Positions 1 through 64,000 of a stretch of 64,000 nt of DNA are shown piece by piece. Under the pieces are notes generated by a model, which did not search any database, had not been told where the DNA came from, and saw only the letters and a list, made by a program, of their open reading frames with translations. The stretch lies in NCBI RefSeq assembly GCF_033100135.1, contig NZ_CP136920.1, forward strand, positions 248,001 through 312,000. The letters run 5' to 3'. Each line of letters begins with the position of its first letter. Position 1 is the first letter of the stretch. This stretch comes from Rubellicoccus peritrichatus. GTDB taxonomy: Bacteria > Verrucomicrobiota > Verrucomicrobiia > Opitutales > Cerasicoccaceae. Made by a program: the position numbers and the translations under genes.

Positions 1-177
1 CCAGCAATCGACATGGCTGAAATTGGTAACGGTGTGCTCGATTTCAAATCCATCATTCCCGCAGCGGAAGCAGCCGGTTGCCAATGGTTCATTGTTGAGC
101 AGGACAGTTGCCCGGGCGACCCCTTTGACTCCCTCAAGCAGAGCTTTGACTACATCAAGGCGAATCTGGTGGAATAA
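1..177 (+). CDS. C-terminal end of a sugar phosphate isomerase/epimerase-like protein (partial)
   Basis: The window opens inside a gene; the last 58 codons and the TAA are present. The translated end resembles the C-terminus of xylose isomerase-like TIM-barrel proteins (AP endonuclease 2 superfamily): a G-x-G-x-x-D-F motif, then a strand ending in F-I-V-E-Q-D, then an S-x-x-Y/F-I-K final helix. Such proteins isomerise or epimerise sugars, or act on inositol derivatives, in the cytoplasm. The substrate cannot be told from this fragment. A strong hairpin terminator follows the stop. Confidence 0.6.
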   Translation, partial: PAIDMAEIGNGVLDFKSIIPAAEAAGCQWFIVEQDSCPGDPFDSLKQSFDYIKANLVE

Positions 178-208
178 AAACTCTATCCTGCAGCTCCAGG
201 CATAGTGA

Positions 209-245
209 GATCCCTGTCATTGGATTTTGACAGGGATTCTTTTTA
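209..245 (+). terminator. Rho-independent terminator
   Basis: A 10-bp perfect stem (ATCCCTGTCA / TGACAGGGAT) with a short loop is followed by a T-rich run. It lies about 30 bp after the stop of the first gene and ends just before the start of the serine hydrolase-like gene, so the latter probably has its own promoter or depends on read-through. Confidence 0.75.
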
Positions 246-263
246 TTCACATGATACACCGTA

Positions 264-1640
264 ATGCATAAAACACTTCTCACTCTAAGTCTGCTATTTA
301 GTTTCTTCTCCATTATTAAAGCTGAGTCTGGCTGGTTCCATGTAGGGCCTGAGTATCCCTGGGTTTGGAGCAACAGTGCCAACGCATGGAATTATGTCTT
401 TGTTCCCGCCGAAGGGCTGGAAATACAGCTCAATGGCGAAGGGGATTCCCTGACATTCCCCTTCCTGGAAACAGACTGGGTTTATGTGAATTCCGAATTC
501 CCCTGGATGTGGTCAAGCGCAGACATATCATTGATGCTGGCCAACCAGCCTCAAGGCCTGGTCTGGACCTACAATACGGCCAATGATCAGGTGGAACTCT
601 GGGGGCACAGTCTCGAAGGCTCAAAGATTGTTGAAAAGCTAGCTGAGCTTCGGGTGGAATTTGGACTCACCGCTGTCGTGGCCGGTGTCTGGTCCGGCAT
701 CGACGAAGTCGTGACCGCTGCGGTTGGTGAAACCGTAACGGACTTTCCCGCCGAAAAAACGATGCTTTATCGTGTGGGCGGCGTTTGCATTAATATGCTG
801 ATCACAGTCATGCTCCAAGGTGTGGATAACGGCGACTTCGCACTCGATGACACCATCGATCAATGGCTGCCCGATCTGGTCAACGCCGACAAGGTAACGC
901 TCCGTATGCTGGCCAACTGCACCGCTGGTTACGACGACTACGTCTTTACCAAAGCATTCGACGATGCGTTCTTTGCCAATGTATTTCGCGGCTTCACCGC
1001 TGATGAGCTGATTGATTTTGGGATGGCGCACAGCCCAACCTATGAGCCGGGAACCGATTGGCACTACTCCCACACCACCTTTGTTGTCATCGGGAAAATC
1101 CTTTCCATGGTCTACAACAAGCCAGTCAGCCAGTTGCTGGAAGAACAAGTCTTTGAACCACTCGGCCTTACCAATACTTACTATGTAACAGGACCGGAAT
1201 TCCCAGGCCAGCCGCTCCATGGCTTCACCACCGAGCGCGAAATTTTTGAAGACTCGACATTCTGGAATCCATCCTGGACCTCCTATACAGGCTCTGTGGT
1301 TTCCAGTGCGATTGACGTTAGCCGCTTTGCCCGCGCCTGGGGCACAGGTGAATTGATTTCCCAGTCTTCCTTCGAGCAAATGATTGCCCCAACCACGGTC
1401 GGAATCGGCCCCAATACAGCCAGTCGCTACTACGCATTAGGCATGGGTGTGGTTGGCGATGGAGAGTGGCTGTTACAAAATCCAAACTTCGGAGGCTACC
1501 AGGGCGCCATGGCCTACAATCTCGAGGATGGAACCACAATCGTCGTATCCTGCACATTGGGACAGAACTCGGACTTCACCGTCCACCACGGCATGGAAAT
1601 CTATAACGCGCTGGTGGAACTGCTGGGCTCGGACGGATAA
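264..1640 (+). CDS. Secreted beta-lactamase-fold (class C/PBP-like) protein with degenerate catalytic motifs
   Basis: 458 aa with a signal peptide (about residues 1-20). Residues 23-50 and 72-85 hold two short aromatic motifs (G-W-F-x-V...Y-P-W-x-W-S and D-W-V-Y-V...F-P-W-M-W-S). The rest (about 115-455) matches the layout of the serine beta-lactamase-like / esterase EstB family: D-x-x-I...W-L-P-D near 195-204, the E-P-G-x-x-x-x-Y-S segment near 261-270, F-E-P-L-G-L near 297-302, and a C-terminal G-G-Y-x-G-A strand near 410-415. The expected S-x-x-K tetrad falls at about 170-177, where the sequence reads R-V-G-G-V-C-I-N, so the Ser and Lys appear absent. The Y-x-N motif is Y-S-H (268-270). 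It is probably exported and may be a non-catalytic binding protein. The fold call is from family resemblance; loss of activity is inference. Confidence 0.65.
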   Translation: MHKTLLTLSLLFSFFSIIKAESGWFHVGPEYPWVWSNSANAWNYVFVPAEGLEIQLNGEGDSLTFPFLETDWVYVNSEFPWMWSSADISLMLANQPQGLVWTYNTANDQVELWGHSLEGSKIVEKLAELRVEFGLTAVVAGVWSGIDEVVTAAVGETVTDFPAEKTMLYRVGGVCINMLITVMLQGVDNGDFALDDTIDQWLPDLVNADKVTLRMLANCTAGYDDYVFTKAFDDAFFANVFRGFTADELIDFGMAHSPTYEPGTDWHYSHTTFVVIGKILSMVYNKPVSQLLEEQVFEPLGLTNTYYVTGPEFPGQPLHGFTTEREIFEDSTFWNPSWTSYTGSVVSSAIDVSRFARAWGTGELISQSSFEQMIAPTTVGIGPNTASRYYALGMGVVGDGEWLLQNPNFGGYQGAMAYNLEDGTTIVVSCTLGQNSDFTVHHGMEIYNALVELLGSDG

Positions 1641-1807
1641 GCGATTAGACAAGTAACCACTCAGGTGGGGACACGAGGGTCTGAGGACAAAAATACCCAT
1701 GAGGTGCCCTTGTTTGTCATCTTCTTAACTTTGTTCGCAGATTTCGTTTTCGACATTGCTTTTATCCGCCTATAAGTGAACACTAGAGCATACCATTAAA
1801 ACGCAGT

Positions 1808-2593
1808 ATGCCAAAGTCTACACTTCATTATTCCATCGAGCCTTTCACCGCTATTGGTGCGGAGGATTCGGCTGAACCCACCTATATTGGGCGTGTGGCC
1901 AATTCACAGACCATCAACGAGAAGGCTCTAGTCCAACGACTGGTCGATCGCTATGGCGTCAGTGAGGCAGCGGCCAAGACCGTGCTATTGGGCTTGCGCA
2001 ACGAAGTAGAGATCGCCATGGCCGAAGGCAACCGCGTCAACCTCGACGGCTTTGTCCAGTTCTTCCCTTCAATTCAGGGCACTTTTAGCAAAAAGCTCGA
2101 ACGGGCGGATCGCAAGCGCCACAAAGTCAGTGTCAGCACCCGGCTCGCGCCCAAGCTCCACAAGGACATCAACGCCCGAGTTCGCTGGAAACGGGTGGTC
2201 TCGACAAGCCCACGTCCGCATATCTCACGGATTCTCACTTACGATATGAACGAAGTGGAAGTAGCGAACCCCGGCATGATCCTGACCCTCCAAGGCAGGC
2301 ACCTTAAGATCGATCCAAAAGACTCCGAAGAAGGCGTCTTTATCGTCCCAGGACAACGTAAAGGTTCTGCTCTGCGCATTGAAAGCTACGGCCCAGTCCA
2401 GCCAACCAGCATCATATTTCAAATCCCCGCTGAGCTCACACAGGGGGATTACCATATCGAAGTCCGCAACCGCATGCGGAATTCCAAACGCCTGAGCACG
2501 GCGCGTTACGCCAATAAGCTCATCATCAACAAAGCCACTAAAGAAAAGCCGACCGGGAAGGCAGTGAAAAGGAAAGTTACCTCGCCGAGGTAA
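1808..2593 (+). CDS. HU-family DNA-binding protein with C-terminal Ig-like domain (DUF4469-type)
   Basis: 261 aa. Residues about 30-120 look like the HU/IHF fold of the HU-HIG type known from Bacteroidetes: helix-helix N-terminus, then G-N-x-V-N-L-D-G-F around the start of the beta arm. Residues about 155-245 look like a DUF4469/IPT-like beta sandwich (P-G-x-x-L-x-L-x-G-x-x-L...), and the tail is very basic. Such proteins bind DNA as dimers and probably help organise the nucleoid. No signal peptide is seen. The gene stands alone, with about 170 bp before it and about 430 bp after it. The domain assignment is by eye. Confidence 0.65.
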   Translation: MPKSTLHYSIEPFTAIGAEDSAEPTYIGRVANSQTINEKALVQRLVDRYGVSEAAAKTVLLGLRNEVEIAMAEGNRVNLDGFVQFFPSIQGTFSKKLERADRKRHKVSVSTRLAPKLHKDINARVRWKRVVSTSPRPHISRILTYDMNEVEVANPGMILTLQGRHLKIDPKDSEEGVFIVPGQRKGSALRIESYGPVQPTSIIFQIPAELTQGDYHIEVRNRMRNSKRLSTARYANKLIINKATKEKPTGKAVKRKVTSPR

Positions 2594-3027
2594 CTCTTTT
2601 ACATCACTGACGTAATTCCTCTACCTGCCTGAGGTAGCTCTCCTACGCTACAGACGTAAAGGCTCACTAACGGGCGCCTGCGATTTGATCAAGTGGCCTT
2701 TGCGACTTCACCAAGCGCCAGTCTCAACTTGATAGACGGACAGTTCCCAACCACACGACGACCATCGGCCAACTCAACGACGGGTTGTCTTGAGTTTGTG
2801 GGTGAGCGATTATTATGTTGTTCTTGCTTGGGAGCGCCGACGTCCTTGTCGGCACTTTCCTTTCTAATACAGCCGACGAGGACGTCGGCGCGCGCTTATA
2901 CCACTTCAATTTAATTTTGATAAAATACGTGAGCATTTTGGAAGGGACGCCTGCCTTGCATTAGTCTCTATCTTATCTCCACCAATAGGCGCATTATTTT
3001 TGATAAGTAGTATAAGTCTGCGAAGAG
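2594..3027. other. Intergenic region with small hairpins, no gene seen
   Basis: About 430 bp between the HU-like gene and the 3' end of the ankyrin genes. It begins with a run of short CTACCTGCCTGAGGTAG-type hairpins that could end transcription of the HU-like gene. It also holds a 20-bp inverted repeat (separate entry). The short open frames here have no recognisable product. Confidence 0.5.
2834..2891. repeat. 20-bp inverted repeat, REP-like
   Basis: The arms GCGCCGACGTCCTTGTCGGC (2834-2853) and GCCGACGAGGACGTCGGCGC (2872-2891) are reverse complements with one mismatch and an 18-nt loop. Each arm has its own GCCGAC...GTCGGC symmetry. GC-rich 'cgacgtcctcgtcgg' palindromes of this sort are often dispersed in many copies in a genome, and no other copy is seen in this window. 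A bidirectional terminator role is possible, as it lies between convergent genes. Confidence 0.6.
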
Positions 3028-4533
3028 TCAGCCCAACCAGTGTTTGCGAAATAGAAGATCCAAAGCTTCATGTCCGGTTGGAATCCAACTTGGCTGAAAC
3101 ATGGCACCGGCATTGAGAAGCACTTTTGCAGCGCCTACATGGTCGCGTGGCCGTCCCGTATTCCATCCGTTTTGTGCTCCATAGATGCAGGTCATTAATG
3201 GTGAAGCGCCAAATTCATTAGGGCGTTCCAGTGGCGGTTTCGTATCATTTTTTAATAGTAAATCAATGATATCCGCATAACCGTGGAATGACGCCCGATC
3301 GATGGGGGTGGAGTCATGAACGCCTGGCTGGTGCGGATCGAGTCCAAGCTCTAGAATGAGTTCTACAGATTTGATTCTTCCATCCCATACCGTCTCTGCC
3401 AGTATTCGATTTTCATTGCCAATCGCGCGCATTTTATCCGGATCACTTTGGAATAAACGCTTAGCCGTTGGAGCATTGCCTTCCCAAAGAGCGTCCAAAA
3501 AAAGTGTTTCTTTTGGGCTTTGAGCTACCAGATAGGATTCCATATCGCGGTAGCCGAGGTGACGCGCCAGAATCAATGGCGTTGCCTGGCCCAGCCGCCA
3601 GATGTAAATGTGCCCGCCTTCATGATTGCTCCATGGAGGCATGCCAATACGATGCGAAACACAAGCTGGATCCTTCTCAATGCACGTTTGTGCGAGCGTG
3701 ATGTCGTTTAGAGCGACTGCCATGAAGATATCCGGTTTGGCACCAAGTTGAAGCAGGTGCTGGCATAATGGTGGCTTGTCCACCAGGTATTGAGCCGGAG
3801 TCGCCGTGTGGTCAATGTCACGCGCTTCAAGGTCGGCGCCATGCTCCACCAGCAGGTCAATCACTTCAATGCTCCCGGCGACATGCAAAGGCGTTTGGCC
3901 ATCACCGCCAGGCAGCTGAGCCAGAGCAGGGTCTTTACCGAGCATAGCGCGAAGTTCATCCACACGATTCATCCTGGCGGCTGCATGGACCGTCAACTCA
4001 ACCCCAAGTTTCTTCAGCTCAGGCAGCATACCTGGATTGGCGTAGTCCAGTAGTGTGAAGCCGCCGCATTTCCACTGGGTCTTGCCGTTGAGGTCCGCTC
4101 CAAAATCTCTCAGCATGGCGAGAAACTCAATGTTATCGCCGCCAACAGTATGGATGGCCATGGAGTCAAAATCGAATAGCGGGGCGTTGATCTGCGCGCG
4201 CACCTCCGGATGTTTCTCGAGCAGTTGACGGGTTGCTGCAATGTCCTTACGCTTAACCGCGTTAATGAATTGCTCCAGTGGTGTTTGGGTAAGGGATGCA
4301 ATCCTTTGTTTGAGCTTGGCCCATGACTGGAAGCCATAACTTCTGGCCAGAACCAGTTGGGCGTCATGCAATTTTGCCTCGGTTGGCCCTGGTGCTTTGG
4401 GATGCAAAGCCTGGAAGCGCGCTACGGCGTCTTCAGCGCCCTGCCAGTAGGAGCGCAGAAGCTTTTTAGCGCGTTTTTGTTGCTGTTCCCAATCCGGGCG
4501 AGGAGGTAATGGTGATACGAATGGGTCGCTCAT
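3028..4533 (-). CDS. Ankyrin-repeat protein (downstream member of pair)
   Basis: 501 aa, no signal peptide. The N-terminus (about 15-85) has the R-A-K-x-L-L-R...H-P...L-x-D-A-Q-L-V-L-A-R-x-Y-G-F-x-S-W-x-K-L segment that often precedes ankyrin arrays in cytoplasmic bacterial ankyrin proteins. Ankyrin repeats fill the rest, for example D-G-Q-T-P-L-H-V-A-G near 215 followed by L-L-V-E-H-G-A-D-L-E-A-R-D, and later S-P-L-M-T-C repeats. The start ATG at 4533 overlaps the stop of the upstream ankyrin gene by 4 bp (ATGA), so the two are probably translationally coupled. The role is presumably protein-protein interaction; the partner is unknown. Confidence 0.8.
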   Translation of the reverse strand: MSDPFVSPLPPRPDWEQQQKRAKKLLRSYWQGAEDAVARFQALHPKAPGPTEAKLHDAQLVLARSYGFQSWAKLKQRIASLTQTPLEQFINAVKRKDIAATRQLLEKHPEVRAQINAPLFDFDSMAIHTVGGDNIEFLAMLRDFGADLNGKTQWKCGGFTLLDYANPGMLPELKKLGVELTVHAAARMNRVDELRAMLGKDPALAQLPGGDGQTPLHVAGSIEVIDLLVEHGADLEARDIDHTATPAQYLVDKPPLCQHLLQLGAKPDIFMAVALNDITLAQTCIEKDPACVSHRIGMPPWSNHEGGHIYIWRLGQATPLILARHLGYRDMESYLVAQSPKETLFLDALWEGNAPTAKRLFQSDPDKMRAIGNENRILAETVWDGRIKSVELILELGLDPHQPGVHDSTPIDRASFHGYADIIDLLLKNDTKPPLERPNEFGASPLMTCIYGAQNGWNTGRPRDHVGAAKVLLNAGAMFQPSWIPTGHEALDLLFRKHWLG

Positions 4534-6431
4534 GATTGTACCTCCTTTGCTGTAAGTGCGCCTTCGGCTTGGAGATAATCAATGTTCTCAGTGATTCCAA
4601 TGAAGGTAGCGCGATCCAGCGCGGTCTGATCCCCGGGGCCGATTTCATTGATATCGGCAATCTTGTCACGAAGGTAGCGCAACATCTTGAGTCGACCACT
4701 CTGCGCGGCCAGCCAGAAGGCAATAAAGACAAAACGTGCGTCACCATCGGGGCAATCATTCCAGCGCGGGGACTCGATAATGAATTTTCCGTCTTCGGTA
4801 AAGAATTCGTCCATCAAGTCCAAACGCCCCAAGGCCGATGCATGCCAGAGGTCATATCCGGCACCGCACTCCACAAGGCGCTCAGCGCATTGCCACATAC
4901 GGAAGGCGCAGGCGTCGGTAAGTGGTGTACCATTGGCAATGACGGCGCCACGGGCATTGATATCAGCGCCGCCATCGATCAAAGCATCCAGTGCCGCCAC
5001 GTCGTTTGAGCTGGCTGCCCCATGCAAAGGAGTTTCGCCGGTTCCGTCACGCCCGCGTGCATTCGGGTTCGCATGTTTTTCAATAAGCAGCTGAATGCTC
5101 TCAGTCACGTTGGGAAAATGTCCTGGCCAATCGCTAGCCACATGGAGCAGAGTCCGGTAGGAACCCTGCTGGTAGGCTTGGGCCAGTGCAGGATTGTCAT
5201 CCAGCAGCCTGCGCAAGGACTTGATGTCGCCTTGCTTGATGGCGCAAACTGCACGTTGAAACTGATGTGTTTCACGAGTCGCATCCTGCCAGTCAGCGAA
5301 GGTCATGCCGCCCCAGCGAATCAGTTCATTGATCGTCAATTTCTGGTCGCGTTCTATCGCTATGTCCAGCGGCATGATCCCTTTCGATAGAAGTTTTTCA
5401 TGCCCTTCTGATTGATTGGGATCGGCGCCCTTGATCAGCAAAAATTCGGCAATGGCATGGCGGTTATGATAGGCCGCTTGCTGCAACGCGGTCCCCCATT
5501 CACCGATTTCATTCACGCGTTCCGGTTCGCTCTCAATAATCGATTTGACGGTTTCCATCGCGTTCCAGGCAGCCGCTTGCTGGAGATTCACAGCAAACCC
5601 ATGACTGGCAAAAAAAACTATCACCCGACCTTTGCCTAGATATATGGCCCAGTCGCAAGGTGTCCCGCCCCACAGCTTGTCCTGGGGACGGTCCCATTGC
5701 GCTCCGTGATCCAATAGCACGGCAGCCATTTCAGGATCATCGTTGGCGACCGCCTGGTGCAATGGTGTCGAATGCGTGTGGAACCCATCCGGGTTAAATG
5801 CCTCCGGATCATGAATCCTTGGCAGGAGCAGGCGTGCTGATTCGACCTGGCGGTTAATGACTGCTGCTGCCAATGCCCTGCGCAATGTCAAGTCATCCGC
5901 ATTGCTCAGTAGCTGCCGGATCTCCTCCAGACGCCCAAGTCCCGCTGCGGCAATCAGGTCGATGGTTGCCCCCAGTTTGACCAAGGCACTTGCGGCATCA
6001 TGTTCTCCTTGGCTCAGAGCTGACCATATAGCGGAATTTGGATCGGCTCCATACTTTACCAGCACAGCCATCAACGCTTCCTGGACATCGCATTTGCGAG
6101 GAACCATACCCGATGCAACCAGTGCCAATACGCTGCCCGAATTGTCCTCATGCGAGGCGGCGTTTACATCGGCACCAGCCTTTAGAATCACCTCGGCAAC
6201 ATCGGATATATTTGCCGGCAATCGACCGTTACGGATTGGGTTTTCCGCAACGAAGTGGAGTAAAGTAGGGCAGGTAAAATAGTTCCCCTCGTATTCAACT
6301 AGTTGGGAAACCAGCCCCGGATTTCTGGTGAGATGCGTGCGTAGTGATTCGACGTCGCCCGCATCGATTAAATCCACCGCCTGGCGGAACGACAGATCGC
6401 TGATGCGATCACGATAAGATTGATTTTGCAT
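4530..6431 (-). CDS. Large ankyrin-repeat protein (upstream member of pair)
   Basis: 633 aa, no signal peptide. Repeats of the type T-P-L-H-x-A-V/A-x-x-x-D...L-L-x-x-G-A appear across the whole length (near 220-240, 320-345 and 425-500, with several weaker ones). A D-R-I-S-D-L-S-F-x-x-A-V-D-L-I-D-A-G-D segment at the N-terminus is the first degenerate repeat. A good purine-rich AGGAGGTAAGTC precedes the ATG. The same operon encodes the shorter ankyrin protein at 3028-4533, and the two share sequence style, which suggests duplication. The function is scaffold or binding in general, and the target is unknown. Confidence 0.8.
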   Translation of the reverse strand: MQNQSYRDRISDLSFRQAVDLIDAGDVESLRTHLTRNPGLVSQLVEYEGNYFTCPTLLHFVAENPIRNGRLPANISDVAEVILKAGADVNAASHEDNSGSVLALVASGMVPRKCDVQEALMAVLVKYGADPNSAIWSALSQGEHDAASALVKLGATIDLIAAAGLGRLEEIRQLLSNADDLTLRRALAAAVINRQVESARLLLPRIHDPEAFNPDGFHTHSTPLHQAVANDDPEMAAVLLDHGAQWDRPQDKLWGGTPCDWAIYLGKGRVIVFFASHGFAVNLQQAAAWNAMETVKSIIESEPERVNEIGEWGTALQQAAYHNRHAIAEFLLIKGADPNQSEGHEKLLSKGIMPLDIAIERDQKLTINELIRWGGMTFADWQDATRETHQFQRAVCAIKQGDIKSLRRLLDDNPALAQAYQQGSYRTLLHVASDWPGHFPNVTESIQLLIEKHANPNARGRDGTGETPLHGAASSNDVAALDALIDGGADINARGAVIANGTPLTDACAFRMWQCAERLVECGAGYDLWHASALGRLDLMDEFFTEDGKFIIESPRWNDCPDGDARFVFIAFWLAAQSGRLKMLRYLRDKIADINEIGPGDQTALDRATFIGITENIDYLQAEGALTAKEVQS

Positions 6432-6770
6432 GACTTACCTCCTTGGCAGGATTAACTGCCTGGGATGTTAATGCCGGACGTCCGCTGGCCGACGAGAAGG
6501 TTCGCCATTCTAAGATGATTGTTAATTAACAGGTGGGCGTAGCCCTTTCCGCGGACGTGGTTGTTGCCTGGACAACAATTACAAAATTTGGAGATGTGCG
6601 ACCAGTCGTCAACAGTAATTCCTGTTGAAGTAATATTTTTGACGATTGCCAATCATTTATATTATCACAAATCCTGATTATCTCTGTTTTGAAGAACGAA
6701 GCAAATCCGACACAGCTTAAGCTCAGCTCCAAGCTTGCCACTCATCTCAAACTCAACTGCAATCATCTCC
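6432..6770. other. Intergenic region between divergent ankyrin and gluconokinase genes
   Basis: About 340 bp between divergent starts, so it must carry the promoters of both the ankyrin pair and gntK. It is AT-rich in the middle, with a TTAATTAA palindrome. No gene or clear operator is recognised. Confidence 0.4.
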
Positions 6771-7262
6771 ATGATCGCAATTATCATGGGGGTGTCCGGT
6801 TCAGGAAAGTCGACCATTGGCGAGGGTCTGGCGGAGGCGACTGGGGGCGAGTTTTTTGATGGCGATGATTTTCACCCGCAGGCCAATATCGAAAAGATGC
6901 ATGCGGGGCATCCGTTGACGGACGAAGATCGTTTGCCCTGGCTGGAGCGCCTGAGACAACTGATCGAAGATCAAGAGGTCAAGGGCAAGCCGACCTTCAT
7001 TGCCTGCTCCGCCTTGAAGAAGAGCTACCGCTTGATTCTGGAAGGTGACGGCGATCCCGCGGTGAAGTTTGTTTTCCTTGAAGGCTCCTTTGCACTGATC
7101 AAGGAACGCCTGGATACGCGTAAGGGGCACTTTATGCCGGAGAGCTTGCTTCAAAGTCAGTTCGACGCGCTGCAAGCACCTGAGGATGCCATCACCGCTG
7201 ATATATCCCAGACACCGGATGCAATCATCAAGGAATTAGGCGCAAAATTAGGCTTGGCATAA
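6771..7262 (+). CDS. gntK: Gluconokinase
   Basis: 163 aa from the ATG at 6771. A TTG 36 bp upstream is in frame, but the ATG puts the first beta strand right before the P-loop. It phosphorylates D-gluconate to 6-phosphogluconate with ATP in the cytoplasm, feeding the pentose phosphate or Entner-Doudoroff pathway. Visible features are the Walker A motif G-V-S-G-S-G-K-S-T at about 7-15, the D-G-D-D-F-H-P motif near 30-36 typical of GntK-type kinases, L-T-D-E-D-R-x-P-W-L near 48-57, C-S-A-L-K-K-x-Y-R near 80-89, and the lid R-x-G-H-F-M-P near 118-125. The length is normal. It is monocistronic, between the ankyrin operon (divergent) and a membrane gene. opcA at 36.4 kb belongs to the same sugar-phosphate area of metabolism but is not adjacent. 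Confidence 0.9.
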   Translation: MIAIIMGVSGSGKSTIGEGLAEATGGEFFDGDDFHPQANIEKMHAGHPLTDEDRLPWLERLRQLIEDQEVKGKPTFIACSALKKSYRLILEGDGDPAVKFVFLEGSFALIKERLDTRKGHFMPESLLQSQFDALQAPEDAITADISQTPDAIIKELGAKLGLA

Positions 7263-7269
7263 GGGTTTT

Positions 7270-7350
7270 ATCCACAGATTTCGCAGATTTGCATAGATTC
7301 ATCTCACACACTAAGAAAATAATCTGTGCAAATCTGCGAAATCTGCGGAT
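7270..7350. repeat. 30-bp inverted repeat ('cagatttcgcagattt' family)
   Basis: The arms at 7270-7299 and 7321-7350 are reverse complements with two mismatches over 30 bp, separated by 21 nt. The sequence style (ATCCACAGATTTCGCAGATT) is a dispersed intergenic palindrome type. It lies just after gntK and may also act as its terminator. Confidence 0.7.
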
Positions 7351-7375
7351 TGTATGTTATCAATTTTCTTAACAA

Positions 7376-9022
7376 ATGATCCGTAGAATTGCAGCCTTTG
7401 GAGGAATTATCTTCGCCCTGATCCTCGTTGTTGGGGGGATGCTGGTTCCGGTACACTTTCGTGCAGTGTCGCCAGCGGTTCTTAATCATGCCGGCAACGA
7501 AGGTCAGAATCTTGAAGAACGTACGCACCTGCTGCTAAGGCGAAGCCAGACCGGCCCGGCAGAACAGTTCATCATCGCCATGCAAACCCTGGGAGAACCG
7601 ACAACGGATCTCTCGAAACGTCTTGATGCCATACTGGACCAACATCCAGACTTTCGTTTTTCCGGTGGCCCCAGTCCTTTCTTCGAAGCCTTCTACGCAA
7701 CACTCCCCCAGCCTCCCAAGGCTGACAGCAACTCGATACCAGTCGCCGGTCTGCTGGCCTCATCGAACAATCGCGAGAGCCTGCTCAACTTCCTGGAGGC
7801 TTCCAATGACCCCACCGTCCGCGAGATCATCAATACCCGGAAACTCGCCGGCTGGCGGCGGCTATTCCCAGTTGATACACCTGGAGGTGCGGCGCTGGAT
7901 ATTGCGGCACTGACGACAGCCTTGCTGGTCCAAACCAGTGCTTTCGAAGAATCCGCCCTGCTGGAGCTTGATAAGCTGACAGCTCGAACGGCTGAGGGCG
8001 ATGAAGGATCTATTCGTGAGATTGAGCGTGTTTATCTCTCGGTGCTTGCGGCGGCCGGGCGCTTTGACTGGCTCGCGCTCAAACAATGGGTAGAATCCGC
8101 TCCCGACTTGTCGAGTTTGATTCGCATAGCACCTTACCTGCGAGATAGTCGACAGCCAGCTGTCCTTTATGCGGCAGTAATGATGTCGCGCGATCCTGCC
8201 GGCGTGGCACTCTTCATCGATAGTTTTCCAGAGAATGCTGAAGCAGACCTTGGAAAAGGTGTTCTAGCGGGACCGACCGGACTTGCTCTTCTGCTGGACG
8301 GACCAGAGCCGATTTATCGTCAACCGCCAGTACTCGGTTTTTTGCCCAATCCACCTGCTGCGCTTATTCCTTTTGTCTACGCGAACCCTCAGCTGGCCAT
8401 TGCGGCGGTCACACTGATCTGGCTACTGGCAGGTTTTCTCATCGCGGTTTCAGCCAAAAGCCTGCTTTTGGGGAAGGCTCAAATACACGAGCGCCCGATA
8501 ATCAGCCTTTCCCAAGACCTTATTCTCGCCATTTGTCTGCTACTCGGGCTTATTGTTGCAACAGAACCCGCGCTCCTCAGCCAATCGGTGACCGAGCCCG
8601 GAAAACTGTTTTTGGAATTTGAATTGGAACCTCAGACCGTCAATGTCGTCAATCAACCTATGGATATCTCAGGAATCGATCAGATAACCATCCTCGTGCT
8701 CCTCATCTTTTTCGTGGTGCAACTCGTCATATACACCGCCTGTCTCGTAAAGATAAGTCAGGTCAAACGGGCTCCTGTCTCAGCCGAAGTCCGTCTGCGC
8801 CTGCTGGAGAATGAGGAAAATCTCTTCGATGCCGGGCTCTACGTCGGGCTCAGTGGGACGGTGATATCGCTACTCATGCTCGCCCTGGGAGTCGTGCAGG
8901 CAAGCCTGGTCGCAGCCTATGCCTCCACCCTCTTTGGTATTATCTTTGTTGCCGTCCTCAAAATCCTGCATGTTCGACCATTGCGACGGAAAATCATCCT
9001 GGAAGCGGATCGTTCCTTTTAA
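7376..9022 (+). CDS. Membrane protein with C-terminal MotA/TolQ/ExbB-like region
   Basis: 548 aa. There is one N-terminal membrane segment (about 8-28), a large soluble, probably helical region (about 30-330), then three or more membrane segments (about 340-365, 380-400, 430-455 and 490-540). The final part contains G-L-x-G-T-V-I-S-L-L and A-A-Y-A-S-T-L-F-G-I-I-F, which resembles the conserved G-L-L-G-T-V...A-L-x-T-T-L-Y-G-L signature of MotA/TolQ/ExbB proton-channel proteins. The next gene, 16 bp downstream, starts with an ExbD/TolR/MotB-like membrane anchor. The pair may form an energised envelope complex. The resemblance is by eye, and the N-terminal region is not recognised. Confidence 0.5.
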   Translation: MIRRIAAFGGIIFALILVVGGMLVPVHFRAVSPAVLNHAGNEGQNLEERTHLLLRRSQTGPAEQFIIAMQTLGEPTTDLSKRLDAILDQHPDFRFSGGPSPFFEAFYATLPQPPKADSNSIPVAGLLASSNNRESLLNFLEASNDPTVREIINTRKLAGWRRLFPVDTPGGAALDIAALTTALLVQTSAFEESALLELDKLTARTAEGDEGSIREIERVYLSVLAAAGRFDWLALKQWVESAPDLSSLIRIAPYLRDSRQPAVLYAAVMMSRDPAGVALFIDSFPENAEADLGKGVLAGPTGLALLLDGPEPIYRQPPVLGFLPNPPAALIPFVYANPQLAIAAVTLIWLLAGFLIAVSAKSLLLGKAQIHERPIISLSQDLILAICLLLGLIVATEPALLSQSVTEPGKLFLEFELEPQTVNVVNQPMDISGIDQITILVLLIFFVVQLVIYTACLVKISQVKRAPVSAEVRLRLLENEENLFDAGLYVGLSGTVISLLMLALGVVQASLVAAYASTLFGIIFVAVLKILHVRPLRRKIILEADRSF

Positions 9023-9038
9023 TTAGTCATTCAATCCA

Positions 9039-10523
9039 GTGTCACGTAGTCTCTTACTCGTCATTTGCGATTTCCTGTTGTTGAGCTTGCTCGCACTGGC
9101 ACGCTTTGACGACCCCAAGGAGCAGGAACAAACACAGGAGCTCACCGCAGAGGAACTAGCGGCAGCTGATTCGGCAGTCGACAAAGACCTGGTCGAAATT
9201 CTCAAGCTTTCCCTCGAAGCTGAAAAGGCCGGCACGGAAGACCTTGCCCAAACATTGGAGCAAACCCGTGAGTCGCTTGAAGCCCGGGAGAAAACTTTAG
9301 CCGAAAAGGAAGAGCGCTTGAGCAAGGTGGAAATGACGGCAGAACAACTTGCCGCCGAAAAAGCTGCCATCGAAAAAGCGCGGGCAGAAGCAGAGGCAGA
9401 GCGCGAACGACTTGCTCAGGAAGCAGCTACGATTCAGGAAAAGCTACGCACTGCAGACACCGAGCGTGTGGAGCTGGCCAAGAGCCTGGCAGAAGCCAAG
9501 GAAACCAGCGCAGTTTCTTCCGAGCGTTTGAAATCCATGCAGGAGGAAATGCAGGAGCAACAACGTATGCTGGAAAACTTGCGTCAGGAACGAGAACGTC
9601 TCGCCAGCGAGAAAGCCATAGCGGAACAGGAAAAGCTGACCCTGGAAAGCAAACTGACGGTGGCCGAAGCTGAAGCTCGTGTTTTTGCAACGACACTGCA
9701 AACCGCGCGAGCCGACATTGAAGCAACACGCGAGGAGAAGAAAGCCATCCAGCAGACAGCGGACAAACTCGCCGAGGGCGTTGGCGTACTTGCCGAGTCA
9801 ACCCGTGGTATTCAAGAGGAAGTCAAAGCCCTCCAGCCACAGTCACTCAACACACTATTTGATCGTTACCGCAGCAACCGCGTACGACTGGTTTTTGAAA
9901 CACAGGAAAGCACCTTGTTTGGAACAACCAGTGGAGACTATACGGCAGACACAATGCTCGCTGGAGATGGTGAACGCCTCTATGCAATCGTCCACATCGA
10001 CGAAACGCCCTTCAGGACCTCCGGCCTCAAAGCGGTGTCTGCTCAGTTGGAAATGGGAGGGCGTGTCTTCCGCATTCCCCAAGTCGGATTCCTCGCCTCG
10101 GACCCACGTATCGTCGCAGTGGCGATTCCCCAAAGCCTGGCTGAGAGCAATGGCGTCGAACCGTTTAACCTGTCCAAAGATCCGCTTCGTTATCCGGATG
10201 CGGTGTTGATTGACAGTGGCCAAAACTATTACGGTGAAAGCCCTTTCAAACTGGACCCGGCAGACCCGCGTTACGTGCGTTTTAAAAGCGATTTATTCAG
10301 CCGTATCTTTGGAGAGTTTTCACCGAATCGTGGTGATATTGTTCTGGCTAAAACTGGTGAGTTTCTCGGCATCATGGTAAACAACAGTTACGGGCTTGTC
10401 GTTCCTGCCCTAAGCTCACGAGCAACACTCAGCCTGGGAGAAGACTTCTCCGAGGAACGCGCTGATAGCGTTCGTAAAATGGTCAACACAGTAACCAACC
10501 GTCTCCCTGAGGACTTAAGATAG
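9039..10523 (+). CDS. Membrane-anchored coiled-coil protein with C-terminal protease-fold-like domain
   Basis: 494 aa from a GTG start. Residues 4-22 form a single membrane segment with a D-F-L-L-L-S-L-L-A-L-A-R-F-D pattern, as in ExbD/TolR/MotB-type anchors. Residues about 30-270 are an almost uninterrupted Glu/Lys/Arg/Ala-rich coiled coil. The last about 210 residues form a globular domain whose F-G-T-T-S-G-D-Y and R-G-D-I-V-L-A-K-T-G-E-F-L-G-I-M-V segments recall trypsin-like beta barrels. No catalytic triad can be assigned. It lies 16 bp after the MotA/ExbB-like gene and is surely co-transcribed with it. The function is unknown; a stator or linker across the periplasm is a guess. Confidence 0.55.
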   Translation: MSRSLLLVICDFLLLSLLALARFDDPKEQEQTQELTAEELAAADSAVDKDLVEILKLSLEAEKAGTEDLAQTLEQTRESLEAREKTLAEKEERLSKVEMTAEQLAAEKAAIEKARAEAEAERERLAQEAATIQEKLRTADTERVELAKSLAEAKETSAVSSERLKSMQEEMQEQQRMLENLRQERERLASEKAIAEQEKLTLESKLTVAEAEARVFATTLQTARADIEATREEKKAIQQTADKLAEGVGVLAESTRGIQEEVKALQPQSLNTLFDRYRSNRVRLVFETQESTLFGTTSGDYTADTMLAGDGERLYAIVHIDETPFRTSGLKAVSAQLEMGGRVFRIPQVGFLASDPRIVAVAIPQSLAESNGVEPFNLSKDPLRYPDAVLIDSGQNYYGESPFKLDPADPRYVRFKSDLFSRIFGEFSPNRGDIVLAKTGEFLGIMVNNSYGLVVPALSSRATLSLGEDFSEERADSVRKMVNTVTNRLPEDLR

Positions 10524-10894
10524 ATTTGCCGCTAATCGATAGGATTGGACAGCTCATCAAAGTAAGTCATTGGCCTCTCCCTGGAGTGCCATTTGCTAAG
10601 TTCCTTTCAAAATAATTTTGCCACAGAGGCACAGAGAGCACAGAGCAAAAAAATGATTCTCTTCTTAGCCGCGGATGAAACGCGGATTAACACGGATAAA
10701 ATACAGGGTACCTTGAATTTAATCCGCGGCTAAATTCTTTTTTCCCATCAAATATTTATGCAATGAACATAGCTAACAGGACACTAGACAGTGTTTCTCT
10801 GTGCCTCAGTGACCTCCGTGGTAAAGGATTTCACAGAAATTAGCGGAAGTTTCTTTGACAATTACTCCACCTCAGAAACTCCGGCATACAATAC
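10524..10894. repeat. Intergenic region with nested inverted repeats
   Basis: About 370 bp without a gene. The outer arms CCACAGAGGCACAGAGA (10621-10637) and the imperfect complement TCTCTGTGCCTCAGTGACCTCCGTGG (about 10796-10821) enclose an inner pair around TTAGCCGCGGAT...AATCCGCGGCTAA (about 10664-10733). These are two different dispersed palindrome types, one nested in the other. The region lies between convergent genes. Confidence 0.6.
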
Positions 10895-11446
10895 TCACCA
10901 ATCATACGCATCCATTCTGTATTTGTCTGCAGTTCGTGTGAACACTCTGATTTTCTGATTCTTCAGGTCGATATGCCAATCCTGCTTTTTACCAACGACC
11001 GTAATACGTCTTACTCCTTTTCCATTCTCGTATGCTGTCCAAAGAGACTCATTTCCGCTTTTCGCATTTCGAACAACGATAAGAATTTTGCTTTTAAGAT
11101 CACGCTTGATATCAATATTCTGCAATCGATTTCCATCAGGAACAATATTACCTTCGCTGTCTCTAACTTCAAAAATCAAATCAACTATCGCATCTCCATT
11201 CGGCAAATTATTTTCAAACACTTTCCAGGTTCCGCCTGAGAGCACATCAAAAACCTGGATGTTCATTACTCTGTCCGACGACGATTTACTGGAAAGTAAT
11301 CCGCCACTTTCATCCTCCGAGATAGCTCGATAATATGTGTCACCATCAGCAGAGTACTTATTGATATTGCCTGAACCATAATAGCCCGCAGCAAAGGGCA
11401 AATGAATCAGCATCAGGCTTAGAAACGATATGGCTGTTTTATTCAT
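10895..11446 (-). CDS. Secreted hypothetical protein
   Basis: 183 aa with a signal peptide (about 1-20). The mature part looks like a small beta-rich domain with a D-V-L-S-G-G-T-W-K-V-F-E-N segment, followed by a D-L-I-F-E-V-R-D-S-x-G-N pattern and a basic C-terminal part. No family is recognised. Its ATG is 4 bp after the stop of the GNAT gene at 11451-12047, so it is the third gene of an HD hydrolase - GNAT - secreted protein operon. Confidence 0.6.
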   Translation of the reverse strand: MNKTAISFLSLMLIHLPFAAGYYGSGNINKYSADGDTYYRAISEDESGGLLSSKSSSDRVMNIQVFDVLSGGTWKVFENNLPNGDAIVDLIFEVRDSEGNIVPDGNRLQNIDIKRDLKSKILIVVRNAKSGNESLWTAYENGKGVRRITVVGKKQDWHIDLKNQKIRVFTRTADKYRMDAYDW

Positions 11447-11450
11447 AGGA

Positions 11451-12047
11451 CTATTTACTAATTGTGTGAATCAAAGTTGTGGAGCCTCCAAAGCCTAAAA
11501 GCCAACGCAGCGACTCATAGGATTCAGACTTGGTCGCAATAAAACCATTTCTCTCGTAGAGCTTTCGAGCACCAGGATTGGTATCAATCACATCAAGTCG
11601 AATTGAATCAAATGCCTGTGACGCAGCGTAAGCTTTTAATTCATTCAATAATCGTCCACCAATCCCCTTGCCACGCGCATCTGAACGAACCGCAATCCCA
11701 TCCATGAGCAACTCCTTAGGCACTGGCTTGCGTTCGTAAAGACTGAAAACAAAAGTCGCCCAATTACCTTTAAAGAAACCAAGCGTATCCAGGAGTCGCT
11801 TGTAAGTTATTCCGCCAGTCAGAGAAGACTCACCTGTACTGAAACCCGCAAGGCCAAGCAAGGTACCCTTTGAGATCGCGGCAATGGCACAATCCAAACA
11901 GAACGAACGGGACAGAAGTTCGATTCGTTTGTTCGCCGATCGAATGGCCAAGGAGAATTTCTGACCAAAGGCTTCGTCGTAAAGCATCACAGCCTCTTCC
12001 CGGTTCGCTTCCGGGATACCAAGGACATATTCAATGGCTTCACTCAT
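11451..12047 (-). CDS. GNAT family N-acetyltransferase
   Basis: 198 aa, no signal peptide. The acetyl-CoA-binding motif is clear (V-R-S-D-A-R-G-K-G-I-G-G-R-L-L near 121-135, with R/Q-x-x-G-x-G/A). It is followed by the N-P-G-A-R-K-L-Y-E-R-N-G-F motif (about 157-169) that closes the GNAT fold. The F-C-L-D-C-A-I segment near 48-54 is typical of a subgroup of small-molecule acetyltransferases. The substrate is unknown. It starts 5 bp after the HD-domain gene upstream and is followed closely by a secreted protein gene. Confidence 0.8.
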   Translation of the reverse strand: MSEAIEYVLGIPEANREEAVMLYDEAFGQKFSLAIRSANKRIELLSRSFCLDCAIAAISKGTLLGLAGFSTGESSLTGGITYKRLLDTLGFFKGNWATFVFSLYERKPVPKELLMDGIAVRSDARGKGIGGRLLNELKAYAASQAFDSIRLDVIDTNPGARKLYERNGFIATKSESYESLRWLLGFGGSTTLIHTISK

Positions 12048-12052
12048 AAACT

Positions 12053-12634
12053 CTAAGGATTACTTTTCGGAAGCCACCCATTTTCTGATGATGCTTCAAT
12101 GATTCGTCTGGCGTAATCCCACAATGCTTCTGACCCGTTTGCTATTTCACGATTTCGTTGAAATACCTGCTCAAACGTAATGCCATGTTCAATCCAGGTT
12201 CCTCCCTTGTTATGGTAGTTCTGAAGCAATGGAAATATGCGGTCCAACGCATTGGCAAATCGAGACTCAGCCGTTTCTCTACGCTCAAACTCATCCCATC
12301 GCTGATGAAACTTTTGGGCTGCATCATGAGGTAGCAGACCAAATATGCGATCAGCCGCCAGGTTCTCCTTCTCAATTTTCCCGGTTTGATCGGCATAGCA
12401 AAAAGTATCCCCGGCATCGATCTCCACAATATCATGAATAAGGAGCATCTCGATAACGCGCAACGTATCCAACTCTGGCTCAACGACAGGAATCAAAGTC
12501 ATCGCAGCAAGACAAAGACTCCAGCTATGCTCAGCTGAGTTCTCACGACGAGCCGCTCCAACCGGGCTTGTCATCCGTTCGACCTGTTTCAGCTTTTCGC
12601 ATTCAATCAGAAAGTCTAGGGATTCGTTCAGCAT
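12053..12634 (-). CDS. HD-domain hydrolase (YfbR/HDDC2-like 5'-nucleotidase family)
   Basis: 193 aa. The metal-binding HD layout is visible: R-x-x-x-S-A-E-H-S-W (His at about 36), L-L-I-H-D-I-V-E-I-D-A-G-D (His-Asp at about 67-68, with a second E-I-D-A-G-D acidic cluster), and a distal N-A-L-D-R-I-F-P-L-L-Q-N-Y with the last Asp. This pattern belongs to the HD_3/HDDC2 group, whose members dephosphorylate deoxynucleoside 5'-monophosphates. It is cytoplasmic and the first gene of a tightly spaced trio with the GNAT and a secreted protein. The exact substrate is inferred from the family. Confidence 0.8.
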   Translation of the reverse strand: MLNESLDFLIECEKLKQVERMTSPVGAARRENSAEHSWSLCLAAMTLIPVVEPELDTLRVIEMLLIHDIVEIDAGDTFCYADQTGKIEKENLAADRIFGLLPHDAAQKFHQRWDEFERRETAESRFANALDRIFPLLQNYHNKGGTWIEHGITFEQVFQRNREIANGSEALWDYARRIIEASSENGWLPKSNP

Positions 12635-12702
12635 CTAACCAGTACGGTTCTATATTGAATTCCGCGGTTATAAGTAACGGACATAGGTTCTCCAAACACT
12701 CA

Positions 12703-13152
12703 TCAAGTCCGACCAGCTTTGAAGCGAACCACTGATTCAAGCTCTGGTTCATTGTCCATCGATATTTTGTAAATTTTCACTTCCCCCTCGATGAGCTCTT
12801 CATTGAATCCTCCTTTTACACGATGAGCTTCAATTGAGATCGGCTCTGCAAATATGGCAGGAATATAAAATTGCTCTTTTGAAAGCTGAGGCACAGCAAT
12901 ACCCTTTCTTTTTCTTTGCTCAAGATTCCTGACACTAATGCTTATACTGTTGGCCTCATTCTTAATGAAAAAGGTACCCGGGGAACCCGTCCGACCGATC
13001 TCCAGATCGAAAGGAACCTCCTTCTCTGTTCCATCCTGAGCGGTATACACACAAACCCCTCTGTAGGTACCATCCCAGGAATGTATATTATCCTCCGCAA
13101 AAGCTGATGCACAAAAGAAACATACAACAATGAGTGAGATTATATTTTTCAT
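12703..13152 (-). CDS. Secreted hypothetical protein
   Basis: 149 aa with a signal peptide (about 1-19, cleavage after A-F-A). The mature part begins W-D-G-T-Y-R-G-V-C-V-Y and ends with an R-F-K-A-G-R-T tail; it is short, beta-rich and without cysteine pairs. No family is recognised. It sits about 70 bp upstream of the HD hydrolase gene on the same strand. Confidence 0.6.
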   Translation of the reverse strand: MKNIISLIVVCFFCASAFAEDNIHSWDGTYRGVCVYTAQDGTEKEVPFDLEIGRTGSPGTFFIKNEANSISISVRNLEQRKRKGIAVPQLSKEQFYIPAIFAEPISIEAHRVKGGFNEELIEGEVKIYKISMDNEPELESVVRFKAGRT

Positions 13153-13188
13153 TTTGATAAAAAGCGCTGAGTTGTATAATCTCCTGTC

Positions 13189-13509
13189 CTACTCACCTTG
13201 CTTTGGTCTGCTCATCAAGTAAAGCTGGAGTGGGACACTGAAAGCCAAACTCCCAAGGATGGACATAACGATGAAGAAAATCCAACCGGGCTTTTTCGTT
13301 CCAGACTTTGCGATCACGAAGGCAAAGAAGATCATTAGTAAAAATGCCTCGCCCATAAAGACCAGGGCGATGCCGTTCGACATCGCTTCGGCGTATGCCT
13401 CTTTCTCAATGAAGGCAAAGTAGAGGAACGGGCAATTGATTGCAAGAAAGCCAAAAATTGCTGCAACGAGCAATAAAGGCCTGATTTGTTCTAATTTTTC
13501 GAGGTTCAT
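13189..13509 (-). CDS. Small membrane protein
   Basis: 106 aa from the ATG at 13509, with AGGA just before it; the in-frame TTG 39 bp upstream is less likely. It has three hydrophobic segments (about 12-30, 43-67 and 78-98) and a short charged tail. No family is recognised. It is on the same strand as the small genes around it, about 37 bp upstream of the secreted protein at 12703-13152. Confidence 0.55.
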   Translation of the reverse strand: MNLEKLEQIRPLLLVAAIFGFLAINCPFLYFAFIEKEAYAEAMSNGIALVFMGEAFLLMIFFAFVIAKSGTKKPGWIFFIVMSILGSLAFSVPLQLYLMSRPKQGE

Positions 13510-13688
13510 TTCCTGGAGTGATGTGAAAGGTATTGAGGGCGTAAACAAACGATTTGGCTCAAGAAAATCATAAGAATGCTCTCATGACAGACTTAACAAA
13601 TGTCTCAGTTCGATGGGAGTATTTGCCGCGTTCTGATTAATTTCAAGTTTTCTTCCTAGAGAAAAAAAACGGCTTACCAATGATCCTG

Positions 13689-14129
13689 TTACTTAGATCG
13701 ACTCCGAAGCTCGTTTACGCGCATTGGCATTTGATCAATCTGGCCGAACACGGATGCGAAATAAAAATCCTTCAATCCATATCGTGATTTGACTCCACCA
13801 TCCAGACCGATGAGCGCAACTTGCTTTCCCTTAAGCTTTTGAATGATCTCATCACGAATACCATCATCCGTTTCAATACTTTGCTTAAGTCCCATGGTTT
13901 GCAAACCATCCGGAGCAATGAGGATTAAAACAAGTTTTCGATCGACCAATTCGCCCTGTTTGCTTTGCCACTGTTTTTGAAATTTCGAGACATCATCATT
14001 GTCACCGATATTGCCAATAATCAATCGATACTCCCAGCGAAGGTCATTGAGTGAATCGATTGCTTCATCAGCCATGGCAGTAAGATGTGCGAAGAGAAAG
14101 AGAAACAATACTGTTTGTTTTATTCGCAT
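13689..14129 (-). CDS. DUF4174 family secreted protein
   Basis: 146 aa with a signal peptide (about 1-20). The DUF4174 pattern is clear: L-R-W-E-Y-R-L-I-I-G near 29-38, a middle D-R-K-L-V-L-I strand, then A-L-I-G-L-D-G-G-V-K-S-R-Y near 104-116 and the terminal I-D-x-M-P-M-R-x-x-E-L near 131-141. The family has a thioredoxin-like fold without the redox cysteines, and its function is not known. It is exported. About 50 bp separate it from the GluQ-like gene end upstream in the window. Confidence 0.8.
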   Translation of the reverse strand: MRIKQTVLFLFLFAHLTAMADEAIDSLNDLRWEYRLIIGNIGDNDDVSKFQKQWQSKQGELVDRKLVLILIAPDGLQTMGLKQSIETDDGIRDEIIQKLKGKQVALIGLDGGVKSRYGLKDFYFASVFGQIDQMPMRVNELRSRSK

Positions 14130-14180
14130 CGATAGTATTTCAGGCTAAGCTCTCAGGCCATGAATGTCAAATGACTCAGC

Positions 14181-15095
14181 CTATATCTGATTCAGCATTT
14201 GCACCTCTTCGGGCTTTTTTCCAGCTTCGCGCAAAGAGCGGATACTGAGTGCATCGTGCCGCTTTGCCAGGCGTTTGCCTTGAGCATCCCTGACCAGAGG
14301 ACAGTGGTAAAAAGCCGGTGGTGTCGCCTCAAGTGCACGATAAATGAGCAATTGACGGGCTGTAGACTTTAAAAGGTCCTCACCCCGGACGACTTCAGTA
14401 ATGCTCATGGCGATGTCATCAACCACAACCGCCAATTCGTAGGAAGGGACCCCATCTCGGCGCCAGATAAGAAAATCTCCAAAGTCCTTATCGGCAACAA
14501 AACGCGTCAACCCGAGTGCCATATCAAAAAAAGCAACTGTTTCGCTATCATTGACACGAAAACGCCAATTCACCTCCCCGGGCTCCAGCGCATCAAGCCC
14601 TGTGCCGTAGGGCGGACGCCATTGTTTGGGAAAAAGAGGTTCCCGGGCTTCATCTTCTTCGTGGGGAGCGGAAACGGATTCCCAACTTTCATGGGCTGCT
14701 GCGACTTCCCGGAGATCTTTGCGAGAATGGGTATCGGGATAAATGACACCAGCATTTCGAAGCATTTCCCAGGCAAGCAGATAGTGCTGCATTCTCTTAC
14801 TTTGCTGGTAAGGTCCGTTTTCTCCACCAACATCAGGCCCCTCCTGCCAGTCAATTCCCAGCCAACGCAAATCCTCCAGAGCCATTTCAGAGAACTCCTG
14901 CTTACAGCGCTGCGGATCAAGGTCTTCATCCCGGTAAATCAAGGTCCCATTTTCCCTCTGACATCGCTCATAGACAGTCTTGAAGGTTTGAGCATGACCA
15001 AGGTGCAGCCGTCCTGTCGGGGTCGGAGCAATGCGTCCGCGATAATTGGTGGAGGTCACTCTATATAGGATATCGGAAGCTTGGGAAAATTCCAA
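14181..15095 (-). CDS. gluQ: Glutamyl-Q tRNA(Asp) synthetase-like protein (truncated GluRS paralogue)
   Basis: 304 aa from a TTG; a GTG at 15059 (residue 13) is an equally good start. It contains the class I catalytic core of glutamyl-tRNA synthetase: R-I-A-P-T-P-T-G-R-L-H-L-G-H with the HIGH motif as H-L-G-H, and K-R-L-A-K-R-H as the KMSKS loop. The anticodon-binding domain is missing, as in GluQRS. Family members glutamylate queuosine at position 34 of tRNA(Asp). In most GluQRS and many GluRS the Zn-binding segment reads Y-P-C-x-C-S-R-K; here it is Y-P-D-T-H-S-R-K, so two zinc cysteines are replaced. Identity as GluQ, rather than another GluRS fragment, is inference from length. Confidence 0.8.
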   Translation of the reverse strand: MEFSQASDILYRVTSTNYRGRIAPTPTGRLHLGHAQTFKTVYERCQRENGTLIYRDEDLDPQRCKQEFSEMALEDLRWLGIDWQEGPDVGGENGPYQQSKRMQHYLLAWEMLRNAGVIYPDTHSRKDLREVAAAHESWESVSAPHEEDEAREPLFPKQWRPPYGTGLDALEPGEVNWRFRVNDSETVAFFDMALGLTRFVADKDFGDFLIWRRDGVPSYELAVVVDDIAMSITEVVRGEDLLKSTARQLLIYRALEATPPAFYHCPLVRDAQGKRLAKRHDALSIRSLREAGKKPEEVQMLNQI

Positions 15096-15192
15096 AGCGA
15101 TTAGATTTCGGTTTCAGCCTTAGTTCAAGCTCTTCAATCCGGCGCATTCCAAGCTTGTTAGTCAGGCCTGAGCTGTTAATTATTTGCCGCTT

Positions 15193-16404
15193 ATGAGTTT
15201 TGACACGCTGGGACTAGAGCCCGATGTTTTACGGTCTGTCCATGACAAAGGCTACTCGAACCCCACTCCAATCCAAGAGCAGGCAATTCCTATCGCATTG
15301 ACTGGCAAGGACTTAATCGGATCAGCGCAGACGGGAACCGGTAAGACTGCCGCCTTTTGCCTCCCAGCACTTTCGCTACTGAAAGCACATAATGCGGAAA
15401 AATCCCCACGCTGCCTGATTCTGGAGCCAACACGAGAATTGGCCGGGCAAGTCGATGACAATCTGGAACTTTATGGCAAACACCTCGACCTAAAAGTCGC
15501 CCTCATCCATGGCGGCGTCAAATACGGCGGTCAGGAAAAAGCCCTGGAAGAAGGTGCAGATATCGTGGTCGCGACCCCGGGGCGCCTCCTGGACCATATG
15601 GAGAAAGGCAATATCTCACTTGCCGGTATTGAGATCCTGATTCTTGACGAAGTCGACCGAATGCTCGACATGGGCTTCATCGAGGATGTCAATTACATGG
15701 TCAGCCAATGCCCCAAGGAACGGCAAACACTCTTTTTCTCAGCCACTGTTCCGGACCCAATTAAGAAATTGGCCGACACGGTACTGACCGATCCGGCCAG
15801 TGTGGAGCTTGGAGGCCGCCGTGCCCCAGCCGAAACCGTGGACCATGCGATTTATCCTGTGGACGCAATTCAGAAGTTTGACCTGCTTGTCTCCATGATC
15901 GAGCGGATGGATTATGACAGTGTCCTCATTTTTACACGGACCAAAATTGATGCCGACCGTATCACACGCTGGCTCAAGGAGCGCAATCATCCCGTGGTCA
16001 CGATGCACTCAGATCGCACCCAGGCGGAGCGTAAGGCGGCGTTGGAAGGCTTCAAATCGGGCAAGTATGAAATCCTGGTGGCAACCGATATCGCATCACG
16101 TGGACTGGACATCAGTGGAATCACACACGTCATAAATTACAATGTCCCCCAACACTGCGAAGACTACGTCCATCGCATCGGACGAACAGGCCGTGCAGCA
16201 AAGGAAGGTGAAGCTTTTACCCTCTTCTCCACTGACGAAACCAGCTTTCTGAGCAATATTGAGAATTTCATTGGCAAAACCATACCGCGTCGCAAGTGGG
16301 AAAACTTTCATTACCGCAATGAGCCGCTCCTTAACAGCCCCCCGCCACGCAAACGACGTAATCGCGGCTACTCCGGCCCGGGGACTTCTTTCGGTCGACG
16401 CTAA
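15193..16404 (+). CDS. rhlE: DEAD-box ATP-dependent RNA helicase (RhlE type)
   Basis: 403 aa from the ATG at 15193 (a TTG 9 bp upstream is in frame). It unwinds RNA with ATP in the cytoplasm, as in ribosome assembly or mRNA decay. The motifs run in order: Q motif region F-D-T-L-G-L...P-T-P-I-Q, Walker A A-Q-T-G-T-G-K-T, P-T-R-E-L, T-P-G-R-L-L-D-H, D-E-V-D in place of DEAD, S-A-T, then the C-terminal domain with H-S-D-R-T-Q-A-E-R, A-T-D-I-A-S-R-G-L-D and H-R-I-G-R-T-G-R. It ends in a short basic Arg/Gly tail, as in RhlE. The D-E-V-D variant is common among DEAD-box helicases. Confidence 0.9.
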   Translation: MSFDTLGLEPDVLRSVHDKGYSNPTPIQEQAIPIALTGKDLIGSAQTGTGKTAAFCLPALSLLKAHNAEKSPRCLILEPTRELAGQVDDNLELYGKHLDLKVALIHGGVKYGGQEKALEEGADIVVATPGRLLDHMEKGNISLAGIEILILDEVDRMLDMGFIEDVNYMVSQCPKERQTLFFSATVPDPIKKLADTVLTDPASVELGGRRAPAETVDHAIYPVDAIQKFDLLVSMIERMDYDSVLIFTRTKIDADRITRWLKERNHPVVTMHSDRTQAERKAALEGFKSGKYEILVATDIASRGLDISGITHVINYNVPQHCEDYVHRIGRTGRAAKEGEAFTLFSTDETSFLSNIENFIGKTIPRRKWENFHYRNEPLLNSPPPRKRRNRGYSGPGTSFGRR

Positions 16405-16535
16405 GCTTTGGGTGACAAAGCTTGCTGAATGTTCACGGCTGTTCAGTATTTTTAAATCATTTTAACGGGTTTTGTCGCTCTGCGTGCGGCTTGGGAATTG
16501 ACTTCTCAAACATCAAAAGCATACTGCACTACACT

Positions 16536-17168
16536 ATGATTAAAAGATCACTTACTGCACTAACCCTATTCCTCGCTACTATCGCATCGTCGTCAGCGTA
16601 CGACTATACGATGACTGTTACGGCCACACGGGGCCCAGGTCTGGATGCCAATATCTGGAGCACGCTTGTCGGTACAATCGACAATGCCTACCGGCAAGTT
16701 TCACTCCCAAATGGAGCGACATTTAATTCCGATGTTAATGGTGACACCTTGAACTGGACATGGACTGGCACGGGTTTCACAACGCAGGGCGCACGTGAAT
16801 TCCGTGATCAAATGCAACAGACGTTTAACCAGCTCAATCAAACTTACCAGCAGGCCGGCATCGATATTACCTGGAGCTTTAATTTTGATGGGCAGGGATC
16901 CACTCCAGTCGAAAGTGCATCTTTTGACTACCCTTCAGCTGCAGATGCTGGCGGCAACTGGTGCTACGGCGTCGGATATGAATTTTTCTACGTCGGTAGC
17001 TGGCCATGGATTTACAGTGCCGTCGCTGAAGTCTGGTATTTCAACGCGGGCACTGAAGACAATCTGTGGTGCTGGGTTCCTGGTGACGGCTGGGCTTACA
17101 CAACAGATGAGGTTTTCCCACTCGTCTACGTCGTAGCAAGGAATGAGTGGGTTGACTCTTCCCTCTAA
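16536..17168 (+). CDS. Secreted protein with Trp/Tyr-rich C-terminal motif
   Basis: 210 aa from the ATG at 16536, with a signal peptide (about 1-20). Residues about 22-125 hold a segment with N-D-V-N-G-D-T-L-N-W-T-W-like strands and a Gln-rich helix. The last about 65 residues are rich in Trp/Tyr, with F-F-Y-V-G-S-W-P-W-I-Y-S, then W-Y-F-N-A-G...W-C-W-V-P-G-D-G-W-A-Y-T, then F-P-L-V-Y-V. The W-x-Y-V-x-x-x-x-P-W-x-W/Y-S pattern is shared with the N-terminal part of the protein at 264-1640. The function is unknown; it is probably a surface or envelope module. A terminator follows the stop. Confidence 0.6.
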   Translation: MIKRSLTALTLFLATIASSSAYDYTMTVTATRGPGLDANIWSTLVGTIDNAYRQVSLPNGATFNSDVNGDTLNWTWTGTGFTTQGAREFRDQMQQTFNQLNQTYQQAGIDITWSFNFDGQGSTPVESASFDYPSAADAGGNWCYGVGYEFFYVGSWPWIYSAVAEVWYFNAGTEDNLWCWVPGDGWAYTTDEVFPLVYVVARNEWVDSSL

Positions 17169-17193
17169 TAAGTTAATTGACCGATTCATTTTC

Positions 17194-17231
17194 GAAGCCG
17201 GGCGAATTCATTCGTCCGGCTTCTTTGTTTT
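17194..17231 (+). terminator. Rho-independent terminator
   Basis: A 12-bp stem, GAAGCCGGGCGA / TCGTCCGGCTTC with one G-T wobble and a 6-nt loop, is followed by TTTGTTTT. It lies 26 bp after the stop of the Trp/Tyr-rich secreted protein gene. Confidence 0.8.
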
Positions 17232-17278
17232 AAGTGATTGCTTAATGACAAGGATAGTTCATTAGCCATTAGGCTGAT

Positions 17279-17941
17279 ATGAATTCCATTAATACCAAAA
17301 CGGTTGACGAAGGTCAGGCGGTATACAGTAACAAGGTTCTATCAATCTACGACCTCTGGGTACTCGGGATTTCAAATAGCTTCATATGGAAATGCTCAAC
17401 AAAACTATTACGAAGTGAGTTTTTTGAATTCGCAACGGAGAACCATTTGGATGTTGGCGTAGGGACGGGATATTATTTGGAAAAATGTCTCATCTACGAA
17501 AAGTGCCGCATTGGACTTATTGATCTGAATGCGAACAGTCTACAAGCCGCTGCCTCAAGAATTCACCAACGCAAGCCGGAGATTTACCAAGCCAATGTAC
17601 TCGATAAGTTGAACCTGGTTTGCGACAGATTCGATTCTATCAGCATGAACTACCTCCTGCATTGCCTCCCTGGCACGATAAAGGAAAAGTCCGTTGTTTT
17701 TGATAACTTGATCCCCTATTTGAATAAAAATGGAGTCGTCTTTGGCAGCACTCTCTTAGGGACAGGTATTGAAAAGAGTGGAATGGCCAGCTGGCTCATG
17801 GCCTTTTACAACCGAAAGGGGATCTTCCACAATAGTCAGGATTCTCTTGATGACCTGACAAGCGCCCTCAATAACCACTTCACCAAGGTAGAGGTTAAGG
17901 TGGTTGGGTGTGCGGCTGTCTTTAGTGGCCAACTGGGTTAA
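17279..17941 (+). CDS. Class I SAM-dependent methyltransferase
   Basis: 220 aa, no signal peptide. Motif I is L-D-V-G-V-G-T-G-Y-Y-L near 57-67. It is followed by the acidic end of strand 2 (G-L-I-D-L-N near 79-84), a D-x-I-S-M-N-Y-L-L-H-C-L-P motif IV region near 119-131, and an F-G-S-T-L-L-G segment. The N-terminal Y-D-L-W-V-L-G-I-S-N-S-F-I-W region is of the kind seen in small-molecule or lipid methyltransferases. The substrate is not recognisable. It is flanked by a terminator upstream and by the DUF1573 gene downstream. Confidence 0.75.
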   Translation: MNSINTKTVDEGQAVYSNKVLSIYDLWVLGISNSFIWKCSTKLLRSEFFEFATENHLDVGVGTGYYLEKCLIYEKCRIGLIDLNANSLQAAASRIHQRKPEIYQANVLDKLNLVCDRFDSISMNYLLHCLPGTIKEKSVVFDNLIPYLNKNGVVFGSTLLGTGIEKSGMASWLMAFYNRKGIFHNSQDSLDDLTSALNNHFTKVEVKVVGCAAVFSGQLG

Positions 17942-18067
17942 TCGATATCAGGAGAACACTTTTCGCGATCATTGCTTTTCCACCCACATGCCCGGAACCA
18001 ACCTTGCCTCAGCCCTGTCTTTGACCAATATTCAGATTTCATTTCAAAATCCATAAATGCCATTTTC

Positions 18068-18727
18068 ATGATCCGCAGAACGACATTTTTCTTAATCTCA
18101 CTCCTTCTTTCAGGACCCTTTTGTCACGCCGCGCTGGAGTGGGAGTCAACTCGCCTTGATTTACCGGCCAAAGTTGGTGAAGAGGAAATTATCGGAGTGT
18201 TTAAATTCAAAAACACCGGCGACAATGCAATTGAAATTCTCACAACCAGATCCAGCTGCGGATGTACAATCCCTGAAATGGCGAAGCAGGTCTACGCTCC
18301 AGGTGAAAGTGGTGAGCTCAAAGCGGTCTTTACGATTGGTAACAGGACTGGGCCGCAGAGAAAAACTATCACAGTAACGACAAACTCCCCCGAACAGCGT
18401 GTCACCCGTTTGGTTCTGAGCACGGATATTCCGGAAGTTGCCAATATCCGCCCCAAGATGCTTTTGTGGAGAAAAGGTTCAGAGCCGGAGTGGAAAGAGG
18501 CCATCATCCGGACTGATGTGGAAAATCAGATATCTGTTCCGGAATTTGAGGGAGATAAAAAGAAACTCCCTGCCTATGAGCTGAAACCGACAGAAACTGC
18601 AGGTGAGTACAAGTTGCTTATTAAGCCAGACACAACGACTGAACGGCATCAGGTTCAATTTCCAGTCATAGTTGAACTACCGGACGGGACTAATAAGGAA
18701 GTCAGACTTTTTGTGCTAGTGAGATGA
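18068..18727 (+). CDS. DUF1573 family secreted protein
   Basis: 219 aa from the ATG at 18068, which starts a good signal peptide (M-I-R-R-T-T-F-F-L-I, cleavage about 20); an in-frame start at 17972 would place that peptide in the middle and is rejected. The DUF1573 motif is visible: F-K-F-K-N-T-G-D-N-A-I-E-I-L, then T-R-S-S-C-G-C-T-I-P-E near 57-67 and Y-A-P-G-E-S-G-E-L-K-A-V-F. The C-G-C pair is the family hallmark. This is an Ig-like periplasmic domain of unknown function, common in Verrucomicrobiota, Planctomycetota and Bacteroidota. It is followed by a bidirectional terminator shared with trxA. Confidence 0.85.
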   Translation: MIRRTTFFLISLLLSGPFCHAALEWESTRLDLPAKVGEEEIIGVFKFKNTGDNAIEILTTRSSCGCTIPEMAKQVYAPGESGELKAVFTIGNRTGPQRKTITVTTNSPEQRVTRLVLSTDIPEVANIRPKMLLWRKGSEPEWKEAIIRTDVENQISVPEFEGDKKKLPAYELKPTETAGEYKLLIKPDTTTERHQVQFPVIVELPDGTNKEVRLFVLVR

Positions 18728-18764
18728 TGGCACTTCGCTCGATCTGAGCCAGCCTCAATAAAAA

Positions 18765-18795
18765 AAGCCACGGTAATTAAACCGTGGCTTTATAA
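18765..18795. terminator. Bidirectional terminator between DUF1573 gene and trxA
   Basis: A perfect 10-bp stem, AAGCCACGGT / ACCGTGGCTT with a 6-nt AATTAA loop, has an A-tract on the left and T-rich sequence on the right. It therefore works in both directions and sits between convergent genes. Confidence 0.85.
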
Positions 18796-18811
18796 TACTA
18801 AAAAAACGCAC

Positions 18812-19144
18812 TTAGGAAGCCAACGCTTCCAACTTGCTTTGCAGGTCACCCTTGCTGGTCATGCCAACAACCTGGTCGGCAACTTCACCATTTTTGAAAA
18901 TCAAGATAGTTGGGATTGCACGGATGTTAAACTTTCCAGCAATCTCAGCATTGTTATCTACGTCTACTTTGCAAATATCGACTTTCTGGTCCATCTCCTC
19001 AGCGAGTTCTTCCAGAATAGGAGCAATAGCCTTACAAGGCCCGCACCACGGTGCCCAGAAGTCGACGAGGACAGGTTTGGACGAATCCGCTACAACGGAA
19101 TCGAATGAATCGGAGGTCAGGTTTTGGATTTTTTCTGATGACAT
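18812..19144 (-). CDS. trxA: Thioredoxin
   Basis: 110 aa from the ATG at 19144; longer in-frame starts add an unusual tail and are rejected. It is a cytoplasmic disulfide reductase. The active site W-A-P-W-C-G-P-C-K is at about residues 28-36, with the cis-Pro in I-R-A-I-P-T-I-L-I near 74-82 and the buried Asp in V-D-F-W. The length is standard for TrxA. It is followed on the same strand upstream by a Pro/Ala-rich tail-anchored protein gene. Confidence 0.95.
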   Translation of the reverse strand: MSSEKIQNLTSDSFDSVVADSSKPVLVDFWAPWCGPCKAIAPILEELAEEMDQKVDICKVDVDNNAEIAGKFNIRAIPTILIFKNGEVADQVVGMTSKGDLQSKLEALAS

Positions 19145-19194
19145 GATGTAATGTTGTTCGTTTACAGAGTAGTCGGGGTTGGGCAACTATCCTT

Positions 19195-19773
19195 TCACTT
19201 CAACGCGAGAACGATCAACACTGCGAAAGTAAGCGCAACCGCGGCAGCAATGACGTCAGCGCCCAGTGCCAGCGGGTTCACCTTGGATTCTTCTTCCGCC
19301 TCCGCTTCCGCAGCCTTACGTGCTGTTAGTGGCGCCATGGGCTTTGGTTTAGCAGCTACTGGAGCTGGGGCAGCCGCTGGCTTGGCAGGAGCAGATGGGA
19401 AAGGTTTTTTCGGAGCTACAGGAGACGGAGCACCTGCCGCTGGTTTAGCCGGTGCTGGAGCAGGCTTGGGGGCAGGTGCTGGCTTAGGAGCCGGAGCTGG
19501 AGTCTCCTTAGCTGCAGGAGCTGGCTTAGGTGTTTCTTCAGGCTTTGGAAATGGAACCGGTGCATTGGCAGCGGGCTCTTCTGGCTCTGGGGCAGGCTTC
19601 GGCATCGCCGAGGGCTTCTCGTCACCTACTTTGGGAGCAAAAGGTGATCGGGTGACTTTAAACTTTGGTTTGGCTGCCTCTTGTGGCGAACCACCGTTTT
19701 CCGGTGTTGATGCTTCGGCCTTCTTGGCGTCAGGCTGTTTTTCCGGGGGTGTATTATCTTCAGAAGAACTCAT
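19195..19773 (-). CDS. Pro/Ala/Lys-rich low-complexity protein with C-terminal membrane anchor
   Basis: 192 aa. Residues about 1-150 are low complexity: an acidic Ser/Glu start, then many P-A-P-K, P-A-P-A and P-K-P blocks. Residues about 165-190 form a single hydrophobic segment (A-D-V-I-A-A-A-V-A-L-T-F-A-V-L-I-V-L-A-L-K) at the very C-terminus. No domain is seen. It may be a tail-anchored spacer protein; homology is hard to judge because of composition. The antisense frame over this gene is long only because of the biased composition. Confidence 0.6.
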   Translation of the reverse strand: MSSSEDNTPPEKQPDAKKAEASTPENGGSPQEAAKPKFKVTRSPFAPKVGDEKPSAMPKPAPEPEEPAANAPVPFPKPEETPKPAPAAKETPAPAPKPAPAPKPAPAPAKPAAGAPSPVAPKKPFPSAPAKPAAAPAPVAAKPKPMAPLTARKAAEAEAEEESKVNPLALGADVIAAAVALTFAVLIVLALK

Positions 19774-19846
19774 GAGGTATTGCCGATTTTCGGCTTCGTC
19801 AGGTTATTGTCAAGTGCAGGTAAGCAAGGTTTCCCTATTATATCAC

Positions 19847-20113
19847 TTATTCCGGCGTATTTTTGCAAATAAGATCAGCAACTTCCTTGGGTTCCGCATC
19901 TTCAATCTGTCTTCCAGATTTTTTCAGATCTTCAAAGGTCTTCATCACCGTCTCGGTCATCCGGTCATGTGTTTCTTCGGAACCTCCGGCGATGACAAAT
20001 TTTTCTCCCTGAGTCAGGCGTTTATGACCGTCTGTGTTGTCCAGGCCAAACCCAACCAATCCGCTTACTTTTTTAGCGGGTTGCTGATTCTGATTGGTGA
20101 TGCGTTTATCCAT
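19847..20113 (-). CDS. Small hypothetical protein
   Basis: 88 aa, soluble and charged, with G-L-V-G-F-G-L-D...H-K-R-L-T-Q-G-E-K-F-V-I-A-G-G-S-E-E-T-H as a likely core and a C-terminal helix containing D-A-E-P-K-E-V-A-D-L-I. The look is of a small, lineage-conserved protein, but no family is recognised. It lies between the Pro/Ala-rich protein gene and scpA on the same strand, with about 230 bp of empty sequence upstream. Confidence 0.55.
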   Translation of the reverse strand: MDKRITNQNQQPAKKVSGLVGFGLDNTDGHKRLTQGEKFVIAGGSEETHDRMTETVMKTFEDLKKSGRQIEDAEPKEVADLICKNTPE

Positions 20114-20343
20114 AACTATATTTCGTCGCTAACGGTGAGGCATTAACGCCGAATTGCAAATCGTTTTCCTCATGGAATATCGATCTTGCCAGTTAAATAA
20201 GTGCCTTACTAACAGCGTAACGCCTAATGGTGAGAGAACAGGCTGCGAAGATTTATTCCCTAAAATGGTGCCATATTGGCACATAAGGACCATTTACTGA
20301 ATACAGCTCAAATCCCATAAATACCTCTTAAACAACGATTAAA

Positions 20344-21213
20344 CTAATCAGACAGCTCTTCATTGTCTTCTTCCTCAGGACTGATATCGCCCTCTGACTC
20401 GTCAGATTCTCCTGACACACCATGATCAGCAGCCCCATCGCCTTCATCATCACGGCGGTGACAGGCGATATCGCCAAACAACTCGTCCTGTGCAACGGTC
20501 ATTTTCTTCAAACGTGTCAGCTCAAGGACCGCAAGAAAGGTGGATACAAGCATGTTCAGGCTGTAAACCTGATCTTTAAAAAGCTCACTAAAACGAAAAC
20601 TCGACTTCGTTTGAATAATCTCAAGGAGGAATTCCATCCGATCGGCAACGGTAACCGTATCGTCCTGGATTTCGCCCTGTGTAATCTGCTCGGCTAGCCT
20701 ACGAAGCACATTATTGAAAGTATTCCAGATTTCGATGCGATCGCTGCTCTTGAGAGGCCGAACTTCGAGCTGATCAACGGCCTCACTGTAGATCCGAGGA
20801 AGAAAGTCCTGCTGCTGCTCAATCAGGTCTCTGATTTCCGTAGCAGCTTCTTTGAAGCGCTTGTATTCCAAGAGCTGCTGAACGAGTTCCCAACGAGGAT
20901 CGGCTTCTTCAGCTTCATCTTCGGGCTGGATGGCTTGCTCATTGGTCGGTAGCAGCATCCGGCTCTTGATATACATGAGGGTTGCCGCCATCACGAAAAA
21001 GTCACCTGCAACTTCCAGATTCAGTTCCTCCATTTCATGAAGGACGGTGAGGTATTGGTGAGTCACCTGCTCAATCGGAATATCGTAGATATCAACCTCG
21101 TTCCGGCGAATGAGAAAAAGCAGCAGGTCAAGCGGCCCCTCGAACATCGGCAGCCGGATTGGCAGATCCGGATTCGGCAGGAGGGCATCCTCATCAACAG
21201 CTTCTTCGCTCAT
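20344..21213 (-). CDS. scpA: Segregation and condensation protein A (kleisin ScpA)
   Basis: 289 aa. This is the kleisin subunit of the SMC-ScpA-ScpB complex that compacts and segregates the chromosome. The N-terminal hallmark F-E-G-P-L-D-L-L-L-F-L-I is at about 24-35, followed by I-P-I-E-Q-V-T-H-Q-Y near 46-55 and an A-A-T-L-M-Y-I-K-S-R-M-L-L-P segment near 77-90. The C-terminal winged-helix part ends with F-L-A-V-L-E-L-T-R-L, and an acidic, probably disordered tail of about 45 residues follows. No scpB is adjacent. The ATG is 10 bp after the stop of lptD, so the two are likely one transcript. Confidence 0.92.
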   Translation of the reverse strand: MSEEAVDEDALLPNPDLPIRLPMFEGPLDLLLFLIRRNEVDIYDIPIEQVTHQYLTVLHEMEELNLEVAGDFFVMAATLMYIKSRMLLPTNEQAIQPEDEAEEADPRWELVQQLLEYKRFKEAATEIRDLIEQQQDFLPRIYSEAVDQLEVRPLKSSDRIEIWNTFNNVLRRLAEQITQGEIQDDTVTVADRMEFLLEIIQTKSSFRFSELFKDQVYSLNMLVSTFLAVLELTRLKKMTVAQDELFGDIACHRRDDEGDGAADHGVSGESDESEGDISPEEEDNEELSD

Positions 21214-21223
21214 CGTTGATATT

Positions 21224-23437
21224 CTAAAAATTAAGAAGATCTATCCGCACGCGGAACTGAAGGTCATTTTCACGGGTCGCCCCCTGCAGGTAACCAACCT
21301 GGAATTCAACATCCCATGAATTGCCCAAACGCGTGCGCCAGGCGTAGAACTGTTCAGTCAGCTCGCTCAAATCAGCATCCAGTCTCCATAGGGCCCGGAG
21401 CAAATTGCGATCATTGATAACGTAGTCTGCCTCAAACACAAACTGGTTGATGGTTGTGCCTGGCAAGTCTTGAACATAGTCATTTCCGAAGCCAAAAGCC
21501 CATTCTTCTCCGTCCTGCAAGCGTAGTCGGGAAGACACCTGGCGATTGGTCAGCTCCTCAGGATCGAAGCGATTAAAAAAGTTCAACTGCAGCCAATAGG
21601 CCGGGTTAATCGTGATATCGGTGTAAATATCCGAAAAGGTATCTTGAGCTGGAATAATGGTGTTAGCTGGAAGTCCGGGAACATTGACGGTCTGGGCAGG
21701 GGCTGTGGTGAAACGAAACTCTTCGTAAATATCCAGTTCGACCAGATCTCTGGAACCATAGCCGTCTTTGTAACGCGTTTGGAAAAGATTTTCAAAACCA
21801 AGTCGAATCGCATTGGTTTCGTAGAGGTTATCAATGCTACGACGATCACCAAGCTCAAGAGGCTCCAAGTAAGTTTCAAAAGCAGCCTGACGGTCAATTT
21901 GCGGAATCAATGTGTTGCCGGATTGTGCGGCTGGAATGTAGCGGTATTGCAGCACAGGACGGAAGATATGACGCAGTCCGTTGATTTCCCAGAATTCATT
22001 ATCGAAATCCCAAGTCCCAACCGCAGTCGCTTCAAAATCAATACCAACTTCTCCAAGGATACGGGTATAGCTGCCCGAGTTGTTAACCGTTTGAGCGTAA
22101 TTCGTCACCATCCCACCAAGCACCGGAGTGGCTGTCAGCCAGTCGTTCAACTCCGTTGGTCGCGTGATTGAGTAGAAAATATTAAGCCGGTCACTTTCCA
22201 GTTCATTGATGACTCCATTCGGATCTTTCTCTTCAAGGTGAACGAAATCAGCGTTGAGTCGCTGATAGGCCCCGGTTTCGAAAATCTCAGTTGGCAAGAG
22301 ATCAAAGGAAATTTCTGGAAAACGCTGGGCAACGACCTCCCAGTCATTCGGCTGGTAGCGCAAAAAGACACCGACGAGGAAATTGTCTCCACGAAAGACA
22401 CCTTCGGTGAAGTTGTCCGGAACCTGATTGTCAATGAAGAGGCCTGGGCGAAAGTCACGGGTCACTTCCGAATCGCTCCACCAGCTGAGTGTGCTGGTAA
22501 TATCAAAAACACCATCGTATTCACCCTTATGGCGCCATTCAATGAAGTTACGGCTATGCCCAATAGGGCGCCCCAGTACGTCAACTCCCCGTTCACTGGT
22601 CGAACCAGCGTCGTAAATAAAACCAGTGTCAAAACTACCCTTTTGCCAGGTGCCTTCATCTATCTTCCAGTCGTACTCGCCAACTGGTCCACCAAGGAAA
22701 CCTCGTTTACTGTAACCATCCAGGTTGGCTCCGAGTTTTAGATCCGGAATGACACGCAAAAGGAGTTTGTTCTGCCAGAAAACACCCAGATTTTTCTGAT
22801 AACCCACATCAGACTTCCAGCGAAAAGGGCTGTCATCTTTGACATTTTGCTCGTAGTAGGGCAACCAGAAGACGGGCACATCACCAACTTGAAAAGTCAC
22901 GTTTTCCATCTGAAGCGTTTCCTCATCGAGAAGTTCGATTGTCTCAGCTTCCAGATTGATTGCAAATGGGTCAGGCTCTTGAAAGTAAAGTCGGCCTTCG
23001 TCCACCACAACATGATCCAGGGTTCCACCGACTTTTTTCCCAGTCATGTAAATCGGATAGCTGCCCATTTTGAAATCTTCACTTAGAAAGCTCTTTTCGA
23101 AATAGTTGTAGTCAGCGAAATCTCCCAGAACACGGAAGCCTCCTTTAGTCAGGGTGGCACCATCGCGAACTTTCAAGGTACTCTCATTTTGAGCGAAGAT
23201 GATCTTGTCTCCACGAACGAGAATATCTCCATGGCTCAGCTCAGCATTACCGGTGGCAACGAGTTCATTGCTCTCAGAGTCAAATTCCTGCTTGTCCGAG
23301 CTGAGCTCAGGTAGATTAACTCCATCGGGCAGTTGCGCGTGAGCGAGTCCGAGAAATGCAAAGAAGGTTATGGCCGCGAGGCGGCAGTGTCGAGTCAGGT
23401 TCAGCACAGACCAGACGCTAGGACAGACGAGACCCAA
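21224..23437 (-). CDS. lptD: LPS-assembly protein LptD (OstA/Imp)
   Basis: 737 aa, apparently from a TTG, with a signal peptide ending near L-G-L-A-H-A. The N-terminal OstA-like beta-jellyroll (about 45-150) reads E-L-V-A-T-G-N-A-E-L-S-H-G-D-I-L-V-R-G-D-K-I. The long rest is a 26-strand-type outer-membrane barrel with many alternating aromatic strands, ending in F-R-V-R-I-D-L-L-N-F with a terminal Phe. LptD forms the outer-membrane LPS translocon with LptE. A protein of about 740 aa is in the normal range, and its presence argues for an LPS-containing outer membrane. It is upstream of scpA, with 10 bp between them. Confidence 0.88.
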   Translation of the reverse strand: MGLVCPSVWSVLNLTRHCRLAAITFFAFLGLAHAQLPDGVNLPELSSDKQEFDSESNELVATGNAELSHGDILVRGDKIIFAQNESTLKVRDGATLTKGGFRVLGDFADYNYFEKSFLSEDFKMGSYPIYMTGKKVGGTLDHVVVDEGRLYFQEPDPFAINLEAETIELLDEETLQMENVTFQVGDVPVFWLPYYEQNVKDDSPFRWKSDVGYQKNLGVFWQNKLLLRVIPDLKLGANLDGYSKRGFLGGPVGEYDWKIDEGTWQKGSFDTGFIYDAGSTSERGVDVLGRPIGHSRNFIEWRHKGEYDGVFDITSTLSWWSDSEVTRDFRPGLFIDNQVPDNFTEGVFRGDNFLVGVFLRYQPNDWEVVAQRFPEISFDLLPTEIFETGAYQRLNADFVHLEEKDPNGVINELESDRLNIFYSITRPTELNDWLTATPVLGGMVTNYAQTVNNSGSYTRILGEVGIDFEATAVGTWDFDNEFWEINGLRHIFRPVLQYRYIPAAQSGNTLIPQIDRQAAFETYLEPLELGDRRSIDNLYETNAIRLGFENLFQTRYKDGYGSRDLVELDIYEEFRFTTAPAQTVNVPGLPANTIIPAQDTFSDIYTDITINPAYWLQLNFFNRFDPEELTNRQVSSRLRLQDGEEWAFGFGNDYVQDLPGTTINQFVFEADYVINDRNLLRALWRLDADLSELTEQFYAWRTRLGNSWDVEFQVGYLQGATRENDLQFRVRIDLLNF

Positions 23438-23496
23438 CGAACAAGGCTAAAAGAAGCGGGATTTTGCAGTGATTGGAAGAGACAGCAAAAAAAGGG

Positions 23497-23883
23497 TCAA
23501 TCGCCACTTGCTTCTCTCCCCATAAGCAAATCCATCTTTTTGATCAAACTGATGAAATTGATCGGCTTACTTTCGTAATCATCACAACCTGCAGCCAGGG
23601 CTCGTTCCCGATCTCCCTGCATTGCGTGGGCAGTCAAAGCAATCAGTGGAATTGCCTGTGTTTCATCGTCAGACTTAAGTTTTGTCGCAACTGACCAACC
23701 GTCCATCCCTGGGAGACTCATATCGAGAAGAATGATATCCGGTTTCTGTATCTGAGCAGCCGTAAGGCCTAATTCACCATCTGATGCAGTCACTATAGAA
23801 TACCCACGGCGCCTTAAACGACGACTCACCATATCTCTTAGGATACTGTTATCCTCAACGATTAGAACTACCGGCTGGGACAT
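23497..23883 (-). CDS. Single-domain response regulator (receiver only)
   Basis: 128 aa, only a CheY-like receiver. The phospho-acceptor Asp is at about 54 ([13 protein letters not shown]), with the acidic pair E10-D11, the switch Thr in A-L-T-A-H-A-M near 81-87, and the conserved Lys in S-K-P-I near 105-108. It has no output domain. The start overlaps the end of the Amt-histidine kinase gene by 16 bp, so the kinase is the likely phosphodonor. With no DNA-binding part it may act as a phosphate shuttle or on a protein target. Confidence 0.9.
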
Positions 23884-26069
23884 GGCGAAAGAGACTTCAA
23901 TTCCAGTTGCTCAACTGAAATTGGAGTCTCGGTTGGGGTGAGGTCAGCGGGTAATTCTATCTTGAAGCGCGATCCAACATTTGGCTCGGAGGAAACACTG
24001 ACATCCCCTCCCATCAATCGGCAGAAACTCCGTGTAATCGCAAGCCCAAGCCCTGTTCCACCGTAACGGCGCGTGGTCGAAGTGTCAGCCTGAGTGAAAG
24101 CCTCGAAGATCATCTTGGACTGCTGTTCCGTCATTCCGATTCCAGTATCCTCAACAATGAACTGCACGGAAGGGCGACGGCCTTCAGTTTGATTCCGGTT
24201 CACCAGGATGGAGATCTGGCCGTTTTGTGTGAATTTCGCTGCATTCGAGAGCAAATTGAGGAGACATTGCTGGAGCTTTATTTCGTCAGCTACCAAGATA
24301 CCAATATCCGATACATACTTGATCGTTAGTTGGTTCTGATGGTCTCGGATCAATGGCTGGATAGTTTGTGAGAGGTCATCAATCAGCTGCGCAATATCGA
24401 TGGGCTCAAGGTGCACCTCCATTTGTCCCGATTCGATCTTAGAAATATCCAGCACTCCATTGATCAGATGCAAGAGGTGCCTGCTGGACTGGGCAATCGT
24501 CTCAAGGTCATCGCCATGCCCCTCGATTCCGGCATCTTTTAGCTCCTCCTGAATGAGTTCCGTGTAGCCGGTTATAATACCAAGCGGGGTTCGCAGCTCA
24601 TGGCTCATGTTGGCCAGAAACTCGTTCTTTACATGATTGGCACGAACTGCATCGATCTGCGCTGCTTTGGCAATCGCTGCCGTCTCTTCGCGCTTCTTAA
24701 ACTCTTCTTCAACTCTGGCGAGGACGCGATTATACTCTGCTGCAATCTGGCCGACTTCCGTATTCGGTTCAACATAGACATGCTTGTTGAATGTGCCCGC
24801 AGATCGCTGAGTATCCATTTCATTAATCAAATCGACGAGTTCGGTTGTTGCTCCATGCTCAGAAACATTAAGCCCCGCATGCTCCTGCTCCGGCGTAACT
24901 CGAAGCCTGATGAAATGATTAAGGATTTTAAAAAAAAGCAGAGAGATGCCAAACGTCCAGGCAAAGCAAACTAAGATCCCCTGACATTGTACCCATAGTT
25001 GCTCCATTCGAGTAAAACCGGTTCCCCATGCCTCAGGGTTCCCAAACAGCGCAACCGACAAGGTCCCCCATACTCCACAGAAAGCATGCGCCGGGACCGC
25101 CCCGACAGCATCATCAATCCGCAATTTTTCCAGCAAAAGTATCCCGCCAAAGCACAAGCCACCTGATATTGATCCAATCAACGCGGCAGATCCGGGTGTG
25201 ATGACATTGCAGTTCGCGGTAACTCCAACCAGACCACCGATGATCCCGTTCATGATCGCCCAGGTTCTGGGCATGCCATAGTAGGCATAAGCAATCAACA
25301 TCGCTACCATGCCACCAAATGCCCCAGAGATTATTGTATTGGTAATGATGAGCGGGACATCCTTGTTGATGGCCAAAGTGCTGCCCCCATTGAAGCCAAG
25401 CCAACCAAAGAAGAGGATCAATGTCCCTGCGGAAGCAAGCGTGAGGTTATGTCCCTGAATCTTTGACTCACTATTGGTGAAGCGCCCAATTCGCGGCCCG
25501 ATAACCAACACTCCGGCAAAGGCAACCCACCCGCCGACCGAGTGCACAACAGTCGAACCGGCAAAATCAAGAAAACCTCTTTTCGCCAACCAGCCCTTAT
25601 CGATGTCACCAACAATCCCGCCCCAGGCCCAATTTCCGAATATCGGATATACGATTGCGGATACAAAAAGAGCGACAATCAAGTAGGCAGCGAAACGCAT
25701 ACGTTCAGCGACCGCCCCGGAGATGATGGTGATGGCTGTCCCACAGAAAACGAGTTGAAATACGAAAAAGGCGAGCAGCCATTCATTTTGCCCCGGATCA
25801 AAAAAGAAATAATTGCCACCGCTCGTGCTCGAGATTGTCGAGCCAAACATCAAACCAAAACCGAACAACCAGAAAACCGAGGCCGAGACACAAAAGTCCG
25901 CCATATTTTTGATTGCGACGTTGATGCTGTTTTTGGCACGGACCAGACCTGACTCCAGCAAACAGAAACCTGCCTGCATCACCATTACCATTCCAGCAGT
26001 GAGTAATATCCAGGCAATATTGAGGGTTTCCGGAGTAACCATAATAGTGTAGTGAGGATCTGTACGCAT
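23868..26069 (-). CDS. Ammonium transporter-histidine kinase fusion (ammonium sensor kinase-like)
   Basis: 733 aa from the ATG at 26069; an ATG at 26042 is also possible, and an upstream TTG is less likely. Residues about 15-395 are a full Amt/Mep/Rh domain with about 11 membrane segments. Both pore histidines appear kept (H176 in T-V-V-H-S-V-G-G and H328 in [12 protein letters not shown]), and the domain ends with the usual N-V-S-E-H-G signature. A linker (about 415-480) leads to HisKA, with the phospho-His at about 490 ([13 protein letters not shown]), then HATPase_c ([15 protein letters not shown]). Related fusions such as Ks-Amt5 of Kuenenia sense ammonium. The receiver gene follows with a 16-bp overlap. 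No glnK is adjacent. Confidence 0.9.
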
Positions 26070-26134
26070 AAATCGCGCCAAAAGAGCTAAAAAGCACGCT
26101 CGACATTACAGCCCTGCACAGGTCGAATTCCACT

Positions 26135-26878
26135 GTGGGTGAGAAAAGTAAAACAGCGGACACAGTCCGACTTCAGAAATACATCGCAGATGCAGGCATT
26201 TGCTCCCGCCGCAAGGCAGAGGAAATGATCCGCGAAGACCGCGTGACCGTCAATGGCAAGCCGGCAGAGATCGGTATGAGCGTCAGGCAGGGAGACAAAG
26301 TCGTGGTCGATGGCCGTGGCATTGGCAGGAAAGCTCCGGAATCACTGACCCTAATGATGAATAAACCTCGTGGTGTTCTCTGCACCAACCACGACCCGCA
26401 TCACTACAAGACCGTCTTTACGCTCCTTCCCAGTGAATACTTGAAATACCGTCTCTTTTGTGCTGGAAGGCTGGACAAGGAAAGCGAAGGCCTCGTCATC
26501 ATCACCAACGACGGTGCACTCGCAAATGCGATCACTCATCCATCAGGCGGAGTGATCAAACGCTACCGAGTCCTTTTAAATAAACCCCTGGAAACCAAGC
26601 ACATTGAGAAATTGCTTAACGGTGTGACACGGGAAGGTGAACGACTTTATGCCGAGAAAATCATCCCGGCATCCCACGGGCCAGACAAGGAGATGCGCTG
26701 TGAAGTGCACCTGCAACAAGGGCGTAAGCGCGAAATCCGACGCCTGTTTGAGGCCTTCGGCTACCATGTAAAGCGCCTGAATCGCTTTCAGATGGGACAG
26801 TTGGTGCTGAAAAAGCTGGCCCCCGGCATGGCGCGTCCATTAAAACCCGAAGAATTGGAATCTCTATTCCGTGCATAA
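26135..26878 (+). CDS. RsuA/RluB-family pseudouridine synthase
   Basis: 247 aa from a GTG. An N-terminal S4 RNA-binding domain (L-Q-K-Y-I-A-D-A-G-I-C-S-R-R-K-A-E-E-M-I, about 13-32) is followed by a connector and the catalytic domain with the active-site Asp in G-R-L-D-K-E-S-E-G-L (about 110-119). Further motifs are K-R-Y-R-V and G-R-K-R-E-I-R-R-L-F-E near the C-terminus. It converts uridine to pseudouridine in rRNA; RluB, RluE, RluF and RsuA cannot be told apart here, though R-L-F-E-A-F-G-Y fits the RluB/RsuA group. Its start is 66 bp from that of the divergent Amt-kinase gene, so they share a promoter region. Confidence 0.88.
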   Translation: MGEKSKTADTVRLQKYIADAGICSRRKAEEMIREDRVTVNGKPAEIGMSVRQGDKVVVDGRGIGRKAPESLTLMMNKPRGVLCTNHDPHHYKTVFTLLPSEYLKYRLFCAGRLDKESEGLVIITNDGALANAITHPSGGVIKRYRVLLNKPLETKHIEKLLNGVTREGERLYAEKIIPASHGPDKEMRCEVHLQQGRKREIRRLFEAFGYHVKRLNRFQMGQLVLKKLAPGMARPLKPEELESLFRA

Positions 26879-26890
26879 TCTCAGACTGGT

Positions 26891-27787
26891 ATGCGATCGA
26901 ATATGAAAAGGTTGGCCTGCATTCTTGGATACTCCATCCAAATTATATTACTTCCATTTGTCGCTTCGGCACAGGAGCAAGTCTCGCTCTTTCTGGAGCC
27001 CAATGATACCGGCACCGTCTTTGCAAAGGAAACACTGGAAGACATCAACAGTATGGGCCCAACTCCATATCCAGCGGATCAGGAGGTCACAGAATGGATG
27101 ACGGTTGACTACACCGGTAATTATGTCGGCTACGTTGAACCGGCCAATATCAACAAAGATTTAACTGTCCGAAAGGGCTCCCCTATCCTGCTCCAACCCA
27201 AACGCGATAGCCGGACGCTCACGATCGTGGACGATACGGTTTCCCCGCAAATCATTGAGTTGGGCGATGATTGGGTCACGGTCTATTATAACGGAAATGC
27301 ACCGGCGTATTTTCAGTGGCCTTCCAACACTGCTGCAGCCGAGCCAGAAATAGTGACGGTGACCTCTGCGCCAGTGGTTGCTTCGACCGAAACCGTGACG
27401 GAAGCACCACTCGTAATCACAGACACACCACCGCCAGCCTCAACCGTTGCCGCGCCCCCTCCTCCTGTCCTGGAGGAAATTGCGGTGACTCAGCAGCCTC
27501 AAGTTCTGCCAATGCCCCCGCCTGCGATCACCAGCAAGCAAATCATACGCACCTGGGAAGGCAAAATTGTTGAGATAAAGGGCATTAGCGGATGGTTCAA
27601 TGAATACGACTATGCTCTCGAAGATCCACAAGGTAAACGCATTGCCTACGTCGACTTCAACGGAGTTCTGCTTTTCAAACCAATGGACGCCTACCTTGAT
27701 GTTCCCGTTGTCATTGATGGAACAGCCGAGAAAATCGTCAATACAACTCCAATTCTCATTAAGGCACGCTTCATTCGATTCAAGTAA
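26891..27787 (+). CDS. Secreted protein with SH3-like N-terminal part and proline-rich linker
   Basis: 298 aa; start at 26891 or the ATG at 26903. The signal peptide ends near residue 27 (V-A-S-A-Q). Residues about 30-145 contain V-T-E-W-M-T-V-D-Y-T-G-N-Y-V-G-Y-V and a second W-V-T-V-Y-Y-N-G-N-A-P-A-Y-F, which look like two bacterial SH3-like repeats. A Thr/Pro/Val-rich linker (about 145-215) follows, and the last about 80 residues form another small beta domain (W-E-G-K-I-V-E-I-K-G). It is 12 bp after the pseudouridine synthase gene, probably in one transcript. No known family name can be given. Confidence 0.6.
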   Translation: MRSNMKRLACILGYSIQIILLPFVASAQEQVSLFLEPNDTGTVFAKETLEDINSMGPTPYPADQEVTEWMTVDYTGNYVGYVEPANINKDLTVRKGSPILLQPKRDSRTLTIVDDTVSPQIIELGDDWVTVYYNGNAPAYFQWPSNTAAAEPEIVTVTSAPVVASTETVTEAPLVITDTPPPASTVAAPPPPVLEEIAVTQQPQVLPMPPPAITSKQIIRTWEGKIVEIKGISGWFNEYDYALEDPQGKRIAYVDFNGVLLFKPMDAYLDVPVVIDGTAEKIVNTTPILIKARFIRFK

Positions 27788-27816
27788 CTGAGGCAACAGC
27801 TACTTGAGCGTATGAA

Positions 27817-30051
27817 TCACTCGTCCAAGTTGAGAATATTCATTCTGACAAAGCGTATTGATGAAGAATCCTTATTAGGATTCTGAAGCGTAATTGACTC
27901 CACTTTGTTTTCAATGGCAGTAAAAGTCTGAGTGTAAGTGGATGTCACGTCTGTCCAGTTAACCAAGTCGGCTGACGTCTCGATACGATAATCCACATTA
28001 CTGAGCTGCCGGGAACGTGAATACGTAACTGTATATCGATTCTCTTCATAGGTTGCATCCATCAAAGTCGATGAAACAGTTGCAACTGCCGGATCGAAAC
28101 CCAATGCATATTCCAGAAAGTTGCTCTTGGCATCGTTATCCAAATCTCCTGAAGCACCATTAACCGCGAATATGGTACCATCGTCATAGGGGTCGAGACC
28201 ATGTTGGGTTTCCCAGGTCGTTGGTAATCCATCACCGTCGTGATCCTGTGGAATGAAATCCTCAGGAGCCAGTGCTGAGTTGCTGATACGAACGAAATCT
28301 ATGTCACCGTTGAACCTTGTTCCCCCAGTGTTAGCCATGCCTATCGTAATAGCTTTACTATTATGTAAGGAGCTGACGGTTGTATCCGTTCCCGAAACAG
28401 CCAGAGCATAATCAACATAGATGCTCATTGTTTTAGCAGAGCGATCCAGGACCGCTGCCACGTGATGCCACTCACCATCATCAATCTTTTGAGGTGTCAT
28501 TACATTTGGCTCCTGCGGCCCGTCAGACACCAGAAAGCGTAGTTTGCCTCCCTGTACGCGGAACCACCATGAAGGTGCATTCGCAGCAAAATCTTTCCCA
28601 ACAATTAAACCGGTTAGACCAGAATCAGCTGGCACCCGAATAGATGCCTCAAGCGTGAAACTGTCATTTCTGCCAAAATCCAGCTTGTGCGATGTATCTG
28701 AATCCAAAATGCTCAATCTCTGCGTCCCTTCAAAAGCCAATGCCGGTTTACCGCCATAATTGGAATCACCAGCCGTGTAATTTATTGGACCTTCAACCGT
28801 CATGTTAAAACCATCACCATCCGGATAGGAATCAAGAATCGCCGCAGCTGTCAGACTCGCTGCACTACCTGCCGCTTGTTCGTTCAACCTCCAGTATGCA
28901 GACGAAGGCGTTGGGTTTGGCACATCAAGATAAGCCAAATCGAAAACAGCGAAATACAGGAATTCGTGAAAGCTGTTTTCACCACATTCATAAAGCAGTC
29001 CAATTTTGCCATTATCCATGATGACCATATCCGAGTAGGCGGCGAACCCCTTGTGAATGATCTTTCCCTCATCCCACGTCGTGGTTTCATCATAACTACG
29101 GCGAACGGTTAAATCCTTTCGGGTATAAGTGCTGGCGGGATTGGAAAATAATATGACATTCTCAGCGTCCCCTTGGTCCGTAGCAGAATAACGAATTGCA
29201 GATCCCTGAGTTCTTTTCTCGATTAACTTATCATCTTGTACCGGGGCACTGAACGTCACTCCGCTATCTGAGCTGTATGAAATAATCCGACGTTTCCGTG
29301 ATGCCTGATCCCTGGCATTCAGGTAGAGGCGACTATCAACTAATTCAACAGCAACACACTCATTTGGCTTCAAATTATTTTCTTCGCCAATAGCCCCTCC
29401 AATACTCCAACTTGCTCCATGGTCATCGCTGTAAATAATGTGAGAGCCAAAGGTTTCCAAATCAGTCGAATGGTCACATGGGATGATGAGCCTTCCCGCA
29501 TGGTCTCCCCGCTCCAACTGGATTCCATGAACTGGGCCAGTTGCATACCAGCGCCAATTAGATTGTTTAACAGATGAGGTAATTTCAACTGGACTTGACC
29601 AGGTCTGCCCATCGTCTTCGCTCTTCTGAATATACACACGGCGTGAATCCTCACTCGTTCCATCCACTATAGTAGGTTCAGCGTCTGTGCCCAGATTACC
29701 TGTGCTTAAAAGAAAGATATCACCAGTGATACGATCAACGACTGGCGCAGGATTACCAATCGTATTCTCACCATCATCAGTTACAACAGTGAGGGCCTCC
29801 CAGGTTAACCCTCCGTCGAAGCTCCGCCTCATTACGATATCAATGTTCCCTGAGTCACTGATGCTGTCCACACGCCCTTCACAAAAGGCAAGCAACACGT
29901 CAGCATTTGACCGGACGACCGCAGGGATTCTAAAAAAAGTGTAACCTTCAGTGCCTGCTACGAACAAGGGTTGCTGTTCGAACTCCTGACCATTGGCACT
30001 AAAACTAAATAGGACTGAAAAAGTAACTAACCGAAACGCGAATCTAATCAT
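27817..30051 (-). CDS. Secreted exo-alpha-sialidase (GH33) with LamG-like domain and TSP3-type C-terminus
   Basis: 744 aa with a signal peptide (about 1-21). The N-terminal about 370 residues are a six-bladed sialidase propeller: F-R-I-P at 40-43, and Asp boxes S-F-D-G-G-L-T-W (77-84), S-E-D-D-G-Q-T-W (144-151), S-D-D-H-G-A-S-W (208-215) and S-S-D-S-G-V-T-F. Residues about 395-590 look like a concanavalin/LamG jelly roll (W-H-H-V-A-A-V-L-D). A D-H-D-G-D-G-L-P-x-x-W-E calcium-repeat segment (about 600-640) and a Y-R-I-E-T-S-A-D-L-V-N-W module end the protein. It would release terminal sialic acids from glycans outside the cell. No sialic acid catabolic genes are nearby. The specificity is inferred. 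Confidence 0.85.
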   Translation of the reverse strand: MIRFAFRLVTFSVLFSFSANGQEFEQQPLFVAGTEGYTFFRIPAVVRSNADVLLAFCEGRVDSISDSGNIDIVMRRSFDGGLTWEALTVVTDDGENTIGNPAPVVDRITGDIFLLSTGNLGTDAEPTIVDGTSEDSRRVYIQKSEDDGQTWSSPVEITSSVKQSNWRWYATGPVHGIQLERGDHAGRLIIPCDHSTDLETFGSHIIYSDDHGASWSIGGAIGEENNLKPNECVAVELVDSRLYLNARDQASRKRRIISYSSDSGVTFSAPVQDDKLIEKRTQGSAIRYSATDQGDAENVILFSNPASTYTRKDLTVRRSYDETTTWDEGKIIHKGFAAYSDMVIMDNGKIGLLYECGENSFHEFLYFAVFDLAYLDVPNPTPSSAYWRLNEQAAGSAASLTAAAILDSYPDGDGFNMTVEGPINYTAGDSNYGGKPALAFEGTQRLSILDSDTSHKLDFGRNDSFTLEASIRVPADSGLTGLIVGKDFAANAPSWWFRVQGGKLRFLVSDGPQEPNVMTPQKIDDGEWHHVAAVLDRSAKTMSIYVDYALAVSGTDTTVSSLHNSKAITIGMANTGGTRFNGDIDFVRISNSALAPEDFIPQDHDGDGLPTTWETQHGLDPYDDGTIFAVNGASGDLDNDAKSNFLEYALGFDPAVATVSSTLMDATYEENRYTVTYSRSRQLSNVDYRIETSADLVNWTDVTSTYTQTFTAIENKVESITLQNPNKDSSSIRFVRMNILNLDE

Positions 30052-30269
30052 CCTCGCAGTATTGAAGTCATCAAACCAGTATTAGTAAGCAAATCATATC
30101 TATTTCATGAATCCTTAACCTCAGTCAAGGCATTCGGATGAAATCAGTATAAAAACTCGGATTCACACTCTATTTGGACATATGCATCGATAAATTTTTT
30201 CAATATTGTCCCTATTAAAAATCCGATTTTCTTTGACCCAATGCATACGTCGGGATTCAACTCGGGCGC

Positions 30270-31145
30270 ATGGAGCTTATAGACGGTAATCAAATCTCCC
30301 GTGAAATTTTGGACGAGTTAAAGTCCGAGGTCGCCACATTCAGTGGACGGCCGCCTTCGGTCACTTTTGTTCGTGTGGGCGAGGACCCTGCGTCGGTCTT
30401 TTACGTCAATAAAAAGCAAAAGGTTGCTGCCGAGTTGGGGATTAAAAGTCACCTCCAGGTTTTCCCCGAAACAGTGACTCGCGAAGAATTACTGGGCTAT
30501 ATTGATAGCCTCAACACCGATTCGGAAGTCGACGGCATTCTGGTTCAAGCACCATTGCCAGACCATATTTCAGACCGCGAAGTCTTTAACCGAGTCAGCC
30601 CAGACAAGGATGTTGACGGTTTCAATGCCACCAACATCGGTCGGCTTTGCCAGGAAGACCCGGCAGCATTCATTTCCTGTACACCAGCAGGTATCATCGA
30701 GCTGCTTGAGCGCAGTGGAGTCGAAACCTCCGGCAAGAACGCCGTTGTCGTGGGTCGCAGTCTGATTGTTGGCAAACCAGCCGCATTGCTTCTCATGATG
30801 AAAGCCAAAACCGGTAATGCCACGGTGACTGTCGCTCACTCTCGAACTGCAGACCTGGCAGCAGCTTGTCGTGAAGCTGATATCATTGTTGCCGCAATTG
30901 GGCGCCCTGGCCTCATCACTGCAGACATGGTTAAGGAAGGTGCTGTTGTGATCGACGTTGGCATCAACCGCGTTGACGATGCCACCAAGAAAAAAGGCTA
31001 CCGTATCGTTGGTGATGTTGCCTTCGATGAAGTTGCTCCCAAGTGCAGCCAAATCACCCCGGTTCCTGGTGGCGTTGGCCCGATGACAGTTGCGATGCTG
31101 ATGAAAAATACTGTCCTGGCCTACAAGCGTACTCAACAAGCCTGA
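30270..31145 (+). CDS. folD: Bifunctional methylenetetrahydrofolate dehydrogenase/cyclohydrolase
   Basis: 291 aa. It interconverts 5,10-methylene-THF, methenyl-THF and 10-formyl-THF with NADP in the cytoplasm (one-carbon metabolism). The catalytic Y-V-N-K-K-Q-K segment is near 49-55 (the Lys is the cyclohydrolase residue; the usual motif is Y-V-x-x-K). The signature V-Q-x-P-L-P is near 92-98, P-D-K-D-V-D-G-F near 111-118, the nucleotide-binding V-V-V-G-R-S-x-I-V-G-K-P near 157-168, and P-V-P-G-G-V-G-P-M-T near the end. The length is normal. It lies just upstream of an RDD membrane protein gene. Confidence 0.95.
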   Translation: MELIDGNQISREILDELKSEVATFSGRPPSVTFVRVGEDPASVFYVNKKQKVAAELGIKSHLQVFPETVTREELLGYIDSLNTDSEVDGILVQAPLPDHISDREVFNRVSPDKDVDGFNATNIGRLCQEDPAAFISCTPAGIIELLERSGVETSGKNAVVVGRSLIVGKPAALLLMMKAKTGNATVTVAHSRTADLAAACREADIIVAAIGRPGLITADMVKEGAVVIDVGINRVDDATKKKGYRIVGDVAFDEVAPKCSQITPVPGGVGPMTVAMLMKNTVLAYKRTQQA

Positions 31146-31165
31146 GTAGAAAGAGCATTAATATT

Positions 31166-31795
31166 TTGGAAACTGCTCCTCCCAGGCCTCCAAAGCTCAG
31201 GCCCATCCCGCAATTTCCACAGATTGCAAACATGGGACACCGCAGTCTGGCATTTTTGCTCGATTGCCTGCTCGTTGGTGCCCTCGCACTCTTCCTGCTG
31301 GATAAGTTCCTTATCCCAATGTATCATCCGACTGCACAGGAAGAAATGCGAAAAACCTTCTCTGCCTACGAAGAAGCGGTCAACGAAGCATACGAGAAAG
31401 GTGCGCCAACCCCACCGGCAGCAGATTACATAACAACGTCGGATACCATTATCGAGGCGGTGGAATTCGGGATCTATGTCGCGATGCTCATGTTCTTCTC
31501 ATATTTTCTTATTGCTGAGCTATCCATGCGCGGCATGACCCTGGGGAAGAAAATGTTCAGGATACAAACTATCGCCCTGGGAACGATCCATCCGCCAGGT
31601 GCACTGCAAGCAAGTCTCCGGGCAGCGATGAAAACCTTTTTCATTTTTGGAATCATTCCCATTACCTGGCTTGGTTTCATCATGGCCTTTTTCGTATCTC
31701 AAAGACGTACCGGGCATGATATTCTGGCGCGAACTCTCGTTGTCACCGAGATTGTGCCTCTGCCAAAAGCAGATGAGGCAGGGCGCAGTCTCTAG
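31166..31795 (+). CDS. RDD family membrane protein
   Basis: About 209 aa if started from the TTG at 31166, 20 bp after folD; an ATG at 31232 is also possible. The RDD pattern is visible: R-S-L-A-F-L-L-D-C-L-L-V-G in the first membrane segment (Arg, Asp), a second segment about 90-115 residues later, G-M-T-L-G-K-K-M-F-R-I (the Asp-rich third motif replaced by G-x-T-L-G-K), and a C-terminal R-R-T-G-H-D-I-L-A-R-T segment. RDD proteins are poorly understood; some act in Na+/H+ transport or envelope functions. The last codons and the stop lie inside a REP copy of the neighbouring transposase, so the tail may have been rewritten by insertion. Confidence 0.7.
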   Translation: METAPPRPPKLRPIPQFPQIANMGHRSLAFLLDCLLVGALALFLLDKFLIPMYHPTAQEEMRKTFSAYEEAVNEAYEKGAPTPPAADYITTSDTIIEAVEFGIYVAMLMFFSYFLIAELSMRGMTLGKKMFRIQTIALGTIHPPGALQASLRAAMKTFFIFGIIPITWLGFIMAFFVSQRRTGHDILARTLVVTEIVPLPKADEAGRSL

Positions 31796-31814
31796 ACAAG
31801 CCGAACGTTACGCG
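31781..31814 (+). repeat. REP element, upstream copy
   Basis: GGGCGCAGTCTCTAGACAAG followed by CCGAACGTTACGCG. It matches the REP pair downstream of the transposase gene (consensus about GGGCGCCGTCTCCAGACAAG, then CCGAACGT). It contains the stop codon of the RDD gene and lies about 40 bp before the transposase start. Confidence 0.7.
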
Positions 31815-31853
31815 AAGTAATTACATCGGGGTAGCGGTTTGTCATTATATTTC

Positions 31854-32315
31854 ATGCAACAAGCCAAACGCAAAAACTTATATCATACCGTCCCTGACTG
31901 GGTAAAGGATGGCTCATATTTCTTCATTACAATTAATTGCCAAGTTCGCAGTCGAGCACAACTAACTCGACCAGACACAGCTACTGCATTATTCAAATCT
32001 ATTGCAAAACTTCATGCTAATCACACGTGGTGGTGTCATCTGTGCCTTTTGATGCCAGACCATTTACATGCCTTGATTGCATTTGCCCCTCATGAAACAA
32101 TGAAAGACTGTATTGCTCGGTATAAATCCTATCAAGCGCGCAAATCAGGAATCGTCTGGCAAGACGGATTCTTCGATCATCGGATACGTAACGATGTTGC
32201 ATTCCTTGAAAAAGCATCATACATCCGCCAGAATCCAGTTCGCGCAGGACTATGTAAAACCTCTGGCGATTGGCCATATATCTGGCCCAACACATCTAAA
32301 GAAGAAGCCCATTAG
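31854..32315 (+). CDS. REP-associated tyrosine transposase (RAYT, Y1_Tnp/TnpA_REP)
   Basis: 153 aa from the ATG at 31854 (an upstream TTG adds 5 residues). It is an HUH single-strand nuclease of the IS200/IS605-related Y1 family that cuts and moves REP sequences. Features: Y-F-F-I-T-I-N-C at the first strand, the metal-binding HUH motif in M-P-D-H-L-H-A-L-I (about 67-75), a catalytic Tyr candidate in the following helix (R-Y-K-S-Y-Q), and the C-terminal Y-I-R-Q-N-P-V-R-A-G-L motif. The length is normal. It is flanked by REP copies in inverse orientation, the expected context for a RAYT. Confidence 0.9.
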   Translation: MQQAKRKNLYHTVPDWVKDGSYFFITINCQVRSRAQLTRPDTATALFKSIAKLHANHTWWCHLCLLMPDHLHALIAFAPHETMKDCIARYKSYQARKSGIVWQDGFFDHRIRNDVAFLEKASYIRQNPVRAGLCKTSGDWPYIWPNTSKEEAH

Positions 32316-32397
32316 GTAGAGTCCAGTCACTAGACAAGCCGCTCAATATCTTAAAACTTTACGTGACGTTCGGCTTGTCTGGAGACGGCGCCCTACC
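32315..32397. repeat. Inverted REP pair (REPIN-like) downstream of RAYT gene
   Basis: The left arm starts with GGTAGAGTCC (32315) and runs to ...AGACAAGCCG; the right arm runs from CGGCTTGTCTGGAGACGGCG to CCCTACC (32371-32397). They form an imperfect hairpin, and the outer GGTAG/CTACC and inner AGACAAGCCG/CGGCTTGTCT stretches pair exactly. ACGTTCGGCTTGTCT also complements the upstream REP, so the gene is bracketed by inverted copies. Confidence 0.75.
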
Positions 32398-32405
32398 TTT
32401 TTCAA

Positions 32406-35400
32406 TCAATAAACCGCGACTTCTGATACCCACATAATATCAGGACGTTCGATTGGCCCATGTTGGGCATCCTGGACGACGCGTAGGCTTTTAAACTCCT
32501 GTGGATCGAACGTAATCCGTGTCTTGGAATCACCGGATACGGCATCCCAATCACCAAGCTCTAAAACTTCACCTGACTCTGAAGTTCCAACAAGTCGCCC
32601 ACGTCGACCGGTATAAGTGATGCCCGCCTCACTGTTCCAATGAATGACAAGCTCTTTAGCTTCAGTCGGAGTTGGAAACTGGATTTCGACCCAATGGTCT
32701 GTATCTGTTTCGGCCGATGCCCATGAAGCCTGGTTCCAGGCTACGTTTTCCGTATCAGCAACCCCATCATGCAGGGGCTCAGTCGAGTATCCGCCAAAAG
32801 TACTATCCGTAAAAACTTTTACTCCACTCTCAATCGCAAGACTGGCATTGGCATCAAGAAAAACGATACGGCAGTTCGATTCCCAAAGGACACTCTCATC
32901 CGACAAAATTCGAACTTTCAAACTCACACTACTCTGGCCGTAAGAGGGAACAGCCAGAGTAACGAGCTCATTCGAACCAGGACTGATCGTCAGTTCGTTC
33001 TGCCCAACCAAATCGCCAGCCTCCCACTCGATCTGACAGGTTCTTGGCTTATCTGAAAGATTACTAATTTCAAACGGAACTCTGGCTTCGGATGTCCGGG
33101 TCAAAAAGCGACTCTCAAAACCACTTACTTCGACAGGTGGAATCGACAGAGTCTGAATACTTCGACTGAACGCCTCCACGACACCGTCGCCATTAAGCAA
33201 CTGCCAGGTGATTTCCTGTATGCCGTCACTGGGGGGTAAAACAACTTGGATTGTTTCCATGGCTCCCGTATCTATTTGTCTCACTTGGTCGTCCGATTTC
33301 AACGTCAAGACATCGCCACTACTATTACTAACAGTGAGGTCCCATCGTGTTGGTTCACTAATCACCGGAATCCCAACAAGCCGGACGCTAGCCTGCACTC
33401 CAAGGGCCTGCTCCCGTAGTATTGAAGCGAATGATGCACGAACCGCTTCGGCTTCACCATAACCGGATTTCCATGCATCAAGGAAGCGTTGTTCTTCGTC
33501 AATAGATTCAGGAGATACATAGTCCACTAATACAGTCTGATGGTCTTCAAGAATTAGAGAAACGGGTTCTCCACCTTCGACCCAATCGACCTGACCTGAC
33601 AACGGTTGAACCATTAACATCTGCCCAAGCCCTGATGGCATGGTTATGGCAATCTGTTGCCGATTCTCAGACAGATTTTGCAAAACCAGATACCAGATAC
33701 CATCGGACGAGTCACCAAACTGCTCGACCTGAATGAGTTCATTATCAGATAAATCCACATCTTGAACAGCCTGCCAACCCGCGTCTGATGTTCTCTGGAT
33801 CAGCGGAACGAAAGTGCGGAAGAGATGACGGTCACGCTCTAACAATTCATGATCCAACCAGTAAGGATCATCCGCTGCATTGTGGCTGAAGAAACTTGGC
33901 TGAAAACCGTAAAGCAGACAGGTCTCGAAGTAACGACGCAAAGGCTCGCCGGAGAACTCACTAAAATTGGTCGACTGCAAAAAACCAAAAGGCTTCTGAC
34001 CAGACATAGCTCGACGGTAATTGAGCTTTGCACGACTAGGTGGATGATACTGTCCGCCACTGAACCAATCTGTTTCCTGACCGGGAATATCAATCCAACG
34101 GTTCACAAAGGGTGAGTCTGTGACGGGAAAGTTTCCCATGAGGTACTTGTCCTCAGAACGAAGGTAAGCGCCCAAAGCCGCTGTGAATTCATACTGTGGC
34201 ACATTAGGCGCAATCACGGGACGCAGCACATCCATACTGTAAGTAGTCGGATAATCTGTCGCGGCTAAAGCACGTTTATTAAAGTCGGGCATGACTGCCG
34301 CATCCATCGAATCCAGATAAATACCATCGACCCTTGGATCACTTAGAAACTCAGACATCTGCTTCCACTCCGCCATCGCACGATTCATCTTAAATGGCAG
34401 AACAGCCTCGAGATCGAGATCCGTGTTCACTTCCATTCGAGCTCCCCTATTCCAAGGCAGATCCATAAATTTCATCATGATATCGCCCTGCTCATCTTGC
34501 GAAGCACCAGCTAATCCCGATGCTGCCAGATCACGAGCCCAGCTATCCGTAAGGCCTGCCGCTAAAAGCATCTTCGCAAGCGCCTGCTCAGGGGTTCGTT
34601 CTTCACTGTCGTTAAAAGGCAGCCAGTAGAGCCAGGGCTCTGTATACATAAGCGTCAGGATGTCGTTCTCTTCGGCATAATCGACATCTGCTCCGCGAGG
34701 TCCTCCCTTTTCAAAAAAAACAAATCCGAAGTCCTCTGGTTCCGGTAACTGTGAGATATCCGAGAAGGGCATCCAAAGTCCGGAACGTGGAACACGGCGC
34801 TCATTGTAATCCGGATAGCGTTGATAGAATGCTTCCAGCACTGCGCGAAATCCTGGTTTACCCTGCAAAGCAACTGAGTAGAGTGAACAGCGAAAAGTTG
34901 CCTGCCCCGGAAATTGCTTTGTGTCCGGCGTAAGAGACATTTCATAAACTGCTTTCAACGAATCGGGAGTTGCCGCCAAATAGAAAACCCGCGGTTCACC
35001 GGGATCGGTCTCGATGACAAAGGCTTCATTTTCGTTTTCAACAACAGCAAAAGGATAATAAGACTGACGTCGGTTCGCTCCATATCGGCTGGCAGAAAAA
35101 TTGCCGACAAGCTCTTCCGATGTATCGATTTGACGTTTCTCGCTAACGTCGTCAGCCCACATGAAACCTTCCAGTGAACGATTCAAGCCAACCTCTGCAC
35201 TGAGGAAACGTTCTGAATCATCATGCAGCCAACCGGTTATTCGTACTTCACCGTCTCTTGGAATATCCGCCACCAAATACCATTCAACCCCAAGTGTATT
35301 TCCTTTCCAGGCAAAGCCGTTATCACGCTGCCAGGCCTGCTGAGGGACAGCGGTTTGAACTGCTCCTGTCGCAGCATCATGAATCTTAAAAAACAAATGT

Positions 35401-36074
35401 GCCGAATCAATACCAGCTGACGCAAGAAAACTATCGGCAACCTGAAAGCCTGTCGCCTTAACAGAGTTCCAACTCTCAAGCTTCGGACCATCACGAAGCA
35501 TGATCGATAAAGATGGAGGGCGGAAATCAAGCAAGGGCTGCAAATCTACTGGCTTTGTCTCAGGCAATGACATCACATTTCTGCGCATCCGAGGTTGCAC
35601 AGAGAAAGCACCTTGCTCCGGCCATCGCCCTTGGACTGACCAGTCAGAACCAGTCAGCTCAACAAAATAGGAAAAGCGTTTAGATAGGCGTGGATGTGAA
35701 ACAATTATGATTAATTCATCCGCTCCTCGCTGGATCACTGGGGCATTGAGTCGTTCCCAATTCCACCCTTCAGCGCCCAGAGGATACTCATAGAATGACC
35801 CACCCTCCATCATCAAATCGGCTCGACTCTGAGGCTCCTGTGAGTGACGGCCAGAAGTTTCAAAGTAAATGCGCAAACGCGCAGGATCGAGTTTGCCAGT
35901 GTCTTTAATGACAAGCGCAACAGCATCCTCAAGACCATCCACATTATGCGTATCCACAATCAATGAGCCATCATCAAAGAGTGCTTTAGCCTGCGCCTCA
36001 TCAGCATGTACGAATGCCGTTAACAATTGGCCTAGGAGAAAAATCGAGGGAATAAGTGACGAGAATTTAAGCAT
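32406..36074 (-). CDS. Large secreted glycoside hydrolase-like protein with discoidin (F5/8C) domain
   Basis: 1222 aa with a signal peptide (about 1-24). The N-terminal third is beta-rich. The middle (about 400-800) has a probable TIM barrel with G-L-W-M-P-F-S-D-I, D-G-I-Y-L-D-S-M-D near 600 (a candidate acidic active-site strand), and Y-R-R-A-M-S-G-Q-K-P-F. The pattern resembles unclassified 'glycoside hydrolase' proteins of polysaccharide-degrading Verrucomicrobiota and Bacteroidota. Ig-like domains follow. The last about 150 residues look like a discoidin carbohydrate-binding domain (D-G-V-A-D-T-E-N...W-V-E-I-Q-F-P). The substrate is unknown. A perfect palindromic operator candidate lies about 75-95 bp upstream. 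Confidence 0.6.
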   Translation of the reverse strand: MLKFSSLIPSIFLLGQLLTAFVHADEAQAKALFDDGSLIVDTHNVDGLEDAVALVIKDTGKLDPARLRIYFETSGRHSQEPQSRADLMMEGGSFYEYPLGAEGWNWERLNAPVIQRGADELIIIVSHPRLSKRFSYFVELTGSDWSVQGRWPEQGAFSVQPRMRRNVMSLPETKPVDLQPLLDFRPPSLSIMLRDGPKLESWNSVKATGFQVADSFLASAGIDSAHLFFKIHDAATGAVQTAVPQQAWQRDNGFAWKGNTLGVEWYLVADIPRDGEVRITGWLHDDSERFLSAEVGLNRSLEGFMWADDVSEKRQIDTSEELVGNFSASRYGANRRQSYYPFAVVENENEAFVIETDPGEPRVFYLAATPDSLKAVYEMSLTPDTKQFPGQATFRCSLYSVALQGKPGFRAVLEAFYQRYPDYNERRVPRSGLWMPFSDISQLPEPEDFGFVFFEKGGPRGADVDYAEENDILTLMYTEPWLYWLPFNDSEERTPEQALAKMLLAAGLTDSWARDLAASGLAGASQDEQGDIMMKFMDLPWNRGARMEVNTDLDLEAVLPFKMNRAMAEWKQMSEFLSDPRVDGIYLDSMDAAVMPDFNKRALAATDYPTTYSMDVLRPVIAPNVPQYEFTAALGAYLRSEDKYLMGNFPVTDSPFVNRWIDIPGQETDWFSGGQYHPPSRAKLNYRRAMSGQKPFGFLQSTNFSEFSGEPLRRYFETCLLYGFQPSFFSHNAADDPYWLDHELLERDRHLFRTFVPLIQRTSDAGWQAVQDVDLSDNELIQVEQFGDSSDGIWYLVLQNLSENRQQIAITMPSGLGQMLMVQPLSGQVDWVEGGEPVSLILEDHQTVLVDYVSPESIDEEQRFLDAWKSGYGEAEAVRASFASILREQALGVQASVRLVGIPVISEPTRWDLTVSNSSGDVLTLKSDDQVRQIDTGAMETIQVVLPPSDGIQEITWQLLNGDGVVEAFSRSIQTLSIPPVEVSGFESRFLTRTSEARVPFEISNLSDKPRTCQIEWEAGDLVGQNELTISPGSNELVTLAVPSYGQSSVSLKVRILSDESVLWESNCRIVFLDANASLAIESGVKVFTDSTFGGYSTEPLHDGVADTENVAWNQASWASAETDTDHWVEIQFPTPTEAKELVIHWNSEAGITYTGRRGRLVGTSESGEVLELGDWDAVSGDSKTRITFDPQEFKSLRVVQDAQHGPIERPDIMWVSEVAVY

Positions 36075-36408
36075 CTTATTTTGTCAGTAATTAATTCAGG
36101 TATCTCAAATAAACCAAAGATGGAAAGGCAGAGTGTTTTTACTTATTTTTGCGTAACTATTTACGCAAATTTCCATAAAGTCAATAAATCACTTCAAGAA
36201 CCTGAAAATTAATTATAGTAAGGCATTAAATACATATAAATGAAACAGCCAAGATGAAAGAAATGACAGCTTTTGCGTAATTATTATCTCATCTTTGTGA
36301 AACGAGAAATTAAGTAAAAATCCAGAGCATCATCAAAGTGAACACTTCACGCAAAAGTGACGTTTGTTTAGCTTGTCAGCCTACTCCGGACATTCAATAG
36401 TGCTCTAC
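36075..36408. other. AT-rich divergent promoter region
   Basis: About 330 bp between the divergent starts of the glycosidase-like gene and opcA. It is very AT-rich and holds repeated GCGTAA half sites (see the operator entry). No gene is seen. Confidence 0.5.
36148..36169. promoter_or_regulatory. Palindromic operator candidate
   Basis: A perfect inverted repeat, TTTGCGTAA-ctat-TTACGCAAA, lies about 75 bp upstream of the glycosidase-like gene. A further TTTTGCGTAA half site lies at 36271-36280, and a related CACGCAAAA at about 36349-36357. The symmetry and spacing suit a helix-turn-helix dimer, for example a sugar-responsive LacI-type regulator (inference). No regulator gene is adjacent. Confidence 0.55.
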
Positions 36409-37422
36409 ATGTCCACCACCGAAGCCAATGCCACTATTTTTGACCTGCTGCCAGGTCAGGTCATGCAAGTTTCAGAATTCAGTCCGATACTTTCAAAGAT
36501 GTGGTCGGTCGCCATGGAGCCAGGGCAAAAGCCGCCTTCAGAGTTTCGTGCATCACAGATGAATGTGGTTCTCCATATGGGGTTGAGGACTCCGCCTGAA
36601 GAAGCACACGAACGTTTCCAAACTGTTATTGAATTCGCACAGAAGTATCCCTGCCGCATCATTGTCCTATGCCCAATGGGTCGGGAGCATAGTGATCGTT
36701 TACTCCAAGGCAAACTCTTCAGCCAATGCTACATCGGCGATGATCTCCGCGACATGTGCTGCATCGAGGCAATCATTGTCGGCTACCCGACTCGAGAAGC
36801 CGGCTTTCTGAGCAACTCGGTTTCCGTCTGGCTCGAAAATGATTTGCCGACCTACCATTGGTTCAATCGCGTGCCAGCTGAACGAATCGAACAATATCAC
36901 ATGGACTTCGTGAAGCACACCAGCCGCGTGGTTTACGACTCATCGATCGAAACGGAAGATTTCTCCAAGATTCCATGGCCACGCGCTGAAGCGGCGAAAG
37001 ACCTTGCCCACGCACGTATCCTTCCTGTTCGCCAAAACATCGGTCAGTTCCTCAGTTCTTTTGCCCCCCAAAAGCTCATCGAAGGCCTGAAGGCCGTCAC
37101 GGTGCGCCATAATGAACGACGAGTCGGCGAAGCGAACAATCTGCTAAAATGGGCATCCTGCTGCCTGGAGACCTGTGCCAAAAGCAACAAGGTTGAACTC
37201 ACTGCGGCATTAACTTGTGACCTATCACCCAAAGACTCGGACAACTGTCTGGAACTCGAGTTCTCTTATGACAACGAAAGCCACTTCCTTTGGACGCACA
37301 AAACAGGTTGCGATGTGGCATCTGTAACCGCAGATTTTGGCACTGGACGGATCTCCATTCCGATGCAAGTCAGCTTTCTAAAAGGCGAAAAAGCATTGAG
37401 CGAAGCGTTATTTTTCGGCTGA
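36409..37422 (+). CDS. opcA: OpcA-like glucose-6-phosphate dehydrogenase assembly protein
   Basis: 337 aa from the ATG at 36409 (an in-frame TTG 45 bp upstream is less likely). Members of this family (OxPP cycle protein OpcA) activate or assemble Zwf in cyanobacteria and actinobacteria. Visible features are the N-terminal N-V-V-L-H segment, C-R-I-I-V-L-C-P-M-G near 80-89, and P-T-Y-H-W-F-N near 145-151, followed by D-S-S-I-E-T-E-D-F, as in OpcA. The C-terminus has E-L-E-F-S-Y-D-N-E. No zwf or other pentose phosphate gene is next to it. The call is from family resemblance. Confidence 0.75.
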   Translation: MSTTEANATIFDLLPGQVMQVSEFSPILSKMWSVAMEPGQKPPSEFRASQMNVVLHMGLRTPPEEAHERFQTVIEFAQKYPCRIIVLCPMGREHSDRLLQGKLFSQCYIGDDLRDMCCIEAIIVGYPTREAGFLSNSVSVWLENDLPTYHWFNRVPAERIEQYHMDFVKHTSRVVYDSSIETEDFSKIPWPRAEAAKDLAHARILPVRQNIGQFLSSFAPQKLIEGLKAVTVRHNERRVGEANNLLKWASCCLETCAKSNKVELTAALTCDLSPKDSDNCLELEFSYDNESHFLWTHKTGCDVASVTADFGTGRISIPMQVSFLKGEKALSEALFFG

Positions 37423-37425
37423 GCT

Positions 37426-38193
37426 CTATTTCCGGACCAGAAAACAAAGATTGTTATTTTCCATCGAGATTTGCCCGTTGGTGCTATAGCGATCAAACAG
37501 GCTCAACAAATACGCTTCATCAAATCGCCCAACAGCGTCCATGAAGATAAAATTGAGCATGATCTTACGATTCTCCACCGTATCTGCAAAACGCGTAACA
37601 CAATCAATGCGCCGAGTGGAAAATGCAATTCCCAGCTTCTCAAGCGTGACGGCAAAGTCATCTGCAATGTAATACGGCACGGGTTGATTGACTTTTGAAT
37701 AAGCCTCCGTCCACATGCGGCAAAACTGATTTTCAAGCCCGCCAATCTGAAGAAAGCAAAGACCGCCCTCCGCGAGACGTTCATTCAGCCCCTTAAGCGT
37801 GGCTTCGATATCTGCCGCAAAATACAAGGCGTGATTACTTGTAATCAGATCAAATGGCCCCGAAAGCGATTCCAGTTCATCACTTCCTTCGACTTGATCG
37901 ACCAAGGCATTGACCCGCCCCATGGCTTGTTCGACGTATCCCGAGTCAACATCAACCAGGCTCAATCGAAGCGAAGCCGGTTTCGCCGTCCATTGCTCTA
38001 ACGCCTCAGCCAAAAACTCTCCACCACCGCAACCAAAGTCCAGCCAACGCAATGCTGAGACTGGCCCTAGAGCTTGAAAAATCTCCTCCAGCATTGCGCC
38101 ACGACCAACCTCATGCTCGTTGCAATGCTCCAGAAAAAAACGATAATCATCGTGGATATTCTCGTAGGAAGTCTGACGACTAACGTTCGACAT
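37426..38193 (-). CDS. SAM-dependent methyltransferase
   Basis: 255 aa, no signal peptide. Motif I is L-D-F-G-C-G-G-G-E-F-L near 51-61, followed by L-V-D-V-D-S-G-Y near 79-86, F-D-L-I-T-S-N-H-A-L-Y-F near 114-125, and an L-A-E-G-G-L-C-F-L-Q-I strand near 138-148. The F-G-C-G-G-G pattern and the hydrophobic motif IV fit a type 11/12 small-molecule methyltransferase. The substrate is unknown. It starts about 20 bp after the tyrS stop on the same strand and probably shares its transcript. Confidence 0.75.
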   Translation of the reverse strand: MSNVSRQTSYENIHDDYRFFLEHCNEHEVGRGAMLEEIFQALGPVSALRWLDFGCGGGEFLAEALEQWTAKPASLRLSLVDVDSGYVEQAMGRVNALVDQVEGSDELESLSGPFDLITSNHALYFAADIEATLKGLNERLAEGGLCFLQIGGLENQFCRMWTEAYSKVNQPVPYYIADDFAVTLEKLGIAFSTRRIDCVTRFADTVENRKIMLNFIFMDAVGRFDEAYLLSLFDRYSTNGQISMENNNLCFLVRK

Positions 38194-38213
38194 CGGTAAC
38201 GCTCCGGCAGAAA

Positions 38214-39395
38214 CTAGGCCAATTCGAAGAACTTGCGACGTCCAGCCTGGATAACGACCGGGCCCAACGGCTTGGGCAAACGAAAGTGAGGATCCTCGAC
38301 TTTGACATCGTCGATACGCACCCCGCCCTGCTCAATCAAACGCCGTATTTCCTTCTTACTGGGAAACATCTTCGTTGCGACCATCACATCGGCCAATGGG
38401 CACTCCAGATCATCCGTGCTGGCCAGATCTCCCCACATGAAGCTCGGCATATCGTCAGGTCGATCCTTATTGGAAAACACCTTTTCGAATTGAGCCATCT
38501 CGTGACGTGCCTCTTCAAGTGAGTGAAACTGTGCCACGAGCGACGAAGCCAAATGCTTCTTGGCATCCATCGGATGATCCTGCTTGTGACGCTCAATAAC
38601 CTCCTCATCCATGCACAGGAGATACTTGTAATAATCCCACATCGTATCGTCACCGATCGACATGATTTTGCCAAACATCTCTTTTGGAGCGTCATTAAAG
38701 GCGATAAAATTATCGGCACTCTTTGACATCTTCTTCGTCCCATCGAGCCCAACCAGCAACGGCATGGTAACCACCGCCTGCTCAGGCTGACCATGGTCCT
38801 TTTGCAAAGCACGGCCCACCAGCATATTGAACAACTGATCGCTCCCGCCCAATTCGACATCCGCACGCAGCATGACCGAATCGTAGCCCTGCACCAAAGG
38901 ATAAAGAAATTCCACAATGGAAATCGGCGTCCTTGAAGCAAAACGCTTGGAAAAGTCATCCCGCTCCAGCATTCGGGCCACTGTCATCTTACGAGCCAGC
39001 TCCAGACAGTCAGCAAAAGACATCTTGCCAAACCATTCGCTGTTGTAACGCACAAGCGTGCGCTCCTCATCGAGAATCTGAAATGCCTGGTCGAGATAAG
39101 TCTCGGCGTTGGCCCGCACCTCATCGGCAGTCAACACAGGACGCGTATCATTGCGCCCACTGGGATCACCAATCGTCGCGGTATAATCGCCAATCAACAA
39201 AATACAATCATGCCCCAGATCCTGGAACTGACGCATCTTGTTAAAGACCACCATGTGACCAAAAGTCAGGTCCGGCCGCGTCGGGTCGACACCCAGTTTG
39301 ACGCGCAGCTTTTTACCTGCCCGCATCCGCTCCAACAACTCCTCACCGCCAATGACGGCTTCGGCATTCTCTTCGATAATGTCTATACGACTCAT
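38214..39395 (-). CDS. tyrS: Tyrosyl-tRNA synthetase
   Basis: 393 aa. It charges tRNA(Tyr) with tyrosine in the cytoplasm. It is a class I synthetase with P-T-R-P-D-L-T-F-G-H (HIGH-type motif at about 39-48), a V-M-L-R-A-D-V-E-L-G-G-S-D-Q-L-F-N substrate segment near 173-189, and K-M-S-K-S near 226-230. The C-terminal S4 domain ends with R-R-L-I-E-Q-G-G-V-R-I-D. The order and length match the TyrRS group with a C-terminal S4 domain. No T-box leader is seen upstream. Confidence 0.93.
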   Translation of the reverse strand: MSRIDIIEENAEAVIGGEELLERMRAGKKLRVKLGVDPTRPDLTFGHMVVFNKMRQFQDLGHDCILLIGDYTATIGDPSGRNDTRPVLTADEVRANAETYLDQAFQILDEERTLVRYNSEWFGKMSFADCLELARKMTVARMLERDDFSKRFASRTPISIVEFLYPLVQGYDSVMLRADVELGGSDQLFNMLVGRALQKDHGQPEQAVVTMPLLVGLDGTKKMSKSADNFIAFNDAPKEMFGKIMSIGDDTMWDYYKYLLCMDEEVIERHKQDHPMDAKKHLASSLVAQFHSLEEARHEMAQFEKVFSNKDRPDDMPSFMWGDLASTDDLECPLADVMVATKMFPSKKEIRRLIEQGGVRIDDVKVEDPHFRLPKPLGPVVIQAGRRKFFELA

Positions 39396-39653
39396 TCCAA
39401 TAAGTACTTCCCCGAGAACCTAGTGCCAAGGAAGATACGGGGTAAAGGCTGAAAAGCACCCCACCCCAAATTCAAGAATGAAATAAACCCGGAAAGACAG
39501 TCTATTGAAGCGGTATCCGAAACAGGAAGCATCGCTAATCCAATGATAATCAAGGGACTAAACAATATCCGACTCCCCTTTCATGACATCAGAAACAATT
39601 AGATTCATTGCCAGGGCAAAGTATCGCTAACATCTCCGAAAACAAGAATGCTT

Positions 39654-39723
39654 ACCACGAAGGAAACTAAGCTCACGAAGCTAAAGCACTGCAAAACTTC
39701 GTGTTCTTCGAGCGCTTCGTGGT
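39654..39723. repeat. Inverted repeat ('ccacgaag' family)
   Basis: The outer arms ACCACGAAG / CTTCGTGGT and the inner arms CACGAAG / CTTCGTG are nested within 70 bp. The same word family (cacgaag, cacaaag) builds the long palindromes at 54.5 and 55.3 kb. Confidence 0.55.
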
Positions 39724-40424
39724 GCTCAAGAGAACGCATTTAGAGGAAGTTCATTTCGGCAATTACGCCAAAAGCGAAGCGCACCCCACTAATGAAAGAC
39801 CTTCAATATATATGACTGTAGAAACCCGAAGTGTTTTCAAAATCGAGAGCAAGTGGCCGGAGAGACCATCACAACGCGCGCTCATGCGCATCTGATCGGC
39901 AAACCGGTTTAATCCCAACTACGGGACCACCTACACGTACCATTCAATACTAATCACGGGCCTTCGCCCAAACCGAGGGAATTTTCGAATGACGATTTGC
40001 GATTTACAAATGTGGAATGCGGATTGTGGATTGGTGAAATTTAGAGTCTTCACCTTCCGAAATCCGAAATCGCCATTCGCAAACTCCCCAGCCTGGGCAA
40101 GCGCTATGTTGGACATTGCCCCGCAATGGGCATTCGAACAAAACTCCGCCCCCGCAAAAAGGCATAGCCTAAGCACAACCTCCAGCCGCGCAGCCACTCG
40201 CCCACAAACATGCGCTTGGCAGAAAAAATCGTTAACAATAGAACCCTTGATGGCGGTAAGTAATTCATGGTTCCATTAGAGCAGAATGAAATATGCGGCG
40301 CAACAAAAAAGTGAAAAAATGTTCACATTTTTAACTGATTGAACTGCATGCCTTTAATGCCGTGTTAGCTCAGTTTTTTCATAAATAAATACATATCAAA
40401 AAGAAGAATTTAGCCACGGATTAA

Positions 40425-40494
40425 CGCAGATGGAACGCGGATGAAACTCAAACAATCCTCTTTTTCATCAGCGAAAATCCGCGTTCCATCTGCG
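40425..40494. repeat. 18-bp perfect inverted repeat
   Basis: CGCAGATGGAACGCGGAT (40425-40442) and ATCCGCGTTCCATCTGCG (40477-40494) are exact reverse complements with a 34-nt loop. The pairing continues imperfectly outward to AGCC/GGCT. It is related in wording to the element inside 10621-10821 (ACGCGGAT, GCCGCGGAT). Confidence 0.75.
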
Positions 40495-40553
40495 GCTAGC
40501 AAAAACGAGCTCTGCGCTCTCTGTGACTCTTTGGCAATTAGTACTTTTATAAG

Positions 40554-40626
40554 GGAGCGGGGGCATTCCTGCCCCCGTGTGTCGTGTTTGCTCAGGATCT
40601 GACGGGGGCTGGAATGCCCCCGCTCC
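40554..40626. repeat. 25-bp near-perfect inverted repeat
   Basis: The arms at 40554-40578 and 40602-40626 are reverse complements with one mismatch over 25 bp (GGAGCGGGGGCATTCCTGCC...). They contain GGGGGC / GCCCCC blocks and enclose a 23-nt loop. This is a GC-rich palindrome in an AT-rich setting, about 320 bp before the first cassette gene. Confidence 0.8.
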
Positions 40627-40946
40627 TTTATGCTACCGTTAGAAACTCTCTGCCTTCATCTGAATAATCTGCGGATAGACTAAAGCCATGCATTTGATGA
40701 GGGTTAAAGATCGGACTGCTTCCATGCATTTGATGATCTCTGTGGTTAGCATCTATTTGCGCCTTGGCCTCCTTTCAAAAGAAAAAACAGAAGCCTTCAT
40801 GATATCCGGAAAGTTTAATATTATCCCATTTCGGATATTATCCGTATAGGAGTCTCATCCTTAATTGAGTAATTTCCTATTTACTTACTAGCACACTGGA
40901 ATATTGTCCAGAAATGAAGTAATAACTTAGTAGCTGAAAAATTCAA

Positions 40947-41417
40947 ATGACAACGCAGAGCAACAAAGACGCTTGGGACAAGTTAACAGCCATTTCAGCA
41001 CTTACGGCTAGCATCTTCATTCCCGTTGTTATTGCTTTCATCGGACATGCCTATACGAGTGCAATTAAAGAATCAGAAAATCGAGTAAAATACACATAAT
41101 TAGCAATTGATATGCTCAAGGAAGAACCAACCGACGAAAAGAAACATATTCGAGAATGGGCAATCGAGGTAGTAAATAGGTATTCAGGTGTCTCGATGAG
41201 CAAAGAAACAAAAGATCAACTCCTTGGAAGCCGGCTTGTCCGTCAAGATTTGAGCTCTTCAGATTTTAGAGAATCGAATCTACAACTTTCCAACTTTCAG
41301 GGAGCTTTATTTGATGGGTCATCATTTAAAGATGCAAGCATGCGGGGAGTCGATCTCAGGGGTGTTGATCTAGGTGATGCCTTGACAGACGAAAAAACAA
41401 AACTTCCTGAAAAATAG
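40947..41417 (+). pseudogene. Membrane-anchored pentapeptide-repeat protein interrupted by an in-frame TAA
   Basis: An ATG at 40947 opens a 50-codon frame with one membrane segment (about 18-36, I-F-I-P-V-V-I-A-F-I-G-H) that stops at TAA (41097-41099). The same frame continues at once (L-A-I-D-M-L-K-E-E-P...R-E-W-A-I-E-V-V-N-R-Y-S-G-V) into pentapeptide repeats (L-S-S-S-D-F, S-N-L-Q-L-S-N-F, S-F-K-D-A-S-M-R-G-V-D-L). The region before and after the stop reads as one known protein type: membrane anchor, L-x-x-x-P-T...L-R-x-W-A-V-x-x-x-N region, pentapeptides. So one substitution has split the gene. The second part has an ATG at 41112 and could still be made alone. It is the first gene of the array. 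Confidence 0.7.
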
Positions 41418-41423
41418 AATGAT

Positions 41424-41481
41424 GTCTAACAAGACAGGAGTGGACGCCATAGGCGCGCCAGAGCTAGGCCTTCTGTAAAAG
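41424..41481 (+). other. attC-like spacer (weak)
   Basis: It begins with GTCTAAC, a full match to the RYYYAAC core, 7 bp after the stop of the pentapeptide gene. It has a GC-rich middle (GGCGCGCC) and ends before the ATG at 41482. No clear GTTRRRY box is seen at the right end, so it may be degenerate. Confidence 0.4.
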
Positions 41482-42303
41482 ATGAAAAAAATAATTTCAC
41501 TTCTATTGCTTTCATTTCTTTGGGTTTCGTGCATTCAAAGTGAGATTACTCCTGCCTCCATTGATACATTTGTTTCAGAGAATCCCTATGAAGTAAACCG
41601 CAGGGGAGAACCAAAACAATTGGAGAAATTACCAAGATTCAGTGACGTCATTGCGCTGTTCGGACAACCTGTTGAATTCAATGAGATTTACGCAATATAT
41701 AATTCTATTGAGCCTGGATTTCACTACGTCTTTTTTCTGAATGGTCATGGGGTTCGCGATAAAGGAATAGAAAATCATTACATAGCTTCCATCGTTCTGA
41801 CAAATCTATCGGATCTAGATATCCATGTTTTTGGTTACAATTTCGTGGGTATTCAAATCGATGACAATGAGTATTATTCATCGATTCATCTTGGTCGGTT
41901 TATAACACCTGAAAAAGAAGTTCAGATTGAACAGAAGTTTAAAACAAAGGATGAATTAACGGTCCTGCTACAGAAATTTTCAGAATCTACTACATACAAC
42001 GAATTAATCGAAACCCTCGGGCTACCAGAGAGGCATAGGGGTATTTTCATATACTACGAGAGTGAGATTGAAGGATGGGAATATATTTTCCGGTTCAGTC
42101 ACAAAGATCCTAACATCAGCAAAAATATATTCAGTTTACCACCATTCTCATCATCGAGATCAGATCTCCTGCTAGACTGGGCATTCCATACAGATAGAAG
42201 GGAATGGCAGTCACTGCTACCTGAAAAATCATTTATGAGAGTATTCCTTGATGCGATTGAAAAGGAAATGAAAAAAGGTAAAAAAATCGCAGTCAGTGAC
42301 TGA
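41482..42303 (+). CDS. Hypothetical exported protein
   Basis: 273 aa with a signal peptide or lipoprotein signal (about 1-18, L-W-V-S-C at the end; the Cys at 17 could be lipidated). Two stretches look like copies of one small fold: F-S-D-V-I-A-L-F-G-Q-P-V-E-F...F-H-Y-V-F-F-L near 55-90, and Y-N-E-L-I-E-T-L-G-L-P-E-R...W-E-Y-I-F-R-F near 173-210. This is the G-x-P...Y-x-F pattern of SmpA/OmlA- or Ag43-like small lipoprotein domains, but that is only a resemblance. It is the second unit of the array and clearly AT-rich. Confidence 0.6.
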   Translation: MKKIISLLLLSFLWVSCIQSEITPASIDTFVSENPYEVNRRGEPKQLEKLPRFSDVIALFGQPVEFNEIYAIYNSIEPGFHYVFFLNGHGVRDKGIENHYIASIVLTNLSDLDIHVFGYNFVGIQIDDNEYYSSIHLGRFITPEKEVQIEQKFKTKDELTVLLQKFSESTTYNELIETLGLPERHRGIFIYYESEIEGWEYIFRFSHKDPNISKNIFSLPPFSSSRSDLLLDWAFHTDRREWQSLLPEKSFMRVFLDAIEKEMKKGKKIAVSD

Positions 42304-42352
42304 TACGCCGCCGCGTTTCAGCACTAATGCTTAGCGTTCTAAGTTAAAAGTC
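42304..42352 (+). other. Cassette spacer (attC-like, weak)
   Basis: A 49-bp spacer directly after a TGA stop. It holds TACGCCGCCGCGTTTCAGC and ends in GCGTTCTAAGTTAAAAG right before the next ATG. GTTAAAA resembles a 3' core box. No clear 5' core box is seen. Confidence 0.3.
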
Positions 42353-42682
42353 ATGGCACTAGATTTTCACATCAGCTCATCCGAAAAGGAATTCCAGAAA
42401 GGGAATAAAGAATGGAAGTATGGTATAGAGTTAAAAGAACATGAGTTGCTTATCGGACGAAGAAGAAAAGACTTTGAGCAAGGTGCGCAAACTCGGAAAA
42501 TTACTAGCTTTTTTGATGATGCGACATTTTATGGAAATGAAATAAAAGTTTTCATCCAAGAAGCGGAGAAGATTAAAGAGAATATCTCAAATGAGCCAGA
42601 GCGAACAGAAATAGATAAAATAATTTCAGTTTTTAAAGAAGCATCAGAATTCAACAGGTTCGTATTCGTTTTATGTGATTAA
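42353..42682 (+). CDS. Hypothetical cassette protein
   Basis: 109 aa, cytoplasmic and charged, with no signal peptide. It contains K-E-W-K-Y-G-I-E-L-K-E-H-E-L-L-I-G-R-R-R-K-D-F near 20-42 and A-T-F-Y-G-N-E-I-K-V-F-I-Q-E-A near 56-70, a strand-helix layout typical of small immunity-type or orphan cassette proteins. No family name can be given. It ends in a TAA-less TGA stop, and about 95 bp of spacer follow. Confidence 0.55.
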   Translation: MALDFHISSSEKEFQKGNKEWKYGIELKEHELLIGRRRKDFEQGAQTRKITSFFDDATFYGNEIKVFIQEAEKIKENISNEPERTEIDKIISVFKEASEFNRFVFVLCD

Positions 42683-42714
42683 AAACTAAAAAATAGAAAT
42701 CTGAAAATGGGATT

Positions 42715-42772
42715 GAGGACAACTCCGGCTATGTGCGCTACTCTCCCCATGTGAACTCACCGTTCTCTAAAA
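42715..42772 (+). other. attC-like site
   Basis: GAGGACAACTCCGGC at the left and CATGTGAACTCACCGTTCTC at the right. The right half has the A-A-C-T-C-A-x-C-G-T-T arrangement of classic attC sites. The middle (ATGTGCGC) is the likely unpaired loop. It is similar in wording to the sites at 44969, 45526 and 43424. Confidence 0.45.
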
Positions 42773-42778
42773 ATAAAA

Positions 42779-43423
42779 ATGAAAAGCTACAAAAGTACAC
42801 TTCTTGAATCCTTTAAGTCATTAGAACCATATTGTAGTCATATAAAGCTAGAGTTCGGTCGCGATGTGATTGAAAAAGACATTCGGTGGAGAGAAAAACA
42901 AATTGAAAGTGAAATTCCCGACTCCATCAAAGACTTAGTTCGAGCGAATGGAATGTCCGTAGATTTTTCATGGACATTTAAGGACGAACTTTTGGTTCCG
43001 GAAGCAATGGAGGAATGCACTGGTGGTAGTTTTTCTTACGACCTCAACAATATGTCTCTGACTAATTGGTCAGGATGGAAGGATTCTTTCAATAACTACG
43101 AAGACTATGGTTTAGAGGAAGCACCAAAGTATAAATTCGAAGAACTTTTTCCATTTATTGAAATAATCAATGGAGATGTCATTGCAGTTGTAGTTTCCGG
43201 AGATGACAAAGGGAGCATCGTGTATCTAGATCATGAGGGAGAGGATTTGATATGGGGATGCCTTGGAAGGACCTTGAAAGACTTTCTTGATGGATGGATC
43301 TCTATTGGCTGCCCTGGTCCAGAATCATGCTATTTAGCACCATTTTACGACAGAAAAGATGATATGCTAGTCACAGATGTAGATAATCTTGATTGGCTAA
43401 AATTTATCGAACAGCCGAAATAG
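42779..43423 (+). CDS. SMI1/KNR4 (SUKH) family protein
   Basis: 214 aa, cytoplasmic. The SUKH layout is recognisable: an N-terminal helix with R-W-R-E-K-Q-I-E-S-E-I-P-D-S-I-K-D-L-V-R-A-N-G (about 38-60; the E-x-x-x-P-x-x-x-x-x-x-x-x-x-N-G core). The central part has F-P-F-I-E-I-I-N-G-D-V-I-A-V-V-V (about 122-137) and a closing G-R-T-L-K-D-F-L-D-G-W helix. SUKH proteins are mostly immunity proteins against contact-dependent and other toxins, but no toxin is next to it. A cassette-borne stand-alone immunity gene is plausible. Confidence 0.65.
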   Translation: MKSYKSTLLESFKSLEPYCSHIKLEFGRDVIEKDIRWREKQIESEIPDSIKDLVRANGMSVDFSWTFKDELLVPEAMEECTGGSFSYDLNNMSLTNWSGWKDSFNNYEDYGLEEAPKYKFEELFPFIEIINGDVIAVVVSGDDKGSIVYLDHEGEDLIWGCLGRTLKDFLDGWISIGCPGPESCYLAPFYDRKDDMLVTDVDNLDWLKFIEQPK

Positions 43424-43584
43424 AGAACCAGTCTTTGCACACAAGTTCGGGCAGCTTGTCGGTTTGGCGCGAAGCGCCTCTCAACAAATTGCTTGAGTCG
43501 ACTTCGTTATTGTCACTTCGCAAACAAGTTTGCTACGTTCCAAACCCTCGCGCCTCAGCGCGGAATTATGCTGAAATAGATATA
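43424..43584 (+). other. attC-like spacer, long type
   Basis: A 160-bp spacer made of two parts. The first (43424-43498) has CTTTGCACACAAGTTCGGGC and a GGCGCGAAGCGCC hairpin, then CTCAACAAATTGCTTGAG. The second (43499-43570) is a 72-bp block also found at 45594-45665. The spacer ends GGAATTATGCTG, close to a GTTATGC core box, 15 bp before the next ATG. Confidence 0.45.
43499..43570 (+). repeat. 72-bp spacer repeat, copy 1
   Basis: About 68 of 72 positions match 45594-45665. It contains the palindromes GCAAACAAGTTTGC and CGCGCCTCAGCGCG and ends at the 3' core-like box. It is the most conserved part of the array spacers. Confidence 0.8.
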
Positions 43585-44217
43585 ATGAAAATCGCTGTTT
43601 GTTTACTGAAAATTGTGTTTGTTGCACTGCTGCCCATAGGGATGCAAGGCAATGTTGGCGATGTAAATGATGTTACTAAGGAAAAGAGTATGTTTGAGGC
43701 TCAAGGTGATCGGTTCATGCGAGAAAAACAATATAAAGAGGCCCTAAAGTCTTATCAAAGTCATTGGGATAAAGAAAAAAAGAATTTGTCATCAGAACAG
43801 CAGGTATGGGTTTTGCTATCTATCGCAAATGCAGCTGTTAGAAGTGAAGACTATGAAGAGGCGTTTTCAGCACTTTCTGTTCTTCCTGAACACTATGCTG
43901 ATACTGGCATTGTAGTAGGGAACCCAATGTTTCATCTGTTAGTTGGTATGAGTTATCATGGACTGAAAGAAACCCCGATGGGGAGACAGACAATTTCGCT
44001 CGTGCTCTCATTTGCGGAGGGCCAGAAATATTTTCAGGGGAAGAAGGCGTTCATTTAAAGCGTATGAAGGCGATTTTGAAACCTCCAGCTGAACTAGGCA
44101 CATGGACGGGCTATGAAGGAAGCTCCAGGGATTCTCTCAATGGAACATCTGGGTATCTAAAAGAACTTATTGAAAAGAAAATTGGCAAACCATTGCCCTA
44201 TGAATATCATAAGTAGG
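43585..44217 (+). pseudogene. Secreted TPR-like protein gene with a frameshift
   Basis: The ATG at 43585 gives a signal peptide (about 1-21) and a helical, TPR-like region (A-L-K-S-Y-Q-S-H-W, W-V-L-L-S-I-A-N-A-A-V-R-S-E-D-Y-E-E-A-F). In the first frame it runs into a stop at 44058. From about 43973 the next frame continues smoothly as N-P-D-G-E-T-D-N-F-A-R-A-L-I-C-G-G-P-E-I-F-S to H-K and TAG at 44215-44217, with no stop. The natural protein is therefore about 210 aa, and one base is lost or gained near the AAAGAAACCCC tract at about 43970. It could be true decay or a sequencing error in a homopolymer. Confidence 0.65.
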
Positions 44218-44249
44218 CCTATCAGATTGGATGTAGAATCAACACTTAG

Positions 44250-44301
44250 CACTAACATCTTTTCGCTTCGCTCCAAGGTGCAGCACAGATAATCGTTATA
44301 A
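44250..44301 (+). other. attC-like site
   Basis: CACTAAC at the left and CGTTATAA at the right, with TTTTCGCTTCGC and AAGGTGCAGCAC in the middle. It ends 4 bp before the ATG of the SHD1-domain gene. Confidence 0.4.
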
Positions 44302-44304
44302 AAA

Positions 44305-44967
44305 ATGAACAAAATTCACCTAGTCATAACTTATTTTTTCTCCATTTCGATTCTTTGCGGGTGGAGTGATCCTCTTGGGGAACGAAAGTGGACAAATGTT
44401 GACGGACGTTCGTTTTCGGGAGAATATATTTCAGCTGATTTGAACACTGTCACTGTGAGTAAAAATGGAAAGTATTTTGAAATTCCACTGAATACTTTAG
44501 CCTCAAAAGATCAAAACTATGTTTACACGAATCTTGGTTATCATAGATGCAGATTCGGAGACATGACCGGAGGCGCGTTTGCTGGTGATGTTGATTTTCT
44601 ATGGAAGCAGAAGGGGAAGAAAATTTTGATACACGTAATCGAATGGAAGATTCGTTTTCAGTGCCATGACCAAGAGGGAAGAGAGTTGGGAGAAGTTTAT
44701 TTTAGCGTTGGAAATATAAGGGATCGAAAATTTTGGGGAACTGAAATCTTCTCAAATAAGTTGGATTTGAATCAGTACGTGAGTCGTCAAGAGAATCTTG
44801 TTCTTTCTGATTTGGATTTTGAGGTAAAGCTAAAATCTCGCAAAGACATTGAAGATATTTTTTTAGTGGCGACTTATGCTTCAGCAAAGACCAATGGAAA
44901 GAACTACGACATGCCTACGACTTACCTTGTCTCTGACGAGGAAATCAAGTGGCCCAGCAAGAAGTAA
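44305..44967 (+). CDS. Secreted SHD1-domain protein
   Basis: 220 aa with a signal peptide (about 1-20). Residues about 27-74 match the SHD1 domain common in Planctomycetota and Verrucomicrobiota: R-K-W-T-N-V-D-G-R-S-F-S-G-E-Y...V-T-V-S-K-N-G-K-Y-F-E-I-P-L-N-T-L-A-S-K-D-Q-N-Y-V. The remainder (about 75-215) is a beta-rich domain not recognised. SHD1 is thought to bind proteins. Its lineage-typical domain in a cassette suggests this array draws genes from the same phylum. Confidence 0.7.
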   Translation: MNKIHLVITYFFSISILCGWSDPLGERKWTNVDGRSFSGEYISADLNTVTVSKNGKYFEIPLNTLASKDQNYVYTNLGYHRCRFGDMTGGAFAGDVDFLWKQKGKKILIHVIEWKIRFQCHDQEGRELGEVYFSVGNIRDRKFWGTEIFSNKLDLNQYVSRQENLVLSDLDFEVKLKSRKDIEDIFLVATYASAKTNGKNYDMPTTYLVSDEEIKWPSKK

Positions 44968-44968
44968 C

Positions 44969-45026
44969 TTCTAACAAATCAGTGCACACAACTCCGTGGC
45001 ATGCCGGTCACTGCGCGGAGTTCTAA
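44969..45026 (+). other. attC-like site
   Basis: It starts TTCTAAC two bases after the TAA stop and runs AAATCAGTGCACACAACTCC, then GCATGCC, then CACTGCGCGGAGTTCTAA. The AACTCCG/CGGAGTT and CAGTG/CACTG arms pair. The next gene starts with a TTG immediately after. Confidence 0.5.
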
Positions 45027-45521
45027 TTGAAGATAAAGGTGAAGACATCTATTAGAGAGGTTAAATCGATTGCCCAGAATCGGTATAAGATGGATATGCA
45101 AGGTTTGCATGGAATTCGTCATTGGGAACGAGTCCGCCAGAATGGACTAGAAATTGTGAAAGCCACAGAAGGAGCGAATCAAGAAGTTGTTGAACTCTTT
45201 GCTTATTTGCACGATTGCTGTCGAGTGAATGAAGGCGGTGATCCTGGGCATGGCGAGCTGGCGGCTGAGTTTGCAGCTACGCTGAGGGGGAAATCGATCC
45301 ACCTAAATGATGAAGACTTCGAGAATCTTTACATGGCCTGTAAATTCCATACGAGTGGATACACCGAAGCAGATGTGACTGTTATGGCCTGTTGGGATTC
45401 AGATCGTTTAGATTTGGGCAGATGTAATATTAAACCGAACCCGAGGTTTCTCTGCACTGAATTTGCCAAGAAGAAGTCGACCATTGATAAAGCCTACAAG
45501 AGGAGCCGTGGGCAAAAATGA
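45027..45521 (+). CDS. HD-domain phosphohydrolase
   Basis: 164 aa from a TTG placed directly at the cassette junction. The HD layout is present: M-Q-G-L-H-G-I-R-H-W-E-R-V-R (His near 31, HD-type first ligand), F-A-Y-L-H-D-C-C-R-V-N-E-G-G-D (His-Asp near 62-63), H-G-E-L-A-A-E near 75-81, K-F-H-T-S-G near 106-111, and C-W-D-S-D-R-L-D-L-G-R near 122-132 with the last Asp. It is cytoplasmic. Similar small HD proteins hydrolyse nucleotides or phosphoesters; the substrate is unknown. Confidence 0.75.
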   Translation: MKIKVKTSIREVKSIAQNRYKMDMQGLHGIRHWERVRQNGLEIVKATEGANQEVVELFAYLHDCCRVNEGGDPGHGELAAEFAATLRGKSIHLNDEDFENLYMACKFHTSGYTEADVTVMACWDSDRLDLGRCNIKPNPRFLCTEFAKKKSTIDKAYKRSRGQK

Positions 45522-45525
45522 TTAG

Positions 45526-45592
45526 AGCAAGTCGGTGCACACAACTTCGAGTAGCTTACGCTACTCCTCGCATGTGAACTCATCGCTTGATG
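45526..45592 (+). other. attC-like site
   Basis: The left part, AGCAAGTCGGTGCACACAAC, is followed by a perfect CGAGTAGC-ttac-GCTACTC hairpin. The right part is CATGTGAACTCATCGCTTGA. CAAG/CTTG and the CACA/TGTG arms pair across the hairpin, as expected for an attC fold. The 72-bp block 45594-45665 follows and leads into the next ATG. Confidence 0.5.
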
Positions 45593-45593
45593 A

Positions 45594-45665
45594 CGACTTC
45601 GTTATTGTCACTACGCAAACAAGTTTGCTACGTTCCAATACCTCGCGCCTCAGCGCGGAGTTATG
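45594..45665 (+). repeat. 72-bp spacer repeat, copy 2
   Basis: Nearly identical to 43499-43570 (about 68 of 72). It ends GCGGAGTTATGAAA, so the ATG of the next gene is inside the 3' core-like box (GTTATGA). Confidence 0.8.
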
Positions 45666-46105
45666 AAACACAACCTCAGTAGGTTCCAAATAAAGTCCAA
45701 AACAGGAATCCCTCCGTTTTTAGTATACATTGAAGGAAAAGAGGTATGCACCCTGAACTTGGAATTCCTTCATATTTCCATCCTCCAATCGGAAGATGTA
45801 GAGGACGATGACTTTGATCAATATAGGAGGGACTTTTCTGATAGAATGCGGCATACAGCTACTGCGAAGAAGCTTGCTGTCCTTCTCTGTGGGTCAAAAT
45901 TGAAGAAAAAGAGAATATAGTCAGGTGGTATGATTTCAGCAGACAAATCGGCAAGCACGAACAGCAAACCCCAAAAGAAGGATACTATTTCGATAGAAAG
46001 AATTACAACTTTCAGCTACAGAAGGTTCTTCAGTATATTGAAAAATCTAAACCCGAAGAACTAGTGAAAATAAATCACAGCCAGTCAGGAGAGGACAACG
46101 CCTAA
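45663..46105 (+). pseudogene. Hypothetical cassette gene with a frameshift
   Basis: The ATG at 45663 opens a frame that ends at 45920 after a run of K-L-K-K-K-R-I. The neighbouring frame continues without stops from about 45890 (L-W-V-K-I-E-E-K-E-N-I-V-R-W-Y-D-F-S-R-Q-I-G-K-H) to TAA at 46103-46105, which sits in GCCTAAC. Joined, they give a protein of about 147 aa with a D-V-E-D-D-D-F-D-Q-Y-R-R-D-F helix and a basic C-terminal half. The family is not recognised. The shift lies near 45885-45895. The stop inside an attC core box marks the original full-length end. Confidence 0.65.
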
Positions 46106-46138
46106 CGACGCGCCTCCCTTCATCATTCACGAAAAATA
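46099..46138 (+). other. Truncated attC-like junction
   Basis: GCCTAAC (46100-46106, carrying the stop of the gene before) is followed by GACGCGCCTCCC and then only about 20 bp before the next ATG. No 3' core box is seen, so this site looks shortened. Confidence 0.4.
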
Positions 46139-46552
46139 ATGAGCCTTAAAACCCACATCGAATTTGTTTCGGATTCTTTCCCTTCTTATCCGAATGAAGA
46201 TGAAGAAATAAACCCGGGAATTTGGGGGAAGCGACTGGCCGAATATTTGATCGATTCACTTCCAAGTCACGGGATTACTCCTAAGGAACCGTATCCAGAA
46301 GATTGGGGCTGGGAGATCCCGATTGAGAACAAAGACTTTCCTATGTTCATCGGATGCAGCAATCAGCTTGAACAAGAAGGAAACCAATTCCTGGTGTTTA
46401 TCGATCCATCAAAATCGAAAATCAGAAAAGGATTATTCAAGAAGATAGATACGACAGCAGAAATCACTCGTGTTTCTGACGCCCTAGAGAAGATTCTATC
46501 ATCACATGATGGAATACGAGAATCACGCTGGTGGGATGAAAATGAACTTTGA
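46139..46552 (+). CDS. Hypothetical cassette protein
   Basis: 137 aa, cytoplasmic. The G-I-W-G-K-R-L-A-E-Y-L near 29-39, P-E-D-W-G-W-E-I-P near 55-63 and F-P-M-F-I-G-C-S-N near 69-77 pattern belongs to a small family often seen in cassette arrays and in single-copy accessory loci. Its function is unknown. The stop overlaps the start region of the SUKH gene downstream (about 10-17 bp), so the two form one unit and are probably co-translated. Confidence 0.6.
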   Translation: MSLKTHIEFVSDSFPSYPNEDEEINPGIWGKRLAEYLIDSLPSHGITPKEPYPEDWGWEIPIENKDFPMFIGCSNQLEQEGNQFLVFIDPSKSKIRKGLFKKIDTTAEITRVSDALEKILSSHDGIRESRWWDENEL

Positions 46553-47357
46553 CGAGCGCCTAAAGATTATCTGGAAAGAACCTCAAAAGCCTGGTACGGA
46601 AGCCCCAGCTGATGCGGTGACGATTAGTGAAGTTGAGGCTAAATTGGGTGTCAAAATACCAGCAGAATATCTGAGTCTAATTAAGATAAAGAATGGAGGG
46701 CATTTTAACTGGTTCAATCATTGCGAGGGTTGCAGTTATATCACTTCGGAACTCTGGGGCATTCGAGAGGTTGGAAAGCAAGATTGGCAAGAGGTCAAGC
46801 AATACATGGAAGAGGAACAAATCGATACGCCTCGGGATATCGATAATCTCTACCCATTCGCGGGAGATGGGCATGAATACATTTGCTTTGACTACCGAGA
46901 TATTGCAAACGATGCGGAACCTTCGATCGCATGCATTGATGTTGAGTGCTTCGACGAAGATACCACGATCGCCCCAACATTTCGCGAATACATCGATAAG
47001 CTTGAGCACCGATCAATATACATGGAGTACGCTATTGAGATTTCTGATGATAGTGCAGAGTTCATTATTCACCTACTGGAAGGGTTGTTTCCAGTTACAT
47101 TTGTTGATAAATGCGAAGAATATAACTCGGACACCTACAATGCCTGCTATCCATCTTTATCTAACTGGAAACAAGGCCTTCCTTTCGATTGGATTTGGCT
47201 TAAGCGTTGTAAATCCAATTCAGGATATCACTCATGTTTTCAAGTGCCGAACGCGACGTGGTTCTTGAGCATTGGAAACAGAGAAGTGCCCACTGAACTG
47301 ATCGAGCATTTTGAAGCTGTTTCGGCTTTTAAAGTCACACCACTCTACAAGCCATAA
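46542..47357 (+). CDS. SMI1/KNR4 (SUKH) family protein
   Basis: 271 aa from the ATG at 46542 (an ATG at 46536 is possible; in-frame starts further up lie inside the gene before). The SUKH signature is clear: I-S-E-V-E-A-K-L-G-V-K-I-P-A-E-Y-L-S-L (about 28-46), I-K-N-G-G-H (49-54), L-W-G-I near 70-73, D-N-L-Y-P-F-A-G-D-G-H-E-Y-I-C-F-D near 95-111, then F-R-E-Y-I-D-K-L-E near 147-155. The C-terminal about 110 residues are an extra domain. It is likely an immunity-type protein. Its partner gene at 46139 is in the same cassette, which could be a protection pair (inference). Confidence 0.75.
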   Translation: MNFDERLKIIWKEPQKPGTEAPADAVTISEVEAKLGVKIPAEYLSLIKIKNGGHFNWFNHCEGCSYITSELWGIREVGKQDWQEVKQYMEEEQIDTPRDIDNLYPFAGDGHEYICFDYRDIANDAEPSIACIDVECFDEDTTIAPTFREYIDKLEHRSIYMEYAIEISDDSAEFIIHLLEGLFPVTFVDKCEEYNSDTYNACYPSLSNWKQGLPFDWIWLKRCKSNSGYHSCFQVPNATWFLSIGNREVPTELIEHFEAVSAFKVTPLYKP

Positions 47358-47377
47358 TCAAGATGCAGCAGGTGGCG

Positions 47378-47409
47378 CCTAACGGCGCGGCTGTGCCCGA
47401 CGTTATCCT
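47378..47409 (+). other. attC-like site, short
   Basis: GCCTAAC at the left and GTTATCC at the right, with GGCGCGGCTGTGCCCGAC between. It lies 20 bp after the SUKH stop and 24 bp before the VOC gene ATG. It is unusually short for an attC (32 bp), so it may be a decayed site. Confidence 0.5.
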
Positions 47410-47433
47410 AAAAAGATCTTTCAACACGCTTAG

Positions 47434-47820
47434 ATGAATTTAAATCAAATAACGATTCCATCGCATGATGTAAAAAGAGCAGTCTCGTTTTACGAGCGTT
47501 TAGGGCTGCGTTTGATTGTCGATTCTGCGCCACGGTATGTTCGATTTGAATGTCCAGATGGCGATTCAACATTTTCGATTCATCACGTAGAAGAGGAGAT
47601 TTTTCCAGGAGTGATGATCTATTTTGAATGTGAAGATTTGGATGGCGAATTTGATCGGCTTCGTAAGCTAGGTATCGAGTTTGACTGTAGTCCGACAGAT
47701 CAAAATTGGAAATGGAGAGAAGCTCATTTGTCAGACCCTGACGGGAACCGTTTGATATTATTTCGCGCCGGAGTTAATCGAAAGAATCCACCATGGCGAG
47801 TGAATCCGATTGAGGGATAA
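47434..47820 (+). CDS. VOC family (glyoxalase/dioxygenase-like) protein
   Basis: 128 aa. The vicinal-oxygen-chelate fold is visible: I-P-S-H-D-V-K-R-A-V-S-F-Y-E-R-L-G-L near 8-25 and V-R-F-E-C-P-D-G-D near 35-43, with the metal-ligand Glu/His region (I-Y-F-E-C-E-D-L). It closes with W-R-E-A-H-L-S-D-P-D-G-N-R-L-I-L-F near 92-108, the classic second half. It could be a lactoylglutathione lyase-type enzyme or an antibiotic-binding protein. VOC genes are frequent cassette cargo. The TAA stop is inside the 5' core box of the next attC. Confidence 0.8.
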   Translation: MNLNQITIPSHDVKRAVSFYERLGLRLIVDSAPRYVRFECPDGDSTFSIHHVEEEIFPGVMIYFECEDLDGEFDRLRKLGIEFDCSPTDQNWKWREAHLSDPDGNRLILFRAGVNRKNPPWRVNPIEG

Positions 47821-47948
47821 CAAGGCATCACATCCAACCACTGAAAGCGTCTTGAGTTTTCGATATTGATTGGTAGCTTGGGGGAGTTCTATCCGAGATA
47901 GAGCTGATCGGTTATTCGTTCAGCGGCGGATGGATTTCAACGTTATGC
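47815..47948 (+). other. attC-like site, best example
   Basis: It begins GGATAAC (47815-47821, containing the VOC stop) and ends GTTATGC (47942-47948), 6 bp before the next ATG. The left CATCCAACCACTGAAAGCG and the right CGTTCAGCGGCGGATG arms pair with few mismatches and an extra base, as in the extrahelical-base pattern of attC. At about 134 bp it fits the size range of long attC sites. Confidence 0.65.
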
Positions 47949-47954
47949 GAAAGA

Positions 47955-48482
47955 ATGAAAAAGATCGATCTAGTTGAAGCTCCCGAGAGCAAGAAGTCAG
48001 TGCTTCGTCAACTGATCGAGCTCTATGAATATGACCTCTCTCCATACACGGGCTATGAATTGAACGACCACGGATATTTCGGCTACCGTTATCTGGATAA
48101 TTATTGGACAGAAACCGACCGCTTTGTCTATTTTATCATGGTCGAAGAGAGAATCGCAGGATTCGTAATGGTGAACAGTTACTGTGAGGCATCGAAGGAT
48201 CCGAATGCGAGAACGATAGCAGAATTCTTTGTCATGAAGACGTTCAGGCGCCAGCGAATCGGTCAAGCAGCAGCGGAAAGAGTATTCAACCTGTTTCCCG
48301 GAACGTGGGAAATTCACCAGTATTTAGAGAACAAGAAATCAGTGATGTTTTGGGAAAAGGTTGTTGAAGAACACACGTCGGGAAATTTCGAAAAGAAGGT
48401 AATGATTACTGAAGACGGTGAGCAACAAGTCATCCTCTTTAACAATGCAGGAACTCGGAACAAGGCATGGCTATCCAAGTAA
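47955..48482 (+). CDS. GNAT family acetyltransferase-like protein
   Basis: 175 aa. It is an N-acetyltransferase fold with a less common front end: an L-R-Q-L-I-E-L-Y-E-Y-D-L-S-P-Y helix near 18-32, R-F-V-Y-F-I-M-V-E-E-R-I-A-G-F-V-M-V near 56-73, then E-F-F-V-M-K-T-F-R-R-Q-R-I-G-Q-A-A near 88-104 (motif A, R/Q-x-x-G), and W-E-I-H-Q near 116. This subgroup often acts on unknown small molecules. It has a good ATG at the cassette junction, and no attC-like box follows it. Confidence 0.75.
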   Translation: MKKIDLVEAPESKKSVLRQLIELYEYDLSPYTGYELNDHGYFGYRYLDNYWTETDRFVYFIMVEERIAGFVMVNSYCEASKDPNARTIAEFFVMKTFRRQRIGQAAAERVFNLFPGTWEIHQYLENKKSVMFWEKVVEEHTSGNFEKKVMITEDGEQQVILFNNAGTRNKAWLSK

Positions 48483-48627
48483 TGCTTACGATTATTTCAA
48501 AAAATACGACGATATTGATTTCACGCTCTTGATTCGTTGCAGAGAAAGCTGGATTGGAGTCCGAATGGATTATGACAATTATTCGGAAGATTCTAACATC
48601 ATCGACCTTAAAGAAATCAAATCATGA
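48445..48627 (+). CDS. Short ORF overlapping the GNAT gene, possible C-terminal remnant
   Basis: 60 codons from an ATG inside the gene before (48445), ending in TGA that overlaps the ATG of the next gene (ATGA). From about 48480 the sequence reads A-Y-D-Y-F-K-K-Y-D-D-I-D-F-T-L-L-I-R and on to E-I-K-S, with protein-like composition. It may be the last third of a deleted cassette gene fused to the 47955 gene. It is also possible that the small ORF serves to couple translation of the acetyltransferase at 48624. No family. Confidence 0.4.
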   Translation: MQELGTRHGYPSNAYDYFKKYDDIDFTLLIRCRESWIGVRMDYDNYSEDSNIIDLKEIKS

Positions 48628-49121
48628 TAAAAGGCGCAACAGTCGCAGATGCAAAGAGAATTGCTGAAATTCATGTTCAGACATGGAAGGTGGCTTATGA
48701 TGGAATCGTTACATCGTCCTACCTTGAGAGCCTGTCGATAGAGAGTCGTGCAAATCGTTGGGAGAAAAGCCTGTCGCAATCCACTGAAGGCACCTTGGTA
48801 TACGAGGAAACAGCAAGAGTCGTTGGTTGGGTTTCATATGGACCTTGCCGGGATAAGGGAGAAAGTGACAAAGGAGAGATTTATGCGATCTATGTGCTGC
48901 CAGATCATTGGGGTAATAAATATGGGAAAAAGCTGATACTTGCAGCTGAAGAAAATTTGCGACAAAGTAATTTGAAAGAGATCACTTTGTGGGTATTAGA
49001 AAAGAATTCGAGAGCCAGATTGTTTTATGAGCAGAGAGGCTACTCAGCCGATGGAATGAAAAAAGAGTTAACCATGGACGGCATTAAACTTATTGAATTG
49101 CGATACGCAAAAAGCATATAA
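48624..49121 (+). CDS. GNAT family N-acetyltransferase
   Basis: 165 aa. Typical GNAT: D-A-K-R-I-A-E-I-H-V-Q-T-W-K-V-A-Y near 8-24, G-W-V-S-Y-G near 68-73, E-I-Y-A-I-Y-V-L-P-D-H-W-G-N-K-Y-G-K-K-L (about 86-105, the acetyl-CoA P-loop, with the usual R/Q-G-x-G here N-K-Y-G), and N-S-R-A-R-L-F-Y-E-Q-R-G-Y near 130-142. The start overlaps the preceding short ORF by 4 bp. The target is unknown. It is followed by an attC-like spacer. Confidence 0.85.
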   Translation: MIKGATVADAKRIAEIHVQTWKVAYDGIVTSSYLESLSIESRANRWEKSLSQSTEGTLVYEETARVVGWVSYGPCRDKGESDKGEIYAIYVLPDHWGNKYGKKLILAAEENLRQSNLKEITLWVLEKNSRARLFYEQRGYSADGMKKELTMDGIKLIELRYAKSI

Positions 49122-49128
49122 AAATAAG

Positions 49129-49184
49129 CCTCCGGCCACAAGTCCGGTAGCGGCATACCGTCATCCGACAGCTCAGACATTAGC
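49129..49184 (+). other. attC-like site
   Basis: CCTCCGGCCACAAGTCCGG on the left and TCATCCGACAGCTCAGACATTAGC on the right. The right half has the G-C-T-C-A-G-A-C-A-T-T-A-G-C arrangement, close to a GTTRRRY end. It ends 8 bp before the next ATG. Confidence 0.45.
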
Positions 49185-49192
49185 AGAAAATC

Positions 49193-49726
49193 ATGTTCAT
49201 ACGCCAAATCAACGACAGGACGAAAATTAGCCTATCCGTACCGCAGTATGCGGACGAACTATTTGCGCTGACCGACAAGAATCGAACAATGCTTCGACAA
49301 TGGCTGCCCTGGCTTGATCACACTAAGGAGCCCAAAGATACACGAGATTTCATCACTGCCCAGCTCAGTCGCTTCACTGAATCGAAAGCCCTGCACACCA
49401 CAATATTCTATGATGACCGCATTGCTGGAGTCCTGGCTTTTAACACCATTGATTCTCAAAACAGAGCAGGACATATCGGCTACTGGCTTGGCTCGGATTT
49501 CCAGGGAAAAGGCATCATGACAGAATGTGTGAAAGATCTGATGAAAATCGGAGAGGACTTTTTCTCACTCGAGCGATTTGAAATACGCTGTGCCGTTGAA
49601 AATTCAAAGAGTCGAGCAATACCTGAGCGTTTGGACTTTCAAAATGAAGGGACAATCCGCCGTGCCGAACGTGTATACGAGAACTGGTACGATCACATAG
49701 TTTATGGAAAGATTAAAAGCTGCTAG
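49193..49726 (+). CDS. RimJ/RimL-type GNAT acetyltransferase
   Basis: 177 aa. Features of the ribosomal-protein/peptide N-acetyltransferase subgroup: R-Q-W-L-P-W-L near 35-41, G-V-L-A-F-N near 79-84, then I-G-Y-W-L-G-S-D-F-Q-G-K-G-I-M-T-E-C-V (about 95-113) with the Q-G-K-G-I-M pyrophosphate loop. It continues I-R-C-A-V-E-N-S-K-S-R-A-I-P-E-R-L-D-F near 133-151. The usual N-x-x-S-x-x-I-x-E-R-L-G-F has D in place of G. Likely substrates are N-terminal amines or small molecules. Confidence 0.85.
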   Translation: MFIRQINDRTKISLSVPQYADELFALTDKNRTMLRQWLPWLDHTKEPKDTRDFITAQLSRFTESKALHTTIFYDDRIAGVLAFNTIDSQNRAGHIGYWLGSDFQGKGIMTECVKDLMKIGEDFFSLERFEIRCAVENSKSRAIPERLDFQNEGTIRRAERVYENWYDHIVYGKIKSC

Positions 49727-49731
49727 TGGGT

Positions 49732-49784
49732 GCCGACAACGACTAAGCTGCGTGACTCACTGCGACTAACTCAAACGTTAATTA
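49732..49784 (+). other. attC-like site
   Basis: CCGACAACGACTAAGCTGCG on the left and CGACTAACTCAAACGTTAATT on the right. The right half is close to the TTAACTCAAGCGTTAGAT end of classic resistance-cassette attC sites. It lies a few bases after the GNAT stop. Confidence 0.55.
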
Positions 49785-49841
49785 AAGAATGATGCTATCT
49801 TGAATCGTCGCCTCTTGACCCCAAGGATGGACACGTTAGGT
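49785..49841 (+). other. Possible gene-less cassette unit
   Basis: 57 bp between two 3' core boxes, GTTAATT (49778-49784) and GTTAGGT (49835-49841). GTTAGGT fully matches GTTRRRY. The TATCTTG and CAAGGATG arms within it pair with one extra base. It looks like a bare attC or a cassette that lost its gene. Confidence 0.4.
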
Positions 49842-49851
49842 AAATAAAAAC

Positions 49852-50313
49852 ATGGGACTTCCCCCTCCAATTCAACCGACTGACAGCAAGAGGGCTTCAG
49901 ATGCAGAGCATTTAAAGTTACTGGCGATCTTTCATTATATTCTCGGAGCGCTGAGTCTATGCAGTATTCTATTTATTCTACTGCACTACATGCTGTTCAG
50001 TACCTTCTTTAATAATCCAGATTTCTTTCCAGAAGGAGAAAAACCTCCGGAAATGCCTGAAGGATTCTTTATACTTATTATGGCCTTCTATGTTTTGGGG
50101 GCTCTCTTTTCGATTGTTTCAGGAGGACTGCTTATTGCATCAGCAAGATTTATCCAGAAGAGGAAAAATCGAACGTTTTCGATAATAGTTGCTGGCCTGT
50201 GCTGTCTAATGTTTCCATTCGGGACGATATTAGGAGTATTTACACTGATGAAGTTACTATCCGATTCCGTTAAGATTGCTTATACTGAAAGCGAAAGCAC
50301 CGGGGTAGCATAA
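49852..50313 (+). CDS. Small membrane protein
   Basis: 153 aa with a soluble start (about 1-20) and four hydrophobic segments (about 25-48, 73-98, 108-118 and 120-142). The S-L-C-S-I-L-F-I-L-L-H-Y and G-A-L-F-S-I-V-S-G-G-L-L-I-A-S-A-R patterns are typical of small four-helix membrane proteins often annotated only as hypothetical. Membrane proteins of this size are common cassette cargo. Its TAA stop is inside the 5' core-like box GCATAAC. Confidence 0.7.
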   Translation: MGLPPPIQPTDSKRASDAEHLKLLAIFHYILGALSLCSILFILLHYMLFSTFFNNPDFFPEGEKPPEMPEGFFILIMAFYVLGALFSIVSGGLLIASARFIQKRKNRTFSIIVAGLCCLMFPFGTILGVFTLMKLLSDSVKIAYTESESTGVA

Positions 50314-50395
50314 CCTGACAAGTCGATGCCGGCAATTCGGAGCTTTACGCGCTTCCTGAAGATGGGGTTCGCTCTGCACTCTACGCCTGTTATGT
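50308..50395 (+). other. attC-like site, last of the array
   Basis: GCATAAC (50308-50314, with the stop of the gene before) and GTTATGT (50389-50395), about 88 bp apart, are complementary boxes. The right half overlaps an open reading frame, so the true end may differ. Confidence 0.4.
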
Positions 50396-50669
50396 CGACA
50401 AAAAAGAACTCGGCTTTTACGGACTGGAAGCTGAGCCTACCTTAGATACCGACTGGCGCGAGGCTGCTCTACGCAAAATTTGGTCGCATAACGTAAGCTT
50501 AGGTTATGCGACAGCTCACCGTAAAGGCTTACTTATTGTCGTCGTATGGCATGATCGCGTATCTCCCGAATGTTGGGCCACAGTGAACGCAAGCATCGCT
50601 AATGCGAATAGATGCTCCCTTATGAAAACGCAACGCAGGCATCAGAGGAAACTCATAAATAACAAATAA
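50319..50669 (+). pseudogene. Truncated ORF without a start codon
   Basis: An open frame of 116 codons begins right after a stop inside the attC-like site and has no ATG/GTG/TTG in the first part. The sequence looks coding: E-L-Y-A-L-P-E-D-G-V-R-S-A-L-Y-A-C-Y-V-D-K-K, then T-D-W-R-E-A-A-L-R-K-I-W, then L-L-I-V-V-V-W-H-D-R-V-S-P-E-C-W. It is probably the 3' part of an older gene cut at the edge of the array. The family is not recognised. It marks the right boundary of the array. Confidence 0.5.
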
Positions 50670-50820
50670 AACCAAAAACTACCCCATAAAACTCTAGCCA
50701 TAACTCTGCAACGACCTCCATGCATGTCATTGACGTTGCAATAGATTCGTTGCGTCACCACTACACCCCGCCTCCTAAAAAGAGATTGCCATCTCCGAAC
50801 AGCTGTCAAAAGCTTGATAC

Positions 50821-51693
50821 ATGCCATCACTTTTACGATCATTCATATTGATGGCAGCGTCCTTGCTGCTGTCCGTCAGTTCATTGCATGCCATCCCGCT
50901 GATGGGGGCGAACGGCAAGGAAGTCGATTTTGCCGGAGTATTAAAGGCAACGCAGACAGGGCTGGTTGTGATGATCAAACCCGGAGACGAGCCGATGGAG
51001 GTGCCGTGGGAGCGTTTTGACCTGATTTTCATCGAAGAGAATCACCCCAAGATTTATGATGCCTACAATGATATCTATCAGGGAGAAAAAGAGGTTGTCC
51101 TGAAGCTTGGCACGTTCAAAGGGTTTAAGACTTATGACGAGCTCATGGCGGAGCTCAAAAAGACAATGTCGGAGCCTTATGTGGTGCCATTGCCGTCTTC
51201 ATACGACTACTGGCTAAGCCGCTACTATGAGCGCAACCGCTCTTACGACCATGATGATTACATACGAGCCCGCCGGGAATACTATAACATGGTCCATGCC
51301 CTCTTCGACGGCTACCGGGTCCGTAGAAGTGACGGTACAACCGTGCGCTATCATTATTATAGTTACTACGGCTCCAGTTATAGTTACATTGTGGAAACTA
51401 CCGGTGAGCGGGTGCTTAGCTTTTTCTCCAATGATAAAAGCTCATTCCATGCGGCACTTGATTATATCAGCGATCATCCAGGGCTGCTGATTGGCCTGGC
51501 CGATCAACTAAAAGCCAACCACAAACAGTTTGTTGAAAACGGCCATACCAATGTCCAGACGGACTACGGGACAATTGGCTATATGCTTGAAAAAACGATT
51601 AAGAACCTCGAGCGACTGCCCAAGAGCCGCAGCTTTCCCACCGGAATGAAGCGGGACTTCGAGCGCTTCCTGCACGTGGTGAATGAGGGATAA
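50821..51693 (+). CDS. Secreted hypothetical protein
   Basis: 290 aa with a signal peptide (about 1-24, S-S-L-H-A). The start is an ATG, with about 150 bp upstream to the truncated ORF. The N-terminal part has an SHD1-like strand pair (V-V-M-I-K-P-G-D-E-P-M-E-V-P-W-E-R-F near 47-64), i.e. a short K/R-rich strand leading to V-P-W-x-x-F. A Tyr/Arg/Ser-rich middle follows (Y-H-Y-Y-S-Y-Y-G-S-S-Y-S-Y near 176-188). The C-terminal half is helical. No family is recognised. Its GC content is back to the level of the flanking chromosome, so it is outside the cassette array. Confidence 0.6.
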   Translation: MPSLLRSFILMAASLLLSVSSLHAIPLMGANGKEVDFAGVLKATQTGLVVMIKPGDEPMEVPWERFDLIFIEENHPKIYDAYNDIYQGEKEVVLKLGTFKGFKTYDELMAELKKTMSEPYVVPLPSSYDYWLSRYYERNRSYDHDDYIRARREYYNMVHALFDGYRVRRSDGTTVRYHYYSYYGSSYSYIVETTGERVLSFFSNDKSSFHAALDYISDHPGLLIGLADQLKANHKQFVENGHTNVQTDYGTIGYMLEKTIKNLERLPKSRSFPTGMKRDFERFLHVVNEG

Positions 51694-51759
51694 GGATTAC
51701 AAGAAATCTTTGATCTTGTTTCTTGCTATCCTAACCATCTGTAGCACAATTGCTAATGA

Positions 51760-52812
51760 ATGCTATTAAATCTGGTAAGCGCTGGCCGGACAAGCATGGG
51801 CTTTGTTACAAGCCTAATGGTATTATTCTCTGCCGTTGCCATGCGGGCCGAGGAGGAAATCCACAACATCCAGAACATTTTTGAGCCAACCTCAACCCCG
51901 GCTGAAGGCATTCTGGAAATCGCCTGGGTTGTGTTAACGATCTGTGCAGGCATCTTCGTTGTTGTTGCAGGATTAATGGTCTATGCCATCATCCGCTTTC
52001 GGGCAAAGAAAGACGATGATGGCTCCGAACCCGCTCAAGTTTATGGTAGCAATCAGATCGAAATGGCCTGGACGGTTATCCCGCTCCTGATTGTGCTGGT
52101 ACTGGTCTTTGTCACCGCCCGCAAGACTATCACCATCCAGAACATGCCTTTCCCTGAGGGGACACTTGAAGTGAACATCATCGGGCATCAATGGTGGTGG
52201 GAAGTCGAGTATCCGCAATATGGTTTTATAACCGCTAACGAAATTCACATTCCGGTCAGTGAAGGCGACATTAAGCGGCCCACAATCATCAATCTGGAGT
52301 CTGCTGACGTCATTCATAGCTTCTGGGTTCCCAAGCTGGGAGGCAAACGGGATGTCGTCCCCAACTATCCAAATCAAATCTGGTATGAGCCTGATGAAAC
52401 CGGTATTTACCTGGGCAACTGCGCTGAGTTCTGTGGCACACAGCACGCCAACATGCAGATCCGAGTGGTCGTGCAAACCCCGGAAGACTTTGAAGCCTGG
52501 CTGAAGAACCAACAAACCCCTCCGCGCGAAGATGCCAGCGTCGCCACCGGACGGCGCATGTTTGAATCACTCGCCTGCATCAGTTGTCACGCCATTGGAG
52601 AAAAAGGTGCGAACAACGGATTTGGCCCGGACCTGACTCACCTGATGAGCCGTCAAACCATCGGCGCCGGAGTCGCGGATACCAACTACGATGACATCCA
52701 TCAGTGGTTGAAAGACCCGGACTCGCTGAAACCCGGTTGTTACATGCCCGATATGAAACTTACCGATGACCAACTCAAACACCTCACTGAGTATCTACTA
52801 ACGCTACACTAA
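51760..52812 (+). CDS. coxB: Cytochrome c oxidase subunit II with fused cytochrome c domain (caa3-type)
   Basis: 350 aa. It has an N-terminal signal or membrane segment and a second membrane helix near 57-78, then the cupredoxin domain with the CuA site: H186 in V-I-H-S-F-W-V-P, and C221, E223, C225, H229 and M232 in N-C-A-E-F-C-G-T-Q-H-A-N-M. The aromatic G-H-Q-W-W-W-E-V region is near 142-149. Residues about 258-350 are a class I cytochrome c (C-I-S-C-H at 273-277, an axial Met in C-Y-M-P-D-M). It carries electrons from the bc complex to CuA at the periplasmic face. The first gene of the oxidase operon. Confidence 0.93.
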   Translation: MLLNLVSAGRTSMGFVTSLMVLFSAVAMRAEEEIHNIQNIFEPTSTPAEGILEIAWVVLTICAGIFVVVAGLMVYAIIRFRAKKDDDGSEPAQVYGSNQIEMAWTVIPLLIVLVLVFVTARKTITIQNMPFPEGTLEVNIIGHQWWWEVEYPQYGFITANEIHIPVSEGDIKRPTIINLESADVIHSFWVPKLGGKRDVVPNYPNQIWYEPDETGIYLGNCAEFCGTQHANMQIRVVVQTPEDFEAWLKNQQTPPREDASVATGRRMFESLACISCHAIGEKGANNGFGPDLTHLMSRQTIGAGVADTNYDDIHQWLKDPDSLKPGCYMPDMKLTDDQLKHLTEYLLTLH

Positions 52813-52822
52813 CCTCTAAGCA

Positions 52823-54520
52823 ATGCCACCCAACGAAAGTGACGCAGCCCTTTCTTCCCCGATGGAAACTCCGGATTCCATCCAACTGGAAGCAGTCAAG
52901 CGCAGCAAAGGATTGGAGTGGCTGATGACGGTCGATCACAAGCGACTCGGCGTCATGTATATCTGCTCTGGGCTGTTCTTCTTTGTCGTGGCCGGGATCA
53001 TGGCGTCCCTGATTCGTATCCAGTTGGCAGTGCCACAGAATGATTTTCTTCCACCGGATACATTCAACCGCATGTTTACCATGCATGGCACGAGTATGGT
53101 GTTTCTCGTTGGTATGCCGATCATAGCCGGAATGGCAAACTTCCTTGTCCCGCTGATGGTTGGAACACGGGACATGGCCTTGCCAAGACTCAACGCCTTC
53201 GGCTTTTGGATCTTTCTCTTCGGTGGCTGCCTACTCTATTATAGTTACATTGGCGGACCCGGGCTCTACGGTGCTGGGAGTGCACCGGATGTAGGTTGGT
53301 TCGCTTATGCTCCGCTGACCAGCAAGGCTTTCTCACGCGGCCATACAGTCGACTACTGGGCATTGAGTTTGATTCTGACCGGGATTGGAAGTCTGGCGAC
53401 TGCCGCCAACATCATCGTCACCGTTTTCTGCCTGCGCTGCAAAGGCATGACAATGTTCCGCCTACCGTTGTTTGTCTGGATGATGCTGGTCACGGCCTTC
53501 CTCATGGTTCTTGCGCTCCCCCCACTCAGTGCTGCGCAAATCATGCTATTGCTCGACCGTTTCCTCGGCGCTGGATTCTTTGACACACAGGAAGGCGGCT
53601 CAGCGGTGATCTGGCAGCACTTCTTCTGGATATTCGGCCACCCGGAAGTTTATATCCTGATCATGCCGGGCTTTGCGGTTGCTTCGGAAGTCATTCCGGT
53701 GTTTTCGCGCAAGCCGATCTTTGGTTATCCTGTAATGGTTGCCGCCTCGATCATGATCACCTTTATCAGTCTTGGTGTCTGGGCGCACCATATGTTCACC
53801 GTCGGCATGACCTCGGTGGCCAACGTATTCTTCGCCACTTCGACGCTCTTGATTGCGATTCCCACCGGGATCAAGATCTTCAATTGGCTAGGAACCATGT
53901 GGGGCGGTAAAATACGCTTCGCCACGCCGATGCTCTTTTGCATGGGCTTCCTCTTCCAGTTCCTCGCCTCAGGGTTAACCGGTGTCATGCTCGCAATCGT
54001 CCCCTTCGACTGGCAACTGAGTGACTCCTACTTCGTTGTCGCACACTTTCACTACGTGCTGGTCGGCGGGTTGCTCTTCACCATCTTTGCCGCAATCTAT
54101 TATTGGTATCCCAAAGTCACCGGACGCATGTTGAGCGAGAAGATCGGCAAGATGCATTTCTGGATATTTGTCCTTGGCTTCAACATGACCTTTGGCGTCC
54201 AACACATCCTGGGAATCCTCGGAATGCCCAGACGCATTTATACTTACGACACCGATCGTGGTTGGGACTTGTGGAACATGATTTCCTCGATAGGTGTGAT
54301 TTTTCAAGGCATCGCGATTCTGCTCTTTATTTATAACATTCTGAGCTCACTTCGCAAAGGCAAGGAAGCTGGTCCTGACCCATGGGATGCCTGGACCTTG
54401 GAGTGGGCCACCTCTTCACCGCCACCCTCTTATAACTTTGCCAAACTCCCTGAAGTGAAGAGCCGTCGTCCGCTTTGGGATGAAAAGCACCCTGATGACC
54501 CCGACTGGAGGCATGAGTAA
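52823..54520 (+). CDS. coxA: Cytochrome c oxidase subunit I
   Basis: 565 aa with 12 membrane helices. It is the heme-copper catalytic subunit and a proton pump. Signature sites are H-P-E-V-Y (about 272-276, the CuB His and the His-Tyr crosslink Tyr), W-A-H-H-M-F (about 321-326, the other CuB His pair), and H-F-H-Y-V-L-V-G-G (about 409-417, the heme a and a3 ligands). The first heme a ligand is in F-T-M-H-G-T (about 87-92). The sequence belongs to the A-type oxidases. It starts 10 bp after coxB. A dispersed palindrome separates it from coxC. Confidence 0.95.
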   Translation: MPPNESDAALSSPMETPDSIQLEAVKRSKGLEWLMTVDHKRLGVMYICSGLFFFVVAGIMASLIRIQLAVPQNDFLPPDTFNRMFTMHGTSMVFLVGMPIIAGMANFLVPLMVGTRDMALPRLNAFGFWIFLFGGCLLYYSYIGGPGLYGAGSAPDVGWFAYAPLTSKAFSRGHTVDYWALSLILTGIGSLATAANIIVTVFCLRCKGMTMFRLPLFVWMMLVTAFLMVLALPPLSAAQIMLLLDRFLGAGFFDTQEGGSAVIWQHFFWIFGHPEVYILIMPGFAVASEVIPVFSRKPIFGYPVMVAASIMITFISLGVWAHHMFTVGMTSVANVFFATSTLLIAIPTGIKIFNWLGTMWGGKIRFATPMLFCMGFLFQFLASGLTGVMLAIVPFDWQLSDSYFVVAHFHYVLVGGLLFTIFAAIYYWYPKVTGRMLSEKIGKMHFWIFVLGFNMTFGVQHILGILGMPRRIYTYDTDRGWDLWNMISSIGVIFQGIAILLFIYNILSSLRKGKEAGPDPWDAWTLEWATSSPPPSYNFAKLPEVKSRRPLWDEKHPDDPDWRHE

Positions 54521-54534
54521 AATGGAAGTAACCA

Positions 54535-54655
54535 TAAGCAAGTCACAAAGAACACAAAGCATACACAAAGGACACGAAGCAACGACACAGCTTCCATCTC
54601 TTAGTGAGCTTCGTACCTCCTTTGTGGCCTTTGTAGCCCGAAAAATAGTAGATAA
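54535..54655. repeat. Dispersed palindrome ('cacaaaggacacgaag') inside the cox operon
   Basis: Between coxA and coxC lies CACAAAGAACACAAAGCATACACAAAGGACACGAAGC..., followed by an imperfect complement, GAGCTTCGTACCTCCTTTGT..., at about 54605-54640. The family words are the same as in the 55288-55385 element, but the pairing is weaker and the loop longer. Confidence 0.6.
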
Positions 54656-54658
54656 ACG

Positions 54659-55255
54659 ATGAGCAATTCCAACACAGCTACAGCAGAATCCCAGCAGGAA
54701 TGGAAGTTACCTTCTGCTCCGAAAGTTGGGATGATTTGCCTGATCGTGATGGAGACGGCGCTCTTCACGATCTTCGTCGTGGCATATCTGTATTACATTG
54801 GAAAGAGCTTGAATGGGCCATTTCCCAAGGACTTACTCGAAGCGCCAATCATCGCCTCGATATGTCTGCTTTCGAGCAGTGGAACCGTCATTATGGCCGA
54901 GCGTGCTTTCAAGCGCAAAGACAAGGCAAAGTTCCGTTTGTTCTGGGGAATCACCTGGCTGCTTGGAGCAACGTTCATTGCATTGACTGCGGTGGAATGG
55001 AAAGGGCTTCTCGAAAATGGGCTGGCAATCGACACCAACCTCTTTGGTTCTACTTACTATCCACTGGTTGGTCTACATGCCACACATGTCATCATCGGCC
55101 TGTTTCTCCTAGCCTTGATATTCATTCTTTCGATTACCAATCACCTGCCTTTTGAACATGTCATCCCCATGGAAATGATTTCCTGGTACTGGCACTTCGT
55201 CGACGCCATCTGGATCGTCGTCTTCACCGTCGTTTACATCATCGGGGTTTATTGA
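54659..55255 (+). CDS. coxC: Cytochrome c oxidase subunit III
   Basis: 198 aa with five membrane segments. It is the short (COX3/CyoC-type) form that supports the catalytic subunit. Visible are K-V-G-M-I-C-L-I-V-M-E-T-A-L-F near 22-36, the family's acidic helix, then L-L-G-A-T-F-I-A-L-T-A-V-E-W near 101-114, G-L-H-A-T-H-V-I-I-G near 137-146, and a final W-Y-W-H-F-V-D-A-I-W-I-V-V-F near 175-188. It has the expected position after coxA, with about 140 bp in between because of the repeat. Confidence 0.88.
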   Translation: MSNSNTATAESQQEWKLPSAPKVGMICLIVMETALFTIFVVAYLYYIGKSLNGPFPKDLLEAPIIASICLLSSSGTVIMAERAFKRKDKAKFRLFWGITWLLGATFIALTAVEWKGLLENGLAIDTNLFGSTYYPLVGLHATHVIIGLFLLALIFILSITNHLPFEHVIPMEMISWYWHFVDAIWIVVFTVVYIIGVY

Positions 55256-55287
55256 AGAAAACTCATTACAGAAATACAGCTATGATT

Positions 55288-55385
55288 TTGGTCACAAAGG
55301 ACACGAAGGAGGCACAAAGAGCGCTAAGCTTAAGAAGCAGTTTACTTTGTGTTCTTTGTGCCTCCTTCGTGTCCTTTGTGACCAA
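55288..55385. repeat. 32-bp perfect inverted repeat inside the respiratory operon
   Basis: The arms 55288-55319 and 55354-55385 (TTGGTCACAAAGGACACGAA... and its exact complement) pair over 32 bp with a 34-nt loop that itself has a GCTTAAG core. It sits between coxC and the next membrane protein gene, 15 bp before its ATG. There is no T-run, so it is a strong mRNA hairpin rather than a textbook terminator. Confidence 0.85.
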
Positions 55386-55399
55386 ATAATACTTCCAAC

Positions 55400-56230
55400 A
55401 TGTCTGAGAAACACCGCATAGAGCTTCCCGCACCGACCTACTGGCCAATGATTACGGCCTTGGGGGTTACTCTTTTGCTCGCAGGTTTTGTCACGCACTG
55501 GTTTTTCAGCTTTGTCGGTCTGGTGCTCGGCGTTCGTGGCGCAATCGGATGGGTCTTTGATGTATTTCCAACGGCGAAGCTTGAAATAGAGGAAGTCGAA
55601 ATTGCCGAGGGGACTGGCCTCCCTGTAGTCACCACTGCGCGTAAAGTGTCACACTTAAGCCAAGGCGTTGGCGGACACCGTGTTCGCTTCCCCGAGAAAG
55701 TGCATCCGATGCGGGCGGGCATCAAAGGTGGCTTGCTTGGTGGTGCCGTCATGGCTGTCATGGCAATGGCTTACGGATTTATCGCCGAAGGCAGTCTTTG
55801 GTGGCCAGTCAATCTCCTCGCCGCCATCGCCCTACCCTCCCTCCAGGATGCCAGCGTCGAAACACTAAAGCAGTTCTCCGCCCTTGGCCTCTTGATCGGA
55901 ACCATCGCTCATGTTTTGACCTCGTGTTTTGTTGGCCTCCTCCTAGCCGCGGCGCTGCCGATGTTTCCGCGTTATGCTTTTGTTTGGGCAGGACTGCTCA
56001 GTCCGATGTTCTGGAGTGCCCTTTTTTATGCTTCGGTTGAGTTCATCGACCCTGCCATGGCCAAATACGTCAGCTGGCCATGGTTTATTGCCTGCCAGTT
56101 CAGTTTCGCACTCGTCGCAGGTTATTACATTAAAAAGTCCGAGAAGATCGAAACCCTACAAACTTATCCGATTGCGGATCGAGCAGGTCTTGAACATGCG
56201 CCACCTCCGGAAGACAAGTCTGATGATTAA
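55400..56230 (+). CDS. Membrane protein of the oxidase operon (subunit IV-like N-terminus)
   Basis: 276 aa. The N-terminal segment P-A-P-T-Y-W-P-M-I-T-A-L-G-V-T-L-L-L-A-G (about 10-29) and the second helix ending G-W-V-F-D-V-F-P look like the small subunit IV found in some actinobacterial and related caa3 oxidases. The part from about 95 to 240 has five or so further helices and is not recognised. The tail is hydrophilic. It has the right position for an oxidase-associated protein. The gene overlaps the next by 8 bp. Confidence 0.55.
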   Translation: MSEKHRIELPAPTYWPMITALGVTLLLAGFVTHWFFSFVGLVLGVRGAIGWVFDVFPTAKLEIEEVEIAEGTGLPVVTTARKVSHLSQGVGGHRVRFPEKVHPMRAGIKGGLLGGAVMAVMAMAYGFIAEGSLWWPVNLLAAIALPSLQDASVETLKQFSALGLLIGTIAHVLTSCFVGLLLAAALPMFPRYAFVWAGLLSPMFWSALFYASVEFIDPAMAKYVSWPWFIACQFSFALVAGYYIKKSEKIETLQTYPIADRAGLEHAPPPEDKSDD

Positions 56231-56957
56231 TCCTATGCGTTTGCCCCAGATAACACTATTCAGCCTGATTGTCCTGATACTATCCGGCTGTGACTGGATG
56301 CCGGGCAAGCCAAAGCGTGCCGATGAATACATACGGCCCGAGAACATAACAGACTTCGCAACTTTGTACAATACCAACTGCGCGTCCTGTCATTCACTGG
56401 ATAGCAAAACACTCGCCGCCGCACGCCCATTGAACGATCCTGTCTATGTCGCCTTCGCTGGTAAGGACATGATCAAAAAGATAACGTCTGAAGGAGTCGA
56501 TGGCACCACCATGCCCGCAGCTTTGGATAGCAAAGGAGGTAACCTGACCGAGAAGCAGATTGATATCATTGTTGATGGCATCATCAAAAGTGCGGGACGA
56601 TTGCCGGACGAAAAAGCAAAGATACCACCGTACTCTGCGCCACTAGGAGACGCAAAAGCCGGGCTGAAAGTCTACACCGAATTCTGCGCCAGTTGTCATG
56701 GTAAGGATGGCAACGGCGGAACCCTGGCAGGTTCAATTATCAATAGCGATTACCTTGCACTGGTCAGTGACCAAACTCTACGCACCACTATCGTTGCGGG
56801 GCGAACTGATTTAGGCATGCCGGACTGGCAGCGCCTGCATCAATCCAAGCACATGAGCAATTCAGATATTGCTGATGTCGTTGCCTGGATCGCCTCGCAC
56901 CGTACCGAAACAAACCTTCAGCTTGAACAAGAAGCCGCAACAGGAGACAAGCCATGA
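56223..56957 (+). CDS. Diheme cytochrome c lipoprotein
   Basis: 244 aa from the ATG at 56223 (overlapping the stop of the gene before by 8 bp), or the ATG at 56235. A lipoprotein signal with L-I-L-S-G-C puts the lipidated Cys at 23. Two heme c sites are seen: N-C-A-S-C-H (53-57) and F-C-A-S-C-H-G-K-D-G (155-159), with Met candidates in T-T-M-P-A-A and D-L-G-M-P-D-W. It takes electrons on the periplasmic face, between bc complex and oxidase. In this operon it probably replaces cytochrome c1. The next gene overlaps by 4 bp. Confidence 0.88.
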   Translation: MINPMRLPQITLFSLIVLILSGCDWMPGKPKRADEYIRPENITDFATLYNTNCASCHSLDSKTLAAARPLNDPVYVAFAGKDMIKKITSEGVDGTTMPAALDSKGGNLTEKQIDIIVDGIIKSAGRLPDEKAKIPPYSAPLGDAKAGLKVYTEFCASCHGKDGNGGTLAGSIINSDYLALVSDQTLRTTIVAGRTDLGMPDWQRLHQSKHMSNSDIADVVAWIASHRTETNLQLEQEAATGDKP

Positions 56958-57565
56958 GTGACGAATGTCCACACAAACCTTCCGAAGAAAAGACTCCGTC
57001 TGCTGATAATGGCGCACCACCGGGCTCGCATCCCTGCTGTTGTGGCGGTGGCGGTGGAGCAAAGAAAAAACCGATGAGCCCGGAGCGGAGGAACTTCATG
57101 CTTAAGTTCGGCATGGGCCTCAATGTCGCCGCAGGTGCCATGATTGGCATTCCCATTATCGGTTATCTTTTTTCAGCGTTTAAAAAAGAGAGCCCGCAAG
57201 TCTGGATATCACTGGGAGCGGTTGATCAGTTTGAGGTCGGTAAAATAAAGATGGCAACCTATGTAAACCCTGGAGCCAAACCATGGGATGGAAAAAGCAG
57301 CGACATCCCCTGCTGGGTCCGGCGCAAAAGCAAAACCGAGTTCCAAATCTTTGCGATCAACTGCACACACTTGGGCTGCCCTGTCCGTTGGTTTGAAGAG
57401 TCAAAGCTCTTCCTCTGCCCCTGCCATGGTGGCGCTTATTATGAAAATGGTGACCATGCAGCAGGACCACCACCACGCGGACTTTACGAATACGAAAACC
57501 GCATCGTGAAGAACGAGCTCCAAGTCAAAGGTGGACAAATCCCAACCCTTTCACAACCAGTCTGA
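56954..57565 (+). CDS. Rieske iron-sulfur protein of a bc complex
   Basis: 203 aa. A short cytoplasmic part has a cysteine/glycine-rich stretch (H-P-C-C-C-G-G-G-G-G near 26-35). A twin-arginine-like R-R-N-F sits before the single membrane helix (about 52-73), and the Rieske domain lies outside. The 2Fe-2S ligands are C137 and H139 (C-T-H-L-G-C) and C155 and H158 (C-P-C-H-G-G). C142 and C157 form the usual disulfide. It moves electrons from quinol to cytochrome c. The next gene, cytochrome b, overlaps by 1 nt. The N-terminal Cys/Gly cluster is uncommon. Confidence 0.9.
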   Translation: MSDECPHKPSEEKTPSADNGAPPGSHPCCCGGGGGAKKKPMSPERRNFMLKFGMGLNVAAGAMIGIPIIGYLFSAFKKESPQVWISLGAVDQFEVGKIKMATYVNPGAKPWDGKSSDIPCWVRRKSKTEFQIFAINCTHLGCPVRWFEESKLFLCPCHGGAYYENGDHAAGPPPRGLYEYENRIVKNELQVKGGQIPTLSQPV

Positions 57566-59043
57566 TGAATTCCAAACTTCGCGATATCGCCCTCTGGTTT
57601 GACGATCGACTCCAGATTTCCAAAGTCTGGAATGCGACCGCTGGGCATCACATCCCGAAGTCTTCCGCGAGCTGGTTCTATGTCTTTGGCAGCGCGACTA
57701 TGATCTGTTTCATGATTCAGGTGCTGACCGGTATCTGCCTCGCCCTCATTTATCAGCCATCAGCAGAAGAAGCTTATGCAAGTCTACTTTACTTGAACTA
57801 CGAGCAACCACTGGGGTGGCTTCTGCGTGGTATCCATTATTGGGGATCCAATTTCATGGTCGCCATTATGCTGATGCACATGACTCAGGTGTTCATGTTT
57901 GGTGCCTATAAGTACCCTAGAGAACTGACTTGGGTCAGCGGTGTTATCCTGTGCCTGCTCACGCTTGGCATGGCCTTCACCGGACAGGTTATGCGCTGGG
58001 ACCAGGATGCCTACTGGGGACTCGGCATCGGTGTGGCGATCATGGGACGGGTGCCCTTTATTGGACCCGAATTAACACACATGCTCCTCGGTGGACCGAT
58101 CATTGGTGGTGAAACCTTATCGCGATTTTTCACACTGCACGTCTTCGTCATACCTGGTGGGATACTCGCACTACTCAGCTTACACCTCCGCATGGTCTTG
58201 AATAAGGGGATCAATGAATATCCCGAAGTTGGCAAGCCAGTGGTGAAAGAAACCTATGTGGAAGAATATGAAGCACAGGTTAAAAAAGATGGAACGAAGT
58301 TTTTTCCAGACGCCATTGGCAAGGATCTCGTCTTTGGTGGGATCGTCATTGGCCTGGTTGTGATGTGCGCCATTCTGTTCGGCCCCAAGGGCCCGGAGGG
58401 TATTCCCGATCCAACATTGATCGATGCTAGCCCAAGACCCGACTGGCCGTTTATGTGGATTTTTGCACTGGCTGCGCTCATGCCTCCCTACATGGAAACG
58501 GTCGTCTTACTCGTCGGTCCCGTGATCGGCATAGGACTGATGATCGCCCTGCCCTTTTACGATAATGTTGGTGAAAAGAAGTGGACCATCCGCCCTGTCA
58601 GTGTGCTTGTCGTAATCATGGCTGCATTGAGCCTGGGAACACTCACCTGGTATGGTGTCACCAGCCCTTGGTCCCCGGAAATGGAAGCCTGGAGCAGTGA
58701 ACCGACACCGAGTCATTTGCTCGAAGGACGCACTCCATTGGAGCTACAAGGCGCGATGGTTCTGCAATACAAGCAATGCCGTAACTGCCATTCGCTTGAT
58801 GGAATCGGTGGCAAACGTGGCCCCGACTTAACTGATGTTGCCGACCGTTTGACACACGATCAATTGGTTCGTCAAGTGGTCCAAGGTGGTGGCAATATGC
58901 CGGCGTATGGGCAAAACCTATCGCCTGCCGAAATTGCTGCCCTTGTGGCCTTTATGGAAACCTTGCATGCAGATGGCCGCTTACCCGCCCAACGTGCAAC
59001 GAATTTGCAAAACTCAGACCGAGTGCCTAGTTTGGAGAATTAG
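57565..59043 (+). CDS. Cytochrome b with C-terminal cytochrome c domain
   Basis: 492 aa. The N-terminal part is the four-helix heme-binding core, with His pairs H91/H105 (G-I-H-Y-W...L-M-H-M-T) and H192/H207 (T-L-H-V-F...S-L-H-L-R); 13 and 14 residues lie between them, as in b6-type proteins. A quinol-site motif P-D-W-P-F-M-W stands near 290-296, where P-E-W-Y is usual. Four further helices follow. Residues about 395-475 are a class I cytochrome c (C-R-N-C-H-S-L-D-G, G-G-x-N-M-P-A-Y). The b-c fusion, with the diheme lipoprotein, could take the role of c1. Confidence 0.88.
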   Translation: MNSKLRDIALWFDDRLQISKVWNATAGHHIPKSSASWFYVFGSATMICFMIQVLTGICLALIYQPSAEEAYASLLYLNYEQPLGWLLRGIHYWGSNFMVAIMLMHMTQVFMFGAYKYPRELTWVSGVILCLLTLGMAFTGQVMRWDQDAYWGLGIGVAIMGRVPFIGPELTHMLLGGPIIGGETLSRFFTLHVFVIPGGILALLSLHLRMVLNKGINEYPEVGKPVVKETYVEEYEAQVKKDGTKFFPDAIGKDLVFGGIVIGLVVMCAILFGPKGPEGIPDPTLIDASPRPDWPFMWIFALAALMPPYMETVVLLVGPVIGIGLMIALPFYDNVGEKKWTIRPVSVLVVIMAALSLGTLTWYGVTSPWSPEMEAWSSEPTPSHLLEGRTPLELQGAMVLQYKQCRNCHSLDGIGGKRGPDLTDVADRLTHDQLVRQVVQGGGNMPAYGQNLSPAEIAALVAFMETLHADGRLPAQRATNLQNSDRVPSLEN

Positions 59044-59063
59044 GTTATCAGGAGTCCATTGAT

Positions 59064-61346
59064 ATGAATGCCACCGCAGAAGCTGTCCTGCGCTCGTGGA
59101 GTCTGGATCATTTCATCCTCGCCTACCTTTGCCTGCTTGTTGCTGTTTATAGCCGAGGCTGGAAACTGCTATCACGACAATTGCCGAACCGTTTTCCACG
59201 ATGGCGGCTCATTTGTTTCATCACAGGAGTCATTACGGTTTACATCGCCGTCGCATCTCCACTGGATGCCTTTGCTGGTTTTCTTCTACAGGTCCACATG
59301 ATTCAGCATCTCCTGCTGACAGTAGTGGCCCCGCCACTCATTTTACTGGGATCCCCGTGGCTGCCCTTGCTGCGCGGCTTACCCAAGGCATGGGTCCGCG
59401 ATGGGATCGGCCCATTAATCAATGGACCCTTCGGTCGTACTTTAATTCGCACCTTCGGAAACCCCGTCCTGGCCTGGATCCTCTTTGTCGGCAGCACACT
59501 GACTTGGCATATCCCCGGACTCTATGATCGGGCTTTACGATACGAGAGCTGGCATGCAGCGGAACATTTCTGTTTCTTTGTTACCGGGTTACTATTCTGG
59601 TGGCATATTGTATTACCCTGGCCAGCTCGCCAAAAATGGTCACGCTGGTTAATCATTCCCTACATTCTTTCGGCTGACTTGCTTAACACAGTGCTTGCCA
59701 GTTTTCTATCTTTCTATGATCAGCCACTGTACCCTGTCTATGAGACAATGCCACGCCTCTGGGGAATCAGCGTCATGGATGACCAGATCGCGGCAGGCGT
59801 CATCATGTGGGTTCCAGGTTCCATTGCATTTCTTGTTCCAGCCTTTTTCATTACGGCAAAACTACTATCACCTAAACGTGGTGTTCGGCCCTCAGACACT
59901 CCGACAAAGAATCAGCAAGCAAAGCAAGCCGAGCCTCGCACTAGTCAGCCAAAAGGCAAACCATGGATCACTGCAATTGCGCAATCTCCTGCTAGGCGAA
60001 GCATCCAGATCATCATGCTCCTGCTTGCCATCGCTGTCATTGTGGATGGCTTCTGGGGATCAGAAGTTTCCTCGATGAATCTCGCAGGAGTCCTGACCTG
60101 GACTTACTGGCGAGGGTTCAGCGTCATTGCTTTGCTAACTTTGGGGAATCTGTTTTGCGCAGTATGTCCGTTCACATTTTTCCGAAACCTGGCTCAGCGT
60201 TTCCTTCCGAAAGGAAGACAAAGGAGCTGGCCTAAAAAATTGGCTAACAAATGGCCTGCCGTGATTCTGCTCGTTATATTTCTTTGGGCCTATGAAGTCT
60301 TCGACCTCTGGGACCGCCCGATAGCTACAGCCGGACTGATTGTTGCGTATTTCGCCAGCATTGCTCTCATTGATTCATTTTTCCGCAAAGGAAGTTTTTG
60401 CAAGTATGTCTGCCCTATCGGACAATATCACTTTGCCTTTTCAAGCATTTCCTCAGGTGAAGTCAAAGTCGAGAAAACTGATGTCTGCGCAAGCTGCACC
60501 ACACATGACTGCCTGCGAGGCAACGAACAACAAAGCGGTTGCGAAACAGCGCTCTTCTTGCCAAGCAAAGCAGGCAACATGGACTGCACCTTCTGCCTCG
60601 ATTGCGTACGGGCGTGCCCACATGACAACATTACTATTCAATCCGTAATCCCCAGCCAGGATTTAACGAACAACGATTTGCGCTCCACCATCGGGCGTTA
60701 CTCGGAGCGAACAGACATCGCTGCATTGCTCATGGTTTTCTGCAGCGGGGCATTCATTAACGCCGCCGGGATGACAGCTCCCGTACAGGATTTATTCCAA
60801 AGGATCACCAATCAGTTCGGCATCGCTGAAAGTATACTGGTTTCAGTCTTCATCATAGCAGGCGTCGTTGCTGTTCCATTGGCTCTGGGATATCTCGCAG
60901 CAATTCTCACGCGCACATTAGTCACCAAAGGTAAAAGCTGTCGCGAACTAATGGTTCGTTTTGCCTACGGATTCGTCCCCTTGGGTGCAGCTGTCTGGGC
61001 AGCTCATTTTCTATTCCACCTTGCAACCGGTGCTTTCACTGCGGTGCCCGTTTTCAAACGTATCCTCGCTGATCTAGGTATTGGAAGCATGGGCGATGCC
61101 ATCGACGGACTTAGCAACCCGGGCTTTAGCGGAAACTGGATCATTAACATGGAGTTCGTCTTATTGGACGCAGGTTTGCTTGCCTCCCTCTATGTTCTGT
61201 GGAGAATAAGTGAAAGAACTTTTGAGAAACAGCGAGTGGCAGGCTTTCTGATTTGGGCAAGCATCGCCGTGTTATTATTTATGGCAGCAATCTGGATAAT
61301 ATTTCAACCAATGGAAATGCGCGGCACGCAATTAAGCGGCGGCTAA
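59064..61346 (+). CDS. Fusion of CtaG-type oxidase assembly protein and polyferredoxin (NapH/CcoG-like)
   Basis: 760 aa. Residues about 15-270 are the seven-helix caa3-type CtaG/YtaF domain (H78-x-x-x-H82 in H-M-I-Q-H, T-W-H-I-P-G, W-W-H-I-V-L-P-W, D-D-Q-x-A-A-G-V-I-M-W). This family helps insert copper in cytochrome oxidase. After a linker (about 270-305) comes a membrane 4Fe-4S part: C365-x-x-C368-P and C446-x-x-x-C450-P at membrane edges, as in NapH/NosR/CcoG, then C475, C478, C483 and C493 and C508, C511, C514 and C518, close to two 4Fe-4S clusters. About six more helices end it. It is the penultimate gene of the operon. Confidence 0.75.
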   Translation: MNATAEAVLRSWSLDHFILAYLCLLVAVYSRGWKLLSRQLPNRFPRWRLICFITGVITVYIAVASPLDAFAGFLLQVHMIQHLLLTVVAPPLILLGSPWLPLLRGLPKAWVRDGIGPLINGPFGRTLIRTFGNPVLAWILFVGSTLTWHIPGLYDRALRYESWHAAEHFCFFVTGLLFWWHIVLPWPARQKWSRWLIIPYILSADLLNTVLASFLSFYDQPLYPVYETMPRLWGISVMDDQIAAGVIMWVPGSIAFLVPAFFITAKLLSPKRGVRPSDTPTKNQQAKQAEPRTSQPKGKPWITAIAQSPARRSIQIIMLLLAIAVIVDGFWGSEVSSMNLAGVLTWTYWRGFSVIALLTLGNLFCAVCPFTFFRNLAQRFLPKGRQRSWPKKLANKWPAVILLVIFLWAYEVFDLWDRPIATAGLIVAYFASIALIDSFFRKGSFCKYVCPIGQYHFAFSSISSGEVKVEKTDVCASCTTHDCLRGNEQQSGCETALFLPSKAGNMDCTFCLDCVRACPHDNITIQSVIPSQDLTNNDLRSTIGRYSERTDIAALLMVFCSGAFINAAGMTAPVQDLFQRITNQFGIAESILVSVFIIAGVVAVPLALGYLAAILTRTLVTKGKSCRELMVRFAYGFVPLGAAVWAAHFLFHLATGAFTAVPVFKRILADLGIGSMGDAIDGLSNPGFSGNWIINMEFVLLDAGLLASLYVLWRISERTFEKQRVAGFLIWASIAVLLFMAAIWIIFQPMEMRGTQLSGG

Positions 61347-61918
61347 TGACAATGCATTTAATTAAGAACATTATTCTCATTAAATGTATTTTGCTTGCAT
61401 CGCTTTGTTGGGCAAAATCAGACAATGCTGTGCCCATTGCCAGTCAACAAATGGGTGATCAAAGTATTGTCATTTTTGCCCATCCAATTCCGCTCAGAGC
61501 AGGACCAATACGACTGGAGGCATTTCTGATTGAAACGGAAAACGGCTCACCAATTCTGGATAACACGCTTGTCGGCTCACTCATACCAGTAGCACTCGAT
61601 GATAGCGCCGCTGCCTGGATTCCTCCCTGCTGCCGTATGGAAGACGGAGTTGCTGGCGAAGATGGAATAACTCTGGAATTCGCAAAGACTGATTCCGGCA
61701 ATCAACTCTTACAAGGTGCTAACATTGTCATCCAAGAGCCAGGCGAATGGCTGCTTGAGTTAGATGTTAATGCAAATCAAAGCGACCTTGGCCGCGTGCA
61801 AATTCCCCTAACGATCTTAGAACCACTACCACCACTGCAAAGCCATTGGCCCTGGCTGATTCCTCTGCCACTGGCTATCGGAGCTTTCATTTTCAGCCAG
61901 CGCAGGAAACGCGAATAG
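61346..61918 (+). CDS. Exported single-span membrane protein, end of respiratory operon
   Basis: 190 aa from the ATG at 61346, which overlaps the stop of the previous gene by 1 nt (TAATG). The signal peptide runs to about residue 22. The exported domain (about 25-160) reads V-I-F-A-H-P-I-P-L-R-A-G-P-I-R-L-E-A-F-L-I-E-T, a beta-sandwich pattern like FixH/YtkA or copper-handling domains, with W-I-P-P-C-C-R-M in the middle. One membrane helix lies near 168-183, then a basic tail. A role in copper or heme delivery is a guess from position. Confidence 0.6.
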   Translation: MTMHLIKNIILIKCILLASLCWAKSDNAVPIASQQMGDQSIVIFAHPIPLRAGPIRLEAFLIETENGSPILDNTLVGSLIPVALDDSAAAWIPPCCRMEDGVAGEDGITLEFAKTDSGNQLLQGANIVIQEPGEWLLELDVNANQSDLGRVQIPLTILEPLPPLQSHWPWLIPLPLAIGAFIFSQRRKRE

Positions 61919-61937
61919 CCTTAACTCCTACCTTGAT

Positions 61938-63737
61938 TCAATCCACTCTTATAACCCGAAAGAATAACGGTGAACCCGGTATCGAGGCAGGCAAATCAGT
62001 AGTGGACATTACTCCGTCGTCGCTATCTTCAGTTATAACATCCAATGCAGACCAATCTACAAGATTGCTTGAAGACTCAACCGAATAGACATCACCTTGC
62101 TGCGTATTCCATTCTAAAGAGCTTTCCGTAAAGTCCGTAACCGCAAATCGAGAAGCCGGATCTGTTGGGTCGGTTCCCAGACTAAATTCAGTTTTATTAT
62201 CAAAACCGTCAAAATCAGAATCATCATTTGCAGATGCGCCATTAGCGCTACCAAAAAAGGTAACAACCCACGAATCAGGTATCCCATCCGGCGCTCCAAA
62301 AGGGCGACTGTCACTGCGAAAACCAGTCACCTCGACTTCGAAAAATGGAGAGAGATTTGTTCCATCAGAAAAGCGTCCTTCAAAACGGTCGAAAAAACCA
62401 CCAGTATCCGCATCACCAAAAAATCCACTTGGAGTATAGGTCAGCACACCATTGCTCAAAGCGAAAACTCCATTATTGCTGGTTGCACTGTCCTGCTGCA
62501 AGGTCAGGTTCGTTCCTGACTGCTGATCAAAGCCAATTAGGGTAACTTGATTCACGTCGGGATTACTCAAAGTACCTGTTGGAGAGGTTACCGCAATAAG
62601 TGAACGATCAAAGCCGTATGGAGGCGTGTCCAACGGGTGAGCTTTTAGAATGGTGCTAATATCGTATGCATTCAAAGTTGCACCACGATCATCGCCACGC
62701 GCCCGAAAATACATGATCGCTTCAGCCAGGAGAGTATCCGACTCAGAGCCATCTTCGCTACTATGGGCAAGACCGAGGACATGACCAATTTCATGGGTTA
62801 AGACTTCTTCAAGTGTTTCCGGATCAGACAAGCTTGGTTTAGGATGATTCAATACAACATAGCCGTAGTTTATCCGGTTAAATGGATTGCCGTTTACTGT
62901 ACCGCCACCTCCGGATTTTATTGTAAAACCAGCACCTCCAAAACCAAGTGTGCTGCTATTATCAGATATCCGTTGAAAATCATCATGCATTTGCACGCGA
63001 ATCACCAGACCATCTTCAGATTCAAAATCATCGGCAGATTGGGAGAAAACCTCTGTTCCCTGGTAATCGAACTGAAGGCTGCTGACAGCGGCCCAGGCAT
63101 CGAGCGCATTGTTCAGTGCAGTGATCGCCTGTGCTTCCGTGATATTATTCGGCAAGGTGGACACATCAGCAATAACGGGAATTGCTTCACCACGATCAGG
63201 TAGAGTAAACCGGCGAAAGCCGTTGCTGTCCAGCAAACCTGAACTGGTCACCGTAAATTGAACTGCAAAGGGTTCCCTTTCATAAGCAGCCAAATCAACC
63301 TCTGCAGTTAATGTGCTACAAGTCTCTCGTATCATATCGATATCAACGGTTTCAGGATCAGCAGCCCCGGTCGGACCATCCATAAAACGTAGAGTGGCAT
63401 TCTGCACAATCAGGAAAAGCAGGTATGTCTCTCCAGGAAGCAAAGATGGCAATCGCGAGTCAGCTTGAGCCATGTCGCCATAAACACCTCCAGAGGCATA
63501 GACCTCGAAATATGCAGGAAACTCACCCCGCAAGGGCTCGATTGTCCGAAAAATGAATCGTGTCTCAACTCTGCCATCATTCAAGAGCGGCTGGCTGACA
63601 ATAAGCTCAGCCAAAGCGGTCGCATCCGCTACCGTTGCTTGATCAACCGGAGTCGTTTCTGACATCGAGAATCCACTAACTGTAATTGATGTAACGAGAA
63701 TGAATATTGAACTTAGAAGAATCCGTTTAAATGTCAT
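61938..63737 (-). CDS. Secreted matrixin-like metalloprotease (M10-type) with TSP3-like tail
   Basis: 599 aa with a signal peptide (about 1-22). The catalytic zinc motif H-E-I-G-H-V-L-G-L-A-H (315-325) and the Met-turn region A-I-M-Y-F near 344-348 mark a metzincin, matrixin type. The N-terminal about 180 residues form a separate beta-domain (probably an inhibitory or folding part). A Ser/Thr-rich cadherin/tandem-type beta region (about 380-490) follows. Then come an acidic D-D-S-D-F-D-G-F-D-N-K-T-E-F calcium repeat (about 510-530) and the terminal Y-S-V-E-S-S-S-N-L-V-D-W-S module, as in the sialidase. It cleaves proteins outside the cell. It converges with the respiratory operon. Confidence 0.85.
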   Translation of the reverse strand: MTFKRILLSSIFILVTSITVSGFSMSETTPVDQATVADATALAELIVSQPLLNDGRVETRFIFRTIEPLRGEFPAYFEVYASGGVYGDMAQADSRLPSLLPGETYLLFLIVQNATLRFMDGPTGAADPETVDIDMIRETCSTLTAEVDLAAYEREPFAVQFTVTSSGLLDSNGFRRFTLPDRGEAIPVIADVSTLPNNITEAQAITALNNALDAWAAVSSLQFDYQGTEVFSQSADDFESEDGLVIRVQMHDDFQRISDNSSTLGFGGAGFTIKSGGGGTVNGNPFNRINYGYVVLNHPKPSLSDPETLEEVLTHEIGHVLGLAHSSEDGSESDTLLAEAIMYFRARGDDRGATLNAYDISTILKAHPLDTPPYGFDRSLIAVTSPTGTLSNPDVNQVTLIGFDQQSGTNLTLQQDSATSNNGVFALSNGVLTYTPSGFFGDADTGGFFDRFEGRFSDGTNLSPFFEVEVTGFRSDSRPFGAPDGIPDSWVVTFFGSANGASANDDSDFDGFDNKTEFSLGTDPTDPASRFAVTDFTESSLEWNTQQGDVYSVESSSNLVDWSALDVITEDSDDGVMSTTDLPASIPGSPLFFRVIRVD

Positions 63738-64000
63738 GTGTGGGAATATACTCTAGGGTAATATTTCTATAGAAATCCGTAGAGACTCCAAGTTGAAAGC
63801 ACCTTTTCTAGCAGCACTTACGACAGCTTTACATTTTTCTAACCAAAACTCCGCTAAAATGCCCTCACTACAGTGTGCATTTCGCCATCCGCAAAATCGA
63901 TGGCCAGTATATCAACTTTAGACAATCCTGCGTCTCGGGTAATCTCAAAACCTTGCTAATGCAAAGCTTCATCGAAAGGTTTATCAATGTCATGCGACAT
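63738..64000. other. Window edge, upstream region of the metalloprotease gene
   Basis: About 260 bp at the right edge. The left part is the promoter area of the metalloprotease (AT-rich). On the minus strand, from the edge (64000) down to 63854, one frame reads M-S-H-D-I-D-K-P-F-D-E-A-L-H, then TAG, then on to G-L-S-K-V-D-I-L-A-I-D-F-A-D-G-E-M-H-T-V-V-R-A-F and TAG. It could be the end of a gene beyond the edge with an in-frame stop. No family is recognised. Confidence 0.35.

Follow-up and report, generated by a model that had tools for sequence, protein, structure and literature searches.

Proteins of the Caa3_CtaG type, oxidase assembly factors as in Bacillus subtilis, are described in one survey as having seven helices, outer histidines and an invariant aspartate, D249 (PMC8239418). 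Because the survey considered only sequences predicted to have 6 to 9 helices, a fusion of CtaG with an Fe-S membrane protein would be missed. CtaG fusions as such are already known: CtiP of Corynebacterium glutamicum combines CopD-like helices with a Caa3_CtaG part, and without it the bc1-aa3 supercomplex becomes less stable (PMC9145763). For Caa3_CtaG systems, the source of Cu(I) for CuB and CuA, the side of the membrane and the reductant are described as open (PMC9145763, PMC13344008). Two further systems should be kept in mind. CcoG is reported to possess two tetranuclear clusters and to reduce Cu(II), and CopZ of Archaeoglobus fulgidus is a copper carrier fused to a Cu(II)-reducing Fe-S domain (PMC7558416). 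It has been proposed that, in organisms lacking CcoG, copper loading of the oxidase may depend on a cupric reductase of its own in the membrane, and YtkA/CtaK take part in oxidase assembly (both PMC13344008).

Here, we describe a protein in which CtaG is naturally joined to a putative Fe-S electron path, a combination for which no published description was found in the open-licence PMC literature; it makes the question of where Cu(I) originates, on which side and by which reductant directly testable in one protein. The gene lies at 59064..61346 on the forward (+) strand of the window (the whole stretch of 64,000 nucleotides that was analysed), begins with an ATG at 59064, ends with a stop codon at 61344-61346 and reads as a single open frame for a CtaG::NapH-like protein of 760 aa, just as the original prediction had it. 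The host genome is a single contig of 5,798,774 bases, so there is no contig join near the gene. In a scan of a genome collection with one genome per species, 133 stretches matched, 111 encode relatives and the best 80 were retained. Both parts occupy one open frame in 38 of these best 80, with the same type of junction in many assemblies, and in 41 the Fe-S part stands alone. At the one other locus (L070, 8001-10300, from Gemmatales bacterium KatS3mg105), the two parts are spread over several frames, perhaps owing to sequencing errors or a decayed gene. That an assembly or annotation artefact united two genes has, given the one contig and the 38 loci, a negligible probability, and we rejected it, having found nothing in its favour. 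This part of the original interpretation is supported: the fusion is genuine, of long standing and conserved, and it lies within an oxidase operon.

In the N-terminal part, Pfam Caa3_CtaG (PF09678) matches residues 27-267 (59142..59864, + strand) with E 8.9e-57 and 192.6 bits against a gathering cut-off of 27.7. The features of the B. subtilis type are present, with seven membrane-spanning helices on the model, conserved histidines (H78, H82, H149, H164, and H168, invariant in 39 fusions, that is, the window's and the 38 others) and an outer aspartate, D240, found in 38 of the 39 and equated with D249 by its position at the start of helix 7 rather than by alignment to the B. subtilis protein. 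The NCBIfam equivalog model for the Bacillus-type CtaG, TIGR02737, scores 79.6 bits, which is far under its cut-off of 279.35. The difference from the B. subtilis type is the additional Fe-S membrane part at the C-terminus, some 450 aa in length, which follows a K/R-rich linker (residues 270-309; 59871..59990, + strand) that is predicted to be cytoplasmic and in which model confidence is low around residues 271-300. The likeness to CtiP is that of a big CtaG fusion serving a bc-aa3 system together with a membrane-anchored outer copper protein (PMC9145763); in CtiP, however, the CtaG is C-terminal and its partner CopD-like, whereas here CtaG is N-terminal and the partner carries Fe-S motifs. 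The domains of CopZ are soluble, cytosolic and unrelated to those of the fusion.

The Fe-S part had been called NapH/CcoG-like, and only the first half of this label held. NCBIfam napH_ (TIGR02163) matches residues 355-525 with E 5.7e-12 and 45.7 bits, far below its curated cut-off of 213.05, and Pfam Fer4_5 (21.6 vs 22) and Fer4 (16.7 vs 21.1) also fall below theirs. The part is a relative of NapH/MauN and not a member, with a shared core and, after it, five more helices with outer His/Met residues. CcoG/RdxA/FixG resembles the fusion in being a membrane protein with two [4Fe-4S] sets in an oxidase-assembly context; however, neither TIGR02745 (CcoG) nor Fer4_18 nor FixG_C matched the fusion protein at E 0.01. 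CcoG membership was therefore rejected, all three being found in the genome's own CcoG (TIGR02745 at 447.8 bits), to which the fusion shows 23% identity across 86 aa. Among the other fusions, TIGR02745 reached only E 0.032 on L033, and its match in G086 is again the fusion, at 20.2 bits vs 316.7.

A protein encoded on a Pseudanabaena plasmid matches the C-part with E 2e-25 and about 25% identity over 86% of the C-part. It is a cNMP-binding membrane Fe-S protein, which we take to be akin to FesM, reportedly a component of cyanobacterial cyclic electron flow (cited in PMC9324425). It is homologous across the membrane Fe-S region, with an N-terminus of the cNMP-binding and Sigma54-activator type where the fusion has CtaG, and the NapH/FesM-like label is closer than the CcoG-like one. 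Both matches speak for an alternative in which the Fe-S half is a quinone or ferredoxin electron carrier of NapH/FesM type, giving electrons to or taking them from the bc-caa3 chain, and the fusion to CtaG only co-localises and co-regulates the two. Against this, H652 and the MxM pair of the fusion, to which we return below, are not kept in the cyanobacterial protein.

The structural model was made with AlphaFold2 from an alignment of 88 rows (mean pLDDT 89.7, pTM 0.75, weak in the linker). No solved homologue was found by sequence at E 1, and the model of the 760-aa protein had no Foldseek match to known folds at E 0.001; its best VIA Z of 5.9 is uninformative for a helical model this long. 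In the topology that fits, the N-terminus is outside and is followed by the seven helices of CtaG; the linker and the Fe-S domain are both cytoplasmic, and there are nine more helices. Counts of K and R per loop on the model's helices, with boundaries chosen by hand, show more positive charge on the inner side in 39 of 39 CtaG parts, in 38 of 39 fused C-parts (leaving out the Fe-S loop) and in 44 of 45 other C-parts.

There are 12 cysteines in the C-part: C365/C368 in a CxxCP motif (residues 365-369; 60156..60170, + strand), C446/C450 in a CxxxCP motif (residues 446-451; 60399..60416, + strand) and two sets of four assigned to [4Fe-4S] clusters (C475, C478, C483, C493 and C508, C511, C514, C518; 60486..60617, + strand), which are predicted to be cytoplasmic. 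All 12 are invariant in the 39 fusions, in agreement with the predicted eight cysteines for two 4Fe-4S clusters; when 84 C-parts are compared, 11 of the cysteines never vary and C368 is present in 83. The CxxCP and CxxxCP motifs exist as had been proposed, but their supposed position within the membrane was not borne out: both the model and the charge pattern put them at cytoplasmic helix ends. CuA and Sco require reduced cysteines, and one SCO gene was found in each of the 4 genomes searched, so one might consider that these motifs and the cluster cysteines act in thiol redox, keeping the cysteines of CuA or of a chaperone reduced. We regard this as highly improbable, as every cysteine is on the predicted cytoplasmic side and the spacing of the cluster cysteines suits Fe-S ligation.

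Over 81 C-parts (the 84 minus L032, L070, and L055), conservation reaches 93% or more at 89 of 455 positions. Among the 16 His/Met positions, M570 (codon at 60771), H648 (61005), H652 (61017), M750, and M752 (both within 61311-61319) are kept in 98-100%, and the other 11 in 91% or less. All five lie in the C-terminal helices (60771..61319, + strand) and on the predicted outer face, where on sequence and model they form a candidate metal site. A fused half that carries copper across the membrane toward CtaG, with its clusters setting the redox state, may be compared with the CopD part of CtiP, a protein for which a role in copper import has been proposed and with which a C-terminally anchored CopC is associated (PMC9145763), and the nine extra helices with their outer His/Met residues would suit such a path. 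The Pfam search of the fusion gave no CopD match, though, and there is no conserved His/Met path across the membrane because the only His/Met residues kept in at least 98% of the 81 rows are the five predicted outside, which makes copper transport by this half improbable.

The fusion gene is preceded, on the same strand, by a set of oxidase and cytochrome genes: cox2 with a C-terminal cytochrome c domain (51760..52812), cox1 (52823..54520), cox3 (54659..55255), a membrane protein with a weak Cyt_c_ox_IV match below the cut-off (55400..56230), a diheme cytochrome c (55974..56957 in the ORF list, the true start being probably near 56190), a Rieske protein (56954..57565) and cytochrome b with a C-terminal cytochrome c domain (57565..59043). 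Neighbour counts were taken on six-frame stretches. At least two of cox1-3 are present at 18 of the 27 fusion loci with at least 5 kb upstream; at the other nine there are fewer, that is, none at eight and one at L049, where the contig starts. The whole order cox2-cox1-cox3-...-cytochrome b/c-fusion recurs in L033, L035, L042, and L052 among others. Scans for promoters and terminators gave counts close to those of shuffles.

The gene downstream (61346..61918, + strand) starts on the fusion's stop codon, with which it overlaps, and encodes 190 aa with a signal-like N-terminus, an Ig-like domain and a C-terminal helix (model pLDDT 89.1). Its best structural match is CrdA of Helicobacter pylori (Z 12.7, 2.1 A over 102), followed by the copper or iron proteins FetP, P19, FtrA, and HftA (Z 10.6-12.1), with a DUF4426 protein of unknown function also among the best (Z 12.0); the Foldseek search of the same model gave E 1.4e-5. 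Neither Pfam YtkA nor FixH matched it at E 1, and a homologue at L059 reaches only E 0.08-0.11 with these models. New relative to the original prediction are this protein with a copper/iron-protein fold and the outer His/Met set. In CcoG, the Ig-like domain (FixG_C) is part of the same chain, whereas here an Ig-like protein has a gene of its own and may be analogous to that domain. A similar gene follows 24 of the 33 fusions with enough DNA. FtrABCD was considered as an analogue and dropped, FtrD being described in the available text only as belonging to no known redox family.

For the separate Fe-S genes, the neighbour counts include four further non-fused rows where the DNA allowed. A YtkA-type gene lies upstream in 33 of 39, a count that is not independent, the model having been built from 26 proteins of the same loci; the upstream protein of one representative (L073) matches Pfam YtkA with E 1.5e-11. 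Upstream, 29 of 39 also encode a multi-His membrane protein; on the other side, 34 of 41 have a gene for a relative of the downstream protein. By profile comparison, the downstream families of fused and separate operons align with a probability of 98.4, and the fused-type family aligns with the YtkA-type family at 94.8. A histidine directly after the likely end of the signal peptide, with the cleavage site judged by eye, is found in 12 of 12 aligned downstream proteins of separate operons and in 0 of 16 others. Among the 41 Fe-S-alone loci (of the best 80 of 111 relatives), the retrieved DNA contains a CtaG in three (L088, L093, and L107, with the Fe-S gene first) and cox genes in only two (L084 and L095, Chloroflexota).

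A His-rich membrane protein of 200 aa is encoded at L080:2579-3190 and 20 other loci. It has conserved histidines (HWxEH, WHHIEH, ELHLFYN, YYHMFPP) and a terminal Cys pair, has no Pfam match and is possibly a metal-binding membrane protein; in Acidobacteriota, among other groups, its gene precedes those of the YtkA-type and Fe-S proteins. In L078, L100, L104, and other Acidobacteriota loci, the YtkA/Fe-S operon is followed by genes for an RnfD/NqrB-like membrane protein and for several FG-GAP/ASPIC-UnbV proteins, which may point to a bigger system that has no name so far.

Established, then, are the single polypeptide, the conserved cysteines and His/Met residues, the operon and a clade pattern among the CtaGs; topology, metal sites and copper binding we infer from sequence and model. 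From its operon, its CtaG identity and its retention in reduced genomes, we consider it probable that the protein is an oxidase biogenesis factor. Our main reading, with a probability of about 0.45, is that it is an assembly factor for copper centres in which the Fe-S half would reduce Cu(II) for CtaG at the outer face; by analogy with CcoG, and with the proposed dedicated cupric reductase, this is the likeliest specific role for that half. The protein would serve the biogenesis of the heme-copper oxidase of its own operon and probably also of the bc-type partner. Copper would be held by the CtaG half at the conserved outer His/Asp and passed to the oxidase, electrons would enter the fused half on the cytoplasmic side, where the two [4Fe-4S] clusters would take them up together with the CxxCP/CxxxCP motifs, and would cross the membrane to the outer His/Met site, and Cu(II) would there be reduced and kept as Cu(I). 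The membrane-anchored Ig-like protein encoded downstream may give or take copper at the outer face.

The original suggestion that electrons could reduce copper before its transfer is indirectly favoured by the five His/Met residues predicted outside and by neighbouring proteins of copper type, and it is somewhat weakened by Nap-linked relatives with the same His/Met site. HxxxH and MxM are kept in the distant relatives L004/L005 (26% identity), one of which adjoins a molybdopterin-oxidoreductase gene (NapA/formate-dehydrogenase type) and NapG- and NapH-like genes, and three more such loci have the same nap-type neighbours as read from sequence only. A Deinococcus plasmid protein keeps HxxxH/MxM in part. 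Since these proteins share the residues, the site may serve something other than copper. Also counting against the main reading are the scarcity of cox genes at the 41 Fe-S-alone loci, the nine fusion loci with fewer than two cox genes upstream and the lack of a downstream-type gene at some fusion loci and in two reduced genomes. The NapG- and NapH-like neighbours, and the Rieske/cytochrome b complex encoded in the fusion's own operon, count in favour of the electron-carrier alternative; the copper-type neighbours (YtkA, CrdA/P19 fold) at both fused and separate versions count against it, and we think it unlikely overall. Met/His-rich N-termini in L004 and L005, a Met/His-rich tail in L093 and YHS domains in another divergent relative fit metal handling of some kind.

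A bolder form of the copper-reduction reading, which we put forward tentatively, is that this is a second kind of bacterial cupric reductase, which would lead from cytoplasmic [4Fe-4S] clusters to an outer copper site of two His and three Met and which is unrelated to CcoG as a whole protein. If true, such a reductase, fused to CtaG in five phyla and separate beside YtkA-type genes in others, would tie the insertion of copper directly to its reduction. The fusion also offers a concrete hypothesis for the greater part of the Fe-S partners, whose family is labelled only as "4Fe-4S binding protein".

The divergent Fe-S relatives beside NapG/NapH-like genes (L133:7187-15274, L121, L134, and L135) are from Verrucomicrobiota-order genomes. 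They are an extra gene beside two NapH-like ones; one has YHS domains, and two have Met/His-rich N-termini.

The fusion loci are assigned to Verrucomicrobiota, Planctomycetota, Acidobacteriota, Myxococcota, and Pseudomonadota, mostly as MAGs, and the closest locus, at 63% identity, is from an uncultured Opitutales bacterium. In 387 genomes sampled from the phylum (E 1e-40), the full fusion was found in four and the C-part only in two; of 54 relatives, the majority from the same order, only the window's genome has the full fusion. With five phyla, four of 387 genomes and one of 54 relatives, the fusion is therefore widespread but patchy. Two of the four fusion genomes are one-contig genomes of 0.9 Mb, which we infer to be symbionts; in these, the fusion is the sole CtaG and lies beside the sole COX1 match, and no protein of the 61346-61918 type was found in them. 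The retention of the fusion in such genomes argues that it matters to respiration. The window's genome has a second CtaG without the Fe-S part, so this part is not required for CtaG action as such.

The original prediction would have been undermined if most relatives were two separate, unlinked genes. The answer is split: the best 80 of 111 loci are divided, as given above, between fused and Fe-S-alone forms. In the CtaG tree, 35 fused rows form one clade (SH-aLRT 90) whose sister is the three CtaGs adjacent to an Fe-S gene, and 24 standalone rows, including the genome's second CtaG, are on the other side; this is a quick tree, for which all standalone rows were drawn from the order to which the window belongs. 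In every row sampled, this lineage of CtaG therefore has the Fe-S partner either in the same protein or next to it. On the C-part tree (82 rows, with long branches for L032 and L004/L005), the distribution of fused and separate forms calls for two state changes, and therefore one gain with one split, or two gains, both fit.

One apparent second fusion should be set aside. In G022, a 782-aa frame suggested another CtaG fusion, but this frame is an overlap with neighbouring genes; CtaG is separate there and, as read from the sequence, has its own gene in an operon with cox1-3 and cytochrome b. The window's genome holds four COX1 genes: besides that of the window, a second lies near the standalone CtaG, a third is some 2 kb away from the true CcoG and the fourth is more distant, with COX1-related positions outside the window at G000:C1 4218644, 2788805, and 3211065. 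Farther upstream in the window, the genes are unrelated to the oxidase: a low-GC stretch directly before the operon (46506-50313) encodes a SUKH-1 protein and three consecutive GNAT acetyltransferases.
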